Source: Phallus indusiatus
Lineage: Eukaryota > Basidiomycota > Agaricomycetes > Phallales > Phallaceae
Direction: 5' to 3'
DNA length: 64,000 bases
Assembly: GCA_027605045.1 (NCBI GenBank)
Contig: JAQFWX010000026.1
Location: forward strand, 186,001-250,000
Positions within the stretch are counted from its first letter, which is position 1; every line of letters begins with the position of its first letter. The notes beneath the pieces were generated by a model. That model was not told where the DNA came from. It made no database searches and saw only the letters and a list, made by a program, of their open reading frames with translations. Below, piece by piece: positions 1 through 64,000 of the stretch. The translations under genes were made by a program, and so were the position numbers.

Positions 1-35
1 CTGGGGTTGACTCGTTTGACCTATCACCCTCACAG

Positions 36-125
36 ATATGGGATACGGAGAACATGCGCCTTGTTGCTTCCGGTGTTCATAACAAAATGGACGCCTCAAA
101 ACCCAAAGTCTCGAACAAGCTATGA
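36..125 (+). CDS. Thioesterase paralogue, last exon only (5' part lies outside the window)
   Basis: Bases 31-35 are a good intron acceptor (CACAG). The following 90 bases read IWDTENMRLVASGVHNKM and then a basic tail to TGA at 123-125. This matches the last exon of the thioesterase gene that begins at 474, which also starts IWDAT and continues LRLLVTGTHMKM. Both resemble the C-terminal strand of fungal hotdog-fold (4HBT) thioesterases, which typically end with a segment like IWDATKHRLIASGVHIKM. The two genes are therefore probably tandem paralogues on the same strand, about 350 bp apart. Only the end is visible, so function rests on the paralogue. Confidence 0.6.
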   Translation: MWDTENMRLVASGVHNKMDASKPKVSNKL

Positions 126-473
126 CACATACCTCTAATTGTTATACCATATCATAATATATTAGGAAACAGTATCTACGTATGCTTGTATTTATTCTTA
201 ACAGTACAACACGAAGAAAGCTTTCTCTGTAGGTCATCTTTCCAAAGCTGTAAGTAAACTGTGTATTTGAATATAATTGACAACTAGTTGTTCATTATTT
301 CGTTTTGAGATTAGGAAGTTGGCTGAAGTTGGTCGCCGGCGTTAGCTCCGGTATCCGAGGACGAACGCTCATCCCCGTCGTGAACGGCCCAAACGGCTCT
401 GCGCATAGCCGGTTCCGCGATATAAGACCCAGCGGGTTTCATATTTAAAATTCAGACTCGGACTTCAGCCCCA
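126..473. other. Intergenic spacer between tandem thioesterase genes
   Basis: No open frame of note. It should hold the terminator of the upstream paralogue and the promoter of the next gene. No clear TATA box was picked out. Confidence 0.4.
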
Positions 474-1295
474 ATGATACCTACTCAACAAAAGCAAACC
501 GACATCAAAGCGATTCGCGGTAATGCTCCGGACGAGATTAAAACTCGCGTTGCTGAAGCTCTTGGAAACTTCACTCTAAGTCAACACTATGGCGACGATG
601 GTTTCGCAGATTCTATTTCGAGAAGAATCAAGATTGTTGAAGTTACGCTGAATCCGCAGGAAAATGCCAAGAAAGCGGAATGTGTTGTAACCTCTGAATT
701 GGAAGTTGAGAAGGGTAAAACCAAAAAACTCGTCTTTAATCTTGACATTGATCATGTTTTCTGATGATTCAACAAAAATGCAGATATGACGAGCGGTCTA
801 CGTAAGATTTTATTGTTTCTTAATTACGTGTTCGTTGATTATAACATCTTTAAAATAGGTATAATGCACGGTGGATGCACAGCCTTTCTCTTGGACATGT
901 AGGTGATCATGATATCTCTAATGCGTTGAGACAAACTCGCTTTGACATCTTCTAGTTGTACTAGTCTTCCTTTAGTAGGATTGATTGGTGGCTACGCTGG
1001 CGTGTCATTATCATTATCTGTAAATTATCATGCACCTGCCCCGATGTAAGTCTCATAAACCGCATTTTAGGCTATGAGGCTGAGAAAATATTTAGTGGTT
1101 GCAAGCTTCGTGTAATTACCAGGAGTGTCGCCGTTGGAGGACGTACAATGAACGCTAGAGGAGAAGTATATATGAATATTAAAATCTTTGATTGGAATAA
1201 TACTAATATTGTTACGTTCGTAGATATGGGATGCAACAAAGTTACGGCTACTGGTCACTGGGACTCATATGAAAATGTCCGAGTCCAAATTATGA
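474..1295 (+). CDS. Hotdog-fold acyl-CoA thioesterase-like protein (4HBT family), possibly frame-broken
   Basis: Five exons can be joined: about 474-714, 859-898, 956-1045, 1071-1165 and 1224-1295, giving roughly 179 residues. The core IMHGGCTAFLLDI carries the HGG motif of 4HBT hotdog thioesterases, followed by GGYAGVSLSLSVNYHAPAP and the closing IWDAT strand. Members of this family hydrolyse acyl-CoA thioesters; the substrate cannot be told here. Introns 1, 2 and 4 keep the frame. Between exons 3 and 4 the only candidate intron (1046-1070) is 25 nt, too short for normal splicing, and leaves the frame off by one. The gene may therefore carry a small deletion, or the base calls there may be wrong. 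It sits next to a paralogue ending at 125. Confidence 0.7.
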
Positions 1296-1788
1296 CATAT
1301 GAGACAAATTCGGACATAGCATGTTCTAAAACTATTTTTTCAAACATTCCCTCCAGTTAGGCTTATGAGATTTTCTTTTCTCAAAAAAACTTTAGATCTT
1401 TGTCTGTTGGGACGACGGTCGATGATGCATGCTCGGTTAACTGCCCTTGTACATATATACAGTATCTAGGTCTTGGTAAGACTTGGGCGTCTTTTCCGAT
1501 TCGCCTCGGCCACTTCTACGACTTACATTCCCTTGTCCCCTTGCACGCTAACGCAAGGGTCCTTCACAAGACATTTTCCCGGTCACAACCGTTTCGTGGC
1601 ATGATGCATCGTGCCGCGCCGGGTCACTCTCGCGTGATTGAGGCCTAAGTTCGCTAAATCCCTGTTATAAAAATCTGAGTCAAAGGTCAGAGTGACGGAA
1701 CGATCGAAACGCATCTCTTTATTCTCTTTTTTACTGTGAAACCCACCGTTGTTTCAATTGTCTCCAGCTCCAGCTTACGGTGAATGAT
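1296..1788. other. Spacer without recognisable gene
   Basis: Lies between the thioesterase and the decayed kinase copy. Reading frames here (for example 1400-1648) start from non-ATG codons and show no family resemblance. Confidence 0.35.
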
Positions 1789-2950
1789 ATGTCGAGCGGA
1801 GAAGAAAGTTATCAAGCAGAAGGTATGTTTCCAAACATAAATTATTCGATCATACGCACGCCTCTCAAAATGCACGTTCAGATCCCCAACTCTCAACAAC
1901 AGAAGAAAGACCTTCGTAGATGACCCAGAGGTGAACCTTCATCTCATTGAAAACTTCTTCGTCGCTTTGGACAATATTCAGGAAATGGAGGACTATCATT
2001 CTATTATGCGGTCCTTGAACAGTGTTAATACAGTACCCAGAAAAGTCGACATGCACAGTGACCTTCGTCAACATTTTCAAGCAAATTGCTCAGGTGATTT
2101 GCGCTATTGGTGACAATTCGCGGACACCACCGCTTCGCGTTTTATTCCCTTATACGATATGACCATCGGGAAAGGCTGGAAACAGACGTATGGTATCGCA
2201 CCCGACATCCGAATGGTGAAAGACACGTGGAACGATGATGCCAGGCGACACGACGAAGGTGCTGTACTGCGCTGTATCCGTAAGAACGGACCTGTCCCTG
2301 GAGTGACTCGCTTCCGCTTCTTGTCCAATGGCATTTCCGATTGCGTCACTATGGTCGGACCAAAATACAGGCTCTTGATGAGAAACGTGGGGCTCAGGCT
2401 AAGTGCCTGCCGAAGCATTTTAGAGTTCTTGAAAGTAATATATGACGGAATAGAAGGTGTATATATACCTCTTCACCGTTGTACAATTATCATTCATTTC
2501 CTTTCAGCGCACGAGAAGGCAGCTGAGCACGGTGTTCTGCATAGAGACGTCAGTTGGTATAACGTGTTCTGCAGGCCCCAGTAGTTTCTTGGGGTACTCG
2601 AAGGCAGCGCAATAGATTTCTCAAACATTGGGAAGGTGCTGTACGTCTTTTAAATCTATTTGTTTATTGGTTTCTTACGACTCATGACCCAGGGGAAATC
2701 CGCGCTCGCAGTCTCTATGTCTGCTGACCGATTTCGACAACGCAGCGATGATGGATGACTTGGAAGATGTAAAGGGCACGCCGATGTTCAGGGCGTACGA
2801 ACTTGCCTATCAAAAAGAAGATTATGAGTGTATCCGTGAAGCTCAATATTTACCATCCATTTCCTACTCCTAATTTTCCCTCGAAGGCGAAGTCAGATAT
2901 ACCCAAGTCTACGGACAGAGACGATACGACAAATTTAATGTCACTTGACT
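1789..2950 (+). pseudogene. Decayed FunK1-type kinase, copy 1
   Basis: Homology to the intact FunK1 genes at 10766-13368 and 22832-25406 is clear but broken. The start MSSGEESYQAEG at 1789 matches MTSEESSP; a frame change leads to FVDDPEVNLHLIENFFVALD around 1915-1965. A large middle piece is missing after about 2110, and the frame resumes with IRMVKDTWNDDARRHDEG (about 2210-2270), GLRLSACRSILEFLKVIYDGIEG, an intron at about 2456-2506, and AHEKAAEHGVLHRDVSWYNV. A stop follows at 2582. Later pieces LCLLTDFDNAAMMDD and GTPMFRAYELAYQKE occur near 2715-2815 in shifted frames. FunK1 proteins are fungal protein-kinase-like proteins with an HRDxSWYN catalytic loop. This copy cannot make a full protein. 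Confidence 0.8.
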
Positions 2951-2999
2951 ATTGATGGTCGAACTAAGTACAGACCTGTGACGGGGAGTGTTGGCCTTA

Positions 3000-3245
3000 A
3001 TCTTTAGGCTGAGCGCCTGCCAAAGTGTCCTGGAGTTCTTAAAAGTAATTTATGAAGGTATAGAAGGTATATCTTTTTAACATCCTATTATCGTCATTTA
3101 TCTCCTTTTCAGCCCACGAGAAAGCAGTTGAGCGAGGCGTTTTGCATCGAGACGTTAGCTGGTATACCTGCTCTGCAGGCCTCAACATTTTTTTGAAAAC
3201 AACAGCCCCATCAATTTCCCAAACACTGGGCCGAACCATATCCTA
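3000..3245 (+). pseudogene. Second FunK1 kinase-core fragment
   Basis: A separate short remnant right after copy 1 reads RLSACQSVLEFLKVIYEGIEG, then after an intron-like gap AHEKAVERGVLHRDVSWY, followed by loss of frame. It repeats the same kinase core seen at about 2395-2570, so it is not the continuation of copy 1 but a further partial duplicate. Confidence 0.7.
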
Positions 3246-4180
3246 CCATATCCTGTAGAAACATGTAACAGACAGATAAGAGTGTTGCGGTGTATTCATT
3301 CTCGTATGATCATGAGTCTACATGACGGATCTGCCAGTGAAAGTGATATCCTTGGTATTAATCTCAGTTCAGACTTTGTTTGCACCTGTCTGAACGTCAA
3401 CTATGATGATGGACTTTCGTTCAATCTGTGATTCAAGCTTCTTCATGTACAGAAAAAAAATAGATTGACAGAGATGACGAACGCACATTTTTTCAAAAAT
3501 TTTCACTCTTTAGCAGGAGAATTATGTAACAACGCAGGGTTTTGAAATATCGCTGAAACTCTTTCAGACTCCGGTAGCTGCTTCTGGTACTTAGTGGTTC
3601 AAGCTCTGTGCGGCGCTGATATAACGATCGCATTTCTGAGACGGAGTATATTCAAACGTGGAGGAATCCGTATCGATAAGGACGCGCATTCCCAGAAGAA
3701 ATTGGTTCATTCATATCGACTTGACACGTACGCAACCTAACCGCGGTCAACGTTCATCGATGTCATCTGGTTCATAAATTCTAGACTTCATCCTTCGTCT
3801 GGCCGCCTTTTTGTAGACTTTCTCAGGCGCGTTCATACCTATATGTGAAAAATGTGGACACGAGCAGCTGAAACTTCCGTATGCCACTTTTCACCGTCTA
3901 CACGATTTCTTGCTGGCATGCAATTATAGGTACGCCATACTACAGACCAATTGGCTCGTCCGATCATATCAGGACGATTATGCTTTCGTTGAAGCGCAAA
4001 CTTCTTTTTCTCTCTCTGTCATCACTCCAAAGACCTCATGACCTTGCATGGAGTCTTCACGACCACACACTCGACTGCGGTACACACGCATGTGAGAAGA
4101 GCTCATTTTCAAAGACGTCTGCAGGGTATATAGCTTCTCATGTTTTTGTTTTTTTTTAGCATTCTACTAAATCCGCGTAG
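3246..4180. other. Spacer; right part duplicated before the second carboxylesterase
   Basis: No gene recognised. Roughly 3880-4180 (for example TGCTGGCATGCAATTATAGG at 3911) resembles about 7640-7955 in front of the second carboxylesterase, so the duplication that made the esterase pair included upstream DNA. Confidence 0.5.
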
Positions 4181-6546
4181 ATGGTTGCTTTCCTTATTTA
4201 TCTCGCAGCTGTCTTTTCCTTAGTGAAAGCCAGTTCTTCCGACAACGTGGTAGACTTGGGATATGCAAAGTACCAAGGGGTGACCATCCCTAACACGACG
4301 AATACGCAGTTTCTAGGTATAAGGTTCGCAGCCCCACCAACAGGTGTGTACTAGGATGCCATCGTTATACACATACCATTCCTCAATTCGCCCTTGCTGG
4401 TACCAGGGACATTGCGGTTCGATGCACCGAAACCACCTGCAGTAACACCGGGTATTCAAGTAGCTAGTTCCTTCGCGGGGCAGTGCTTTCAATCAAACGA
4501 GGGAATACAGCCGGTCAATCCATTCCGTCCTCAAACCACGTCAAGTTCCCAACGACTCACAAAAAGGGAAACGCTATCCGAGGACTGTCTATTCTTGAAG
4601 TGAGAGTATTGCAAGTTCTCAACCCAGCCTTTACTCATGACTAAAATAGCGTTTACGTCCCCGGTCCCAAGGTTAACCCGGATGCGAACCTTCCCGTGAT
4701 CTTCTGGATTCATGGGTAAACTTTTTGAATTTTGAGCTACTAGGCGGTAAATCATGTTTATATTTTCGTTTTTAGAGGCGGATATCAAGAAGGTGATGGC
4801 ACTGACCCTGGCAAAGACCTCCTTCCCATCTCGGGGAATGGAATAGTCGTCGTTACCGTGCAGTATCGACTAGGGGTGTTTGGATTTTTGCCAGGACAAA
4901 ATGTAAAAGCGGGTGGTGCGCTAAATGCTGGTTTATGTACGTTTTTTTTGGTGCATTCAGAAATTCTGACCTTATTATTCCAAAGTGGACCAACAGTTTG
5001 GGTTACAATGGACACAGCAACACGTATGTTCGGATTAATACTATCTTTAATATCTCAGACAATATGTTGTATTTATGCGTCGCATGATAGATTAGCAAAT
5101 TTGGCGGTGATCCAACTAAAGTAACAATTTGGGGCGAATCCGCAGGTAACCTATCTTTCCCCTTCTCAATTATTTCTGAACGCTCGACATTTTCTTCCTT
5201 TCACTAGGCGCGGGCTCCGTTCTGCAACACCTCGTTGCCAATGGCGGACAGACTGATCCTCCTCTATTCAGAGCTGCAATGACCAGCTCGACATTCCTCC
5301 CATCGCAATACGCCTTCAATGATCCACAGGCCGAGGTTAGTCTCCCATCTTTCTTTTTTCTATTTTGTTCTTATACCTCCTCAAAGACTCTTTACAATAC
5401 TGTTGTATCCAGCACCGGGTTCGTTCCAACGTTCCAACGCTTGAGAAATCCTATGATAGTTTTTTAACATGTTACAGATGTTCTAACGCAACTGACACTC
5501 TTTCTTGTCTTCGTGCTTTGGACGCAAATACTTTGCAAGCTACCAACGCGGCAATCAGTGTCAATGCCTTCTTTGGGACGTTTATCTTTGCACCTGTCGT
5601 GGATGGAGAATTCATCCGAGAACGACCAACGGTTGCCATGAAAGAGGGGAAAGTGAACGGGGTATGCATACCTGTCTCTCTCTTTCAAATTGTAATGTTG
5701 AACTGAATTTTGATGGTTAGCATGCTTTACTTTCCGTCACCAATACATTTGAAGGTGCATCATTTGTTGATACAAGTACGGCAAGCACCGTTCAAGTGCC
5801 CAACTATGTCGAACAACTTTTCCCAAAACTCGGAGCTCAGAATGCTGCTGCTGCTGCGGCAGTATATGCAGACGTCGGTGAACATATTGATCAAGTTATT
5901 GGAATAATGGGCGAATGTCAGCCATCAGTTTTAAGTTGTAAAATTTTTTTGTTGATGAATGTCGTGAACAGCTATTTTTATTTGTCCGACATACGATTTG
6001 CTACAAGCATTCAAAGGAAAATCATCATGGAAAGTAAGCATTATTCATCTATTCCAGCATTCCGTCGAAGACCGAGGGAAACAAATTTAATAGGGTGAAT
6101 TTGCGATTCCTCCCGGGGCACATGGTCAAGACCTCGGATATTATTTTACTTCGTGAGTCCTTTTCGCTTCAAATATGTAGCCCAACATTAGTCAATACGT
6201 TCCTAGCACCAATCCAGGAGGTGTTCCGGCATTCAATAACACAGAATTCGACATCGCATTTCCAGACTCTTTTGTTGACTTTGCCATGTCACTCGATCCT
6301 AATATCAAACATCGTCCATCAGTTGATAAAAAGCCCTTTTGGTCAACATGGAGTATCGATGATAGAACAGAAATGTTATTCAACAAGACGGAGAATAATG
6401 AACCGGTGTTGAAGACAACTACAACGGACGCGGCTTTGTTGCAAAGATGCAGGTTTGTACTTCTTTATTTCATTGCCGAAAACTTCAATGAGATCATTTC
6501 TTGTTACAGTTTTTGGGAAAGCGTGTCAGCCTTGACAGGTCAATGA
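4181..6546 (+). CDS. Secreted type-B carboxylesterase/lipase, copy 1
   Basis: Multi-exon gene of the carboxylesterase type-B family (alpha/beta hydrolases acting on ester bonds). It starts with a signal peptide, MVAFLIYLAAVFSLVKAS, then NVVDLGYAKYQGV and GIRFAAPPTG typical of the family N-terminus. SEDCLFLNVYVPG is the conserved second signature, IFWIHGGGYQ the oxyanion-hole loop, and GESAGAGSV carries the nucleophile serine (codons split by the intron at about 5144). The acidic and histidine end includes GAHGQDLGYYF near 6115-6150. The reading ends FWESVSALTGQ with TGA at 6544-6546. About a dozen short introns can be placed with GT-AG ends and the frame stays open, so the copy looks intact. 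It is a tandem duplicate of 7956-10312. Confidence 0.85.
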
Positions 6547-7955
6547 GTTTAGTAGACCTTCATTTTACAAAAGATATGCTAGGAGATATCGATACAAATC
6601 TGTTCGGACTGATTTTAAACTTGCTACTATTAATTTTCTTCAAAACAAATTCTCACAAATCAGAAGCACAGTTCGGGTTCTAACCTCTAAACACGTTGAG
6701 CGGCAGGCCAAAAAAATGATGACAACGGTAACCTTACATGAAATCAGGCAAATCCTTTGAACATCCATCTCCACTCTTTCCCTACCGTATATTACCGCAC
6801 ACGTGTATTAGCGATAATAGCGAACGGGTGTCACACTCCCACATTTCAACGTCTCAACAGTTCTCAACGACACGTTTGGGTTCTCCGCCTCAATAACATG
6901 TGACCAGTGCGTCTTTAAATCGAAAATTATCGAATCAATGAATGTTTCGACTTCGTTCTTCTTTGTTTAGGAAGTATCGAAGATGACAGTGGGTTGAAGT
7001 TGATTTATATAGTAGGTGTACAGTGTACATGTGCTCCGATGTATATAGAATTTTCCTGATAAGACGCTCGTGATACTTTTCAGAGAGCAGCTGTGCATAG
7101 AGTAACGGAGGTGGTGGGCCGTGGACGTCGTCTAAGGTTGTAAGCAGTGTTGGAAAGTTCCCGGCCTGGAGAATTTCCCTGCCCCATGCGTGCGAGAAAT
7201 CTGATACCCAGTTTTTCTCTGAAGACTGTACGGTAAGGCTTTCAGAAACATAAGAAAGTAAATTTCTTTCGAACTCCGGTCCGGAGACTCCCGGACTAAC
7301 GCTCTACCCATTTTGACCACATTGTCGCGCATTGCCTGAAATTGAGCGGAATCTGTCCATCAATAGGGCGCGGTTTCCAAAAGAATTGTTTCATTTGTCT
7401 TGACATTCCGTGTTTTCCGTACCGATTTAATGTTGTCATTCAACATTCATCTTGTTTTCTCAGCTGCGATAGGCTAATCTTGACCTTTTGTAAATTTTCC
7501 GAGTTCGAGTCGCAGCTACCGCCCACGACAGATGATATCAAGTATGCTATGTTCTGGATTAGTTTTTTTTTTTTGACTCAAGATGTGTTGTGTTTTTTTT
7601 ATAGTTATCCGTGCACTTTCTACTACAATGGACCTTCTAAAACGGTTCACTGCTGGCACGCAATTATAGGTGTGCACATGGACCAATTGGATCCTCATCA
7701 TTCTCACATCAACGCCCCCAGCATCATCTGATCATACGGAGCGACATTCTAATTATGATCTCATCGAAGCGGAGACCTCTCTTTGTCTCTGGTCTCACTC
7801 AAAGGCCTCATGACCTGGCTACAGTCTCTATGACCACATACTCAAATGCGGACCGCACGCTTTCGAGAAGAGTTCGAGACGTGTAAAAATGTTTTATATA
7901 ACTTCCTGTTTCACCAACATTCCGACCTGATCCCAACTTTTTTTTACCCGCGTAG
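6547..7955. other. Spacer between the two carboxylesterases
   Basis: No gene recognised. About 6676-6845 shows weak similarity to 29356-29545 (shared words such as TAACxTCTxAACAC, GAGCGGC and CCTTTGA), suggesting an old dispersed repeat. From about 7640 the sequence is a diverged copy of the region upstream of esterase copy 1. Confidence 0.4.
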
Positions 7956-10312
7956 ATGTTTACTATCATAATTTATCTCGCAGCTGTTTTCTCCTTGGTG
8001 ACAGCCAGTCCTTCTGCTGAGAATGTGGTAGACTTGGGATATGCAAAATACCAAGGGGTGACCATCCCCAACACCACAAATACGCAATTTCTGGGTATAA
8101 GATTTGCGGCGCCACCAACAGGTTTGCATGATGGCAACTTCGTATACATTCCATTCTTTAATAGATTCTCGCTAGGTTCATTGCGCTTTGAAGCACCCAG
8201 ACCACCGGCATCAACCCCAGGCATTCAAGTGGCTAGCTCTTTTGCTGCGCAATGTTTGCAATCAAACTCAGGAGTACAGCCAATCAATCCATTCCGTCCT
8301 CAAGCTTCATCCTCTCAGCTACTCGAAAAGAGGGAAACTTCCACTGAAGACTGCCTTTTTCTAAAGTGAGAACATTCGACATCTCAGTTCAAATCTTACT
8401 CATATCTGTGCAAAAGCGTTTACGTTCCTGGTTCCAAAATCAACCCAAACGCGAATCTCCCCGTAATTTTCTGGATTCATGGGTTAGCCTTATTAATTTT
8501 TGAGCTTCTAGATTGCAAATTCATGTGTACTTATTTTAGAGGCGGATATCAAGGAGGCGATGGCACCCAGCCTGGCAACGACCTCCTTCCCATCTCAGGT
8601 GACGGAGTGATTGTGGTTTCGGTACAGTATCGACTAGGGGTGTTTGGGTTCTTGCCGGGAAACAAGGTAAAAGCGGGTGGTGCTCTAAATGCCGGTTTAC
8701 GTGAGTTTTTCTGCTCCGCGAAGTTTTCATTGTCTCATTGTTCCAAAGTGGATCAACAATTTGGGTTACAATGGACACAAGAACACGTACGCTATAACAA
8801 ATAGCACCTCGGTTAGTGCTGCATTTACGTATTTCATGATACTAGATTAGCAAATTTGGCGGCGATCCCACCAAAGTAACAATCTGGGGTCAATCCGCAG
8901 GTTGTGTCATTTTTTCAATTCTGTTCATGACAAACCCTCAATGAGTTCTTTTTTTTTCAGGCGCTGGCTCGGTACTGCAACACCTTGTTGCCAATGGCGG
9001 ACAGACTAATCCTCCGTTATTTAGAGCTGCAATAACCAGCTCGACATTCCTGCCTTCACAATATGCTTTCAATGATACACAGGCCGAGGTAATTTAAGCT
9101 TCAATCAAACTTTCCCTTTTTCCCTTCCTTTATCTCATTCTCATTTCCTTCGTCAAAGAAACTCTACGATACTGTTGTTTCCAACACCGGGTCCGTTTCA
9201 ATACTTAAGGAACTCTTTGCAGTGGTTTTTAACGCGTTTAAATATTCAGATGCTCTAACGCAACTGATACACTTGGTTGTCTTCGTGCCTTGGATGTCGA
9301 TACCTTGCAAAACGTCAATGTGGCTATCAGTGCGAATGCGTTTTTTGGAACGTTTATTTTCGTACCCGTCGTGGACGGTGAGTTCATAAGAGAAAGACCC
9401 ACGGTTGCCATGAAAGAGGGAAAAGTTAACGGGGTACGCATCCACACTTTCTGTTGATTGTATCCGCCTTAGTTACACAACGATTAGCATGCCTTACTTT
9501 CCGTAACCAACACATTTGAGGGTACTACCTTTGTTAATCTCAGTACGGCGAGCACTGTTCAAGCACTGGACTACGTCGAACAATTATTCCCCAAACTCGG
9601 ATCTCTGTATGCTGGCATTGCTGCGGCGTTGTATGAAAACGTTGGTGAGCCCATTGACCAAGTTATTGGAATAATGGGAGAATGTAAGTCTCCAGCACAT
9701 TCTACTTCGCCTTTTGTTAATGAACATTTTCGCGCGTAGCAATTTTTATTTGTCCGACATACACTTTGTTACAAGCATTCGGCGGAAAATCATCATGGAA
9801 GGTGAGAATTGTCTTTCTGCTCTCATACCTGAAGAGCATGAAATAATATTTTTAGGGCGAATTCGCGATTCCTCCCGGGGAACATGGTCAAGACCTCGGA
9901 TATTATTTTACTTCGTGAGTGCTTTTCGCTTCAAATATGTAGCCCAACATCATTCAATAAAATCTTAGTACTAATTCAGGCGGCGTTCCGGCATTCAATA
10001 ACACCGAATTCGACATTGCATTCCCAGACTCTTTTGTCGACTTCGCCATGTCACTCAATCCTAATATCAAGCATCGTCCGCTGGTTGATAAAAAACCCCT
10101 TTGGTCAACATGGAATATTACCGGTGATAGAACAGAAATGTTATTCAACAAGACGGAGAATAATGAACCGGTGCTGAAGACAACTACAACGGACGCGGCT
10201 TTGTTAGAAAGATGCAGGTATGAGCCATTTATCCATTCAATCGTAACATTTCAATGACATTATCTCTTGTTACAGTTTTTGGGAAAGTGTTTCAGCGATA
10301 ACAGGTCAATGA
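7956..10312 (+). CDS. Secreted type-B carboxylesterase/lipase, copy 2
   Basis: Tandem paralogue of the gene at 4181 with the same exon pattern. The signal peptide is MFTIIIYLAAVFSLVTAS, followed by NVVDLGYAKYQGV, GIRFAAPPTG, SEDC-type TEDCLFLK/NVYVPG, the FWIHGGGYQGGDG loop and GQSAGAGSV around the nucleophile serine (8890-8970). Copy 1 has GESAG at this place; both forms occur in the family, so this is not by itself a loss of function. The C-terminal part shows EHGQDLGYYF-like sequence and ends FWESVSAITGQ with TGA at 10310-10312. All junctions inspected keep the frame. Likely a secreted esterase; substrate unknown. Confidence 0.85.
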
Positions 10313-10765
10313 GCTTAGACCTTATTTTTCAAAAAAAAAAAAAGGTTTACGTTATCGCTTCTGTGTTCAGAATGAATAAAACGATTGTTACTGGTCTCCA
10401 TAATTTTCAGCCAGCAAAAGCATGATCATGATGAGGGATTTCGGCCTATTTATAAACTCGATTAAGAGGCGTATGCAACCTACCAATTATCTATCATGAT
10501 CCCAAACGTCTTCAAACAAATGCGAGCGTAATCAGAATCAACATTAGCTGTGTTTATGAAGCAATGTCTACAAAACAAATTTGATTTCCTAGTGCAAGTA
10601 GAACATAGTATCGTCTCTTGTGACATTAATATAAATCTGAAGCGATAAATTACACAATAGCTATATAGACCGCCGAACCCTAAATTGAATGTGAATTGCA
10701 CAGGTGAGGATTTGGCTGTACGAATTCACTAAGACACGCACTTCATTCATAAATGGAGGTTTTAT
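10313..10765. other. Convergent spacer between esterase copy 2 and a FunK1 gene
   Basis: AT-rich, no gene seen. It should contain the 3' ends of both flanking transcripts. Confidence 0.4.
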
Positions 10766-13368
10766 TTACAAACTAAACCATAGTTTATCATCTTCCTCAA
10801 TGTTTTTCAGGCAAACGTGAACCAAGTCATCATAGTCATCAACCGCGCTGGGAGCCTGAGAGGCGGTGGCAGTGGCTGTTGTATGCCCACGAAAGGCACT
10901 GGAGCGTTGTTTCTTGGCTACAGTTCCGGAATTGACTGATATAGAATTTGACCGAGTCCGTTTGTTGGTTTTTCCAGACGCATTGGAATTTGTGGATTCA
11001 ATCGTTTCTGATATTGATACCGATCCACTAGGCGTTGAAGTTTGGGGTGTTCCATGACTGGATTTCAAGGTGTCGCGATTTGTCCGGAATGGATCAGGAA
11101 CCGAAGGTCGGGGCCCTTGAATGGGAATGGGAGTATTTTCGTCTGTCATCCGTATGATTTCTTTAAGCAGAAGACGTTTGAACGCTTCGTGCGAATGCCA
11201 ATAGGGCATCCCCGGAAACCTCGACCAACACATACGGATATAGTCCCCCATGTCAGACAGCATTCTGGCCAGACAGTGAAAATCAGGATGTAGTTCTGTT
11301 TCCCACCTGTCACTATCATGACCCACAATATCAACCACTGTAGCAGGCTGGTGACGTGGATTCATACGAGAATGCATGATCTGCAATACGGTTATTTGTC
11401 CGACGCTGTTTATCCCGGCATATGGCTCACTTCCCAAGGGCCATGCTTTTGCAATGAACCATACAATAATCCAATACATCGACTCCATATCATGATGCGG
11501 CCGGTGAGGAGGAACAAGGTTACCAGTGACGAATGGGTCAACTTCTTTGACTTGTCCAGAAAGAACAGACGATAAATATTCATCAAATTCATCATACCGT
11601 TTCCGCCCATATAGTTGGGAATACTTCTCGAGTACTTCCTCTCCCAAGGATAGTCTCTGAAGAGTGATAGGCGGCTGAGGTTTGCTAATACGTAGGAGGT
11701 TATAGCCATATTTCTGGTAGGCGAGCTCACACGCCATGAACATTGGTGTACCCTTGATATACAGAGCATAAGTTTTAATTTCAAAAGAAGATTCAAGTGC
11801 CCCACCGTTCTTTGGGTCTCTTCCGTGGGATTTTTGCTATCCTCTATGAGCGCTGCGTTGTCAAAGTCAGTTAGCAAGCACAAAGGATCCGATTTCGGGT
11901 TTCCCCTGCGCGGGATCGTTTAGTAAATCATGAAAAAATATGATCGAGTAAAAAAAGAGCACGTACAGAATCTTCCCAATATTTGGGTGATCTAAGGTGT
12001 TGTCTTTTCCAATAAAATGACGAGGTTTGCACAGCACATTATACCAACTGATATCTCGGTGCAAAACACCCCGCTTCGCTACCTCTTCGTGTGCTGAAAT
12101 GGGTTAAGTGAGAACGGTAAAATAAGCAAGTGATGTATCTATATACCTTCTATAGCATCGTAAACGACTTTGAGAAAGTCCAGAACGCTTTTGCAGGCAC
12201 TTAGTCTAAGACCGATGCTTCCCATCACAAGTCGATGTTTCGTTCGATTTCCAGCGGTTAAATGATTGAAAACATTATCGGAAATAGGTCGGACCACCCC
12301 AGGAATAAAACCATCCCCGTGTATGAGGCGTAAGAGGTTTCCTTCTACGTACCGCCTTGAGTTATCCCTCCACATATCCTTTACTACTCGGATGGCTGAT
12401 GTGGCGTTTTCGTTGTCCCCCGTGTCATTGTTGCCAGCGCCAACTCCTATCCAGGTTCTTCTTCCGGATCCTCTCCTCTCGAAAACTGGCTGGATTCGAT
12501 AATCCTCTTTTTTGAACGAGATCTGCCATATGGCGGAATTATACGTGTCCTTCCAGACGATGTCATGAAGCCGAATAGACGTGTCCCGACCGAGGTCTTG
12601 AATGTATGTCTGATGAAGCGAATAGACATAATGAACTAGTTTCTCCAAACCGTCACCCCAACGGAATGACACTGATGTTTTCTGCGTGCATGCATCAACA
12701 TAATAAAATCGGTATCCGGTTTGATTGCAGGTTATGCCAAGCATGCTGACTTTATCGGGTCTGTGTTGCAGAATTGTTTCCAAGTAGTCAATGGACTGTC
12801 TCATTTTCCATTCCTTTTTCGGCTTGACTTCAACCATAGATTCTAAAATAGACCACGGACAACGAAATGAATCTTGAGGAGAATTGTCATCCTTTAACTT
12901 CGTTTTCTGAAGAAAAGGTTCGGAAATAGCCAATGGCGGCAACACTAGAATATCTGGAGCAATATGGCGAGTTTTTTGATGATTCTTTGCGGATGGGGCT
13001 TTGGTGAAAGAACAAAAGAAGTGAAGTGGCTGGCCATTGCCATTTGCGGAGACGTGTTGGGCGATCTTGGTGAAGATGTTCACAATATCGTCGTACATAT
13101 CTACCTCCTTGCGTGCTGATATAATAGCTTTGATAGACTGGGTAATAGAATCATCGTCCAGGTTTGGAATAGTGCCGAGAGGAACGAAGAAGTTTTCTAT
13201 AAAGTTAGGGTCTACCTCAGGATCATCTACAAAAGCCCTCTCCAATGTTGTCGAGAGTCTTGGACCTGAGCGTGAATATTTCTTGAGAGGTGTAGAATTA
13301 GAAAATTGTGTGTTTGAAGACATGCCTTCGGAAGATGAAGCGACTGGAGAGCTTTCTTCGCTCGTCAT
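10766..13368 (-). CDS. FunK1-type fungal protein kinase, copy 2 (intact)
   Basis: The start at 13368 (MTSEESSPVASSSEG) is chosen because the paralogue at 25406 starts at the same methionine, although the frame is open further upstream. Exon 1 runs to about 12147 and ends ..VVYDAIEG. After an intron comes AHEEVAKRGVLHRDISWYNV, the catalytic loop with HRD. A second intron leads to CLLTDFDNAAL, where DFD replaces the usual DFG, as in other FunK1 proteins. After a third intron GTPMFMACEL opens the last exon, which runs to IEEDDKLWFSL at 10766. The serine/threonine-rich tail near the end (SSHGTPQTSTPSGSVS, KRTRSNS) looks disordered. FunK1 proteins are expanded in multicellular basidiomycetes; their substrates are not known. 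Confidence 0.85.
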
Positions 13369-13560
13369 ATTTATATTTGGAATTGTGGACGACGTGTGTT
13401 GTAAAAGAACTGTCCACGCTTTAGAGCATGGGCAATGGAAGAACTTATAGTTTTCCACGATGGTCAAGCGGACCAACAGGACATGACTTTTGTCTGTGCC
13501 GTCCAAGAGAGAACAGGACGCGTTGGCGACGGTCGCGTCAAGCCGATGTCACGTGAGCGT
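13369..13560. repeat. Upstream region shared with FunK1 copy 3
   Basis: About 190 bp upstream of the start of copy 2 is nearly identical to 25407-25590 upstream of copy 3, including GACATGACTTTTGTCTGTGC and GCGTTGGCGACGGTCGCGTC. The duplication therefore covers the promoter region and stops abruptly after GATGTCACGTG. Confidence 0.75.
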
Positions 13561-13594
13561 GACGCGGCGTAGCCTGTATTTACAGGCGGGCGAC

Positions 13595-13790
13595 GCCGCG
13601 ACGAATTGTGTTTGAAACATGTCTTCAGAAGATGAAGCGACTGGAGAGCTTTCTTCACTCGTCATTTTTATAGAGCAATTGAAACTGTGGAAAAAGCGAA
13701 CTTTGAAAGAATTGTCCACGTTTCAAAAGAGTGGGTAATGAAAACACTTGTAATTTTCCACAGTGGTCGCGTCGAGAAAGGTGATGGTGC
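13595..13790 (-). pseudogene. FunK1 5'-end fragment
   Basis: On the minus strand a start at 13665 reads MTSEESSPVASSSEDMF and then loses homology after about 20 codons. The bases upstream of it (13666-13790), including AATTGTCCACGTTTC and AATTTTCCACAGTGG, match the region upstream of the intact FunK1 starts. It is a truncated duplicate of promoter plus first codons. Confidence 0.7.
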
Positions 13791-13891
13791 CATGGTCACT
13801 GGTGGCGCCTGTGATTTGATCACGTGCTTCCACTTGCCTCGCCTGTACAACGTACATAGTTGCCCACAGCCCGCGCACACGGGGGACGGGA

Positions 13892-14080
13892 GCCGACGAA
13901 ATTGAACATTTGCAGAACAAGCACGCATCAACTCAATTAATTAATTCATCCGACCGGACTGTTCACCGGTGCCAACGATACATACACCTCATTCTAATGT
14001 CGCCTTTCGACTCTTTCGCTTAGCCTTGAGTCATATTTCTATATGGATGAGACCTCTCTGAATTATCATGATTATAATTA
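13892..14080. repeat. Dispersed direct repeat, copy A (pair with 19401-19585)
   Basis: About 190 bp starting GCCGAC and containing GAACATTTGCAGAACAAGCA, GGACTGTTCACCGGTGCCAA and ATGGATGAGACCTCTCTG is repeated with few differences 5.5 kb away in the same orientation. It has no obvious coding content. The left border of each copy is next to a GC-rich, hairpin-prone sequence. Confidence 0.8.
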
Positions 14081-14096
14081 AAGTCCATTCGGACAG

Positions 14097-14160
14097 GCAT
14101 GGAATGATTACACGAAACGAGTCCCTTATCGATACATTCTGTTTGTTGAACCACAACGCG
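14097..14160 (+). pseudogene. ICMT-like methyltransferase C-terminal remnant
   Basis: Bases 14099-14139 read WNDYTKRVPYRYI, matching the C-terminal signature WDDYVKRVPYRY of the two ICMT-like copies at 14794 and 17629. Nothing of the upstream domain is left; the dispersed repeat abuts its left side. Confidence 0.65.
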
Positions 14161-14793
14161 TATGCTACAGACAATTTCAAGACGCGCAACATCCTATGTA
14201 AAGGACAATATTAATGCACCAGCTTCAGATTCACTAATTCCTGATAGGCCGTCAGTCTTCTTATCCTCATACTACATCGTCTCATGTCTATGTTTCGTAA
14301 TATGAACGGTATCTTTTTACCAACCGTGACTGGCTTTGTGTTGAGTGCATGCATCATCACTCCTAGAGTGAGAATTTCGAAATGACGGTATACAGCATTT
14401 GTACTGAGCAACAGAAAACGAGGATAGCAAATACCGTTCGTCAATTATACCGCCTTACTACTAAATGCGCCACTGTTGTGTGCATTGAAACGCTTCCGGT
14501 AGGATCTAGCCCCGAAAGTATTTGCAATTTTCAGTTCATAGATGTCCATAGTTGCATTTAGACGAACTTTGGGAAGTCCGCCGGTTGCTAGAAGCGAGGT
14601 TTTACGCGCACAAGCTGTATTAGCGCTACAATGCATCAGACTTTTATGTCGGAAATCTATCGGATTTCGGTGAAAACGGTGACCAATCCGACGTTCTCGT
14701 ACCATTTCTGTATAAGTTCAAGGCTGCAATAGGTGGGAGAGGACGTTTACCTCTCTGACTTCTATATACCCACAACTCTAATCGCCCTCAAAA
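14161..14793. other. Spacer; probable promoter of the ICMT-like pseudogene at its right end
   Basis: No gene recognised. A TATA-like TCTATATAC lies at about 14760-14768, some 30 bp before the first ATG of the next gene. Confidence 0.35.
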
Positions 14794-15552
14794 ATGTCGT
14801 ACAAATTGGCTCCAAAGCTAGCCCTCCTGTTCTACATGGAAGCATTGATTCTGAGGGCATGCATCGCGCCTACTAAAGAAACGTCTACGGATAAAATCGA
14901 GAAAAGCATCTTCACAAAAAATATTCATACAGTGACGAAACTGATAGTCATAGTGCGTTACTTCTGTGTCTTGTCATCTCAGTTTAGACTCATCATGCTA
15001 AACAGCCTACTCTCTTAATGCCCAGTTGGACTTTCAGCTTCGTCATATTGATGAGGACACCTTTCATACACCTTTACACTCAAACGTTTCTGTGGATATT
15101 TGCCCTCAAGACATAAATCATGAATTAGACCGCTTGTCACCTTTATTTTGGAGTATTTTCCTCTTGGTCGCTGGCGGAACTTATCTTCGTGTACTATGTT
15201 TTAAGACATTGGGAAAGTTCTTCACTTTTAAAGTCACCATTCGTTCAAACCACAAAATCGTTGATATCGGTCCTTACGGAATCGTACGACATCCAGCTCA
15301 CATCGGCGGCTTTATCGCGTATGCTGGTGCAGCTCTTCTGATTTTCAGCTCTCACAGTCCAGCTGTTACTTGCGGATGAGCTGCATCGTCTTTACTTGTC
15401 AAGTTTTTCATGGCGTTATGGGCATTTTTCTTAACTTTAATATAGTGCGTCGCATCCCATATGAGGAGGAAAATTTACGGGTCCATTTTGGAGAAGCATG
15501 GGATGATTATGTGAAACGGGTTCCTTATCGATACATTCCCGGGGTTTATTGA
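14794..15552 (+). pseudogene. ICMT-like methyltransferase, broken copy
   Basis: This is a paralogue of the intact gene at 17629-18417. It reads MSYKLAPKLALLFYMEALIL, then after an intron LSPLFWSIFLLVAGG, SNHKIVDIGPYGIVRHPAH and finally WDDYVKRVPYRYIPGVY. Where the intact copy has tryptophan (TCGW), this one has TGA at 15377-15379, and a second frame change follows before VRRIPYEEEN. The family (isoprenylcysteine carboxyl methyltransferase / PEMT-like) is membrane-embedded and uses S-adenosylmethionine; GPYxxVRHPxY is its cofactor-site signature. Two independent lesions argue for a dead copy. Confidence 0.8.
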
Positions 15553-15697
15553 TGAGAGGCCGATATGTACATTGTGAATATAGTACATGTTCAATTGAAT
15601 AGTATATATAACATTCCTTTCTATCAGCCGCCCATCCAGGAAGTTATCCGCCCGTTGCATAGTACAGTTCATAAATATAGCATATCTTCGGCATGAG

Positions 15698-16345
15698 TAA
15701 TGATTTGCCTGGCTCTGGCTCAGGCCAGGGCCAAGCCGGGGACAAGCCGTTTAAAGCCAGGGCCAAGCCAAGCTAAAGCCGCCTCAGGCCATGCTCACTG
15801 GCCTGGCTTTGGGATTGGTCAGGCCAGGGCCAAGCCGTCAGGCCACGGCATCTCGGCTGCTGCCCAGACGGCACGATCTTCACCTACAAGCTCATGTAGT
15901 AATAGGAAAATTTTTTTAAACAACTTTTCGAACACTTAACTATCACCACATATGCCTCCAAAAACCAAAGATATACCTGCTGCTCGTGTAGGAAGTACCC
16001 GCACTCGTATTCCCACTGCAAAATTAGCCGATCCCAATAATGCCAATAGGCGCTGGAAGATTTGGTGAAGGAGAAAAGGAGGATGAAGAGTTTTTTTCAG
16101 TGATTTTGAATGAAGGAGGAGGAGAATATTAGTATTGCAAAATATAAGTAATTACAGTCACTGTGCTAGAATTTCTATACAGCGTGAATTTCTGATATGT
16201 GAGAGCCAAGGCCAAAGCCAAAGCCGGCCAGGCTAAGCCAGAGCCAGATTACTCTGGCCTGGCCCGAGATTTTGAGAGGCCAAAGACAGAGCAAGCCAGG
16301 CCAAAGCCGCTGGCTTCAGGCCAAGCCAAGGCCAGGAAATCATTA
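15698..16345. mobile_element. Non-autonomous hAT-type element (648 bp) with 8-bp target duplication
   Basis: The ends are inverted repeats: TAATGATTTGCCTGGC at the left and, read from the right end inward, TAATGATTTCCTGGC. The element is flanked by GGCATGAG at 15690-15697 and 16346-16353, an 8-bp target-site duplication as made by hAT transposases. Both subterminal regions are packed with words such as GGCCAAGCC and GGCCAGG, the arrangement expected of transposase-binding subterminal repeats. Inside, an ATG at about 15952 opens a 38-codon frame (MPPKTKDIPAARVGS...), and a second short frame ends EFFSVILNEGGGEY; these may be the two ends of a deleted transposase gene. It cannot move by itself. 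Confidence 0.85.
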
Positions 16346-16353
16346 GGCATGAG

Positions 16354-17628
16354 TAATTAAAGGTATGTTATTTTTCAATGTCAATCAATTACTGTACAAA
16401 AGTTTAGACCTACCCAAAAGTTCTCTCTTCAATGGACAAACGATATGACTTCACGAAGCCAACATGATATGATTGGTGTGCGTATAACATTGTACAATTT
16501 CTGGAACAACATAGCGAGAAGTAGGCATCGAAGACGAGAAGTCCGCTTGAAATTTGCGTTTCGTGTTGCCGTTTAAAGTCTATCGGACTCCGATAGAAAT
16601 CCGTACGATGTCACCTAATGCATACTCGCATGCATATGTCAAGTATTGAGCCGGAGAAAGAGAGTCTTCTCTAAAAACCCACCGTCACTTCTGCGTTTTG
16701 TACGACAAACGAATCGGGTTAGTCTGCAGAATTCATAGAACTTCAGAAAGACATTGATCTTCGTTGAGTTCAGCGCCGGCTCACCTGATCATTATTAACT
16801 TGAATATAATATATTTATAACCGGAATAATAGTATTTCACGTCGGTATTTGCGTGGCTTTAATGAATTAATGATGATTAATCAGGCCAAAAGAAGCGCAT
16901 TTAGACGCTTCGTTGAATCTGAATGAATATTACAAATATGATACTGTTATCACGATTCACTCCCTAAGCCCGTAAAAGGGCAATGCATGAACCCGATCTG
17001 CCATGTCTTCCTCAGTCATTTAATCAGGTTTATTGTCTATAGTAGGGTGTCAGACATTGTACAGTACATGTAATCTAAGCGTGTTCATATACAGAGAATA
17101 CTAAAACATCTGTTCCCGTGCGTGGCTTTGATGTATCATGGCTCCGGCGAGAATCTGAAAGTACTGCAGAAGCATCGTTTATATTTACTGCATGGCGGGT
17201 TCCGGGCTGTTCCTGAGCCGATATTATTTGCTATACTAACTAATACATACGCTCTATTCAGAAGAACTTGAACATAAATGGCTTCCTTGGTGAGAGAAGT
17301 CTAACTGTTTGAAATATTCCCAAACGCATTAAAATAATACATATGATCACAGAACATTTGAATTGAATAGATGGCGCGTCTGCGTTCATTCGCCCTATAA
17401 GTGTAGCCTTCGATACTTTCGTCGCTGGCGGTTACATTTATTGAAACATAAATATTAAATACTAGCGCTCAGTCTAAATTGTTAGATTTAGTTTCTGGAC
17501 GGCGATAATCAGTTAAGAATGTGGAGAAACACGACCAAATTGACCCGTATTTATGTCATGTTAAAAACCGATGGTAATGATTGAGAAAGATTCCCTCACC
17601 CCTCATATCTAGTTCCCGCTTTTTCGAA
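16354..17628. other. AT-rich spacer
   Basis: About 1.3 kb with no recognisable gene. Open frames are short and lack family resemblance. Confidence 0.4.
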
Positions 17629-18417
17629 ATGCTGTCCATTACAGTGGCACTCAAGCTAGTCATGCTGTCGATCATGTTCGTATTGACTAAAAAAGCATTC
17701 ACTCCACCGAACAAAGAAATATCTTCCGACAAAATCGAAGAAAGTACCTTCACGAACAGGTACATTCACCCATTGATAAAGTATGGGGCTATGGTAAGTC
17801 GCATTGATTGGTTAGAGATAACTCCTTCCGGAGTTCTAACAGTTGAGTGTCAATAGCCAGTTATTCTTATTCCTAGTTTTATTCAAGCCTCCGTCATACT
17901 ATTGGGAATTATACCGTGGTCATCTTCACTTTCAAGGCCTTTTGATTTTGCGGATGTATGCTCACGAGATGACAATGAACTCTACCATTTGTCGCCTTTG
18001 TTCTGGAGCATTTTCCTCCTAATCGCTGGTGGCGCTTCTCTTCGATTGTTATGTTTCAAAATACTAGGAAGACTTTTCACTTTTTCCGTCACCATTCGCT
18101 CAAACCACAAAGTCGTCGATGTTGGTCCTTACGGGATTGTACGACACCCAAGCTACATTGGTGGTTATATCATTTATGCCGGTGTTGCTCTTTGGGCTTT
18201 CAGTTCCCAAAACCCTGCCATTACATGCGGATGGGCATCTTCGTCCTTGCTTGTGAGATTCATTTTAGCATTGTGGGTTTCCACTGGAGCCTTCATTTGC
18301 ATTTGTATAATGCGACGTGTTCCCGTGGAGGAAAGAAACCTTCAAGCTCATTTCGGGAAGTCATGGGATGACTACGTGAAGCGGGTCCCATACCGATACT
18401 TCCCAGGCATTTACTAA
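17629..18417 (+). CDS. Isoprenylcysteine carboxyl methyltransferase-like protein (intact)
   Basis: The start is the ATG at 17629 (MLSITVALKLVML...); the frame is open upstream but only from a non-ATG codon. Exon 1 ends near 17794 (IKYGAM), followed by an intron to about 17879. Exon 2 reads QASVILLGIIPWS, LSPLFWSIFLLIAGG, then the signature SNHKVVDVGPYGIVRHPSY, several membrane segments, and the terminal EERNLQAHFGKSWDDY and VKRVPYRYFPGIY. This is the ICMT/PEMT-like fold: an S-adenosylmethionine-dependent methyltransferase in membranes. True ICMT (Ste14) methylates prenylated C-terminal cysteines; whether this divergent family member does so is not shown. Family sizes of about 230-240 residues agree. 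Confidence 0.8.
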
Positions 18418-19400
18418 AGTATAATTAAGTACACTTGTACTAATATAGGAATTCTTACCACTCACACTACTAATATCTGTTCTCAACGTGGCACACGCTG
18501 AGTTTTCCTCTTTTATGTTAATATACCGATAAGACTTTCACATACAATTTCTCACCTCTTCGATTGACAAACGTCGGACTGTGTCTCCTTATGAAGACAT
18601 TCTGCGGAGTATTCAAGAGTAGTATAACTCATCTGAGAAAAACCACAAAGGTATAACTTGAGCATTTACTCTTGAGTTTCGGGTAATGTTGAGATTCATG
18701 AGTTAAAGAATTGAGTGAGCAGGGGGGATAAAATTCTAAAGTTCACATATTCGACGCTGAAAAAAAGGGGGGGCATACATAATGTGTTTTTATATTTATG
18801 ACCGAGCATGAGCCAAAAATATAGTGTAGAGAGAAAGGATTGGTTGAGACAGACAACTCGTTCAATAGGAAGACAATTCAACCATATGTAATCTATTCAA
18901 TAGAAGCCTGCTTAATGGAGGGATGGCCACTCGGTACGAACATACTTTGGACCATTGACAATGTATTCGTCCGTCGTGCCTGAGATGGATATAAGTAATT
19001 ATGTTTTATTGATCCTCTCACCTGGAGCAATGTTAATAAGAGCATACCGGTACCCAGAAAAGAAATAAGCTAAATCACGGTTTGTTGGATGAGGGAGAAT
19101 GGCATCGACAGTTTTGAAGCCAGCTTTCTTCAAAGAGGGCCCTAAAGGCCTAAGCAGCCTAAGCCGTTCTAGCCGTGGGAAAATAGGGATCGAGTTTTTT
19201 CTGAACCACCATCACCTTTCTCAACGCGTCTACCTTCGACGGCGACGGCGGCGGCGGCACTTCCTCAACATGGATTACTTATACTGAATGGGTTGACAAG
19301 TCAGTACGCGTTTTTGTAGTTTTAGCCGAACCCGAACTGACTTTTTTTGGCCTGGCGGTTCCCAACCCCCGCCCTAATCAGGCGCACATGAAGGGCGGGG

Positions 19401-19585
19401 GCCGACAAAAATTGAACATTTGCAGAACAAGCACGCATCAATTCAATTAATTCATCCGATCGGACTGTTCACCGGTGCCAACGATACATACAGCCCATTC
19501 TAATGTCGCCTTTCGACTCTTTCGGTTACGTTGAATCATATTTTTATATGGATGAGACCTCTCTGGATTATTATGATCATAATTA
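19401..19585. repeat. Dispersed direct repeat, copy B
   Basis: Partner of 13892-14080 in the same orientation, with roughly one difference in every ten to fifteen bases. It starts right at the end of the GC-rich hairpin arm AGGGCGGGGG. Confidence 0.8.
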
Positions 19586-19829
19586 ATGGCGAGTAACATA
19601 TACGTTAAGCAGTGCCAACTATTCAACACGCTGTCTTGATTTCCGTCCCTTGGCACATTAAGGGTAATTCACTCCTGTCTTCCACATTCAAAGGTGAGCC
19701 ATAAATCATCATTCACCTGAGATTCGAAGTTTAAGTATCTGTTCAGTATGACCTCTTTCACAAAACATTGGTGCGTAGTCCAATAAGCGAGCTTCGCCTT
19801 TTACTTCCATTCTCAGCCGTTCCGAAAGG

Positions 19830-19836
19830 TATAAAA
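19830..19836 (+). promoter_or_regulatory. TATA box of the inhibitor-like gene
   Basis: TATAAAA, 61 bp upstream of the ATG at 19897, a usual distance for a short 5' leader. Confidence 0.5.
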
Positions 19837-19896
19837 CCGAGCTCCCACCTTCAGTCTCCCTCAGTGAAATTCCTATTACTAAGCATTTCCGCAGAC

Positions 19897-20359
19897 ATGT
19901 CTCTTACTCCTGGTGTTTATACCATCATCTTGAACATTACCGGAAAACCGATCGCTGCCCTCGGCACAAACGGCGTTGACTTGATCGAGTCGACTACTAG
20001 TATGAGTAGTATTTCCAAAGTTCGTCCCATTTATTCTTACTAATCTTACTCAATCCCAACCGACCATCGACTTTTATTAGTGGATTATCAGACCTATTGG
20101 TGACGTGCCAACAAACGCATACACTATTCAGAATGAATCGACGAACGCTTTCGTGGTTCCAGCAATTGAGGGAAATAAACTTACTTTCGATGTCAGACCA
20201 TTTGCGTGGTTTATTACTGGTGATCTGAAGAATGCAACGTATGCTTCAAACTTGGCTGCAACTTTCTTCGCGCGAACTGACGGGCTGTCTAAACTAGCAT
20301 ATCCGAAACCGGCCCGGCTGGAACGGTTCATTGGAGTCCCAATTACAATTCCATGGTAA
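19897..20359 (+). CDS. Small beta-trefoil protease-inhibitor-like protein (I66-type resemblance)
   Basis: Two exons, 19897-20019 and 20081-20359, joined in phase 0 across a GT-AG intron, give about 133 residues. The protein begins MSLTPGVYTIILNITGKPI and continues WIIRPIGD, TNAYTIQNE, FVVPAIEG, LTFDVRP. This order (W-x-I, YTI, WVVP-like, VRP) resembles mushroom serine protease inhibitors of family I66 (cospin type), small cytosolic beta-trefoils used in defence. It is shorter than the usual about 150 residues, missing part of the middle. No signal peptide is visible, as expected for that family. The assignment is by eye and could be a related trefoil lectin instead. Confidence 0.5.
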
Positions 20360-21043
20360 TTTTAATACTCTACTTCATATCAATTCGTTTTAGCACAGCT
20401 AAATGAAATTGTAGTGGGTCAATTTGTCAGCTGACCCTAAATCTCCCACTTGGACTCTCACGAAGGTATACTGAAGTTTATGGTGGCATCGGGGCGATTG
20501 TGAATCGGCTGACTACCGTCGGAATACTCAACTTTTCTTGAAGATTAACGTGTTTTTAACTTATTGGCGATAAATGTTTCTTGTTTTTGAGTAGTATTTT
20601 AGGAAAGTGTACTCGTTAAGCCACTGACCGATGTGAATCATCATGGTTCTCCCCCATCATGTGCACTATCCTGTGTCTTTATGCGTCTAAATTCACACTA
20701 GGCTAGATTACTTCTAGATTACTTTATGTTCTTATCTGTTTTGGCATTGCATGAAAACAAGGACAAAGAAATGCCCACACATAAAGACTTTGGGGGCTTG
20801 TGCCAAACCTACGCTCCTACAAGGGAACTAGTTCTGCTGCCATAGTGCCATTTACATAGGATTTGATGCCCGGGCCCGCTCTCAACGTATACACCCAACC
20901 ACAAACCGACTGGAGATATTAGATGTGGTTTCGCTCGCGATTCTGACTCCTGCCACGGCGGCCAATACAATAGACGCTCAATGATGCGGGCGCGAAATCA
21001 ACAATCGACACGCGTGTTCAAAAGCATTTGCGCAAACGGCGTC
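20360..21043. other. Spacer upstream of U6 snRNA
   Basis: No gene recognised apart from the U6 promoter at its right end. Confidence 0.4.
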
Positions 21044-21044
21044 C

Positions 21045-21052
21045 TTTTAAAG
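21045..21052 (+). promoter_or_regulatory. TATA-like element of the U6 gene
   Basis: TTTTAAAG lies about 17-24 bp upstream of the inferred U6 5' end, the position used by Pol III external promoters. Confidence 0.55.
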
Positions 21053-21068
21053 TATTGACAAACGAAAT

Positions 21069-21092
21069 GTCCCCTTCGGGGTGACATACGTA

Positions 21093-21123
<31 letters not shown>

Positions 21124-21192
21124 GGCCCCTGCACAAGGATGACACGCTAGTACAGAGTGGACGACCTTCGGGTCGCAATATTTATTTTGTCG
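21069..21192 (+). ncRNA. U6 spliceosomal snRNA
   Basis: The 5' stem GTCCCC-TTCG-GGGTGAC is followed by AATTGGAACGATACAGAGAA and GATTAGCATGGCCCCTGC, ACAAGGATGACACGC, which is the universal U6 core including the ACAGAGA box that pairs with the 5' splice site and AGC for U2/U4 pairing. Downstream of GACACGC the sequence is unusual: TAGTACAGAGTGG and then a hairpin CGACC-TTCG-GGTCG before an AT-rich stretch. A run of ten T (21193-21202) is the Pol III stop. The exact 3' end is uncertain; a usual length of about 105 nt would end near 21173. Confidence 0.92.
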
Positions 21193-21202
21193 TTTTTTTT
21201 TT
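21193..21202 (+). terminator. Pol III oligo-T terminator of U6
   Basis: Ten consecutive T directly after the U6 sequence. Confidence 0.8.
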
Positions 21203-21398
21203 CGTTGGCTCCCCTCTCAACGAAGACTGATTTTTCAATGAGGTCAAATCAGAGAGGTCTTGATATTTAAGTCTCCAAATGATGCAGAAATGTATATGTT
21301 GAATTTTCCAAAAAGATATCATTCAATTCACACAATCAAACCAAACGTTATGTAAGGAAAACATATACAGGAAGGCTATGAAGACCCCCAAAAAGAGA

Positions 21399-21476
21399 AG
21401 GCCGTGCCCGGATTTGAACCGGGGGATTACAATTTCATCAAAGTTGAGAAATCGATGACTGTTACGCTACACGACC
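21399..21476 (-). tRNA. tRNA gene, isotype unresolved
   Basis: Read on the minus strand, GGTCGTG at the 5' end pairs with CACGGCC at the 3' end (seven pairs, one G-T). A TAGCGTAACAG segment fits the A box/D arm. The T arm CCCGG-TTCAAAT-CCGGG is perfect and contains the B box GGTTCAAATCC. TTTTT begins five bases after the discriminator, a good Pol III stop. The anticodon region is about five bases longer than normal, so a very short intron or an altered arm must be assumed, and the anticodon could not be fixed. It could be a decayed tRNA. U6 lies 200 bp away. Confidence 0.5.
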
Positions 21477-21775
21477 GCGCGACAATAACGTTTCCAAGGA
21501 AAATTTCTTGATAGGAAATAAAAGCAAATTGAACGTTGGCTCGACTGCTGATTACACTCTGCTCTAGCACATATAGCCGAGCGACAGCCTTGATGCTGCC
21601 AATAAGCAACGTCACTTCAGTCAGTGAATCTTCAAAATCATCGCCCTCAGGATTTCGCTCGTCCCCGTAGACTCAGGCATCGATTTTTCTGTTGGGTGAA
21701 ATCTTGCCACAATTGACACGTGCTAACAGTAGTTTTATCAATTCTCAAAAACATCATGTATTAAAGAATAATAGC

Positions 21776-21800
21776 TCACTACGTGTAATGACACGAGTGA
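21776..21800. repeat. Imperfect palindrome, copy 1
   Basis: TCACT-a-CGTGT-aatg-ACACG-a-GTGA can fold on itself. It is preceded by TAAAGAATAATAGCT, which recurs at about 21818-21832. Confidence 0.7.
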
Positions 21801-21883
21801 CATTATGATTGCGTACCTAAAGAATAATAGCTAGGTACATTGTTAATAAGGAAATAGTGAGAAACTAAACTAGAACGAACGTA

Positions 21884-21912
21884 CCTCACTACGTGTAATG
21901 ACACGAGTGAGG
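21884..21912. repeat. Imperfect palindrome, copy 2
   Basis: Identical 25-bp core to 21776-21800, here extended by CC and GG on the outside so that the arms are longer. The two copies are 110 bp apart. Confidence 0.7.
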
Positions 21913-22831
21913 AAATTAGACGCGTGCGCGTAAGTACTATTTACAGTAACTATAGTCACGGTGTGACCGTAACTCAACATGTATAAATATAACATAGCCG
22001 GACACTCGATCACCGTAGCCTGTGCAAGGCGCTGTTGTAAGGGAGCGTTCGACCTCCTCATCTTTTGAGCGTGATTCAAGTTACTGACAATTGACCAGCA
22101 GAAATTGAAGTTCTATCGAGATATCTACCGCTTTTGGTCTTCGAGATTGGCAAAAATGGAAGTACATCAACTAATCTCTGATTAATAATCTCATTTTAAC
22201 ACGTCGAATATTTCCAAACTAACACTCTTTCAATATCTAAAGGTCTGCTTCGCTCTGCATGAGTTAGGCTTTTTACGTATGTGACCACATTTATCTTCGC
22301 CTTCTCTTTTGAACTGACGTCGCGCAATGAAAGGTAACCGCACCCGATTATTAATAGTAAAGGGTTGATTTCTTTGGTCTATCCTTTTCTAGTTACTCCA
22401 CTGGAAACAGATAATTATGAACGTTGAATAATAACACAACCGATGCTGCCTAATAATTAAGATGCAGGTTTGTGATCTCCCTAGGATTATACTTATGGTT
22501 TTTTGGAGTAGTCCCGTCGAAGCAACAGCATTGGTCTTTCGAATTATACCAAATACATTATAATTTTCAATGTTATCTACTCTGAACAAACCCGAAATGC
22601 CCATCAGTTGCATTGTACAAGCTTCGGAGCAATTGCGGAAATTGATGTCCCTTCCTTATTTATAAGTGCGCGTTTCTTTTTGCTTTTGTAAGATCTACGA
22701 TGTGAAAACTACTTCCAATACATTTAACTATGGGGAACATTCCGTAATGATTACACTTCAATAGCATTACAAACAAGACATTCAACATAACATACACTCA
22801 TACTCATATACACCGCAACTCCGGTAGGAAA

Positions 22832-25406
22832 CTACAGACTGAACCATAACTTATCATCGTCCTCAATATTCTCCAAACAAATTTGAACGAGATTAGAAAC
22901 ATTACCAGCTGCCACATCCGAAGACGCAGTGGTCGCGTGTTCATGAAACACACTGGAGCGCTGCTTCTTGGTCGCAGTTCCCGAATTTGCTGATATGGAA
23001 TTTGAGCGAGGCCGTTTTGTTCTCCCGGATTGTTTAGAATTAGTGGACCCGACCGTTCCCGATCTTGATCCGCTGGGCGTTGAACATTGCGATGTCTCGT
23101 ACTTCGAGATGGATTTCAAGGCAACCTGGGCTGGGGTGGGTATCGTTGGAGGCCGAGGTCCTTGAATTGGGATAGGGGTATCATCTCTTGTCATGCGAAC
23201 GATCTCTTTAAGCAAAAGGCGTTTGAAGGCTTCGTGAGAATGCCAATAAGGCATGTCCGGAAACCTTGACCAGCACATGCAGAGATAGTCCCCCATATCG
23301 GACAACATTTTCGCTAGGCTTTGATAAGCGGAATGCAATGAAACTCTCCATCTTCGTTCTCCGTATATCAATAGATCAAGCACTCCATTGGGTCTGTGGC
23401 CTAGAGTCATACGAGAGTGAATAGTCTCCAATAGCTCCTTCTGATAGATTTTGTTTACAGGAGGATACGGATCTGTTCCTGTGGGCCATGCTTTCGCTAA
23501 GAACCATAAGATAATCCAGTATATTGACTCAATATCGTGATGAGGCTGGTGAAAGAGGTTACCAGTAACAAATGGATCAACTTCAGGCTTCCCGGAGATG
23601 ACAGAAGACAATAATGCGTTAAATTCATCGTATCGTTTCTGTCCGTAAACCCTGGCATACTTTTCGAGAACATCATCTTCAAGAGAAAATTGGGAGAGTG
23701 TAATTGATGGGCCGGGTTTACTTGATTGCAGGATATCGTAGCCTGTGCTTCCGTACACCAGCTCACAGGCCATAAACATTGGCGTACCCTATGAATAATA
23801 CATTGAATTTTAGGGCTGACAGGAAGGGGAGCACAACTGTACTGACCGTTCTTTTGGTACCTTCGCTAGGATTCTCATCGTCCTGAACGAGAGCTGCATT
23901 ATCGAAGTCCGTTAGGAGACAAAGAGGTTGCGAGTTTGGCTCCCTTCTGTGTCGCCGTGTATGAGAAGGTTAATCAGGTACTAAGTAGCTTAAAAAGCAA
24001 AAGTACATACAGAATTTTTCCGATGTTGGGGTGATCAACACCGCTGTTGTTCCCGATATAATGACAAGGATTGCATAGCACGTTGTACCAGCTGATGTCT
24101 CGGTGCAAAACGCCTCGTTCTACCACTTTCTCGTGGGCTATAAAAATGATGAATAACGAACGATACATAATGATGGAGAGAGAGTACCTTCTATGGCGTC
24201 GTAGATAACCTTGAAAAAATCGAGGACACTCTTGCAGGCACTCAGTCTAAGACCAGTGCTTGCCATCACGAGTCGCTGCTTCGTTCGATTTCCAGCAGTC
24301 AACTCTGAAAGAATACTGTCAGCAATCGGACGAACTATCCCAGGAATGTATCCATTCTCGTGAATAAGTTGCAAAAGATTTCCCTCTTCGTATCGTCTTG
24401 AATTGTCTCGCCACATATCCTTCACCACTCGGATGACTGAAGGGGCGTTTTTGTCGTCGTTCGCGTTGTTCGCAGTCCCCACAGCTATCCATGTTCTTCT
24501 TCCAGTTCCTCTTCGTTCGAATATCGGCTGGATTCGATAATCCTCTCCTTTGAAAGAAATCTGCCATATGGCAGAGTTATACGTGTCCTTCCAGACGATG
24601 TCGTGAAGCCGAATAGACGTGTCCCGACCAAGGTCTTGAATGTACGTTTGATGAAGCGAATAGACATAATGAACCAGCTTCTCCAAACCGTCATCCCAAC
24701 GGAATGACACTGATGTTTTCTGCGTGCATGCGTCAACATAATAAAATCGGTATCCGGTTTGATTGCAGGTTATGCCAAGCATGCTGACTTTATCAGGTCT
24801 GTGTTGCAGAATTGTTTGCAAGTAGTCAACGGACTGTCTCATTTTCCATTCCCTTTTCGGCTTAACTTCGACCATAGATTCTAAAATAGACCACGGACAA
24901 CGAAATGAATCTTGAGGAGAGTTGACATCCTGTGACTTCGTTTTTTGAAGAAACGGTTCGGACACAGCCAATGGTGGCAATACCAGAATATCTGGCGCAA
25001 TATGGCGAGTGTGTTGATGATTCTTTGCGGATGGGCTTTTGGTGAAAGAACAAAAGAAGTGAAGTGGCTGGCCATTGCCATTTGCGGAGACGTGTTGGGC
25101 GATCTTGGTGAAGATGTTCACAATATCGCCGTACATATCTACCTCCTTGCGTGCTGATATAATAGCTTTGATAGACTGGGTAATAGAATCATCGTCCAGG
25201 TTTGGAATAGTGCCGAGAGGAACGAAGAAATTGTCTATAAAGTGAGGGTCTACCTCAGGATCATCTATAAAGGCTCTCTCTAATGTTGTCGAGAGTCTGG
25301 GACCTGAGCGTGAATATTTTTTGAGAGGTGTAGAATTAGAAAATTGTGTGTTTGAAGACATGCCTTCAGAAGACGAAGCGACTGGAGAGCTCTCTTCGCT
25401 CGTCAT
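22832..25406 (-). CDS. FunK1-type fungal protein kinase, copy 3 (intact)
   Basis: Start at 25406 (MTSEESSPVASSSEG). Exon 1 runs to about 24190 (..VIYDAIEG); then AHEKVVERGVLHRDISWYNV with the HRD catalytic loop, then LCLLTDFDNAALVQDD, then GTPMFMACELVYGS and the last exon to IEDDDKLWFSL at 22832. The exon-1 protein is almost identical to copy 2 (only a few dozen changes in about 400 residues), while the last exon has many changes and small length differences. The C-terminal tail is rich in Ser, Lys and Arg (KRPRSNSISANSG), suggesting a disordered, possibly nuclear tail. Function beyond kinase-like fold is unknown. Confidence 0.85.
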
Positions 25407-25590
25407 ATTTATATTTGGAATTGTGGACGACGCGTGTTGTAAAAGAACTGTCCACGCTTAAGAGCATGGGCAATGGAGAAACTTGTAGTTTTCCACGATG
25501 GTCAAGAGGACCAACAGGACATGACTTTTGTCTGTGCCGTCCAAGAGAGAACAAGACGCGTTGGCGACGGTCGCGTCAAGCCGATGTCAC
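25407..25590. repeat. Upstream region shared with FunK1 copy 2
   Basis: Counterpart of 13369-13560; similarity ends after GCCGATGTCACGTG. Confidence 0.75.
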
Positions 25591-25984
25591 GTGTGTGACC
25601 CGGTGTTCCCTGTACTATCATCTATGTAGGGCGACGGTAAGTCTAGAACGACAATGAGTTGACAATGAGTCGATGTGATAGTGTAGCTTTCTGTTAGACG
25701 AAGATATTAGCTGCTAAGAGTAGTTCAAGCGCAATAATTCCATCGAAAATCAGAGTAACTTCGGAAACTTATGTCTCTACCAAGTTATTTCAATTTGAAA
25801 TGCGCACTTTTTTTGTTGTAAATAACTTAGGTATTCAGGTACTCAATAATATATGTCAACGAGAAACACTGCTTCATAATAATTACACTTCACTGTGACT
25901 TCAGCTAAATAGCAAAGAAGACATTCAACATAACCGTGGCGCTACACATACATACACTACAAATTCCAGACCGTGGTCCGTTAG
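25591..25984. other. Spacer between FunK1 copies 3 and 4
   Basis: No gene. Contains ACATTCAACATAACCGTGGC-type 3' flank shared with copy 3. Confidence 0.4.
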
Positions 25985-28360
25985 CTACAAAGTAAACCAC
26001 AACTTATCATATGAATAAAAACGAGCCCGTTTTGGTTGTTTAGAATAAGAGGAATCGGCCGTTTCCAAACTCGATCCGCCAGAGGTAGAACATTGGGATG
26101 CCTCGTGAAGCGGGTTGGGTACCGAAGGCCGAGGTCCTTGAATTGGAATAGGAGTGGCGTCTTTTGTCATACGAACGATTTCTTTAAGCAAAAGACGTTT
26201 GAAGGCTTCGTGAGAATGCCAATAAGGCATGTCCGGATACCTTGACCAGCACATGCAGAGATAGCCCCCCATATCAGACAGCATTTTTGCAAGGGACTGA
26301 AAAGCTGGATGTAATGCCAGCTTCCATCGGTTATGGTTATAAGCCAGAATACTAAGTGGTCCCTCAGGCTGGTGATGTGGTGTCATACGAGAATGAATGA
26401 CCTTTAATACGTGTGGTTGACCGAAATTATTCATTCCACCATATGGCTCAGTTCCCATTGGCCATGCTTTTGCGATGAACCATACGATAATCCAAAACAT
26501 GGATTCTACGTCATGATGTGGGCGATGGCAATTTTGAATAAGGTTATCGTCAGAGAAAGGATCTATCTCTTTAACGATTCAGGAAAGTACTGATGAAATT
26601 TGTTGATTAAACTTGTCATATCTTCCCCTTCCGTAGATTTGGGTATATCTTTCGAGGACTTCGCCTTCGAGAGATAGCTGGGAGAGGGTAATGGCGGGAC
26701 AGGTTAAATCAGCACATAAAACATGGTGGGTGTATTCTTTGTAACTTAGTTCACAAGCCATGAACATCGGTGTACCTTTCGAATATGCTATGAGTCTCAA
26801 CCACAAGGAGAGATATCAAGTGTACCAACCTTTCTGTGTGTCTCTTCATTCAGATCTTTGCAGTCCTCCATGAAAGCTGCATTGTCAAAGTCAGTAAGCA
26901 AACACAAAGGTTGCGATCCCGAATTTCCCCTGAACACGGCGAGTCACAATTATAATATGAAAAAAACGAAATGACGAGGACGCACAAAATTTTTCCAATG
27001 TTCGGATGATCTATAGTGTTGTTGTTCCCGATACAATGACGAGGTTTGCACAAAACGTTGTACCAACTGATGTCTCGGTGCAAAACACCTCGTTCTACTA
27101 TTTTCTCGTGGGCTGTAAAAATGATGAGTAATAATACATGATGCATGATGAAGAGATGTACCTTCTATTGCGTCGTAGATCACCTTGAAAAAATCAAGAA
27201 CACTCTTGCAGGCACTCAATCTAAAACCGATGCTTGTCATCACGAGTCGGTGCTTCGTTCGATTTCCAGCAATCAATTCCGAAAGAACGCCATCAGAAAT
27301 CGGACGAACTATTCCAGGAATAATACATTCTCGTGAATACGTCGCAAAAGATGTCCTTCGTCGTATCGTCTAGAACTTTCTCGCCACATATCCTTCACCA
27401 CTCGGAATGCTGAAGGGACATTTTTGTTGTCATTTGTGATGTTTGCGGTTCCGACAGCTATCCATGTTCTTTTTCCACGTCCTTTTCGTTCAAATATCGG
27501 CTGAATTCGGTACTCTTCTCCTTTAAAAGAAATCCGTCATATGTCAGAGTTATGCGTATCCTTACATATGATGCTGCTCAGTCGGATGGTCGTATCTTGT
27601 CTTAGGTCATCTAGATATATCCGATGCAGGGTATATAGGTAGTGGATTATGTTCTGAAGACCATCCTCTCAGAGAAATGACTGTGAGGGTTTTTGTTTGG
27701 AAGCATCGACGTAATAAAATCGATACCCGATTTGGTTGCATGTCATCCCCAGGACACTGATCTTATCGGGTCTGTGCTGGAGAACCGTCTCAAGGTGGTC
27801 GATGGACCGTTTTATCATCCACTCCCCTCCTAGTCCGACTACGACCATAGATTCTAGTATAGACCACGGGCATTGAAAGGAATCAGAAAGGAGGGATTGC
27901 TTTGTCTTCACCTTCTGTAGGAATGGTTCCGAAATATCTCCGGGTGGTAAAACTAAGATATATGACGCGTCTGCCTCGAGTGTTTTGCGGGAAGAGCATG
28001 ATTGTGAGAGCACAAAAAGTGGAGTGGTTCTTGAGAGGAATTGTGCCCAATGCTACACACTAAACGAGCAATTTTGTTGAAGATGTTGACGAGGTCGTCG
28101 TACATGTCGAATTCTCTGGGTGCCGATGCGATGGCGAGGATAGACTGCGTAACTGAATCATCCTCCAAAGTCGGAATAGCATCAAGAGCAACGAAAAAGT
28201 TTTCTGTGAAATGGGGATCTATCTCTGGGTTATCAACTATTGCGCATCTAGGGCCCGAAACCACGTTCGTTTCAGAAAGTGGAGAATCAGAGAACTGTGT
28301 GTTTAAAGACATGCATTCAGAAGACGAGGTGGGGCGACTTTTGTCGTTCGTTGTATTTTT
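25985..28360 (-). pseudogene. Decayed full-length FunK1 kinase, copy 4
   Basis: All parts of the gene are present in order but broken. The start codon position equivalent to MTSEESSP now reads TTNDKSRP, so the ATG is lost; the next in-frame ATG is MSLNTQFSDS. A frame change falls near 27960-28010 between RQTRHIS and SYILVLPP, and stops occur after KQKPSQSFL (27669) and elsewhere. Later pieces AHEKIVERGVLHRDISWYNV (about 27060-27115), LLTFDNAA-like sequence, GTPMFMACELSYKEY (about 26740-26775) and YWIIVWFIAKAWPMG to DKLWFTL at 25985 follow in changing frames. It is a pseudogene of the same family as copies 2 and 3. Confidence 0.8.
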
Positions 28361-29682
28361 ACCATTCAAATTGTGGACAAGTGAGAGAAGACCGGAATTT
28401 GGACGGCTGGTTGAGGGCAAATGGAGAAGTTTTATAGTGATCACCTTATTTGTTTAAGGTGCGGACAAAGTGGAGAACACGACGGCGGACCGCGGACGCG
28501 TTTATCACGTGGCGTCGTGCACGTACGGCCTCCAGTGTGGCAGTATTGAGCGATATTACTCTGGTGTTCAAGTGTCGTTACTATCATCTAGTACTCAAGA
28601 ATATCCTGTACAGTTTTTATCCCTGGAGCTCCAAGGTCTAAGACCCAGCTCAAAACATTATTATATATGAAATTATTTACTGATGATAGGCCTTCAAATT
28701 GAGGTAATACAGTAATAGATTTTCAATCAACGAGCACTATTACCATGTGGCTTACATTGATGAACAAATTGTCTTTCATACCGTACATTACTATCTGCCC
28801 AAAATACATTTGATTATTGACATTTGTCCCGAAAGACTGGAAAGATTCTACTTGCGTTTCCACTAAGGCAACCCGGCCCCCCCGGGTCCTAGAGTTGACG
28901 CCGAAAAGATATGACGAGAATGCATATAATATAAAATAGGAAGAGAACCAGTTCATGTGATTGTGTATGTCGTACGATATTTGAGGCTTTCTCAGGATTA
29001 TGTTGAGCCTATGGCACTGGCAGGATAAAAGTTAGTTAGCAGCGGTCGTCGGGCATTTCGGATCGTCCAGCGTGGCGCCCAACGTGTGATCCCGCAGTAA
29101 AAAAGCGAGAGGAAGGGAATACTTCGATAACGGACATGAAAATATTGAGGCTTTGGTGCTTTTTTAACCCAGAGATATATGCCTACCACTCAGACTCGGA
29201 TGTTGGGTTAGATAACTATGTAGTCGCATTGCAATAGATCGTGTGACATTCTTGATTGGGTGAAGACGCGGCGCAGTCATTTGCCAAGCGAATTGCATTT
29301 GCCACAAAAGAAATCAAAAAGAAATTTGATTTAAGCTTGCTAGGCATAGCTCCGGTCCTAACTTCTGAACACACGTCATCGAGCGGCGAGGCGGAGCAAT
29401 ACGTAAAGAAATCATGACGGTGCTCAAGGCTGCACGATCGCGCACAAGATCAAAGAATCACCTTTGAGAAATCCATCCTTGATGTATACACATACTCCTT
29501 TTGCAGTGTCAATTATGACGGTGAGAGCGGTGAACGGGTTGCGGAATGGGCACCGGTCACGACTGCGCGCGCCTATTAGCGGGCGATTTGTCACAACGGA
29601 TATTACGTAAAAGCTTTTTCGGTAGTACTGCCACACATTTCAGAATTGAACGACACCTTCTCCACCCCATTCATCCTCTTTC
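28361..29682. other. Spacer at the border between accessory and conserved regions
   Basis: No gene recognised in 1.3 kb. About 29356-29545 is the diverged partner of 6676-6845. Confidence 0.4.
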
Positions 29683-32337
29683 ATGTCTTCCACAGATCCC
29701 TCTGGGATCGTACCCCTCAAATCAACACCGCTGACCGCCGTTTCCACTGATGCAGCTGACGGCAGTATGACTTTCACTGAAGCCCTGAATTCAGATTTAG
29801 ACGTACGTGTCAGAGAAGGCCCTTGTTGACGCTGTCATTTCTGATATTTTGAAAATATATATATGTCAGCGGGACAATATATTTCTCGCATCTCAGCGCG
29901 GGGATTTGGCTGTTGTCAAAGAACTCATTGAATCAGGGAAAGCAAAAGCAACTGACCGTGACGACCAAAATATTACCCCTCTCCATTGGGCAGCAATAAA
30001 CGCACAGATCGCAACCTGCAGATACTTGTTAGAACAAGGTGCTGAAGTTGACGCCTTAGGAGGTGATTTAATGGCTACCCCAATGCAATGGGCAGCAAGG
30101 TAGATTTTACTTCGTCTTTGAAACCCTATCATATACTCATATATCCGTATCATTACCTAGAAACGGCTATATCTATGTTATTCATCTTTTAATCTCTCAT
30201 AATGCCGATCCAACAATCACAGACTCTCAAGGCTTCAATACTCTACACCTTGTAACGCATTCGTCTTCAGTCATGGCACTCCTATATCTCCTACACCAAC
30301 CCATAGCGGTGGATTCTGTTGATGCTGTCGGTCATACATCATTAATGTGGGCGGCATATCAGGGAGACGCCCTTTCAGTTGAACTCTTGCTGAAACACGG
30401 CGCGTCAGTCTCACTTCGGGATGAAGCTGGACTGACCCCGCTTCACTGGGCAGTTGTCCGTGGAAACAAGGTGAAGAGCGTGATATTTCGTCACGATGCC
30501 ATGTTGCAACTAACAATATTTTCATCAAGCTGTGTATTCGAAAAATAATTGAAGCAGGTGCCGATTTGAATGCTCGAGATAATTCTGGAAAGACACCGCG
30601 GGATATGGCTCTTGAGCTTAAAGCAATAGGGGCATGGCGACGAGCACTAGAAGAAGGCGGTATGGCCGAAGACGGCGCCCGCCAAGGAAAACCCTTCAAA
30701 GAACGCAATACTCGTTTGGCTATTCTTATTATCCCTACAGTCTTTCTATATATGATCTTCACCACTTTGTCCATCTTGCCCTGGTACACCGGCGTTCCGC
30801 TAGCTTGTGCAGAGTTCTTCGGAATGCATCACGTTCGTAACACGTTTTCTTCATCTCTTTTACTTTTCAATAAGTCGTGCTTATGTTCGTTATTAATAGA
30901 TTGTAACACGTGTGTTACTCAACCACAAGAGCTATACAGATAGCGTCACACAAAGCCCATACTTTGTTGGTATCATCACCGCTTCTCTAATTTGGGTTGG
31001 CTTCAGTTGGTTTACACGACTGGTTAGAGGTAACTCTCAGTCATATAGTGGAGGAATATATGCTTACATGTGACGAATAGGGACGGAAGGATATGCGTTT
31101 ACTCATCTATCCTTTGCTATACTCTTCATGCTCTGCGTATACAACTTTTTCCGTGCCATAACACTCGACGCAGGATCATGTCCCAAACCAATCAACGACA
31201 CCGAACTGAAAGAGGTACAAAAGACATTCATTTCTTTTAGTTTTTGTAGCTCAACACAAACCACATTGCCAGATTATTGAAGACCTAGCTAGCACGGGCC
31301 GCCTAAACAGCCAAACATTCTGTATAACATGCATGGCTCGCAAACCTTTACGTTCAAAACACTGTCGCGTCTGTGATAGATGCATAGCACGATTTGATCA
31401 TCACTGTCCGTGGGTTTGGAACTGCGTCGGAGTAAACAACCATCGGCAGTTCCTCTTGTTCGTTCTAACACTCGTCCTTGGAATCTGCGTCTTCGACTAC
31501 TTGACATATGTTTACTTCGCTGCTGCGTTATCGGCTCCGGCACTCATCGGTGGTGGTGATTCCAATAATTCGACGACTCCTGGCGTCCCAGTTGACGACG
31601 ACTCGTTAAGACTTCCATCTTCATCGTCGTGTTTCTTACCAAACTCGGTCTGCGCCGTGACAGCACAGAACCCCTTCTTATTTATCGTCGCTATCTGGTC
31701 AACTTTACAGCTGTCATGGACATTAGTCCTCCTCGGCAGTCAGCTCTGGCAAGTCGCACGACAAATGACAAGTCTCGAAGTGTCTAATTTAGGCCGATAC
31801 GGATACATGGGAGGACGCGCGGTAACCAACATCCAACAATCCCAACACTCGCACGATCACGATAACCACGATCATTCCCATGGCGCACACGGGCATCGCC
31901 ACAAACACGGCGCCGCAGGTGGTAGCAGCGGTGGCGGCAATGGCCATGGCGGAAACGGAGGATGCACAGGCTTCGTGCTCAACATCCTCGGCTTCGACAG
32001 ATTCACCCGCGGAAAAGCAACAGAAGGGCTCGTTCGCGCTTCTAAAGCGTCTAACCCGTTCGATTTTGGGTGTAGAAGTAATTGTAAAGACTTTTGGACT
32101 GCGGGTGGGGAGCTCGGGATTGAGTATCAGCGGTTGTACGATGTGCCGATTGAGGGATTTAAAGTTGGGAGTGCTAGGAGGAAGGAAGATGATAGAGAGA
32201 GAGATGATGATCATGGAAGTGTTGGAAGTGGTAGTGGTGGTGGAAGACGCAAGAGTGGATTGTTCATGGGACTCGGCCTTGGACGAAGTACGAGTCGAGA
32301 TGGATATCAACCCATACGAATGGATGATCAAGTGTGA
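29683..32337 (+). CDS. AKR1: Ankyrin-repeat DHHC palmitoyltransferase Akr1
   Basis: Starts [15 protein letters not shown] at 29683. After the first intron come ankyrin repeats: [42 protein letters not shown], [24 protein letters not shown], and [16 protein letters not shown]. Membrane segments follow ([20 protein letters not shown] and more), then the catalytic cysteine-rich domain [20 protein letters not shown] with [20 protein letters not shown], whose DHHC cysteine takes the palmitate. More membrane spans follow, then a Gly/His-rich low-complexity part near 31840-31960 and a long C-terminal tail ending QPIRMDDQV. Akr1 S-palmitoylates membrane-bound proteins such as casein kinase Yck2 at the Golgi. 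About eight short introns; frame intact. It converges with the UBE2S gene. Confidence 0.93.
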
Positions 32338-33217
32338 TATATTTTTTTTCTTCCCCTTCATTCTCTCTTTCTTCTCTCTTTCTTTCACTCTTATTCTTGT
32401 ATTTGCGCATGGGGTTTCTCCCGTTGTGTTTAAATCCCCTCTCACAAAGACCGGAGCTGGGTCAGGACGTGCTTACCTATCCTGACCATACGCGTACCAC
32501 GCGGATGAATCTAGCTCCCACCAAAGTAACGACTAATGTTTTATCATGTCATATTTATCATATATAATACCAATACCATGTATGAATCGATATCACGTAG
32601 GCTATCACGCCTTAAACTGTCAATATTTCTTAACTTATAAGGCCTGCTACACAGACCCCGAAATTCTTAAATAAAACATTTTTATATTCCAATAAACATC
32701 GCGTCGCGCGCGCGGACGCGTTGGTGCAGCATTTGCAAATCATACATATATATATTCCCTTCAGTGACTTTAATTTAAATTCACTTCAGCAAATTTTACA
32801 TACGAAAGCAAATTCCACAGCAAAGAAAAAAAAAGAAAAGAAAAGAAAAGAGACAAAAAGAAAAAAGAACATATATATACAGGTACATTGCTATATACGG
32901 ATTAGAACCTTCAGACCCTCCCCAAATCCAAACAACAGAGTTGAACGAGAAACGAGTGCGGAGTATGGAGGAACAAGAAAGAGAAAGAGAAAATTACAGA
33001 AAAGGAAAGATATCCACGACCTATTCATGACACTCGTAAAAAAATATACTCTACATGACAACAGGAGTGAGCCTCAGAGGAGGGGAGGAGAGAGGGTCGA
33101 TGGACAACGCCAAACAGAGGAAAAGCGAGTGAGCGAGAGGAGAAATATGGAGGAAAGAAAGAGAATAAAAAAGGGGGAAGGAATAAAATCTGACGTTTCA
33201 AAGTCAGTCCATCAAGG
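32338..33217. other. Convergent spacer, purine-rich
   Basis: Long A/G-rich stretches (about 32825-33190, for example AAAAGAAAAGAAAAGAAAAG) on the plus strand account for the long open frame at 32721-33311, which shows no family resemblance and is rejected as a gene. It lies between the two 3' ends. Confidence 0.5.
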
Positions 33218-34583
33218 TCATAGCCTCTTCAACGCCTTTTTCTTCTTCTCAACACCACCAGCGGCTACACTATTTACACGTTTCCCGCTCGATTTTCCCG
33301 TCGGTGGATGATTCTTCTCCTGAAGTTTGGTCGTAGCTGTAGTCGTTGTAGTATTTGTCGTTGTCGTCGTCGTCGTTGTTGCTGTGGTGGTAGTGGTAGT
33401 AGTATCGCCAGTTTCAGTGGTTGATGGTGGTTGTTGCTGTTGCTGAAGATCAGATTCGGTGGTAGTATGGGTAGCGATGATGGTAGTTGTTGAGATCGGT
33501 GATGCATTGACGGAAGGATGAAACGGAACGGTTGGTGCTGCTGTGACTGTTGATTTTGTGAGAAGTGTGATTGCCGCTGATTTGATGGCTGCTGGTGGGA
33601 GAGGCGAGGTCGACCGTCGTATTTGGTTTATGGGTGTAGGTATAGATGTGGTTGTTGTTGTTGTTGTTGTTGTCGTGGTAGGAGCTGTAGTGGGCCGTTC
33701 TATTGAAGGTGCCGACTGTACTCGTGAGGGAGTATTGAATTCAGGAGGTCGTACCTATGAAAAAAATTGTGAACACCAGAAAAGGAGAGTAAATTACGCC
33801 TTGTTTTTACCTTGGGCTTCGCATGAACTTCACATATCAATTTCGCGCGTCTTTCAAAAGCGGAATAATCTTCTAACAACAGTTTACCGGCTTCTTCATC
33901 AAGAGCGGATTCCGGATTGGGATAAATCAATAGACACTTGATCGTGACCAAAATATGTGATATGCCAAACGAGGGTTGCCAATCTTTTTTCAAAGTATTC
34001 ACGCAAATCTCGCCGGCCGAGGAGACATTCGGATGGAAGAGTTTTGTAACGAAATGACCTGGAAGAAAGGAAAAGCGTGTTAACCCAAAATGTGAACTGA
34101 GAAAAGAAAAACGAGGCAGATTAGAACAAATATCACGTGACGAACATTTTGGTGGCGCGGCAGGAAAATCGTCTGTAAAATTGAACTTGACACGAAAGTA
34201 ACCGCCTTCGTAAGGTGTTCCAGCTGCTTTAAAGAATGTGGGAGGATGAGGGAGAAAGATGCCATGAAAAAAACGGGAACGGAAGCCGGCGATAGGGATG
34301 ACGAAATGAGCGTGAAAAGTGGATCGTCAGAGGTGCGTTGCATGCCGGAGACAGAGCGTCATGAAAAAACGAACCTGGACCTTCAATGATGCCCGTGAGA
34401 TCGAGCATGTTTTCCTCACTTGTACATACTCTGATTCCCTCTGGAGGATCTTGACGCAGCTGGTTAATCTCACGAAAAATTTGACGAGTAACTTGAGGTG
34501 TAGGCTACAAGTTTAAAACGAAATACGCGCGATAAGAAATTTGTGAGCTTGCTATAATCAATTTTGAGAGTACCACATACCAT
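33218..34583 (-). CDS. UBE2S: Ubiquitin-conjugating enzyme E2 S (UBE2S-type)
   Basis: Five exons: 34581-34583 (the ATG alone), about 34504-34375, 34223-34151, 34058-33811 and 33754-33218. The protein reads [59 protein letters not shown] (with the catalytic Cys in GEICVN) and [20 protein letters not shown]. This closely follows UBE2S, the E2 that extends K11-linked ubiquitin chains with the anaphase-promoting complex. A long Thr/Gln-rich linker encoded by ACA/ACG/ACC repeats follows, and the protein ends KKKKALKRL, like the basic tail ending LRRL by which animal UBE2S docks on the APC/C. A divergent RNase P-subunit gene starts 256 bp away. Confidence 0.9.
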
Positions 34584-34839
34584 GAAGAATTGAAAAAATA
34601 AGAAATGACGAAGTAAAGAGGGGTGGTAGCAGAGAACCAAGTAGTGAAACGAGAGAAGGAAGCTGACTTTTAAATTCTGCTTGTAAACAAGCGCCTAAGT
34701 CCCAACGACCTTTTGCAACCTTGTGCAACCTCCCTTGTCCGAACGACGTTGCCTGAACCTTATAAATACATGGACAATACTCCTTCATCGAATCTCCATT
34801 GTTGGTTCTAAAAATAAAACTACAAAAACCCAAACAAAA
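34584..34839. promoter_or_regulatory. Bidirectional promoter region (UBE2S / Rpp14-like)
   Basis: 256 bp between two divergent start codons; it must hold both promoters. A TATAAATA at about 34760-34767 could serve the right-hand gene. Confidence 0.5.
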
Positions 34840-35261
34840 ATGGGTCGGAAGAAGAAAAAGTCCTCGGCGTTGAATTTGGACTCGAACTCGGACTCGGACT
34901 TGGGCGAGTATCGGTATATTCGATTCAGCGTTACACCGGGCATTACCGAGCCACTTTTTCTCAAGAAAAGGTTCGAGGACGCTTTGATGCAGTGCTTCGG
35001 GTTATCGCGTGCCGGAATGTATATTGAGATCTTGCGGATTGCAGAAAGTGGAGAGGAAGTGGTGGTCCGTGTGGCGGAAGAGTATGTTCCTTTTTTTGTT
35101 TTTTGAAATTGTTGAATTGAAAAGAAGATTTTTTTAGGGATGCACAAGCACTGCTCGGAGCCGTTGTCGCTATGATTAAAGTCCAAATAAGTCTTGTTCA
35201 CGAAAGCAACATTCTCTCAGAAGTACTCGACGAGTCCGATTCAGTTTCAGTCACACAATGA
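34840..35261 (+). CDS. RNase P/MRP protein subunit, Rpp14/Pop5 family
   Basis: Exon 1 34840-35081 and exon 2 35138-35261 join as GA|G to give a protein of about 121 residues. After a lysine-rich start (MGRKKKKSSALNLDS) comes EYRYIRFSVTP, FLKKRFEDALMQCFGLSRAG, YIEILRIAESGEEVVVRVAE and AQALLGAVVAMIKVQ. This pattern (beta strand, helix ending CFG-G/LSRAG, strand, strand ending in R-V, helix) is that of Rpp14/Pop5, subunits of RNase P and RNase MRP that process tRNA and rRNA precursors in the nucleus. Which of the two it is cannot be settled by eye. Size fits the family. Confidence 0.65.
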
Positions 35262-35414
35262 GATTTGAGTAGAGAAATAGGCTTCTTATTACAACATTCT
35301 GAGTTTCAGACTACTTGGTATATCTAACAAATGCATGTGATGTAGAAAAGTAAACACGCTCGCAAGAATAAAAAAAAACCTTATAACCTAATGTGATGGC
35401 TATACAGAGATCTT
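35262..35414. other. Short convergent spacer
   Basis: 153 bp between the stops of the Rpp14-like gene and DCN1. Confidence 0.6.
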
Positions 35415-36499
35415 TTATAATTTAACCTTCGCCCACTCCACAAAGTCGTCAATTACTGATGGCCACGCGGCTAAAAAAGGGAGTGAACGACGATCAGTAT
35501 TTCTTTTTGAATAATGTGATAGTATCAAAAAAGATGGCGGACCTTCTGTATCGTACTTCTCCATCTTGGGATCAATCGTGTGAGCAAAGCTGATAAACTA
35601 AGGAGGGCGAACAATAGGTCAATAGGTGAAAATAAGGCATCGGAAGGGATGGATAGGCTAACCATATTCCAGGTGTCTCGGCTAATTCCTTTTACACCTT
35701 TCTCATTCAAGAAATCGAACCATAGTTGAGTATGTTGATCAGCCCATCCAGGTCCGCCGCTTGGTCCCGTTGCCTCATCATCGTCCGCATCCTCACTATC
35801 AACATGAGCTAGCGCACCTCCTTCTATCGCCTGTGGTAATAATAAACCCCAAAACGCTTGTGCAGAATCCATAGCTGTTTTTATATAGTCAATCAGATGT
35901 ATTCCATTCAAGTTAAAAAGAGAACGGTGAAACATACGGAGACTTCGCTGCCCTTCGTTCCTCGCAAAATCAAACGTGTACAGATAAACTTTTCTGAAAT
36001 AAGCGAAATCGGACGCGAGAGCTTTTCGTAGTCGATTCAAAACACTCTTCATGCCCGAAATGGAATCGACACCAAGCGACCGCCACCCATTTAGCCAACC
36101 ATCGGGTGTAAAGATACCGACGCCGGGAGCTTTAAGTTCGTATGCCACAGCCAGTAACACGACATCTTCAGGATCAACGCCCAAATCTTCACAAAATTTG
36201 AGAGTACCATCGATGGATATATTGATTTTAATATCGTCATCGCTTCCCAGAGCTTTGTAATTGTCGAACAGCGATATCAGCTTCTTAGAGCTGACATTCG
36301 GACTTCTACCACTCGAGGAGCTATCCGGATCGTTGAAGTAAGCATCAATCGCAATTTCAGCTTTGCCGTATTTCTGAATGAATTTCACAGCTTCCTTTTG
36401 GGATACGTTGGTCACCGACATGAACTGCGATACATGCGCGTTGAACTCGGCTGTATTCGTCTTTGACTTGGACGACTTGGCTTTTGACTGTGGTGGCAT
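35415..36499 (-). CDS. DCN1: DCN1-type cullin neddylation factor
   Basis: Exons 36499-35663, 35597-35543 and 35470-35415. The start MPPQSKAKSSKSKTNTAEF is followed by a UBA-like domain (FMSVTNVSQKEAVKFIQKYG, AIDAYFNDPD). The PONY/potentiating-neddylation domain begins LISLFDNYKALGSDD, with GTLKFCEDLGVDPEDVVLLA, PDGWLNGWRSLGVDSI and FDFARNEGQRSL. The last exons supply FISFAHTIDPKMEKYDTE and AAWPSVIDDFVEWAKVKL, which a reading without splicing would miss. Dcn1 binds cullins and Ubc12 and acts as an E3 for cullin neddylation, with the acidic/DDFVEW end being the cullin-binding surface. Frame intact through both GT-AG introns. Confidence 0.93.
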
Positions 36500-36988
36500 G
36501 GTAGAAGAAACGGTTAGAAGACAGGATCTTTTCTGAATGAAGAAGAAAGAGGGCGGCGATTTCTGCTCCTATTGGGAAGTAGCTGGAAGTCTGAAACGAC
36601 CGCTTTTTTTTCTTGGTGTTGGCACCCGGGGCGTGCGCCGTTGACCGCGTGGGTAGGGTGAAGATAGAAAAAGAAGCGCTCACCATCGATGAATCTGACG
36701 CAATTGACCTAGTCGTGAAGTACTTCTTAAGGAATGACACACTGACGTAGCGTACAATGATAGATGCGAGAACGACGAGTGTGCTTAGAGTGAGAATGAG
36801 AGACAGATTGTCGGACGAGGCTGAGAGCCTATAATGAGGGTGAGCTGAGCGAAGGAGTCACGATGACTGCACACCAAGGGTTTGGTCGACTCCGCACTGC
36901 CATTCGCATGAATTTAGTACAAAATACAAATACATTCTGCAAACTCGACTCTATAGCAGTGTTTCTATAATCTAGCGTCTAACATGCT
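36500..36988. other. Spacer between DCN1 start and FSH-hydrolase stop
   Basis: No gene recognised; holds the DCN1 promoter. Short open frames here have no resemblance to known families. Confidence 0.45.
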
Positions 36989-38177
36989 CTAAAATTTAGC
37001 TTGACCCTCTGTTTGAGCTGAAGGCGACGGTATCTCGACTCCTGGCGACCAATCTGACAAGAAATCTCGGAAGAAAACCCGCCAATTTGTTTTGGACGGT
37101 ACAAAATGGCCTGTATTAATACATGTTATTTTATTTCTTGTCGATATTGTTTTACTGGGTGGAACTCTTACCGCCTTCGTGTCTTTCAACCCTGGTATAA
37201 TTTTCATCACACGACTCGATTAAAGCCTGAGATCTTTCCGCAACGACCACTACATCCGTGTCCCCAAGAACATGTACCGAGTAGGTTATAAGCTTTGGTG
37301 TCGATGCCGATAAAATATTTTCTAATAATGGATCGCGCGCTCTGAATCCAGAAATAGGGATAAAAAATTTTCTGTATCAAAAAAAAAGTCACCAAAACGG
37401 TGTCGTGGGTAGTTGCTGATATTTCAGACTCACAGTTTTGGATGAATTGGCACACCGTTTTCCGTATAGGACGGATACGACTCTGGTCGCTCCAACTTCA
37501 TGAGAAAAAAAGAGTCAACATAAACCACGCATCGCTAAATTAGAAAAACAATTACGATAGCGGCTAGAACGCCTGCCATTGCGGCACCTTGGCTAAAACC
37601 CAGAACACCCTGACAACAAGAAATCAGTAAAGCTAGAAACAAGCACACACGTATCCACACGCACATCGAAGGTATTGTTTTTGAGAACCTCTTTTAAAGA
37701 TTCGAGACTTCTTTCGAGTCCTTCCATAACTGTTCTTTCAGCATTGGCTTTCCACCACGCTCGAGGTGTCAGCGCAGGATCATTCGAGTTATCTGCCGAC
37801 AGAGTATTGCTTGCCGCAGCTTCTAACCACTCTCGAGATTGTACTGGGATATCAACTGGATGTAATATTGTCGGTGCATCTGGGAATACTGTACGATAAA
37901 TGAGTTTGCTGGTTATTTGCAAGAATCAGCGCAATCTTTGGGAAGGATACTCACCGAATTCTACTTTCTTCTCGCAAGCTTTTCGAATAGCTCCCATCTA
38001 AAAAACGCAACCTATTAGGCTAATTGTTTCTTCATCCGGTGTAATAATAGAAGAAACTAAATATGAACCCGTTTGGAGAAAATGGAGCCATTCTGGGTGT
38101 ATCTAACATATGTTAGCCAGTTTAAAGTTCAAGCTCCAAAGGATGACGTACCCGTGTAGCATCAAGATTTTTCTCAT
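36989..38177 (-). CDS. FSH-type serine hydrolase
   Basis: About seven exons. Start MRKILMLHGYTQNGSIFSKR (38177 down, split by an intron), then MGAIRKACEKKVEF, VFPDAPTILHPVDIP, and a TPRAWWKAN helix. GVLGFSQGAAMAGVLAA has the nucleophile serine in GFSQG, KLITYSVHVLGDTDVVV the aspartate, and GGHFVPSKTNW the histidine of the catalytic triad. It ends AQTEGQAKF at 36989. This is the fungal serine hydrolase family (FSH1, related to human OVCA2), cytosolic alpha/beta hydrolases of about 240-280 residues whose natural substrate is uncertain. Each exon junction keeps the frame. Confidence 0.9.
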
Positions 38178-39141
38178 TTTCACAAGATCTTGTAAGAAAC
38201 AAAAAAGCAGATTCTAAAATGGAGCAACGTAGCAAGCTTAAAGCTTTGATTGGTATCGCAAGCGGCAACTCAAGCCAAGCCCGGGCCGAGTTGACTAGTC
38301 TAAATGATCGTGCGAAAGCATTAATAATGCGGAATCAGCCCATTACGCAGTTTACGTGTCAACTTTTGCACATGGGTTTTATTTCCAACCAGCGCTGAAT
38401 TTGTTGATGAATTTGTTGATAATGCATTTTAATTTCGAGCTGAAGTGAAGATCGACATTATTTCTGAAAATTGTATTTGTTTCTAAGCCGAGTAGCCGTG
38501 CAACTGAACAACTTTCTCAGTTAAGTCAAAATTTCCCCATTTACCAATGCAGAGAAATCCAAAGGCATTCCGGCATGTCTGAAAGCTCTCAGCTATATTT
38601 ATACTTCCGGCACAACTTCGGAGGCGAAGAGCGTGTCCAGACGTAACGCCGACAAGAACCTGCAACTGCAACGGGCGGGGAAACGATCGAGTCTAGAATA
38701 CATATCGGCAAATGAGACAGACAAATTAAACAAATAAAATGGTCGCAGAAGTTGGACATTTTGAATTGTCAAAAGACTGCGTTGCGCAGCTATTAGGCTC
38801 AAGTTTAGGCGCTATAAAGAACACAAACATAGCCTCGGTGCTGATCTTATTTTAAATTGATTATCAGCCGTAAAAACTTCGCAAAAACAGCATGGTTCAC
38901 TTTTATTATAAGGACTGCGCGAAGTTAGTTTTCAAATGGCAGCGGTACCCGTGTCAAATAGACCCCTGATTTCGCACGCTCCGCACTGCACTGCGCAGGC
39001 TGCGCACGGCTATTGAACCAAGCTCAAAAGGCATCAAATACATAGCACTAGCCTCAAAACCCGTCAAACGTTCAACAACAACAACAACATCGACGACATC
39101 GACAACACATTTCTTACTGCGTGGCCTGCGTTCTCAACAAC
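38178..39141. other. Divergent spacer
   Basis: 964 bp between two divergent starts; no gene recognised. A run CAACAACAACAACATCGACGACATCGACAA lies in the probable 5' leader of the right gene as short triplet repeats. Confidence 0.45.
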
Positions 39142-40148
39142 ATGATTTTGACAGAAGACAAGAGAGTTTCGCCACCACCTTACTCTGCCGCTGTAATGGC
39201 TCATCAACCTAAACGGACAACCAGCGGAATCAGATTCTCAGAGCTCCCGCCCAACGTACTCCTGCTCATCGTCGAGGCCACATTCCCTTCGTATCGGGCT
39301 GTAGATGGTTTAGCACTACAACGACGCACTTTTTACTGGCTTACAATTAGTTTGCGTCTCGTAAACAGAGGCTTCTACATCGGTGAGTGGCGTATCTGTT
39401 GCTTTCATATCATTTTTTCTAAATAAATCATGTTTTTCTGTCCATAGCTTGCATGCACACATTGAGATCATTCTATTTCGAAGTATACTCCTCACTCGTC
39501 AAACCACCTTACTCTTCGGACCCCTTCCCAATGGGTTCATCCGATATATCATACGAAGCTGATTCACACGTTCCCCCACCAATTCGCTCGCTACAACGCG
39601 AGACAGAAGTCTTCGATCTATTCATCGCTCTAAAGACAAGAGAAGATGTTTGGTTAGACGAGACGTATCTCCATCTCGAACGTGAAGATAGTTTCAACGA
39701 TCTCTTCTCTGTGATCCAGGTACGTTGCTTTAAAAAACTGCGATGGTCTCTTTCCTCAGATTCTGATCTCTATGCATTCTTATCTATCAGCCTCGAAGAC
39801 GAACCGAGGATCTAATTCGGCGTTACGGTCTTCGTTATGGATCCGTGACGTTATCGGATTCGCCTGCTTGTCAAATACATTCCGTGCATTTCTCTCAAAT
39901 ATCAGTATCTTTTGCACCGAAAAAGGTAACGTTTTGTTATATTAACATTTGGCGTCATTAAAATTTTTAATGAATTGTTTTTTTAAAAATATCAGGTCAG
40001 CTTATCTTTAATTCTTCCCGCATCAGACCGAATGTCAAGACAAAGGATCACCGTTGCGGAATATACCCGTCCGCGTGACGAGCAACTCGAAGTCGCGGCA
40101 AAGAAGCTAACAAAAGCCCTTGGTCAATGGATTGCTCGGAGACCCTGA
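39142..40148 (+). CDS. Uncharacterised protein with F-box-like start
   Basis: Four exons (39142-39382, 39448-39719, 39791-39925, 39996-40148) join cleanly with GT-AG introns, about 266 residues. The ATG at 39142 (MILTEDKRVSPPPYS) is preferred over the upstream GTG. The segment IRFSELPPNVLLLIVEATFP resembles the first helix of F-box domains (LP-P-LLLLI), but the rest is not clearly an F-box protein. The protein ends VAAKKLTKALGQWIARRP. No other domain was recognised. The clean splicing and even codon use speak for a real gene. Confidence 0.6.
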
Positions 40149-40705
40149 TTCTTTTCTCTTGCGCGTTGGCATATGACTTTTCTTTCATCTTTTTATTTTA
40201 TTTTTATCGATATATTATATTTTCAATTTTTTGTGCATTGATTTTTTTCTCTCTCTATTCCACCGCATTCAAGACTTCTTCATCCGCTCATAAACTACGT
40301 ACAAACAACTCGTAATATTTTTATGGCATGTACTTGTAGAACACGAAGTATTCAAAAGATATCTTTTTGAGGATACTCCAGAATCGGGACAAGCCTTTTA
40401 GGGGTAAACCGTCGGGTCAACACTTGCTGCGACATGGAAAATGGTTTAATCCCGAGTCCGTCAGTTCAGTGCACTTCCTTTGTCTGCTCCCGATTAACCA
40501 AAACTCCGTTTCCAGCAGAGTGATGCCCTGGTCTCGTTCGTACCAACAATTAAATGTAGCTTTGTCCATTGTCCTCCCGCTCTCGCCGTTGGTATTAAAC
40601 GGACACAGAAACATAGCATCCCCCTCATCTCTGAATATATTGAATTCTCGAATCACCAACTCTCCCTCGCCACAGGTGAAATTTCACTGAAGCACAACTA
40701 TAATC
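40149..40705. other. Spacer
   Basis: T-rich 3' flank of the previous gene, then promoter of the next. The frame at 40367-40690 shows no family resemblance. Confidence 0.4.
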
Positions 40706-41625
40706 ATGTCATACAACGAAAGCCTCACCGACAATTCTAATTCTTTGGAGTCGGAGGGTAAGTTTGTTCTACAACACTGATGCCGTCTAAGTAAAACGTG
40801 CCAACCTGACCTAATCCCTTTTTCGTTTGCCAGTAGACGAACCTACCCCCCAGTATATCATTCCCCCTGAAGAACTCAACGCATACGCTGACCGATGGCA
40901 CGACATACTCAGCAATCCACCGCCATCAACGAAACCTACGCGACCTAGTGCTCCTGCACCCACACCAGCCAGTGGGGACGTTGAACTACTAGCACCAGCT
41001 CAGCAGCAAATTGAATCCACATCTAGTGTTGGTGGGAGCAAGCCTAGGACTAAGAAGGATAAAGCTTCACTATCGACGTCAACCCTTTTTTATCGACCCC
41101 ACTTTGACGATAAAGAGCTTGATTATCGGTTACACTGTCTCGCAAGAGAAAAACGATTGTTGTACGGAGCTAATCCGGAAGATCACGAGCTCATAAGCAA
41201 ATTTGATGTTTTCGAAGAATTTCAATCATACTTTCTTCCAGACGACAACTACATCTGCCAGTGGAACGGGAATAGAAGAGCTTCTAGTCTTTGCGGTTAG
41301 TCGTCTTTTTTTTTTCATCTCTGAAACGAACAATAAAAAAGATAAGAAACTAATTACCCGTTTATTAGATCAAGTCACCTGGGGACGTTTAGATGGGTGC
41401 CCTATCAGAGGGACAATCACAGACCCTCAATACCTCTCGTTTTCCGCATCGGCTATGAATTTCGGTGAAGGGGTTTCGCCACTAGCACTAGGAAGAGCCG
41501 ATTCAAGATCCAATCATGGACTCTATTTATCGCGCCGTCACCCATCGGAGGCATATCGACCTCCGACAACGTCTACTAGTCTATCATTCTCGGAACGATC
41601 AACACCGACATCGAGTAGCATTTAA
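40706..41625 (+). CDS. Uncharacterised protein
   Basis: Exon 1 starts 40706 (MSYNESLTDNSNSLESE), intron 40758-40833, exon 2 continues VDEPTPQYIIPPEELNAYAD with a proline-rich stretch (NPPPSTKPTRPSAPAP), then FYRPHFDDKELDYRLHCLAR and DDNYICQWNG. A second intron (about 41296-41368) leads to DQVTWGRLDGCPIRGTITDP and a serine-rich tail ending at 41625. The alternative frame IEELLVFA directly before that intron is also plausible, so the junction is not certain. No domain recognised; the tail is probably disordered. Confidence 0.5.
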
Positions 41626-42528
41626 GCGAGAGGCAGAGTATGCACTCTCTGAAAATTAAGGATTAGGCGGGACAGATGGGAGTTTGATGCTTGATGCCCG
41701 GAGCTAAACTTGAAGCAAAATGTCACATTGATTGGAAATCGTTCCTTTAGTAAATGACACTGGGAAAAACAAATAATATTAAAAATCGCGATGTTCGTAT
41801 TACGATTGTGAATCGTGATTTAAACCCGTTGTATACATATGAAATACAGTCTCTTTTTGGTTGTTTGTATTCTTGTTGTTGTTGATTGTGGTTATTGACT
41901 GAGATTATAAACGTTGATGTGTTGATTTTGTTTCAAAAGATGTATCCTATTATGTATTCTCAAACGTAACAGAATGTAACTGTAATGGGAAAATAGGAGA
42001 ATCTCGGTTTGATTGTTATCCGAGTAAGTTTAGACTATATACCGAGGTCCGAGACCGGTGCCTCAAAGTCGATTATAAAGCCTGGTGTTATTTATGTGGT
42101 CATCAACAGTATAGATCTTCCAATTATATGTCTATATTCTTGTCAGGTACTGCTAATATGGCTATAACAAATGGTACGAGTTAGGTTAGTATGTACTAGA
42201 TTTTAAAAAAAAGAGCAATCAGATCATCAAAAGAACGTGATGGGGGTATGGGAGCTATAGTACAAACTAGTATAAGTGTTCTTGTGTGTAGTCAAGTGGA
42301 TCGGAGTCCATTCGGGGTAAAGAAGCCAAACAGGTATAATATAGCGAAATAAGTAAGACATTCGTTTCGGGGTCATAGGATCATGAGAGAAGAAAAGAAA
42401 GAGGGAAACGGAAAAGGAAAAAAGCGGGACTTTGCCAAATTTCGACGATATCAGTTGTTCGTTCGAATCACAAGACATGAGCCTCTGCATGCGTAAAAAA
42501 ATATCATAACTTTGGCCCTGGCACGATA
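41626..42528. other. Convergent spacer
   Basis: About 900 bp, T/G-rich in places (TTGTTGTTGTTG near 41873), no gene recognised. Confidence 0.45.
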
Positions 42529-44315
42529 TCATCCGTCAATATCTCTTCTGATGCTCCCCAAGGGCTCACGTGAAAAATTAGTTTTCTCAAGTCTTGACCA
42601 GCCGTCCCATGGATCGTCGCCTTTCACGAATCTAGCCTTGCAAGAGTTGTATATCCATTTTTCTATCTGCACCGATATGTAGAGCAGTAGTAGAATGAAT
42701 ATTGAAATCAAGGTTCCTTGGAGCGTATTATCATCCAATGAATGAAGGTTTGGGAGGGGAAGCATTTTGTTGATGGCGGGATTAATGAACCATCTTCGGA
42801 TACGGCCCGCTACCGCTGTACGGCGTGATTCATGGGATGGTTGTTCCGAGGTATACTCCGACGAAGAAGAATCGACCTCGAACAAACGTAAGAATAATTC
42901 AGGTGACGAGACTGAAAAAGTTTTTTCAGCGTCCATGCCGTATAAGAGCGCGTGCCTCGCTGATGGCATTGAGAAAATGATAGTGTAGAGCTTGGGAGAA
43001 CGATAATAAATTTTAAGCATAGACGATATCTCCCGATCGGTATCGCTTGTGGTGTGAGCATCGCCGTTAGGCTTATTGTTGCTGCTGATACCGGTGTTGT
43101 TGTTGCCGCCGGACTTGGGATTTCCTGGCCCCGAATGGAAAATGATAGTTTGCTCGGCTGGATTAGCGGGAATAAGTTTGATGGAAATACCACGCTTCGG
43201 GCACTCGCGTCGTAGATAATCGTGTATCTGACGTTCACACCACGACTCGATCCACCCCTTGGGTTGCCACTGTAGTCCACCCGAAATCGTAATGCTAGGA
43301 TCCGACTCTACCACATTAGGTACCGTGGGAAGATGTTGCTCAATAGACAGGTCCAGGGCGCGGGGCTCAGGGCGTTGATACAAGTCTAAGCGTTTGTGAT
43401 AATGTAAAACGTAGGCTTGGTACAGTGTTCGAGGAAGACCAAGGAGGAAATCAAATGGTGCTGAAACGACCCCCTGGAGGAATGATGATGTTGAAAGTGG
43501 GATAGATGTTGTGACGCGTTGAATGGCCATAAGCTTTTTTTCGTAAACGGGTGCGGAGGTTAACATTGTGAGTTTTATGACCGGTCGGGGAGGAGGTAAC
43601 GATGATGCTGATGCTGATGGGGGAAATTGGGGTGGAATGAGCTGGCACATGTAGTAACCAGAGCGATCGTTGAAGGGTGAGACGTGGAATTGGCGGGGAA
43701 ATGTCCATTGATATTGGAAGCTAAATTTGGGTGTGAGGGATAGGCGCAAAAAAATGTTTGACAACTCACGACTCCAGGACGGTTTTATCTTGCATGCTTG
43801 TGTCCAGGATATAAACATGTCTCTCACTGAATGTGTTATGTACCTTTCGAGGGGTATTAAGAATATGTTTCGATAAAACGGCTTTAGTAGCTTACTTCTA
43901 GAACAACAAGCCAGAGCGATGGACTTCCTGTCTTGTAGCAGAAATGGACTGTCAAAGGGTTAATGACCTCTATTCCGAACAAAGCCGGAATCGTCATAAT
44001 CCAAGCATTGTCTAATGCAGAACCATCGAAACCTCGCGTGTTCAATAGTGCTACCAACTTTTCCTTTATAGACGTTCCGCTCGTTCCGGAATTCTGCAGG
44101 TAGCCAGAAGCACGGAGACCCGCGAGACGGTTCCGAATAGAGTTGAAACCAAAAACATAACCGCCTGCGAGGTCTAGATTTCCGTCTTCGAGGTCATTCA
44201 ACGAAAGTAAGAGAGAACATGTAGGGTAGACGAAAGCGTGCTTGGAAGGCGTTGGGAGGTAGCGGATGTGCACTACTTGGTTTTTGAGGAGGTAAGCTCG
44301 TCCTGCAAGCGACAT
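42529..44315 (-). CDS. DUF1365 family protein
   Basis: The gene reads from MSLAGRAYLLKNQVVHIRYL (44315) through HAFVYPTCSLLLSLNDLEDG, SIKEKLVALLNTRGF and NPLTVHFCY to VVLE near 43897. An intron to about 43843 then joins VHNTFSERHVYILDTSMQ, and another leads to QYQWTFPRQFHVSPFNDRSG. HNTF-E-HVY and FHVSPFND are hallmarks of DUF1365, found in fungi and bacteria and often linked to lipid or cyclopropane fatty-acid metabolism. The last part has a membrane segment (TLISIFILLLLYISV) and ends at 42529. An open frame that starts MRDMFISWTQAC at 43827 is a wrong-frame extension. The true N-terminus may lie further upstream in another exon. Divergent from CHO2. Confidence 0.85.
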
Positions 44316-44809
44316 TGAAGCAAGAGGTAGGATTCCAAGACAGACATCATCAGCTTTTTGTGAAATCCCTCATATATATTTTCGGAAATCATTGCCAGGT
44401 CCCGCAAGCGGCTATGTAAGTTGTTGGAGACTGCGGCCGAACCAATGACTGTGTATGGACGCGCCAGATTTCTGTTAGTCAGCTTGGCTCTTTGAGAGTC
44501 TGTGTGATCAATTAGGACCCGAAACGGAATGGTAACAGTGAAGCAAGTTGGTGAGAAAATAGATCCGAAAATTATTATTTTTAACAAAAAGGAAATATGC
44601 TGACGATCTCGTTCATTCATAATAAATAAATAAACGAGGCGATCTTTCTGAGAAGTTAGTGGTTGAGAACTTGGAAGGACTCATAATCACGATTACGTAA
44701 ATTAACCCAGCACGAAATAACTCCGACCATTACCTTGTGGCAAGCCTCGCGCCTTACATACTGCTAAACCTGAGTGCATTGGCGTTTTCAGCCTTTGTTC
44801 TTGAGTAGA
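44316..44809. promoter_or_regulatory. Divergent region between DUF1365 gene and CHO2
   Basis: Holds the CHO2 promoter and the upstream part of the DUF1365 gene. The minus-strand frame 44273-44620 overlaps the DUF1365 start in another frame and is not supported as a separate gene. Confidence 0.4.
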
Positions 44810-47800
44810 ATGGGTGTTCAAAGTCGACGACGCTCTCCCAATGGCCGTGCCGCATCCGGAAACGGCGAGGCTACGCAACGTGACGAAGTCGTTTGGGGCA
44901 AAACTCCCAGTGGAACAGGTACGTGTTCCAAGAAACCATCAATCACATAATTGTTCCGGAGTAAATTAAGGATTCTGTTCTCAAATTCAGTATTCCGTGT
45001 ACCAACTACTCATGATGTTATGACGCTGTTTGACCCGCGCTATCCGAAGTCGCATTTGGACCTTGTCAATCTCGCACTGCTCGGCGTGCAGCTTACCTTA
45101 TTCGCTTGGTTGTCAAAACGAGGTGCACAGCTATTTTTCTTCTTTTACTTAGTCTTTTGGCGTGCTGCGTATGATGCCGGCCTTGGCTATGTTCTTACAA
45201 AGCAAAGCAAGAAAAAATGGATCGTGCGTGAAGTCCAGAGAAGGGCATGGCTAGATGAAGAAAAGCGTCCCAAAGTCAGAGCGTGGATTAAAAGTCAGCT
45301 GCAAGGAAAGATGGGAAAAGACTACTCTTTTGACGTATGTGTCACATACATCTTTCATCCGCATTTCTTCTTGATATCTCATCTCTATAATTAGGATTTA
45401 CCGTTGGAGTACAACACATGGCTTCTTTTTCGTCAGCTTGTGGACATAATCCTAGTGAAGTACGTCTATTAATACCTCTGAATCTAAATTGTCTCGATCT
45501 CTTAAGTCGCCCTTTCCATCAGTGACTTTGTCTCTTATGCTCTTTTTGCCATTGCATGTTTCCGAGTGCCGACCGGACTGTCTTTGGCCCTGCATATCCT
45601 AAGGTACGCACTAAACTTCATTTATTTAATCTTTGGAACCTAACTCTTTCAATCTAACAATGCCGCTAGGTGGATTGGCGGAGTTGTTTTGTTGGCATTC
45701 AATCTGTGGGTCAAGACCGAGGCACATCACGTTGTCAAAGACTACGGTTGGTATTGGGGTGACGCTTTCTTCCAACGCGGTGCTCTCGTTTTCGATGGCG
45801 TTTTCGAGATGGCACCCCATCCGATGTATTCTGTCGGTATGTCTATCAGATGACACCGCACCATTAATCACTAGCGCTCATGAAGTTCTTGAATAGGCTA
45901 CGTTGGTTACTATGGCTTATCCATAATTGTTGGTAGCTATCCCGTTCTATTCGTCAGTCTTGCCGCCCATGCAGCCCAATTTGCGTTTTTGGTATTTTTT
46001 GAAAATCCCCGTAAGTCCAAACCCACAAAAATCACGTTCCCACTCGGTGTTTAGCGTCTTTCTTTGTTTGGTATTTTAATGTTGTTTCATTAGATATCGA
46101 GCGTATGTACGGTCAACGGAAGCCCATCGCTCAACGGACTCCCCTCGTTCCTTCCAACCTTTCCCGGTCTTCCTCGTCTCCTACGCGACCAAAATCCCTA
46201 TCAAAGACAGATCCTGAACTCTCTACTCCGGGGGCTACAGAGAGCGGAACTTCCGATTCTGATACAGAGCTTGAAACAGAAGTTGATGAATCCTATGCTC
46301 CGTCTCCTAAATCTCAGGATGTCAAATCTACACGCCAGCCAATGATGACTCTTCATGACCTAATGAATTTCTACTTCCGGAAGGATACCCTCGGCCTATA
46401 CAATCTAGATTTGTTCAGGTACGAATTCGCGTCAGAACAATAAGTGAAATGTGTTTAGTCAAATGTGTCTTTTTGTTCACAGAACCTCCGATGTTAAGCT
46501 GATTGTTATCATTGCATATGCCATTATTTTAAGCTTCATTGTCCCTCATTTGCGATCAAACCGGGCCTTGCTTGGTTTTTACTTTATCCATGCGTTGTTG
46601 TGGCGATTCTTTCACTCGTTCGGATTAGGGTTGCTATTGCAAGCTCAGAGTCGGAACAAGTTCCTAGTTCGACATTTTATTACCCGTTATCACTATCCTG
46701 GCAAAGAGGCCGGTCGTGATGCAACTCGGGAGGCATTCAACAATTGGAAGTCGTTGTATAACATGAGCTTGTGCATGACCTATGGTACGCGATTTACTCA
46801 AACGTATTGTAGCACATCTAACACACATACCTCTTTTAGTCTCATTCATCGGATTAGCCTGGCAAACATACTCGATACCCGCAGAATGGACTGTAGGAGA
46901 TCAATTGTTGCGGCATACTCTTGGTGCTGTAAGCGCGCTGTCCCTGCTGCTATTTCGTATCTGATCCTATAAAAATAGATTCTCATCTTATTGCATATGT
47001 GGACTGCGTCGGAATGCTATGATGTGCTTGGTGTGTTCGGTACGTTGAGGTATTGGTAAACAATGTTAATAAGCCGAACTAACTGTCGGCTGTCAGGTTG
47101 GTTCTTCGGCGATTTCTTCATTGAAGACTATCCTGCGACTTTGGCCTACACCGGAATCTATCGGTACGACTAGCTAGCGCTCTTTTTTTGTCAATTGTTT
47201 TTCAAGTCGTTTATCAGGTTCCTCAATAACCCCGAACGGACCATGGGTGGTGCGGCTTTCTTCGGCTTATCCTTGATTAGTGGAAGCAAGCTTGTCTTTG
47301 CATTGGCCGTCATATCACAACTCTCTCATTGGTGGTTTTTAAGCAAGGTCGAAAAGTGAGATACCTCGTTGTGTGCACGCCGAATCCACGTTCCTGACGA
47401 TGTTTTTCTGTAGTCCGCATATGAAGAAGTTGTATGGTGCATCATTAAGACAGGAAGCAGGTTTGACAAAGGTTGTCAAGAAAGTTGCATTGAGAAATGC
47501 CATGTTATTGGATTCGCGTGCTCAGAAGCATGTTCCGGAGATCACGCGTGTCGCCAAAGAAGTTAAGGGCACATTTGATAAGGTGTATGAAGAGACCGCG
47601 GAGGTGGTGAAGGAATTCATACACCCTCCTAATTTGTCAGAAGTTGTACAGGATACTAAGGTCCTGCTGCAACATTCCAGGGAGAAATTGGTAATTAGGT
47701 ATGCGACTCTGTTTTTAGACTGTGTTTCATCAATTGATTTGGCTACGCAGTCGTGTTACCAGCGAGGCCCTGATGCTAGACAGAATGCAGTACCAGATTA

Positions 47801-48625
47801 CTGTTGGACCTAAAACCCAATTTCATATCGGAGAGCCTATTACTGTGCACTGGCGCGCTCCGATCTCGCATTCGAAAAAAGATTGGATTGGAATATATAG
47901 GGTACGCTGGCTTTTTGTTTCACCGGTATATGGGCATATATATTGAGCGAAAACCATAATAGAAAGGCGCGAATAAGTCGAATTCGGTTACAAAGATTTC
48001 TTCATTAGGACGTTGGGTGCCTGTTCATGATGATGTTTGGGATGGAGATATTCCGGTTAGCGTGGATGAGACTGAGTCATCTAAGAAATGCGAAGGCGAT
48101 GTAGTGTTGAAAGGCGAGAAGTTGCCCTGGGTGGCAGGACTTTATGAGGTAACCTTACGGTTTCTCAGCGGATTAATGCACTTTAACGCTGCTTTTGATT
48201 TGTGTAGATTAGGTACCACCATGATGGCAAGTACAATGTACTGAGCACGGTCGACATAGAAGTCTTTGGTAATGCTCGTCTTCGCATTTCTTATTCTCAT
48301 AAACTCACTCTGGCTTGCAGCGGATGAAATACCCACTTTTACGTTAGAAGCTGTCCGGAACACGCTCAAACGTCTTGTAGTGTACGCCTTAGACGAGGAC
48401 CCGTCGTTGATACCAATATCGTGCCAGACACAGCCGACGGAAGGAACGACGGATGGAAGAGATCCGGACGACTTCAATTTCTGGTCGGAAAAACAAGCCA
48501 AGCTATTGGCCAAAGGCATCGAGCAAGTATTTGGTGTCGAATACTCGCCGGAAGTTATTGTTGCCGATGCCAATATTTCTGCTCTGGCTAACAGGATTTT
48601 GGTGTCGAAGGAGATATTTCACTAA
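44810..48625 (+). CDS. CHO2: Phosphatidylethanolamine N-methyltransferase Cho2
   Basis: About sixteen exons give roughly 950 residues, as expected for fungal Cho2/Pem1, which makes the first methylation of phosphatidylethanolamine towards phosphatidylcholine in the ER using S-adenosylmethionine. Visible parts: the N-terminal [20 protein letters not shown], many membrane segments ([29 protein letters not shown]), [20 protein letters not shown] with [14 protein letters not shown] of the first methyltransferase-like domain, a hydrophilic linker ([15 protein letters not shown]), the second domain with [20 protein letters not shown], and the long cytosolic C-terminal part with [17 protein letters not shown] and [13 protein letters not shown]. 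It ends ILVSKEIFH at 48625. The frame stays open across all junctions. Confidence 0.93.
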
Positions 48626-48949
48626 TGGGTTTAATGGGTTTATTGTTCATTCATAGGCTGTCAGATTCTTTCTACGCATCTTTACGAGTTTGATATCATC
48701 TTTTAGAGATTTTACTACACATTATACCTTTTATACCTTTTACCTGCGTGTGACATGGCCCTGTATATAAAGCTTTACAGTTTTGTGTCACACTTTGACT
48801 CAGTCCTTACAAAGCTTGCAGTTAAACTTTGCTTCGGTAAGTAAGAAATTCTCACGTCACATGGCGGTTCGAATATTGTTTAAGCAACGTTGAATGCCTC
48901 ACTCGTTATGCTTCTAACAATGCAGTCTTTTGCACTGGGTCAATTTAAT
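48626..48949. other. Spacer
   Basis: 3' flank of CHO2 and promoter of the next gene; TATA-like TGTATATAAAGC at about 48763. Confidence 0.4.
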
Positions 48950-49789
48950 ATGAACAAGGTCGCAGTTTTACTTTCTGCAGAGTGCGTCGATGCTGCTTCA
49001 AGGTCCCCGATGACCTTCAGTCTTGGGGCTGTTCTTGTCAAGGGCGGAAAGGTCATATCTACTGGTTATAACCACCATCGTACCCATTATGACGGCGCAG
49101 ACATCTCAAAGCGTGGACATCGTAAGCCTGTTTCCATGCATGCCGAGATGCATGCCATCTTCAATGCTACTGGCATGTCTCCCGCTTTCAAGACCCAGTT
49201 TGAATGCGACATCCCTAAACGAGGCAGACTCAAACCTGGTACAAAAGTCGACAATTCAAAATGGAGTCTTAAACGAGCCTTTGAAGGAGAAGCCTTCTAG
49301 AACCAGGCGCAAGAATGCTGGACCAAACAGAGATCCTGATCAAAGAGGCAGTAAGGATACAGATCCAACTTCTCAGGCTAGCTCTCGACAATGGTCAGCA
49401 AGACGAAGAGATCCCAAGGTAAATGGTGCAGACTTGTACGTGGTAAGGATAACGAAACGCGGTGGGGTGGGATGTGCAAAGCCGTGTTGGAGGTGTATCG
49501 AGTGGTGTCGGTGGGCTGGTGTGAAGCGGATATATTATTGTGATGGTCAATGGGGCAAATTTCAGGTCGTTAAAGTCAACGAATCGTGCAGCGTTTATGA
49601 AACTCAAGCGGATATCCGACTTTTCAATGGCATGGTATGTGTTGTTTCAATACGGTTAAGCCAACTCTCACCCTGTTTTCTTAGTCTTATTAGATGTATT
49701 ATTACTCAAGCAAGAACATACGCTTTGTGCTTCACTGGGTTTAAGATATCAGAGTGGATTTCGGTCCCTGGCAACTGCCCTGTGCCATA
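48950..49789 (+). CDS. Cytidine/deoxycytidylate deaminase-like zinc protein
   Basis: Start ATG at 48950 (MNKVAVLLSAECVDAASRSP). The region SMHAEMHAIFNATG holds the HAE zinc/proton-shuttle motif, and CAKPCWRCIEWCRWAGVKRI the PCxxC zinc-binding pair of the deaminase fold. Between them the frame changes: the first part is in one frame to about 49245 and the second in another from about 49280. A spliced intron from about 49241 to a CAG at about 49362 would restore the frame (giving DPTSQASSRQW), but this is not proven. The C-terminal end is also uncertain because GT sites follow NGM at about 49634. Substrate unknown. Confidence 0.65.
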
Positions 49790-50067
49790 GTTATCAACTG
49801 GCTGCAGAGTACTGAATTCAGGGAAGAGCAAGTCAAGAACAAATGGCATCTATGTAACCCGGCTTTTGTGCCGCTTCTTTTAAAGTACAAAACCTTTGTT
49901 ATACTGCCAAACATACATGTTTTTTAAAACCTTACATAATGCAAACCTCCTTCCCTTTCTAATTTTTTTTGCGCAAAAAGATTGTGAGGACGCGTGACAA
50001 AAATGAGACGCGAGTCGCGCCGATACACGCCACCCGCGGAAAACTTTGGCTTTTGACCATCACCGAC
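49790..50067. other. Short spacer before the SNF2 helicase
   Basis: No gene seen; contains the promoter of the helicase. Confidence 0.4.
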
Positions 50068-53000
50068 ATGTCGCGCAATAAAGTGAATAATGTCTTATCG
50101 GCCTTTGACGACGCCATCGCTGACATTATTGATATTCCTACCGACGATGACGACGAAGATATCGGAGAACTAACGTCCTTACACGGGAAACGACCTCTGC
50201 AGGCGATTACAGGCAATGGGTCTCATTCTGAAAACCCGGCGAAACGACGAAATACCAATACAAATCGTAATGAAGCTTCGCTCTAAATCATTGTCTTTCT
50301 GATAACATATTCGTCCAGACCAGTTTTCACCTTCCACCCGACCTGGCCAACTTCCAGAACCGGCCTTTGACATGGCAAGGTCTGGCGGTTTCTTCATAAA
50401 AACTCAGTCGTACTGAACGCTTTATCTTAGGCTATTTCCGAATGCGTTCCAGGAACAACCTGTATCGGTATCCGCCAATAACGTGCAGGTATTGACAGAG
50501 AATCAAAGAATAGGACCACCTTTACCCGACGCGCTTGAGCATCTTGGGTTATCACAGTAGGTTTAAAAAGGAATTTCGGCTCTAACACTACAATGAAATG
50601 TTTTCTAGCCCTTCTGATCTGATCCAGGGCTTGGAAATTAAGTTGATGAAGCACCAAATTATTGGTGTATCTTGGTACTTATTGATCTATCATCAAGGTG
50701 CTGTTCGGAACCACTGACTGCATCACAGGATGCTGAAACAAGAGTTTGATCGTCAGAAGAAGGGAGGGATATTAGCGTACGTCTTCTGCCTCAACTGTTC
50801 CGAGTCAAATCTGTTTCACACCTGCTTTTAGAGACGAGATGGGTTTAGGCAAAACTATACAAATTCTCGCGTTGATGGTACTAAATCCGCGTGGGTCGAC
50901 ATATGAAAAAGAGTCCGTCGGTGATACAACTGACAAAAATAACAAAATTCAAAAGTCTGGATTTTCGAAAACAACACTGGTGGTTGCTCCAGCTTCTCTA
51001 CTTCGGCAATGGAAGGAAGAGATCGAAATGAAATCTCAGGAAGGCCTATTCCGGGTACATATTCATCATGGGAAGGAGAAGTTGAAGTCTGTCAAGGAAA
51101 TAAGGGCCTTTGATGTAAGTTTGTGTCGTATGCCAATACATCCCAGGGCTTATACTTCTCAGATTGTCATTGTTTCTTATCAAACGCTTATGGCTGAATT
51201 TCCGAGTCAACTTGACAAATTGGATCAATCTGGATGGTTACCTGAACATGGGTAAACGCATACCAACTTAAACAGTATATTGATCATTCTCGCTCAATGC
51301 TTTATTACAGAGGTCCTCTCGCTCGTATGAAGTGGCATCGCATTGTCTTAGACGAGGCCCAGGTTATACGAAACCGGCTAACTCAATCTGCGCAATGCAT
51401 TTTTCGTCTACAAACTAATTATCGATGGTGCCTTTCTGGCACACCGATATTCAATGGAGTGTCTGACATATTCTCATATCTGAAGATTTGTCAGCCTGGA
51501 ACATATAGTTGGGATGTTTTCAACCGGAATATTGTCAGTGTCACTCCGCATCTGTTAACTCCACACAAAGTGTTCATATTTCTGTTACATAGTGTCAAGT
51601 AGAAACTCACGATCCTGCCAGAGCTAGTGAGAGATATTTTCGCATTTTCCCCTACTGTTTCTATAATCTATTTCAGCTTCCCTTGCCAATGAATGGCTAG
51701 AACCATTAATGCTCAGAAGAACCAAATTAAGCAGACTTGTGCGTCTCTCATATCTTTCATGGCAGCTCGCTGATCCTTGTATCAGGATGGTCGCCTTATA
51801 TTGGAGGAACTTCCCCCCAAGCATATTGAAATCGTTGAACTTGAGTTCAGTGAGGGCGAGAGAAAGGTATATGGTAGTCTGTCTATCGATTTCACGCTAA
51901 CTTGTTGTATCTTAGATTTATGATGAACAGGCTGCCAGAACTGAGAGAACCATCGGTGAGCTCGTATCGAAAGGTTTAGAAGAGCAATAGTAAGCTTGAC
52001 TTTTTCGAAAACGTTGACTGAGTATTGAACAATTTCGTTTAGCCATATGTTTATACTCGTAAGCGATCAACATTACCTGCCAGACCTTCTGTTCATCAGC
52101 GTTCTAGGTTCTTATTCTTCGTCTTCGACAGCTGTGTGGACATCCCAGTCTAATGCTGGTACGTCAATTCAGTATGGCTAATAGAAATGTTTTAAATTTG
52201 ATATTCAGGCTCTGAAAGATCCTACGAAAGACCCCAATTATATGTCCAAGTTAGAGAAGGAAAAGACACTTAACAGGGCTAGACGAGAATTAGGGAGGCC
52301 ATGGGTCGATCGAGTTGGTAGTCGTGGTCCTCCGTTTCGTTCTTCAATTCTGATGTGGCGCTGTAGATGAAGGCCGCATTTAGAGAGCGAGCAATGAAGC
52401 GAGACTCGATGGTAAAAGAAGACACTCTTGAGTCTTGTATTCGGTGCCGCGAAGGTATGGTCTCTCAGGCAAAAAAATTGATTTATTTTCTGAAATGCGG
52501 GATCGTAGTGATGGAAGGAAACGCTATGCTTGTTGCTTGCGGTCATATGGTTTGTGCAGGTATATCTTTCAATTATGTATTTATCGTGTTAAATTTCTAA
52601 ACTTATTTCTGAAGATTGTTTGGATGATTTGGCCAAATCAGAAATGCGTACGAATGGAGATATGTGAGTCCATGCAGTGACCACCTTTTAGCGCAATATG
52701 GTTAACCGGCGCTTAGGGAAGAATTGGAGGCAGATGAAGGCTCTGTTTTACGACCATGTTCATATATTTTATTCTTTACGTTTACGCGAAGGCTGACGAC
52801 ATGTTCGTTTAGGTCCGACATGCAAGATGTTTATAGATCCCAACAAGGCTTACAAGGCGGCAGCCTTCCAAGTTTCCGAAGAGGAGTTGGTATTTGGCGG
52901 GGCTGGATATCGTGAAAATTTGGCCGCGGCCACGACAAAGAAAAAAAGAAAAGAAAAGGATGCGGATATGGATTCAGACGATGAGTTGCCAAGTGCCGAC

Positions 53001-54287
53001 GCCCTTATGGCTGACTTCAAGGCTGTCTCAGATGATGAGGAGAAAAAAGTATGTTTTTCTAATATTCTTCTCCCTGCCTAGTTTATAGCATTATCTTAAG
53101 GACGAGTCTGAGCCGGCCGCTGCGTTCAATGCAAATCCAAATGCTATATTATTTTCACAAGCTCCAGTTCTGACACCAGCAGAACCGGAGGGTTTATCCG
53201 CGATGGCTAACTTGGAACGCTGGAAGAATCCCAAGACGCCAAGCACCAAGTTAGTGGCTATGATTAATATGTTGAAAGAGTGGGAAGCCGATCCCGCTAC
53301 TTCAATGGACAAAGTTATTATATATTCACAATGTATGACCAAAGGCGTTTATTTTCATTATATTCTTCCGCGACTGATATCTACATTTCTAAGGGACTAC
53401 GATGTTGGATAGTGAGTGTCTGTCTGTTGTTTAGCTCAAGTGCTCAATTTGGTGCAGTCGTGGAGGAAATGTTTGAGCAGCATAATATTATCTCCTTACG
53501 TTATGACGGCAAGTACGTATTCGTTCCTTCCGAGCCTCAACGTATTAATCGAACTATCGTCAAGGATGTCTCGTGATGAACGAGACGAGTAAGTATCTCT
53601 CGTTCTGTTCGACTTGAACAAGTCTGATTGTGTCGGAAGGGCTATTGCGAGATTTAAAAGGACTGGCGGGCCCAAAATAATATTGATATCGTTTGTGTAT
53701 TCACTGCTGTTTCGTGTTTGCATACTGATTTGGCGATCAGAATCAAAAGTGGTAGTGTCGGTCTAAACTTGACTTGTGCGAACCGGGTGCGTCGGACTAC
53801 CATCACTGACAACTAGTAATCTGACTCGATGAGTAGATTATAAAGTATGTTCATGATAATTCTTTAAAGAATTATTCACATAAAGTTTTTCAGCTTGGAT
53901 CTTTCTTGGAGTCTTCAGGCTGAACAGCAAGCCTATGACCGTGCACATCGAATAGGCCAGACCAAACCCACATACGTGAAACGCTACATCGTAAAAAACA
54001 CTATCGAAGAAAGGCGAGTCGATCTGTGCACACTTCATGATCTATCATTCGAGCTTTCCTTTTTAGACTGCTTCAGCTACAGAAGGATAAGCAAGAAATG
54101 GCAGCCGCTACTCTGGGCGAAGGAGATGCTCCTGCGCAGCGCATGAACGTTTCACTTACAGCTCGCGATTTAACAGGCGTACGTGTCTTTCCTCTCTTCT
54201 TGTATCTTTTTAGAATATATGACCTCGTCATTTCAGCTCGTTATGAAGGATGGTAATAATAGTGGTGGGCGACGAACAAGACATTAA
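50068..54287 (+). CDS. SNF2-family DNA-dependent ATPase with RING finger (RAD5/RAD16/ULS1 type)
   Basis: Start MSRNKVNNVLSAFDDAIADI at 50068; after introns come EIKLMKHQIIGVSW, DEMGLGKTIQILAL (Walker A), TLVVAPASLLRQWKEE, IVIVSYQTLM, WHRIVLDEAQVIRN (DEAQ, motif II), WCLSGTPIFNG and LMLRRTK. A RING finger sits inside the helicase: CIRCRE, CGHMVCADCLDDL and, across an intron, RPCPTCKMF. The C-terminal half has STKLVAMINMLKEW, DKVIIYSQWTTMLDIVEEMF, GLNLTCANRV and AYDRAHRIGQTKPTYVKRYI (motif VI). It ends NSGGRRTRH with TAA at 54285-54287. Such proteins remodel chromatin or act in repair, some as ubiquitin/SUMO ligases. The stretch near 52040-52160, where relatives have a conserved LRLRQ-type helix, reads poorly, so some decay is possible. 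Confidence 0.85.
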
Positions 54288-54748
54288 TAGTTTGGGTCGT
54301 ACCAGTTTTAACTAGCTTTGCCAGGTTCAGACTTAGATATAGGACGGATGTATTGATTACATGCCAATTATTCCTTAATTTACCATATTTTTTCTTAGAA
54401 TTGCTCGAAACCTCTACTGGAAACACGCTGAATTCCACTGGGACAAAATTCTCCTTGTAACTCAACACTTTCGCCAGACGAGTTTTTACCCCCATCTGGA
54501 CGGCAACTTGCAAGCTTTAAACAGCGAAAAGGTCAGAAAAAGCAATGTCCGATGTCGACCTCAAGGAGTTCATTGCGTCATCTAAAAATGTGCGTAAAAG
54601 CACTTCAAGTTCCTCTTCCTTCCTTACCGATTAGGTATACTTATGATTTATGACATGTCATTACAAGACAGAGTTACATGTATGCTAAGAAATCTTCGAT
54701 TTACAATCTTACTCAAGCCAATGCCGATTATTCTGCGTACTGTTCGCA
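54288..54748. repeat. Spacer with dispersed repeat (54401-54468)
   Basis: TTGCTCGAAA...GACAAAATTCTCCTTGT (54401-54460) is repeated at 59192-59250, and GTGCGTAAAAGCA near 54590 recurs near 59466, so about 200 bp is shared between the two places. A short possible first exon MSDVDLKEFIASSKN followed by GT lies at 54545, without a continuation. Confidence 0.5.
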
Positions 54749-55424
54749 AGTAGTGTTGGGTACAGTTTGGTTCGAAACCGCGGAAACCGGTTTGAGAACT
54801 GAACTAAAACCACGATTATCCAAATTACCGAACTGGTTTGGAACCGGTTTCACTAGAGCAAATGTAGCTAGATTTCGTAGAATGAAAATAGCTTCCGAAC
54901 TGTATAGTTCGGAGGCAGATCATCCACACACAAACATCAGTGACCTTTCCATGAGTCTGCATCATTGGGCTGAACGCTACTTGAATGAGCCAGTAACCAC
55001 CCATCCAGATGGCAGTGGTCCTAGTAGTTTGGCATACTGGAAGGTATTGGAATATCAATATCTTTATGAAATGACTGAATTTAATTCCGTGTAGTCCGTT
55101 CAGCATGTATATCCACTTCTCAGCAAAATGGCCATTGATTATCTTGCGATTCCAGGCTCCTCTACTCCAGTGGAACGTGTTTGGAGCAGCGCTGCCGATA
55201 CCGATACGAAAAAACGAAATAGGCTGTCATCGGATCATTTATCAGCTTTACAGCTTCTTAAGATGGTGTATAGACGAGAGCGGGAGCAAAAACTGTCTGC
55301 AGAGGAGATGGCGAAACAGAGGGAGGAAAGATTGAGGATCATTGAGGAGGCAGACTGGGCGTGCGATCTTCCTGATCCTAAACTGCTTCAATTTCCAGAA
55401 TTTTTGCTTGATTTATTAGATTAA
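54749..55424 (+). mobile_element. hAT transposase, C-terminal fragment
   Basis: From about 54885 the frame reads MKIASELYSSEADHPH, SLAYWK, and after an intron (about 55043-55108, GT-AG) YPLLSKMAIDYLAIPGSSTP, VERVWSSAADTDTKKRNRLS and SALQLLKMVYRRE, ending LLDLLD at 55424. This is the hAT C-terminal dimerisation domain, placed next to the last part of the catalytic fold. The N-terminal BED finger and most of the catalytic region are missing. The upstream TAGTGTTGGGTAC followed by AAACCGGTTT-type repeats (54749-54860) looks like a hAT 5' end, suggesting an internally deleted element. No matching 3' terminus was found. Confidence 0.75.
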
Positions 55425-56316
55425 TTACTGATTATACAAGTACCTATGGCCGGGTTACTGCCGAAAAACGGAAGAGGAAGTTGTGCACAACTTTCTCTTG
55501 ACTTATTATCACTCGATACAGACTCAGTAACGATACGACGACTCGGACTCACCTTCCAATTACTTCATGGAATGAATAGCAAGCTAGAAGTCATGAAAGT
55601 ATGTATCAACGTCTCGTTTGGTTTTAACTTTAGTACAGGCTTCTCCATACGCTATCATACACGCCGGGCTAAATTTGAGTTTTGTGCGATACTGTTACTG
55701 TACGTAACATTATTAATGTTACTTCGGTTTAACTATATCCTAACTGGAAGGTTGAAATACGAAGTGAAAAGAAGGAACATTGTCACATATTGTCCCCTTT
55801 CGGTTCGCAAACGTAAATATGTTGAATATTAGTAGATTCTTGAGCACTTAGATGCATCCGCACCATGCACGTGAAAGTCCGAATGTCATGCTGGTCTAAG
55901 ATGTGCGACGAAAAATGATTACCTGGATTTGGTTGGCGGAATTTTGAGCAAACTATCTTGTGCGGGTTTTTTCAATTGACTGGGCTGCGGCTTTACATTG
56001 AAGGACTGAATATGCTCTATAACGCATAATTCAACTTGAAGTTTAGAACCTTTGACGTCAATGATTAAGTGTATTGTGTTGAATCAATTTGGAATCAATT
56101 GATGGTTAGGCGATCCGGCTGAGTCAGCCAAGAGTCTAAAGATCACTAATGCAGAACTTGCTTAGTTTGAACATGACCGATTTAACTGGTGAACACCGTA
56201 AAATTTTATTCGTCCTAGCCGGCGTGTCGGCATGCTTCACATGAAGCTTTACGCACATAAAAGCAACTTGTAAACTCACTGAGAAAACTTAGAACTACCA
56301 GACTCGAAATTTCAAA
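55425..56316. repeat. Left part of a segmental duplication, upstream of HsbA copy 1
   Basis: Pieces such as AATAGCAAGCTAGAAGTCATG (55573) and GTGCGACGAAAAATGA recur at 62423-63030 in the same order. No gene recognised. An ACATAAAAGC TATA-like site lies at about 56257-56266. Confidence 0.65.
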
Positions 56317-57172
56317 ATGATTTTCTCCTTGGTCATCCTCTTGATCACATCTCTGACCATTATCGTATCTCCAGCAACACTGAATACGAAGAGAGCGTCC
56401 AGCACTACAATTCTGTCTGATGTTGAAGAGCTGATGGCAGACATGGTACGCGACTTCATTTTCGTCCTCCAGGTATTCTTCACAATGAAGTTTATAGTTG
56501 GATTTGGGTACTGCGATCGATAATATACCTGTGACTGGACCCAGCCTTGGTAATGTAATCGTATGTCGTCTTATAAAGTCTTTTTAGCACTCGCACTGAG
56601 TCGTTCTTTCCTAGACAGCAGTAATGAACGGGTTAACCGCGTTAGCGACAATAACTAAACTGACTTTGGATGCTGAGGTGACGATGGTTTAGACATCCGA
56701 AACGACATATAGTAATTAGCCTATAGAACCTTCCAGCACCAGTTGACCTTACGGACGCCGAAACAATCCTGGAGCAGATGACGGCGCTTCAAAGACAAGC
56801 AATTAACATCATAACAGCTTTGCAAGCTAAGGAAAGCACGATAGAGAGTGCGCTTACCGGAATTGGATCCTTTGCATTGACCAATGGTAAAAAGCGTACC
56901 GACGTGAGTAATACTGTAAACATTTGATATTTGGACATCGACCGTAATACCGTGGTTTTGGTTTTAGGCCCTGATTCAAGCATTAAAAAAGCTGCGCCTG
57001 TACGTTTTTGGCTTGTTACGGGAGTATTGTTAATAAACATGCTAACTGGCGTCTTCAGCCTGAAATAAACCAAGAAACTATAGCAAACTTACAAAATGGA
57101 TTTGATACCGCATTGGCAGCTGCTTCAGCAACCTTCCCATCTTGCGATTCTTTAATCAGCATAAACTTGTAA
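56317..57172 (+). CDS. HsbA-like secreted hydrophobic-surface-binding protein, copy 1
   Basis: The start MIFSLVILLITSLTIIVSP is a signal peptide, followed by TKRASSTTILSDVEELMADM. After an intron to a TTTATAG acceptor (about 56496) comes LDLGTAIDNIPVTGPSLGNV, then TAVMNGLTALATITKLTLDA, then NLPAPVDLTDAETILEQMTA and ESTIESALTGIGSF. This arrangement (secreted, helical, repeated Val/Ile and threonine-rich helices) is that of HsbA, a fungal family binding hydrophobic surfaces and recruiting cutinase-type enzymes. The last exon reads PEINQETIANLQNGFDTALA to TAA at 57170-57172, but its junction with the exon KKLRL is off by one base, so the end is uncertain. Confidence 0.75.
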
Positions 57173-57793
57173 GGAATGGCGGAATGATTGGTTAACAAGT
57201 AGGACAGCCTGTCACGGTAGTGTTATCTACACGAGTTTAAACTTACTATGCTCCGGTTCTGCAATTGGCTTGAGTACTCCAATTTCAGATTACCTCGAAT
57301 GTTATAACGTCCTAGTATGAAATATTTACGTTGAACAGCTCTGCAATAACAGCAAGTTTATCAGTCCCCTTTTTCGAAAGTGACTGCTTGAATGTTGGTA
57401 TTTCGGGATTCTCACTTCTGAATTCTGCTTCAAAAAACCAAAAGTCTAGTCAATAATATCTCCTGCTCCCACAGAACATCTTAATAGTATAGCGTCGATA
57501 GCTTAGGTTAAACTTGGACTTGGAGCTTGACAAGAGAGGTTTATGGGCGTCTAATAAGCTGATGTAATAACTAAATTCATCTCAGCTTACATAACACCTC
57601 TTTCTCAGCCTTGGTCTAAATAGTAAATGGACTCCGGAGTTAACCTCGAAAATGACGATCTTAGTCTGCTCATTCATTCGCCCTCGGGGTGAAAATCCCA
57701 GGTCTCTTTTGGACTCGATTGGGCTGTTAGAGTTGCCCACCAAAGACAAAATACACAAAAATCTTCAAGAAGAGTTTCTATTGAACGCCCTCA
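57173..57793. other. Spacer
   Basis: About 620 bp without a recognisable gene, between HsbA copy 1 and the miniature element. Confidence 0.4.
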
Positions 57794-57801
57794 GATAGAA
57801 T

Positions 57802-58537
57802 TAGGGCTCCCCACCGTACCGTAAACGGATACGGCCGTACACTATACGGAAAAAATACGGACCAAGCCGTGCCGTCACCGTACCGTATTGTCACTTCCAG
57901 GTAGCCTCGACGGTACGGGTACGGGCAAAAAACGGCCGTTTACGTCCGTATTACGGATACGGTTGGGTTTAGATTCAATTTAGAGCATTATAGAGTATTA
58001 TTCACACACCTATGTATCCAATCATCTAAAATATCATGAATAGGTGGCTACAAAGGCGGCGTAATCGTATATACGCTGAAAAATGGGCGAAATCTACTGA
58101 CTTGTGGTGTGACATGCATGTGACATATGATATGTGACGCATGTGACAGAAGATTGCGTCGCTTTAAACCGACCCTGACCACTTCATTAGCGCTCACCTC
58201 AGTTTGCCGAATAGGAATGTTCAACTCAGACTCGTTTTTTTTTAGATGGATGGCGCGGGTGCCTCGGGTTTTGCCTCAATAGGGTCAAATTTGAGACGGA
58301 GCTGCCAGAGTAAAGGTAAAATTCACTTGAAATTCACAGTTCACCTAAAACTACTTACAGACACCGTATAGCCGTATTTACGGCCGTAAACGGCCGTTTT
58401 TATACGGGCCGTATCCGTATACCCAAAATCTTCAGACGGCATACGGCCAAATCAACCAGACTCGAGTTCGGTACGGATACGGCGCCGTAATACGGGTGCC
58501 GTATATACGGGCTATACGGCTACGGTGGGGAGCCCTA
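57802..58537. mobile_element. Non-autonomous hAT-type miniature element (736 bp)
   Basis: Inverted ends TAGGGCTCCCCACCGTA (left) and its complement at the right (TACGGTGGGGAGCCCTA) are perfect over 17 bp. The flanks are GATAGAAT at 57794-57801 and 58538-58545, a perfect 8-bp target duplication typical of hAT elements. Subterminal regions are full of ACGGCCGTA and TACGG words in both orientations (57820-57965 and 58365-58525). No coding sequence is visible, so the element depends on a transposase elsewhere. The perfect target duplication suggests a fairly recent insertion. Confidence 0.9.
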
Positions 58538-58609
58538 GATAGAATTCCTGTGCATTGGCTAGGAATTTATCAAATGTAAGCTGTGAACTAAAGATATATT
58601 TGTTTTGCA

Positions 58610-59097
58610 TGGTTAATCTCATGACAGACAGTGGGAAAGCAAGCTTTTTGTACCGTCTTTGCTACCATTAGCTCCCTTTTCTTCACCTACCAAAATCGAG
58701 CTAATTCGAACTGGGTTAGATGGGAAAGTAACAGGATATGTTGAAGTGCGTCGGTTTTTGTACGTACCCTCTTCAGACAATAATCCGCTTATATAGGTTA
58801 ACAATCCAGCCCCAACATCTAGCATCACATCCACATCTCTTGACCGTCCCTCAGGTCCCGCACGAACATTTGTACGCGGCAAAACGGGAAACTCACCCTT
58901 CTTACCTGGCGGATTAGAAGATTTAGTCAAATTGGGCGATAAAATTGTGCTCGATCGCACTCAGTCAGATGCCCAGCTTTTGAGCGTGCCTCCTGGTTTC
59001 CCGCGCGGGCTGGATTTACCTGGTGAGGAGAGCGAACGTGTTGTCCTTGGCGGCGAATTGGAACCGCTTGGCTTCAAAATGGATGTCGACACTAAGG
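58610..59097 (+). pseudogene. SKI2: SKI2 RNA helicase fragment (N-terminal region only)
   Basis: One reading gives QWESKLFVPSLLPLAPFSSP and KIELIRTGLDGKVTGYVEVR, and after an intron of about 36 nt (58767-58802) TSLDRPSGPARTFVRGKTGN, SPFLPGGLEDLVKLGDKIVL and a stretch ending GFKMDVDTK before a GT. This is the N-terminal region of SKI2, the DExH helicase that feeds RNA to the cytoplasmic exosome. No helicase domain follows; at 59192 the dispersed repeat begins. The start of the gene is also missing, with the hAT element ending just 70 bp upstream. It is a truncated relic. Confidence 0.65.
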
Positions 59098-59654
59098 TAT
59101 TAATAGATTTTATCGAAAGACGTGGACACGTTAAACTGCAGTCTTTTGAGTATCGGATTCCTTCCACGCCAAGTTTATTCTTCTCTCAAAGTTGCTCGAA
59201 ATCTCTGACAACACGCTGAATTCAGCCGGGACAAAATTCTCCTTGTGAACCAATGTCTTCAAATCAGTGATCTGAGTGTTATCTCTGAAGCGCATCCCGT
59301 GGTCTGGAAGATGTGCTTCAGAGATAAAACCCGGATCACCGATATAATTGGCTTCGCCGGAAAGTCCTTGCTGACATCTGGACGACAAGTCCGAAATACA
59401 AGAACAGGTCTAAAAAGCAAGTGGTGTCCCACGTGGCCCTAAGAATTTCACATTGCCTCATATGTATAGGGGACGTGCGTAAAAGCATTTCTCCTGCCCA
59501 CAAAGCCATACTTAGGTTCAAGTAAGCGCCGAGTATTTTGGGTACTGTTCGGGAGTCGGTCATAACTACAATAGGCTGACTCGACTCTGTATGATGGACG
59601 GCCACAGCTACTTTATTCTTTAGATCTCCAAATTCCACTAATTGTATCAGATAT
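59098..59654. other. Spacer with dispersed repeat (59192-59250)
   Basis: Second copy of the repeat seen at 54401-54468. The short frames here (for example minus strand 59336-59668) have no family resemblance. Confidence 0.4.
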
Positions 59655-59996
59655 TTAGAAGAAATCAATGCATTGCTGTAAATTATTTAAGATACTGTAG
59701 ATAGACTTGATCCATAACCATAACTTACATTGTTCAAGCAGACACACTCAGAATTATTCGGGACGGTGCTACACTGCGCACTGTTCGTACATGGTTCACC
59801 GGTGAAGCAGTTCAGCTGTCTTTCATCGTGGTTCTTGATTGCCTGGAGGGGGCCATTCTCTGACTGTTTGGTTCAGTTAGCGTAGCACTGCGTGGCAGTG
59901 AGATCAAAAATCACTTACGACGTCGCGACGGAGGCTCGCTGTTTTAACAAGGACAGTCATAGCAAGCGTGGTGAGTGATAATATGAGAATTTTCAT
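59655..59996 (-). CDS. Small secreted six-cysteine protein, 77 residues
   Basis: Three exons, all below the length at which single open frames are noticed: 59996-59919 (26 codons), 59863-59729 (45 codons) and 59675-59655 (six codons plus TAA). Both introns are GT-AG (GTAAGT donors, CAG acceptors) and fall exactly between codons. The protein starts with a signal peptide, MKILILSLTTLAMTVLVKTA, then LRRDV (a possible processing site). Its C-terminal half has six cysteines spaced C-x5-C-x5-C-x8-C-x-C-x4-C, closing NNQCIDFF. A TATA box (CATATAAAAG on the minus strand, 60071-60079) lies about 80 bp upstream of the ATG. Such proteins are typical effector or defensin-like candidates; no family was recognised. 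Confidence 0.75.
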
Positions 59997-60070
59997 TGTG
60001 AAAGTGCTCTTTTACTTTAGGTATAGCTTTCGAGTCGGGAGTACTGTACCTGAGGGAGAAAGCTTCTTGC

Positions 60071-60079
60071 TTTTATATG
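60071..60079 (-). promoter_or_regulatory. TATA box of the cysteine-rich protein gene
   Basis: CATATAAAA on the minus strand, about 75-83 bp before the start codon at 59996. Confidence 0.6.
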
Positions 60080-62409
60080 CTCTCAAATACCACTTTCGTA
60101 ACAATAAGCCTGGCTCAATCTAATATCTATACCTTTATCCCGTTCCACGTGAGTCGAGTCATCTATCAGGGGCAATGGAGCTTCGACAGGCGAACAAAGT
60201 GATTTTTAAGGCTGCGGATCCGGACCGACGACGGTGAAGATTCCATTTTTCTGATGGAACCCAAATTCGTCGCTTGCGGATACAGAGCGATGGCAGAAAG
60301 TGGATTTTCACTCGAGGAATAGGAGTTTAAAGTTGAATAGTATGGACGTAGATGTTCTACTTTGCAAATTATTCGCCCGTTTAAAGGACTTACAGTGAAG
60401 GTTAGTAATCTAGTCTGACTACAGTATGCCGTTCAGCCAGGATCTACATTGGAAAAGAGAAGCCTTCACTTCTAAAGGTGCAGCGGGTGGCTGATAGATC
60501 ATTTCATATGGCTGCTCCTGTACAGCCTCGGAGTAATCACTTGCAAAAAAGGGCTCACAATCATTATCCGTCAATATCGATGTTTAAACTCCTCGGATGG
60601 ACGTTAACGTTCAAAGTTCAGCCATATGGATTCTAAACTGGGCTATTTCAAGAAGAATCCGTGAGAAAGTAATTTGAAATTTCTCATACCTGCCAGAATT
60701 ACGAACTTATCCACGGTCTTCTTAGGCTTGGTAATTCTTCGGCTTAGATTGCCTCGTAAAAATCCCTCTGCTTCAAAACATGCCAGGATACCGAGTAACT
60801 CAGAGTATATTGGGTTTGCAAGCTGGGACACTGTAATAGGTACCCTCGGATGTTATATCATGTATAACATCTGTCAAAATGTATCAATCTTAAACCCTGC
60901 AGGAGAAGAAGAATGCTCGATACACGAAGTAATGTATATATGTGCGATCAGTTTTATATTATCATAAAGGATCTGATTATGGTTGAGAAACTTGAACACG
61001 AGCCCACTGATTACTACTGGCAGTGATACACCATGAGAAGTCTTAGTATACAAACCTGAATACTAAGTACCGAGTAATATTTGTTGATCATCTGGCCACA
61101 GCCGGTGCAGGTCACTGATAAATGGTACAAATAAATTCCACATACTTTATAGGTTGGTAACATTTATGCGATGTTGGTCTCTCCTAGCGGAAATTGCGAC
61201 CGCTGAGTTGTATGCTAATAGAACGTGCCTGTTCAACGTACTACAGTGAAGAATGTATATGAACAATAGTCAATGAGATAAACAGTTACGCCTACTCAGA
61301 TGCCCTCATATGTGATGTAAGTATCCGGTATGCAAGTATAGTTCCGGTGAGAAATCACGAGTGCGCTGGAGAATTGCTGGAGAATACACATCGCACATGG
61401 CGCATCACGGCGCGCCTTGATTTCGTTGTGATTAACCAATCTAATCTTCATGTTATGAAAGACCAATCAAGAGATCTTTAAAGGTAGTGAAGTGGTGTGC
61501 TGTTAGCTTGAAGAGCTCTCGCGAGTCGCGATGACATTATATACAACCGCCTTTCAACCGCCATTCCTTCAATACGTTACTCAAAGTTCAGGCTTGGTCC
61601 CAATTTCCTGACCGAATTCAGTGGTATTGTTCTTGAACCATACAACCTTTCCTGAAGATGTTGAATGGTGAATTTCAGCCCAGCAGTCACTAGTCACTTT
61701 GATGTCTACTATCAGGATTCAGGATCAGCCCCATTCTCTGGAATCAATTCAGTGCCTACTACATGCTCAGCGTACTTTTCCAGGGAGAAATTCACAATTC
61801 AATTTATGTTAGTCAATTTGATCATGCGTTTCTATACGACAACATATGTGTAAAAATATTACCATACCCAACCGTTTTGTGACCGTTTTATATCTCGAAT
61901 TTGAGACCTCGCGTTGGAATATTGGAGAATATTCTCAGAGATTTTGGAGATCGATGTGAGATCTTGAAAATTCGAAAATTGAACAAAATCTCACGGTATA
62001 CTATCCTCCTGGTCTTCGCACGGTTAAATGTCGACCCGTGTTTAGGACGGTTGTCTCCGTACACATTGACCAGTTTAAAAGATAGGCGGCTTAGGAATAC
62101 GAGGGGTACAATAGGATACCAAAAATGACAATATCAGTGTAATGTGAGATTCCCACTCGGATGGTCCTGATAAGTCCATTCGACTTGATGATATATGCTT
62201 AATACTATGACCGGCACAATCTTCCCCTGTCCGTGGAGTTAAGATTTTTCATTGAGTCGTCTGTACTCCTTTCCTGCTACAATAGATATGTAGATTATCT
62301 TTCGTCGCCAAAAAAAATTCAATGGAAAAGGGCGTTGAATACAATCTCTTTGAATTGTTTGTCTTTCGATGCAGATGGTACGAATGAATTGCGCTTCAAT
62401 TGTTTTGCT
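60080..62409. other. Spacer with no firmly supported gene
   Basis: At 60674 a frame opening with TTG reads KFLIPARITNLSTVFLGLVI and later LGCYIMYNIC and EEECSIHE, loosely like the cysteine-rich gene to its left, but the ATG is absent. A TATA-like ATTATATACAA at about 61535 has no clear gene behind it. Confidence 0.35.
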
Positions 62410-63734
62410 TTATTGGAATAAATAGCAAGCTAGAAGTCATGGAGGTCCTTCTACCCTTCGTGGCGTGTAAATCCAGCTGATAAAATTGAGTAACGTCTCG
62501 TCGACTTTGACTTCTTCAAGACTTTAGTACGGGTTCCCCTTGCGCTATCATCTGATACGCCGAGTTAGAGTTGAGTTCCGTGTGATACTGTACATAACAT
62601 TTATATGAAAAGATAAAACGACAACGTTACTTGGTTCAAAAAGAGAGATGGCTGTATATATTAAATATACAAGTATGCTGCAGTCTAACTAACTCCTAAT
62701 CATAAGTACGCAAATAATATATCTACTAAAAATCACCTGTTCACATGATACACTGGCAAAGAGAGTCTAGACACGTGGACACCTGTAATGCAGACATGTA
62801 AGACGAAAAATAGAGGAGGAAAAGTGGCGCTTCAAGTTGAAAAAATTCATAACATCATTGTCATACTATACTCCTTTTGAGTTCGCAGTGTCTGTTTCAA
62901 TACTAGAATTAGTATATTCTCAGCAAAACATGGATTAAGATCCATCCGCACCATGCGCGTAAAACTTTGAATGTAAATTCATGCCAGCCTGCTCGAGGTG
63001 TGTGACGAAAAATGAGCATCTAGGTTTGGTTGGCGAAATTCCAAGCAAACTAGTGTTCTTTGCGAGACCTTTCAAAAGCTAAAAAAGGCTGAAACGAATT
63101 GTCGTGCCAGAAGATGTGAAAGATGGCAGCGACAATCGGAAAAAGCGTAAAACTCCAAAGGGACTTCAAGTCTAAAAAATCTTGCCAAATGTATTCAATT
63201 GACTGGGCAATTCTGCGGCTTTCCATTGAAGAACTGAGCATAACCGCTCTGCAACGCGTGACTCGATTTTAGAACATCTCACGCCAATACATTGAATGAC
63301 TGTTGTGTCGAATGAATTGATGGTGGTTAGGCGATCCGACTGAGTCAGCCAAGAGTCTAGAGAGAGATCACCAATAATGCGGAACTTGGCTTGATACGTT
63401 GCCCTCCGGGATGGAAGGATAGAAATAGGAGTATCAAACACTCACTTTCTCAAAGAGCACTGCTCTGGGCCATGTGGAGCTAATAGTAAATTTTGAACTA
63501 CTTAAGAAAGGTGCCGTAAGTGACTATTGTGTTGTTATTGAATGAACAGGAAGATTAGGAGTTCGCTTCAAACTAGGACTACTAACACGACCGATTTAGC
63601 AGGTTGGACACCGTAAAATTCATTTATCCTAGTCGGCGTGTCGGCATGTTTTACATAAAGTTGGACAATGCACACATAAAAGCAACTCGTAAACTCACCA
63701 AGAAAATTACCATTGACAGTCTCGAATCTTCAGA
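62410..63734. repeat. Right part of the segmental duplication, upstream of HsbA copy 2
   Basis: Collinear with about 55557-56316, with insertions and deletions: AATAGCAAGCTAGAAGTCATG at 62423, GCACCATGCGCGTAAA at about 62950, GGCGATCCGACTGAGTCAGC at 63330 and CGGCGTGTCGGCATG at about 63634 all have counterparts. No gene recognised. Confidence 0.7.
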
Positions 63735-64000
63735 ATGATTCTTTCCTTTGTTATCCTCCTCATCACATCTCTGACAATTTTCGTATCTCCGGCAACGGTG
63801 AATACGAAGAGACAGTCCAGTACCGAAAAGATTCTGTCTAATGTTAAAGAGCTGATAGAAGACGTGGTACGCGATTTCATTTTCGTCTTCAAAGTATCCT
63901 TCACAACGACGTTATAGTCGGATTTTAGTACTGCGGTTGATAATATACCTCTGACTGGAGCCAGTTTTGGTAGTGTAGCCGTACGTCGTCTTATAAAGTC
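63735..64000 (+). CDS. HsbA-like secreted protein, copy 2 (runs off the window)
   Basis: MILSFVILLITSLTIFVSP is a signal peptide, followed by TKRQSSTEKILSNVKELIED and, after an intron with a TTATAG acceptor (about 63917), SDFSTAVDNIPLTGASFGSV. It parallels copy 1 exon by exon. An ACATAAAAGC TATA-like site lies at about 63673-63682. Only the first two exons are in the window, so whether it is intact is unknown. Confidence 0.7.

Follow-up and report, generated by a model that had tools for sequence, protein, structure and literature searches.

A putative three-exon gene for a secreted six-cysteine mini-protein in a stinkhorn genome

Introduction

Can a gene that is split by two short introns, and that ends in an exon of only 21 nt, be recognized in raw genomic sequence, and what would its product be? 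The question is raised by a locus in a stinkhorn contig, for which an earlier note had proposed a hidden three-exon gene encoding a 77-residue secreted protein. The stretch of DNA that was analysed (the window) is 64 kb in length and corresponds to C125:186001-250000, i.e., part of contig C125 in an assembly of 67,222,576 bases and 206 contigs. By similarity, a DCN1 gene within the window places it in the stinkhorn lineage: among the best 120 of 330 matches, the best named match is from Clathrus columnatus (63% identity), the next named sources are Hysterangium and Gautieria, and closer still, at 85% over 57% of the length, is a metagenome protein.

Many secreted proteins of fungi are small. 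In PMC7105643, fungal small secreted proteins (SSPs) are described as having a signal peptide and fewer than 300 amino acids; they account for 40-60% of the secretome in fungi, and orphan genes encode most of them.

Structure of the candidate gene

The candidate gene is on the minus strand; position 60079 is at its promoter end, and its stop codon ends at position 59655. Its features, in window coordinates, are:

60071..60077, minus strand: TATA box (TATAAAA), starting at 60077, 81 nt upstream of the ATG
59919..59996, minus strand: exon 1, 78 nt, with the ATG at 59996, the leader, and RR at residues 23-24
59864..59918, minus strand: intron 1, 55 nt, phase 0 (GTAAGT...CTAAC...ACAG)
59729..59863, minus strand: exon 2, 135 nt, which encodes the pro-region and cysteines 1-5
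59676..59728, minus strand: intron 2, 53 nt, phase 0 (GTAAGT...CTTAA...ACAG)
59655..59675, minus strand: exon 3, 21 nt, QCIDFF and stop (TAA), including cysteine 6
59612..59617, minus strand: AATAAA, resembling a polyadenylation signal, 38 nt beyond the stop codon

The exon lengths, the perfect phase, the consensus splice sites and the product of 77 amino acids had all been claimed in the earlier note, and on inspection all are exact; the spliced model has neither a frameshift nor an internal stop. The donors are GTAAGTGA (intron 1) and GTAAGTTA (intron 2), and the acceptor is ACAG in both. A branch point sequence, CTAAC, lies near the 3′ end of intron 1; intron 2 has CTTAA only, without a strict CTNAY. 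In the DCN1 gene, alignment to the Clathrus protein leaves two gaps of the size of introns (21 and 24 residues, or 63 and 72 nt), thus the intron size of the candidate gene fits this genome. The TATA box reported ahead of the gene is indeed there, and TATAAA is unique on the minus strand within 59500-60200.

Splicing determines what can be read from this locus. The unspliced frame stops inside intron 1. Retention of intron 2 gives an intronic stop and five cysteines, an odd number, whereas its removal gives six. An alternative in-frame acceptor for intron 1 (making an intron of 76 nt) leads to a 70-aa isoform in which the cysteines are unchanged. That single-frame ORF searches do not see the gene, as the earlier note stated, is mostly correct: of exon 2 they show no more than its inclusion in a 61-aa stop-to-stop frame.

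Predicted protein

The spliced product of 77 amino acids has a hydrophobic leader with a lysine at residue 2 (K2), RR at residues 23-24, and six cysteines in the pattern C-x5-C-x5-C-x8-C-x-C-x4-C (loops of 5, 5, 8, 1 and 4 residues), which is precisely the spacing claimed previously. The leader, which is signal-peptide-like, passes a simple hydropathy rule. The RR pair may be a Kex2 site. The net charge (K+R-D-E), calculated for assumed rather than mapped mature ends, is -3 for the cysteine core and -5 for the segment after RR. When exon 2 plus its read-through was folded alone, strands were placed at 30-33 and 40-43, around C3-C5, with a pLDDT of 49; this model is of low confidence and represents the contiguous frame, not the spliced 77-aa protein.

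Relatives and copies

In a set of 5.8 billion proteins, no candidate had three 5-residue words in common with the 77-aa protein, which is a weak negative, in that the search covered candidates of about 42-135 aa and a fast-evolving or unannotated orthologue could escape it. The set includes proteins from Clathrus columnatus (63% identity for one conserved gene). No PDB chain matched the protein up to E 10. Within its own 67-Mb assembly, queries of 77 and 41 aa found only the exons of the gene and of a copy on contig C155 (4 and 2 matches) in a loose first look from which remote paralogues may escape. A sensitive local tblastn of 294 kb of C125 together with L007-L010 and L016 gave no credible match, the best non-self one (E 0.043) crossing a stop, and a scan of the 294 kb for the five-cysteine pattern returned the candidate gene and six other frames resembling chance. 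No second locus was found. The earlier note had spoken of a possible undescribed family and had looked to homologues with conserved cysteine spacing; what these searches leave is a single orphan gene, with no paralogue in the 67-Mb assembly and no homologue in the word-based search. Without a homologue there is no conserved cysteine spacing, thus the term “family” is not supported.

The copy on C155 is identical to the candidate gene and lies near the end of that contig, in the opposite orientation. There are 0 substitutions between C125 and C155 from window position 51786 to about 68000 (C155 about 301500-317738), with seven gap columns, none of which is in 57000-63999; beyond this block the divergence is 0.4-3.5% per kb. 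The substitution-free block is about 16 kb long, and where it ends the divergence rises sharply to about 2%. Either loss of heterozygosity or assembly overlap can account for the identity: the two nuclei may be the same in this block, or the assembler may have used one set of reads twice. The two copies represent either alleles or an assembly end that was duplicated, rather than paralogues. As the C155 copy is identical, it provides neither a test of selection nor an independent confirmation of the gene.

Genomic surroundings

The candidate gene is flanked by members of a tandem array:

55969-57385: HsbA-like gene 1, flanking the candidate gene
63583-64810, past the window end: HsbA-like gene 2, on the opposite flank
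C125:252609-254005: HsbA-like gene 3

These three genes are 81-84% alike, and the array has at least three members. The name (HsbA, hydrophobic surface binding) comes from one exon frame of gene 1, with a Pfam match of E 0.00067 that is below the curated cut-off; the N-terminal frames of genes 1 and 2 have no Pfam match.

Between HsbA-like genes 1 and 2 there is a duplicated N-terminal fragment of Ski2 (57586-57802 and 58532-59170; Pfam E 9.5e-17), interrupted by a 737-bp repeat (57802-58538). The fragment is 85-94% like C125:262625-263459 overall, with the copy at C125:262625-263264 at 94%. The repeat, of about 737 bp, has at least 8 other nearly full-length copies in the genome (91-100% identity, with a score of 100% for three), a lower bound that comes from scoring 40 of 46 candidates; two of these copies, one on C125 and one on C155, may be allelic. 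It is perhaps a young mobile element or a solo LTR. Just beyond the Ski2 fragment and the repeat, the candidate gene lies within about 1.2 kb without other matches (59344-60510). The interval between HsbA-like genes 2 and 3 is about 1.8 kb, and nothing in it matches the Ski2 fragment, the 737-bp repeat or the gene. It is probable that the block of Ski2 fragment, repeat and gene was inserted behind one copy of the array, or that one copy has lost it.

Other features of the window were also noted. There is an inverted repeat at 59258-59343, just downstream of the candidate gene, and 59176-59246 is 81% like 54386-54458, near the C-terminus of a hAT transposase at 55095-55424. Several genes resembling Pkinase_fungal (PF17667) lie in 10766-13548 and 22832-28453, of which 24138-25457 is over the cut-off (E 2.7e-15), 22832-23788 has E 0.031, and the others are alike by eye. 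A U6 spliceosomal RNA gene (86.5 bits) and, on the minus strand, a tRNA-Ile predicted with bacterial settings lie at 21069-21183 and 21399-21476.

Gene or chance?

The alternative to a gene is chance, i.e., an unconstrained stretch in which splicing happens to yield a reading with six cysteines, or else a gene that has decayed and is no longer expressed. Repeat-rich and duplicated surroundings speak for this alternative, as does the lack of homologues in the word-based protein search. Its frequency was estimated with a scan for models in which an ATG and leader are followed by one or more introns and which encode 50-120 aa, with a GTRNGT donor, a YAG acceptor, a CTNA branch and introns of 45-80 nt; the leader had to pass a hydropathy rule, and six cysteines had to fall within 45 residues. 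The scan of the 64-kb window gave one locus (two isoforms), which is the candidate gene, and this was also the only locus to pass in 294 kb of real contig (C125:76001-370000). Any model at all appeared in 4 of 1500 order-3 Markov windows (exactly six cysteines in 2 of 1500) and, when 64-kb sequences were simulated with an order-5 Markov model, in 2 of 1500 (exactly six cysteines in 1 of 1500); knottin-like loops, a pattern defined after the gene had been seen and widened to admit it, appeared in 0 of the 1500 order-5 sequences.

The chance rate thus lies between about 1 in 375 and about 1 in 750 windows, under rules loosened after the fact, and it applies to the scan pattern only, a pattern picked for the earlier note after the whole window had been viewed. 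A first, stricter scan (CTNAY branch, higher hydropathy threshold) had found zero models in the window, missing even the candidate gene, and 300 random windows had yielded one; the likely reason for the miss is that intron 2 has no CTNAY. The branch rule and the hydropathy threshold were loosened after that. Both the miss and the late choice of pattern count on the side of chance, as does codon usage, which gives the gene no support: its score of 0.026 bits per codon is matched by 36% of random 231-mers and compares with a minimum of 0.033 in the training set (the lowest of 35 chunks from nine ORFs), a comparison that flatters the training set, as the same nine ORFs served both to train the score and to test it.

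Against these points stand the rarity of passing models in random sequence, a reading that runs without a stop or frameshift, and the TATA box and AATAAA, which are outside the scan rules and add weight to the case against chance. Chance is therefore an unlikely account of the locus, and the proposal of a gene for a secreted six-cysteine mini-protein is, on the anatomy of the sequence and the chance test, well supported. We consider it likely that this is a real gene for such a protein.

Comparison with known classes of protein

What class of protein would this be? The ending C-x-C-x4-C is common to many cystine-knot peptides. Squash trypsin inhibitors and cyclotides end in C-x-C-x4/5-C and have first loops similar to those of the candidate, which differs from them in kingdom, in sequence, in its longer loop 3, and in having no assignable inhibitory residue. 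In PMC6889267, the cystine-knot formula is given as six cysteines separated by X2-7, X3-10, X0-7, X1-17 and X4-19, with disulfides I-IV, II-V and III-VI. Four of the five loops of the candidate fit; loop 3, with 8 residues, is one over the formula, and for this reason the protein is not classed as a knottin.

The same paper describes MLP124266, a rust cystine-knot effector candidate that is a homologue of AvrP4, has a solved knot, and belongs to a family of 13. The candidate shares with it a charged N-terminal part, six C-terminal cysteines near the knot spacing, and a leader that here would be a signal peptide, so that a host-directed effector like the AvrP4-like knottins of rusts comes to mind. 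However, the candidate has no detectable similarity to solved chains, no Pfam family is over its cut-off, loop 3 exceeds the range of 0-7, a single locus was found where MLP124266 has a family of 13, and the source organism is probably no plant pathogen. To our knowledge, the source mushroom is not known as one. Dictyophora indusiata, the probable source, is described as an edible and medicinal fungus (PMC9948255). An effector of this kind is highly improbable.

The size, the leader, the pro-region and the six cysteines match the general layout of cysteine-rich peptides, which would also suit a peptide that the mushroom secretes as an antimicrobial. Such peptides usually carry a positive charge (PMC8085091), but the candidate has a negative net charge in both segments, and the -3 of its cysteine core disfavours the antimicrobial suggestion of the earlier note, leaving this role very unlikely. 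A new effector or antimicrobial family is thus not supported, either by any relative or by charge.

A further possibility is a degenerate EGF-like or EB-module protein. The spacing C-x5-C-x5-C-x8-C-x-C, together with PC-x-N before C3, recalls the first part of the EGF motif, and the EB module (PF01683) is the sole Pfam hit of the protein (residues 47-73, E 0.11). Yet its 13.1 bits are below the curated cut-off of 24.3, and the only EB match in the mushroom's own genome (an 86-aa frame, E 1.06) is also below cut-off. EB is a nematode-type module. The last loop (C5-C6) of an EGF-like domain has at least 8 residues, whereas that of the candidate has 4, which is too short, and there is no Pfam EGF hit. 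A degenerate protein of either type is quite unlikely.

With fungal orphan SSPs, as PMC7105643 presents them, the candidate shares a length under 300 aa (77 aa), a signal-peptide-like leader, orphan status, and the lack of a known domain. It does not differ from them in kind; it is very short, and is split by two introns. It is plausible that it is one more orphan of this known class, which forms much of fungal secretomes.

Proposed function

The explanation that we favour, and hold as a whole to be somewhat better than evenly balanced, is that the gene encodes a lineage-specific small secreted cysteine-rich protein of the SSP/orphan class, with an acidic cystine-knot-like domain. The mRNA, the expression of which we infer, would be spliced at the two short introns. 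Judging from its sequence, the leader would direct the chain into the secretory pathway and then be removed, and a Kex2-type protease may cleave after RR24. The C-terminal residues (about 35), with three disulfides, would form an acidic cystine-knot-like mini-protein with a β-hairpin around C3-C5, to be released outside the cell. Outside the cell, such scaffolds usually act by binding or inhibiting some protein that belongs to another organism. By analogy, the mini-protein would do likewise, its target being, e.g., a protease; given the net charge of -3, a role as inhibitor, ligand or signal is more likely than one as a classic antimicrobial peptide. A bolder version, which is a long shot, is that a cystine-knot-like secreted mini-protein of a type not described before was born in the stinkhorn lineage and acts on another organism, in which case the targets could be, for example, digestive proteases of spore-carrying flies, or soil competitors.

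A mini-protein with a last exon of 21 nt can thus be read from raw sequence, although ORF searches easily overlook it. Its expression would give this mushroom order a candidate knot-like protein; there was no knottin-like protein of a stinkhorn among the literature matches listed, from a search in which subscription papers were mostly outside the scope. Flies carry the spores of stinkhorns, and this insect dispersal would give the candidate, if expressed, a testable ecological role.
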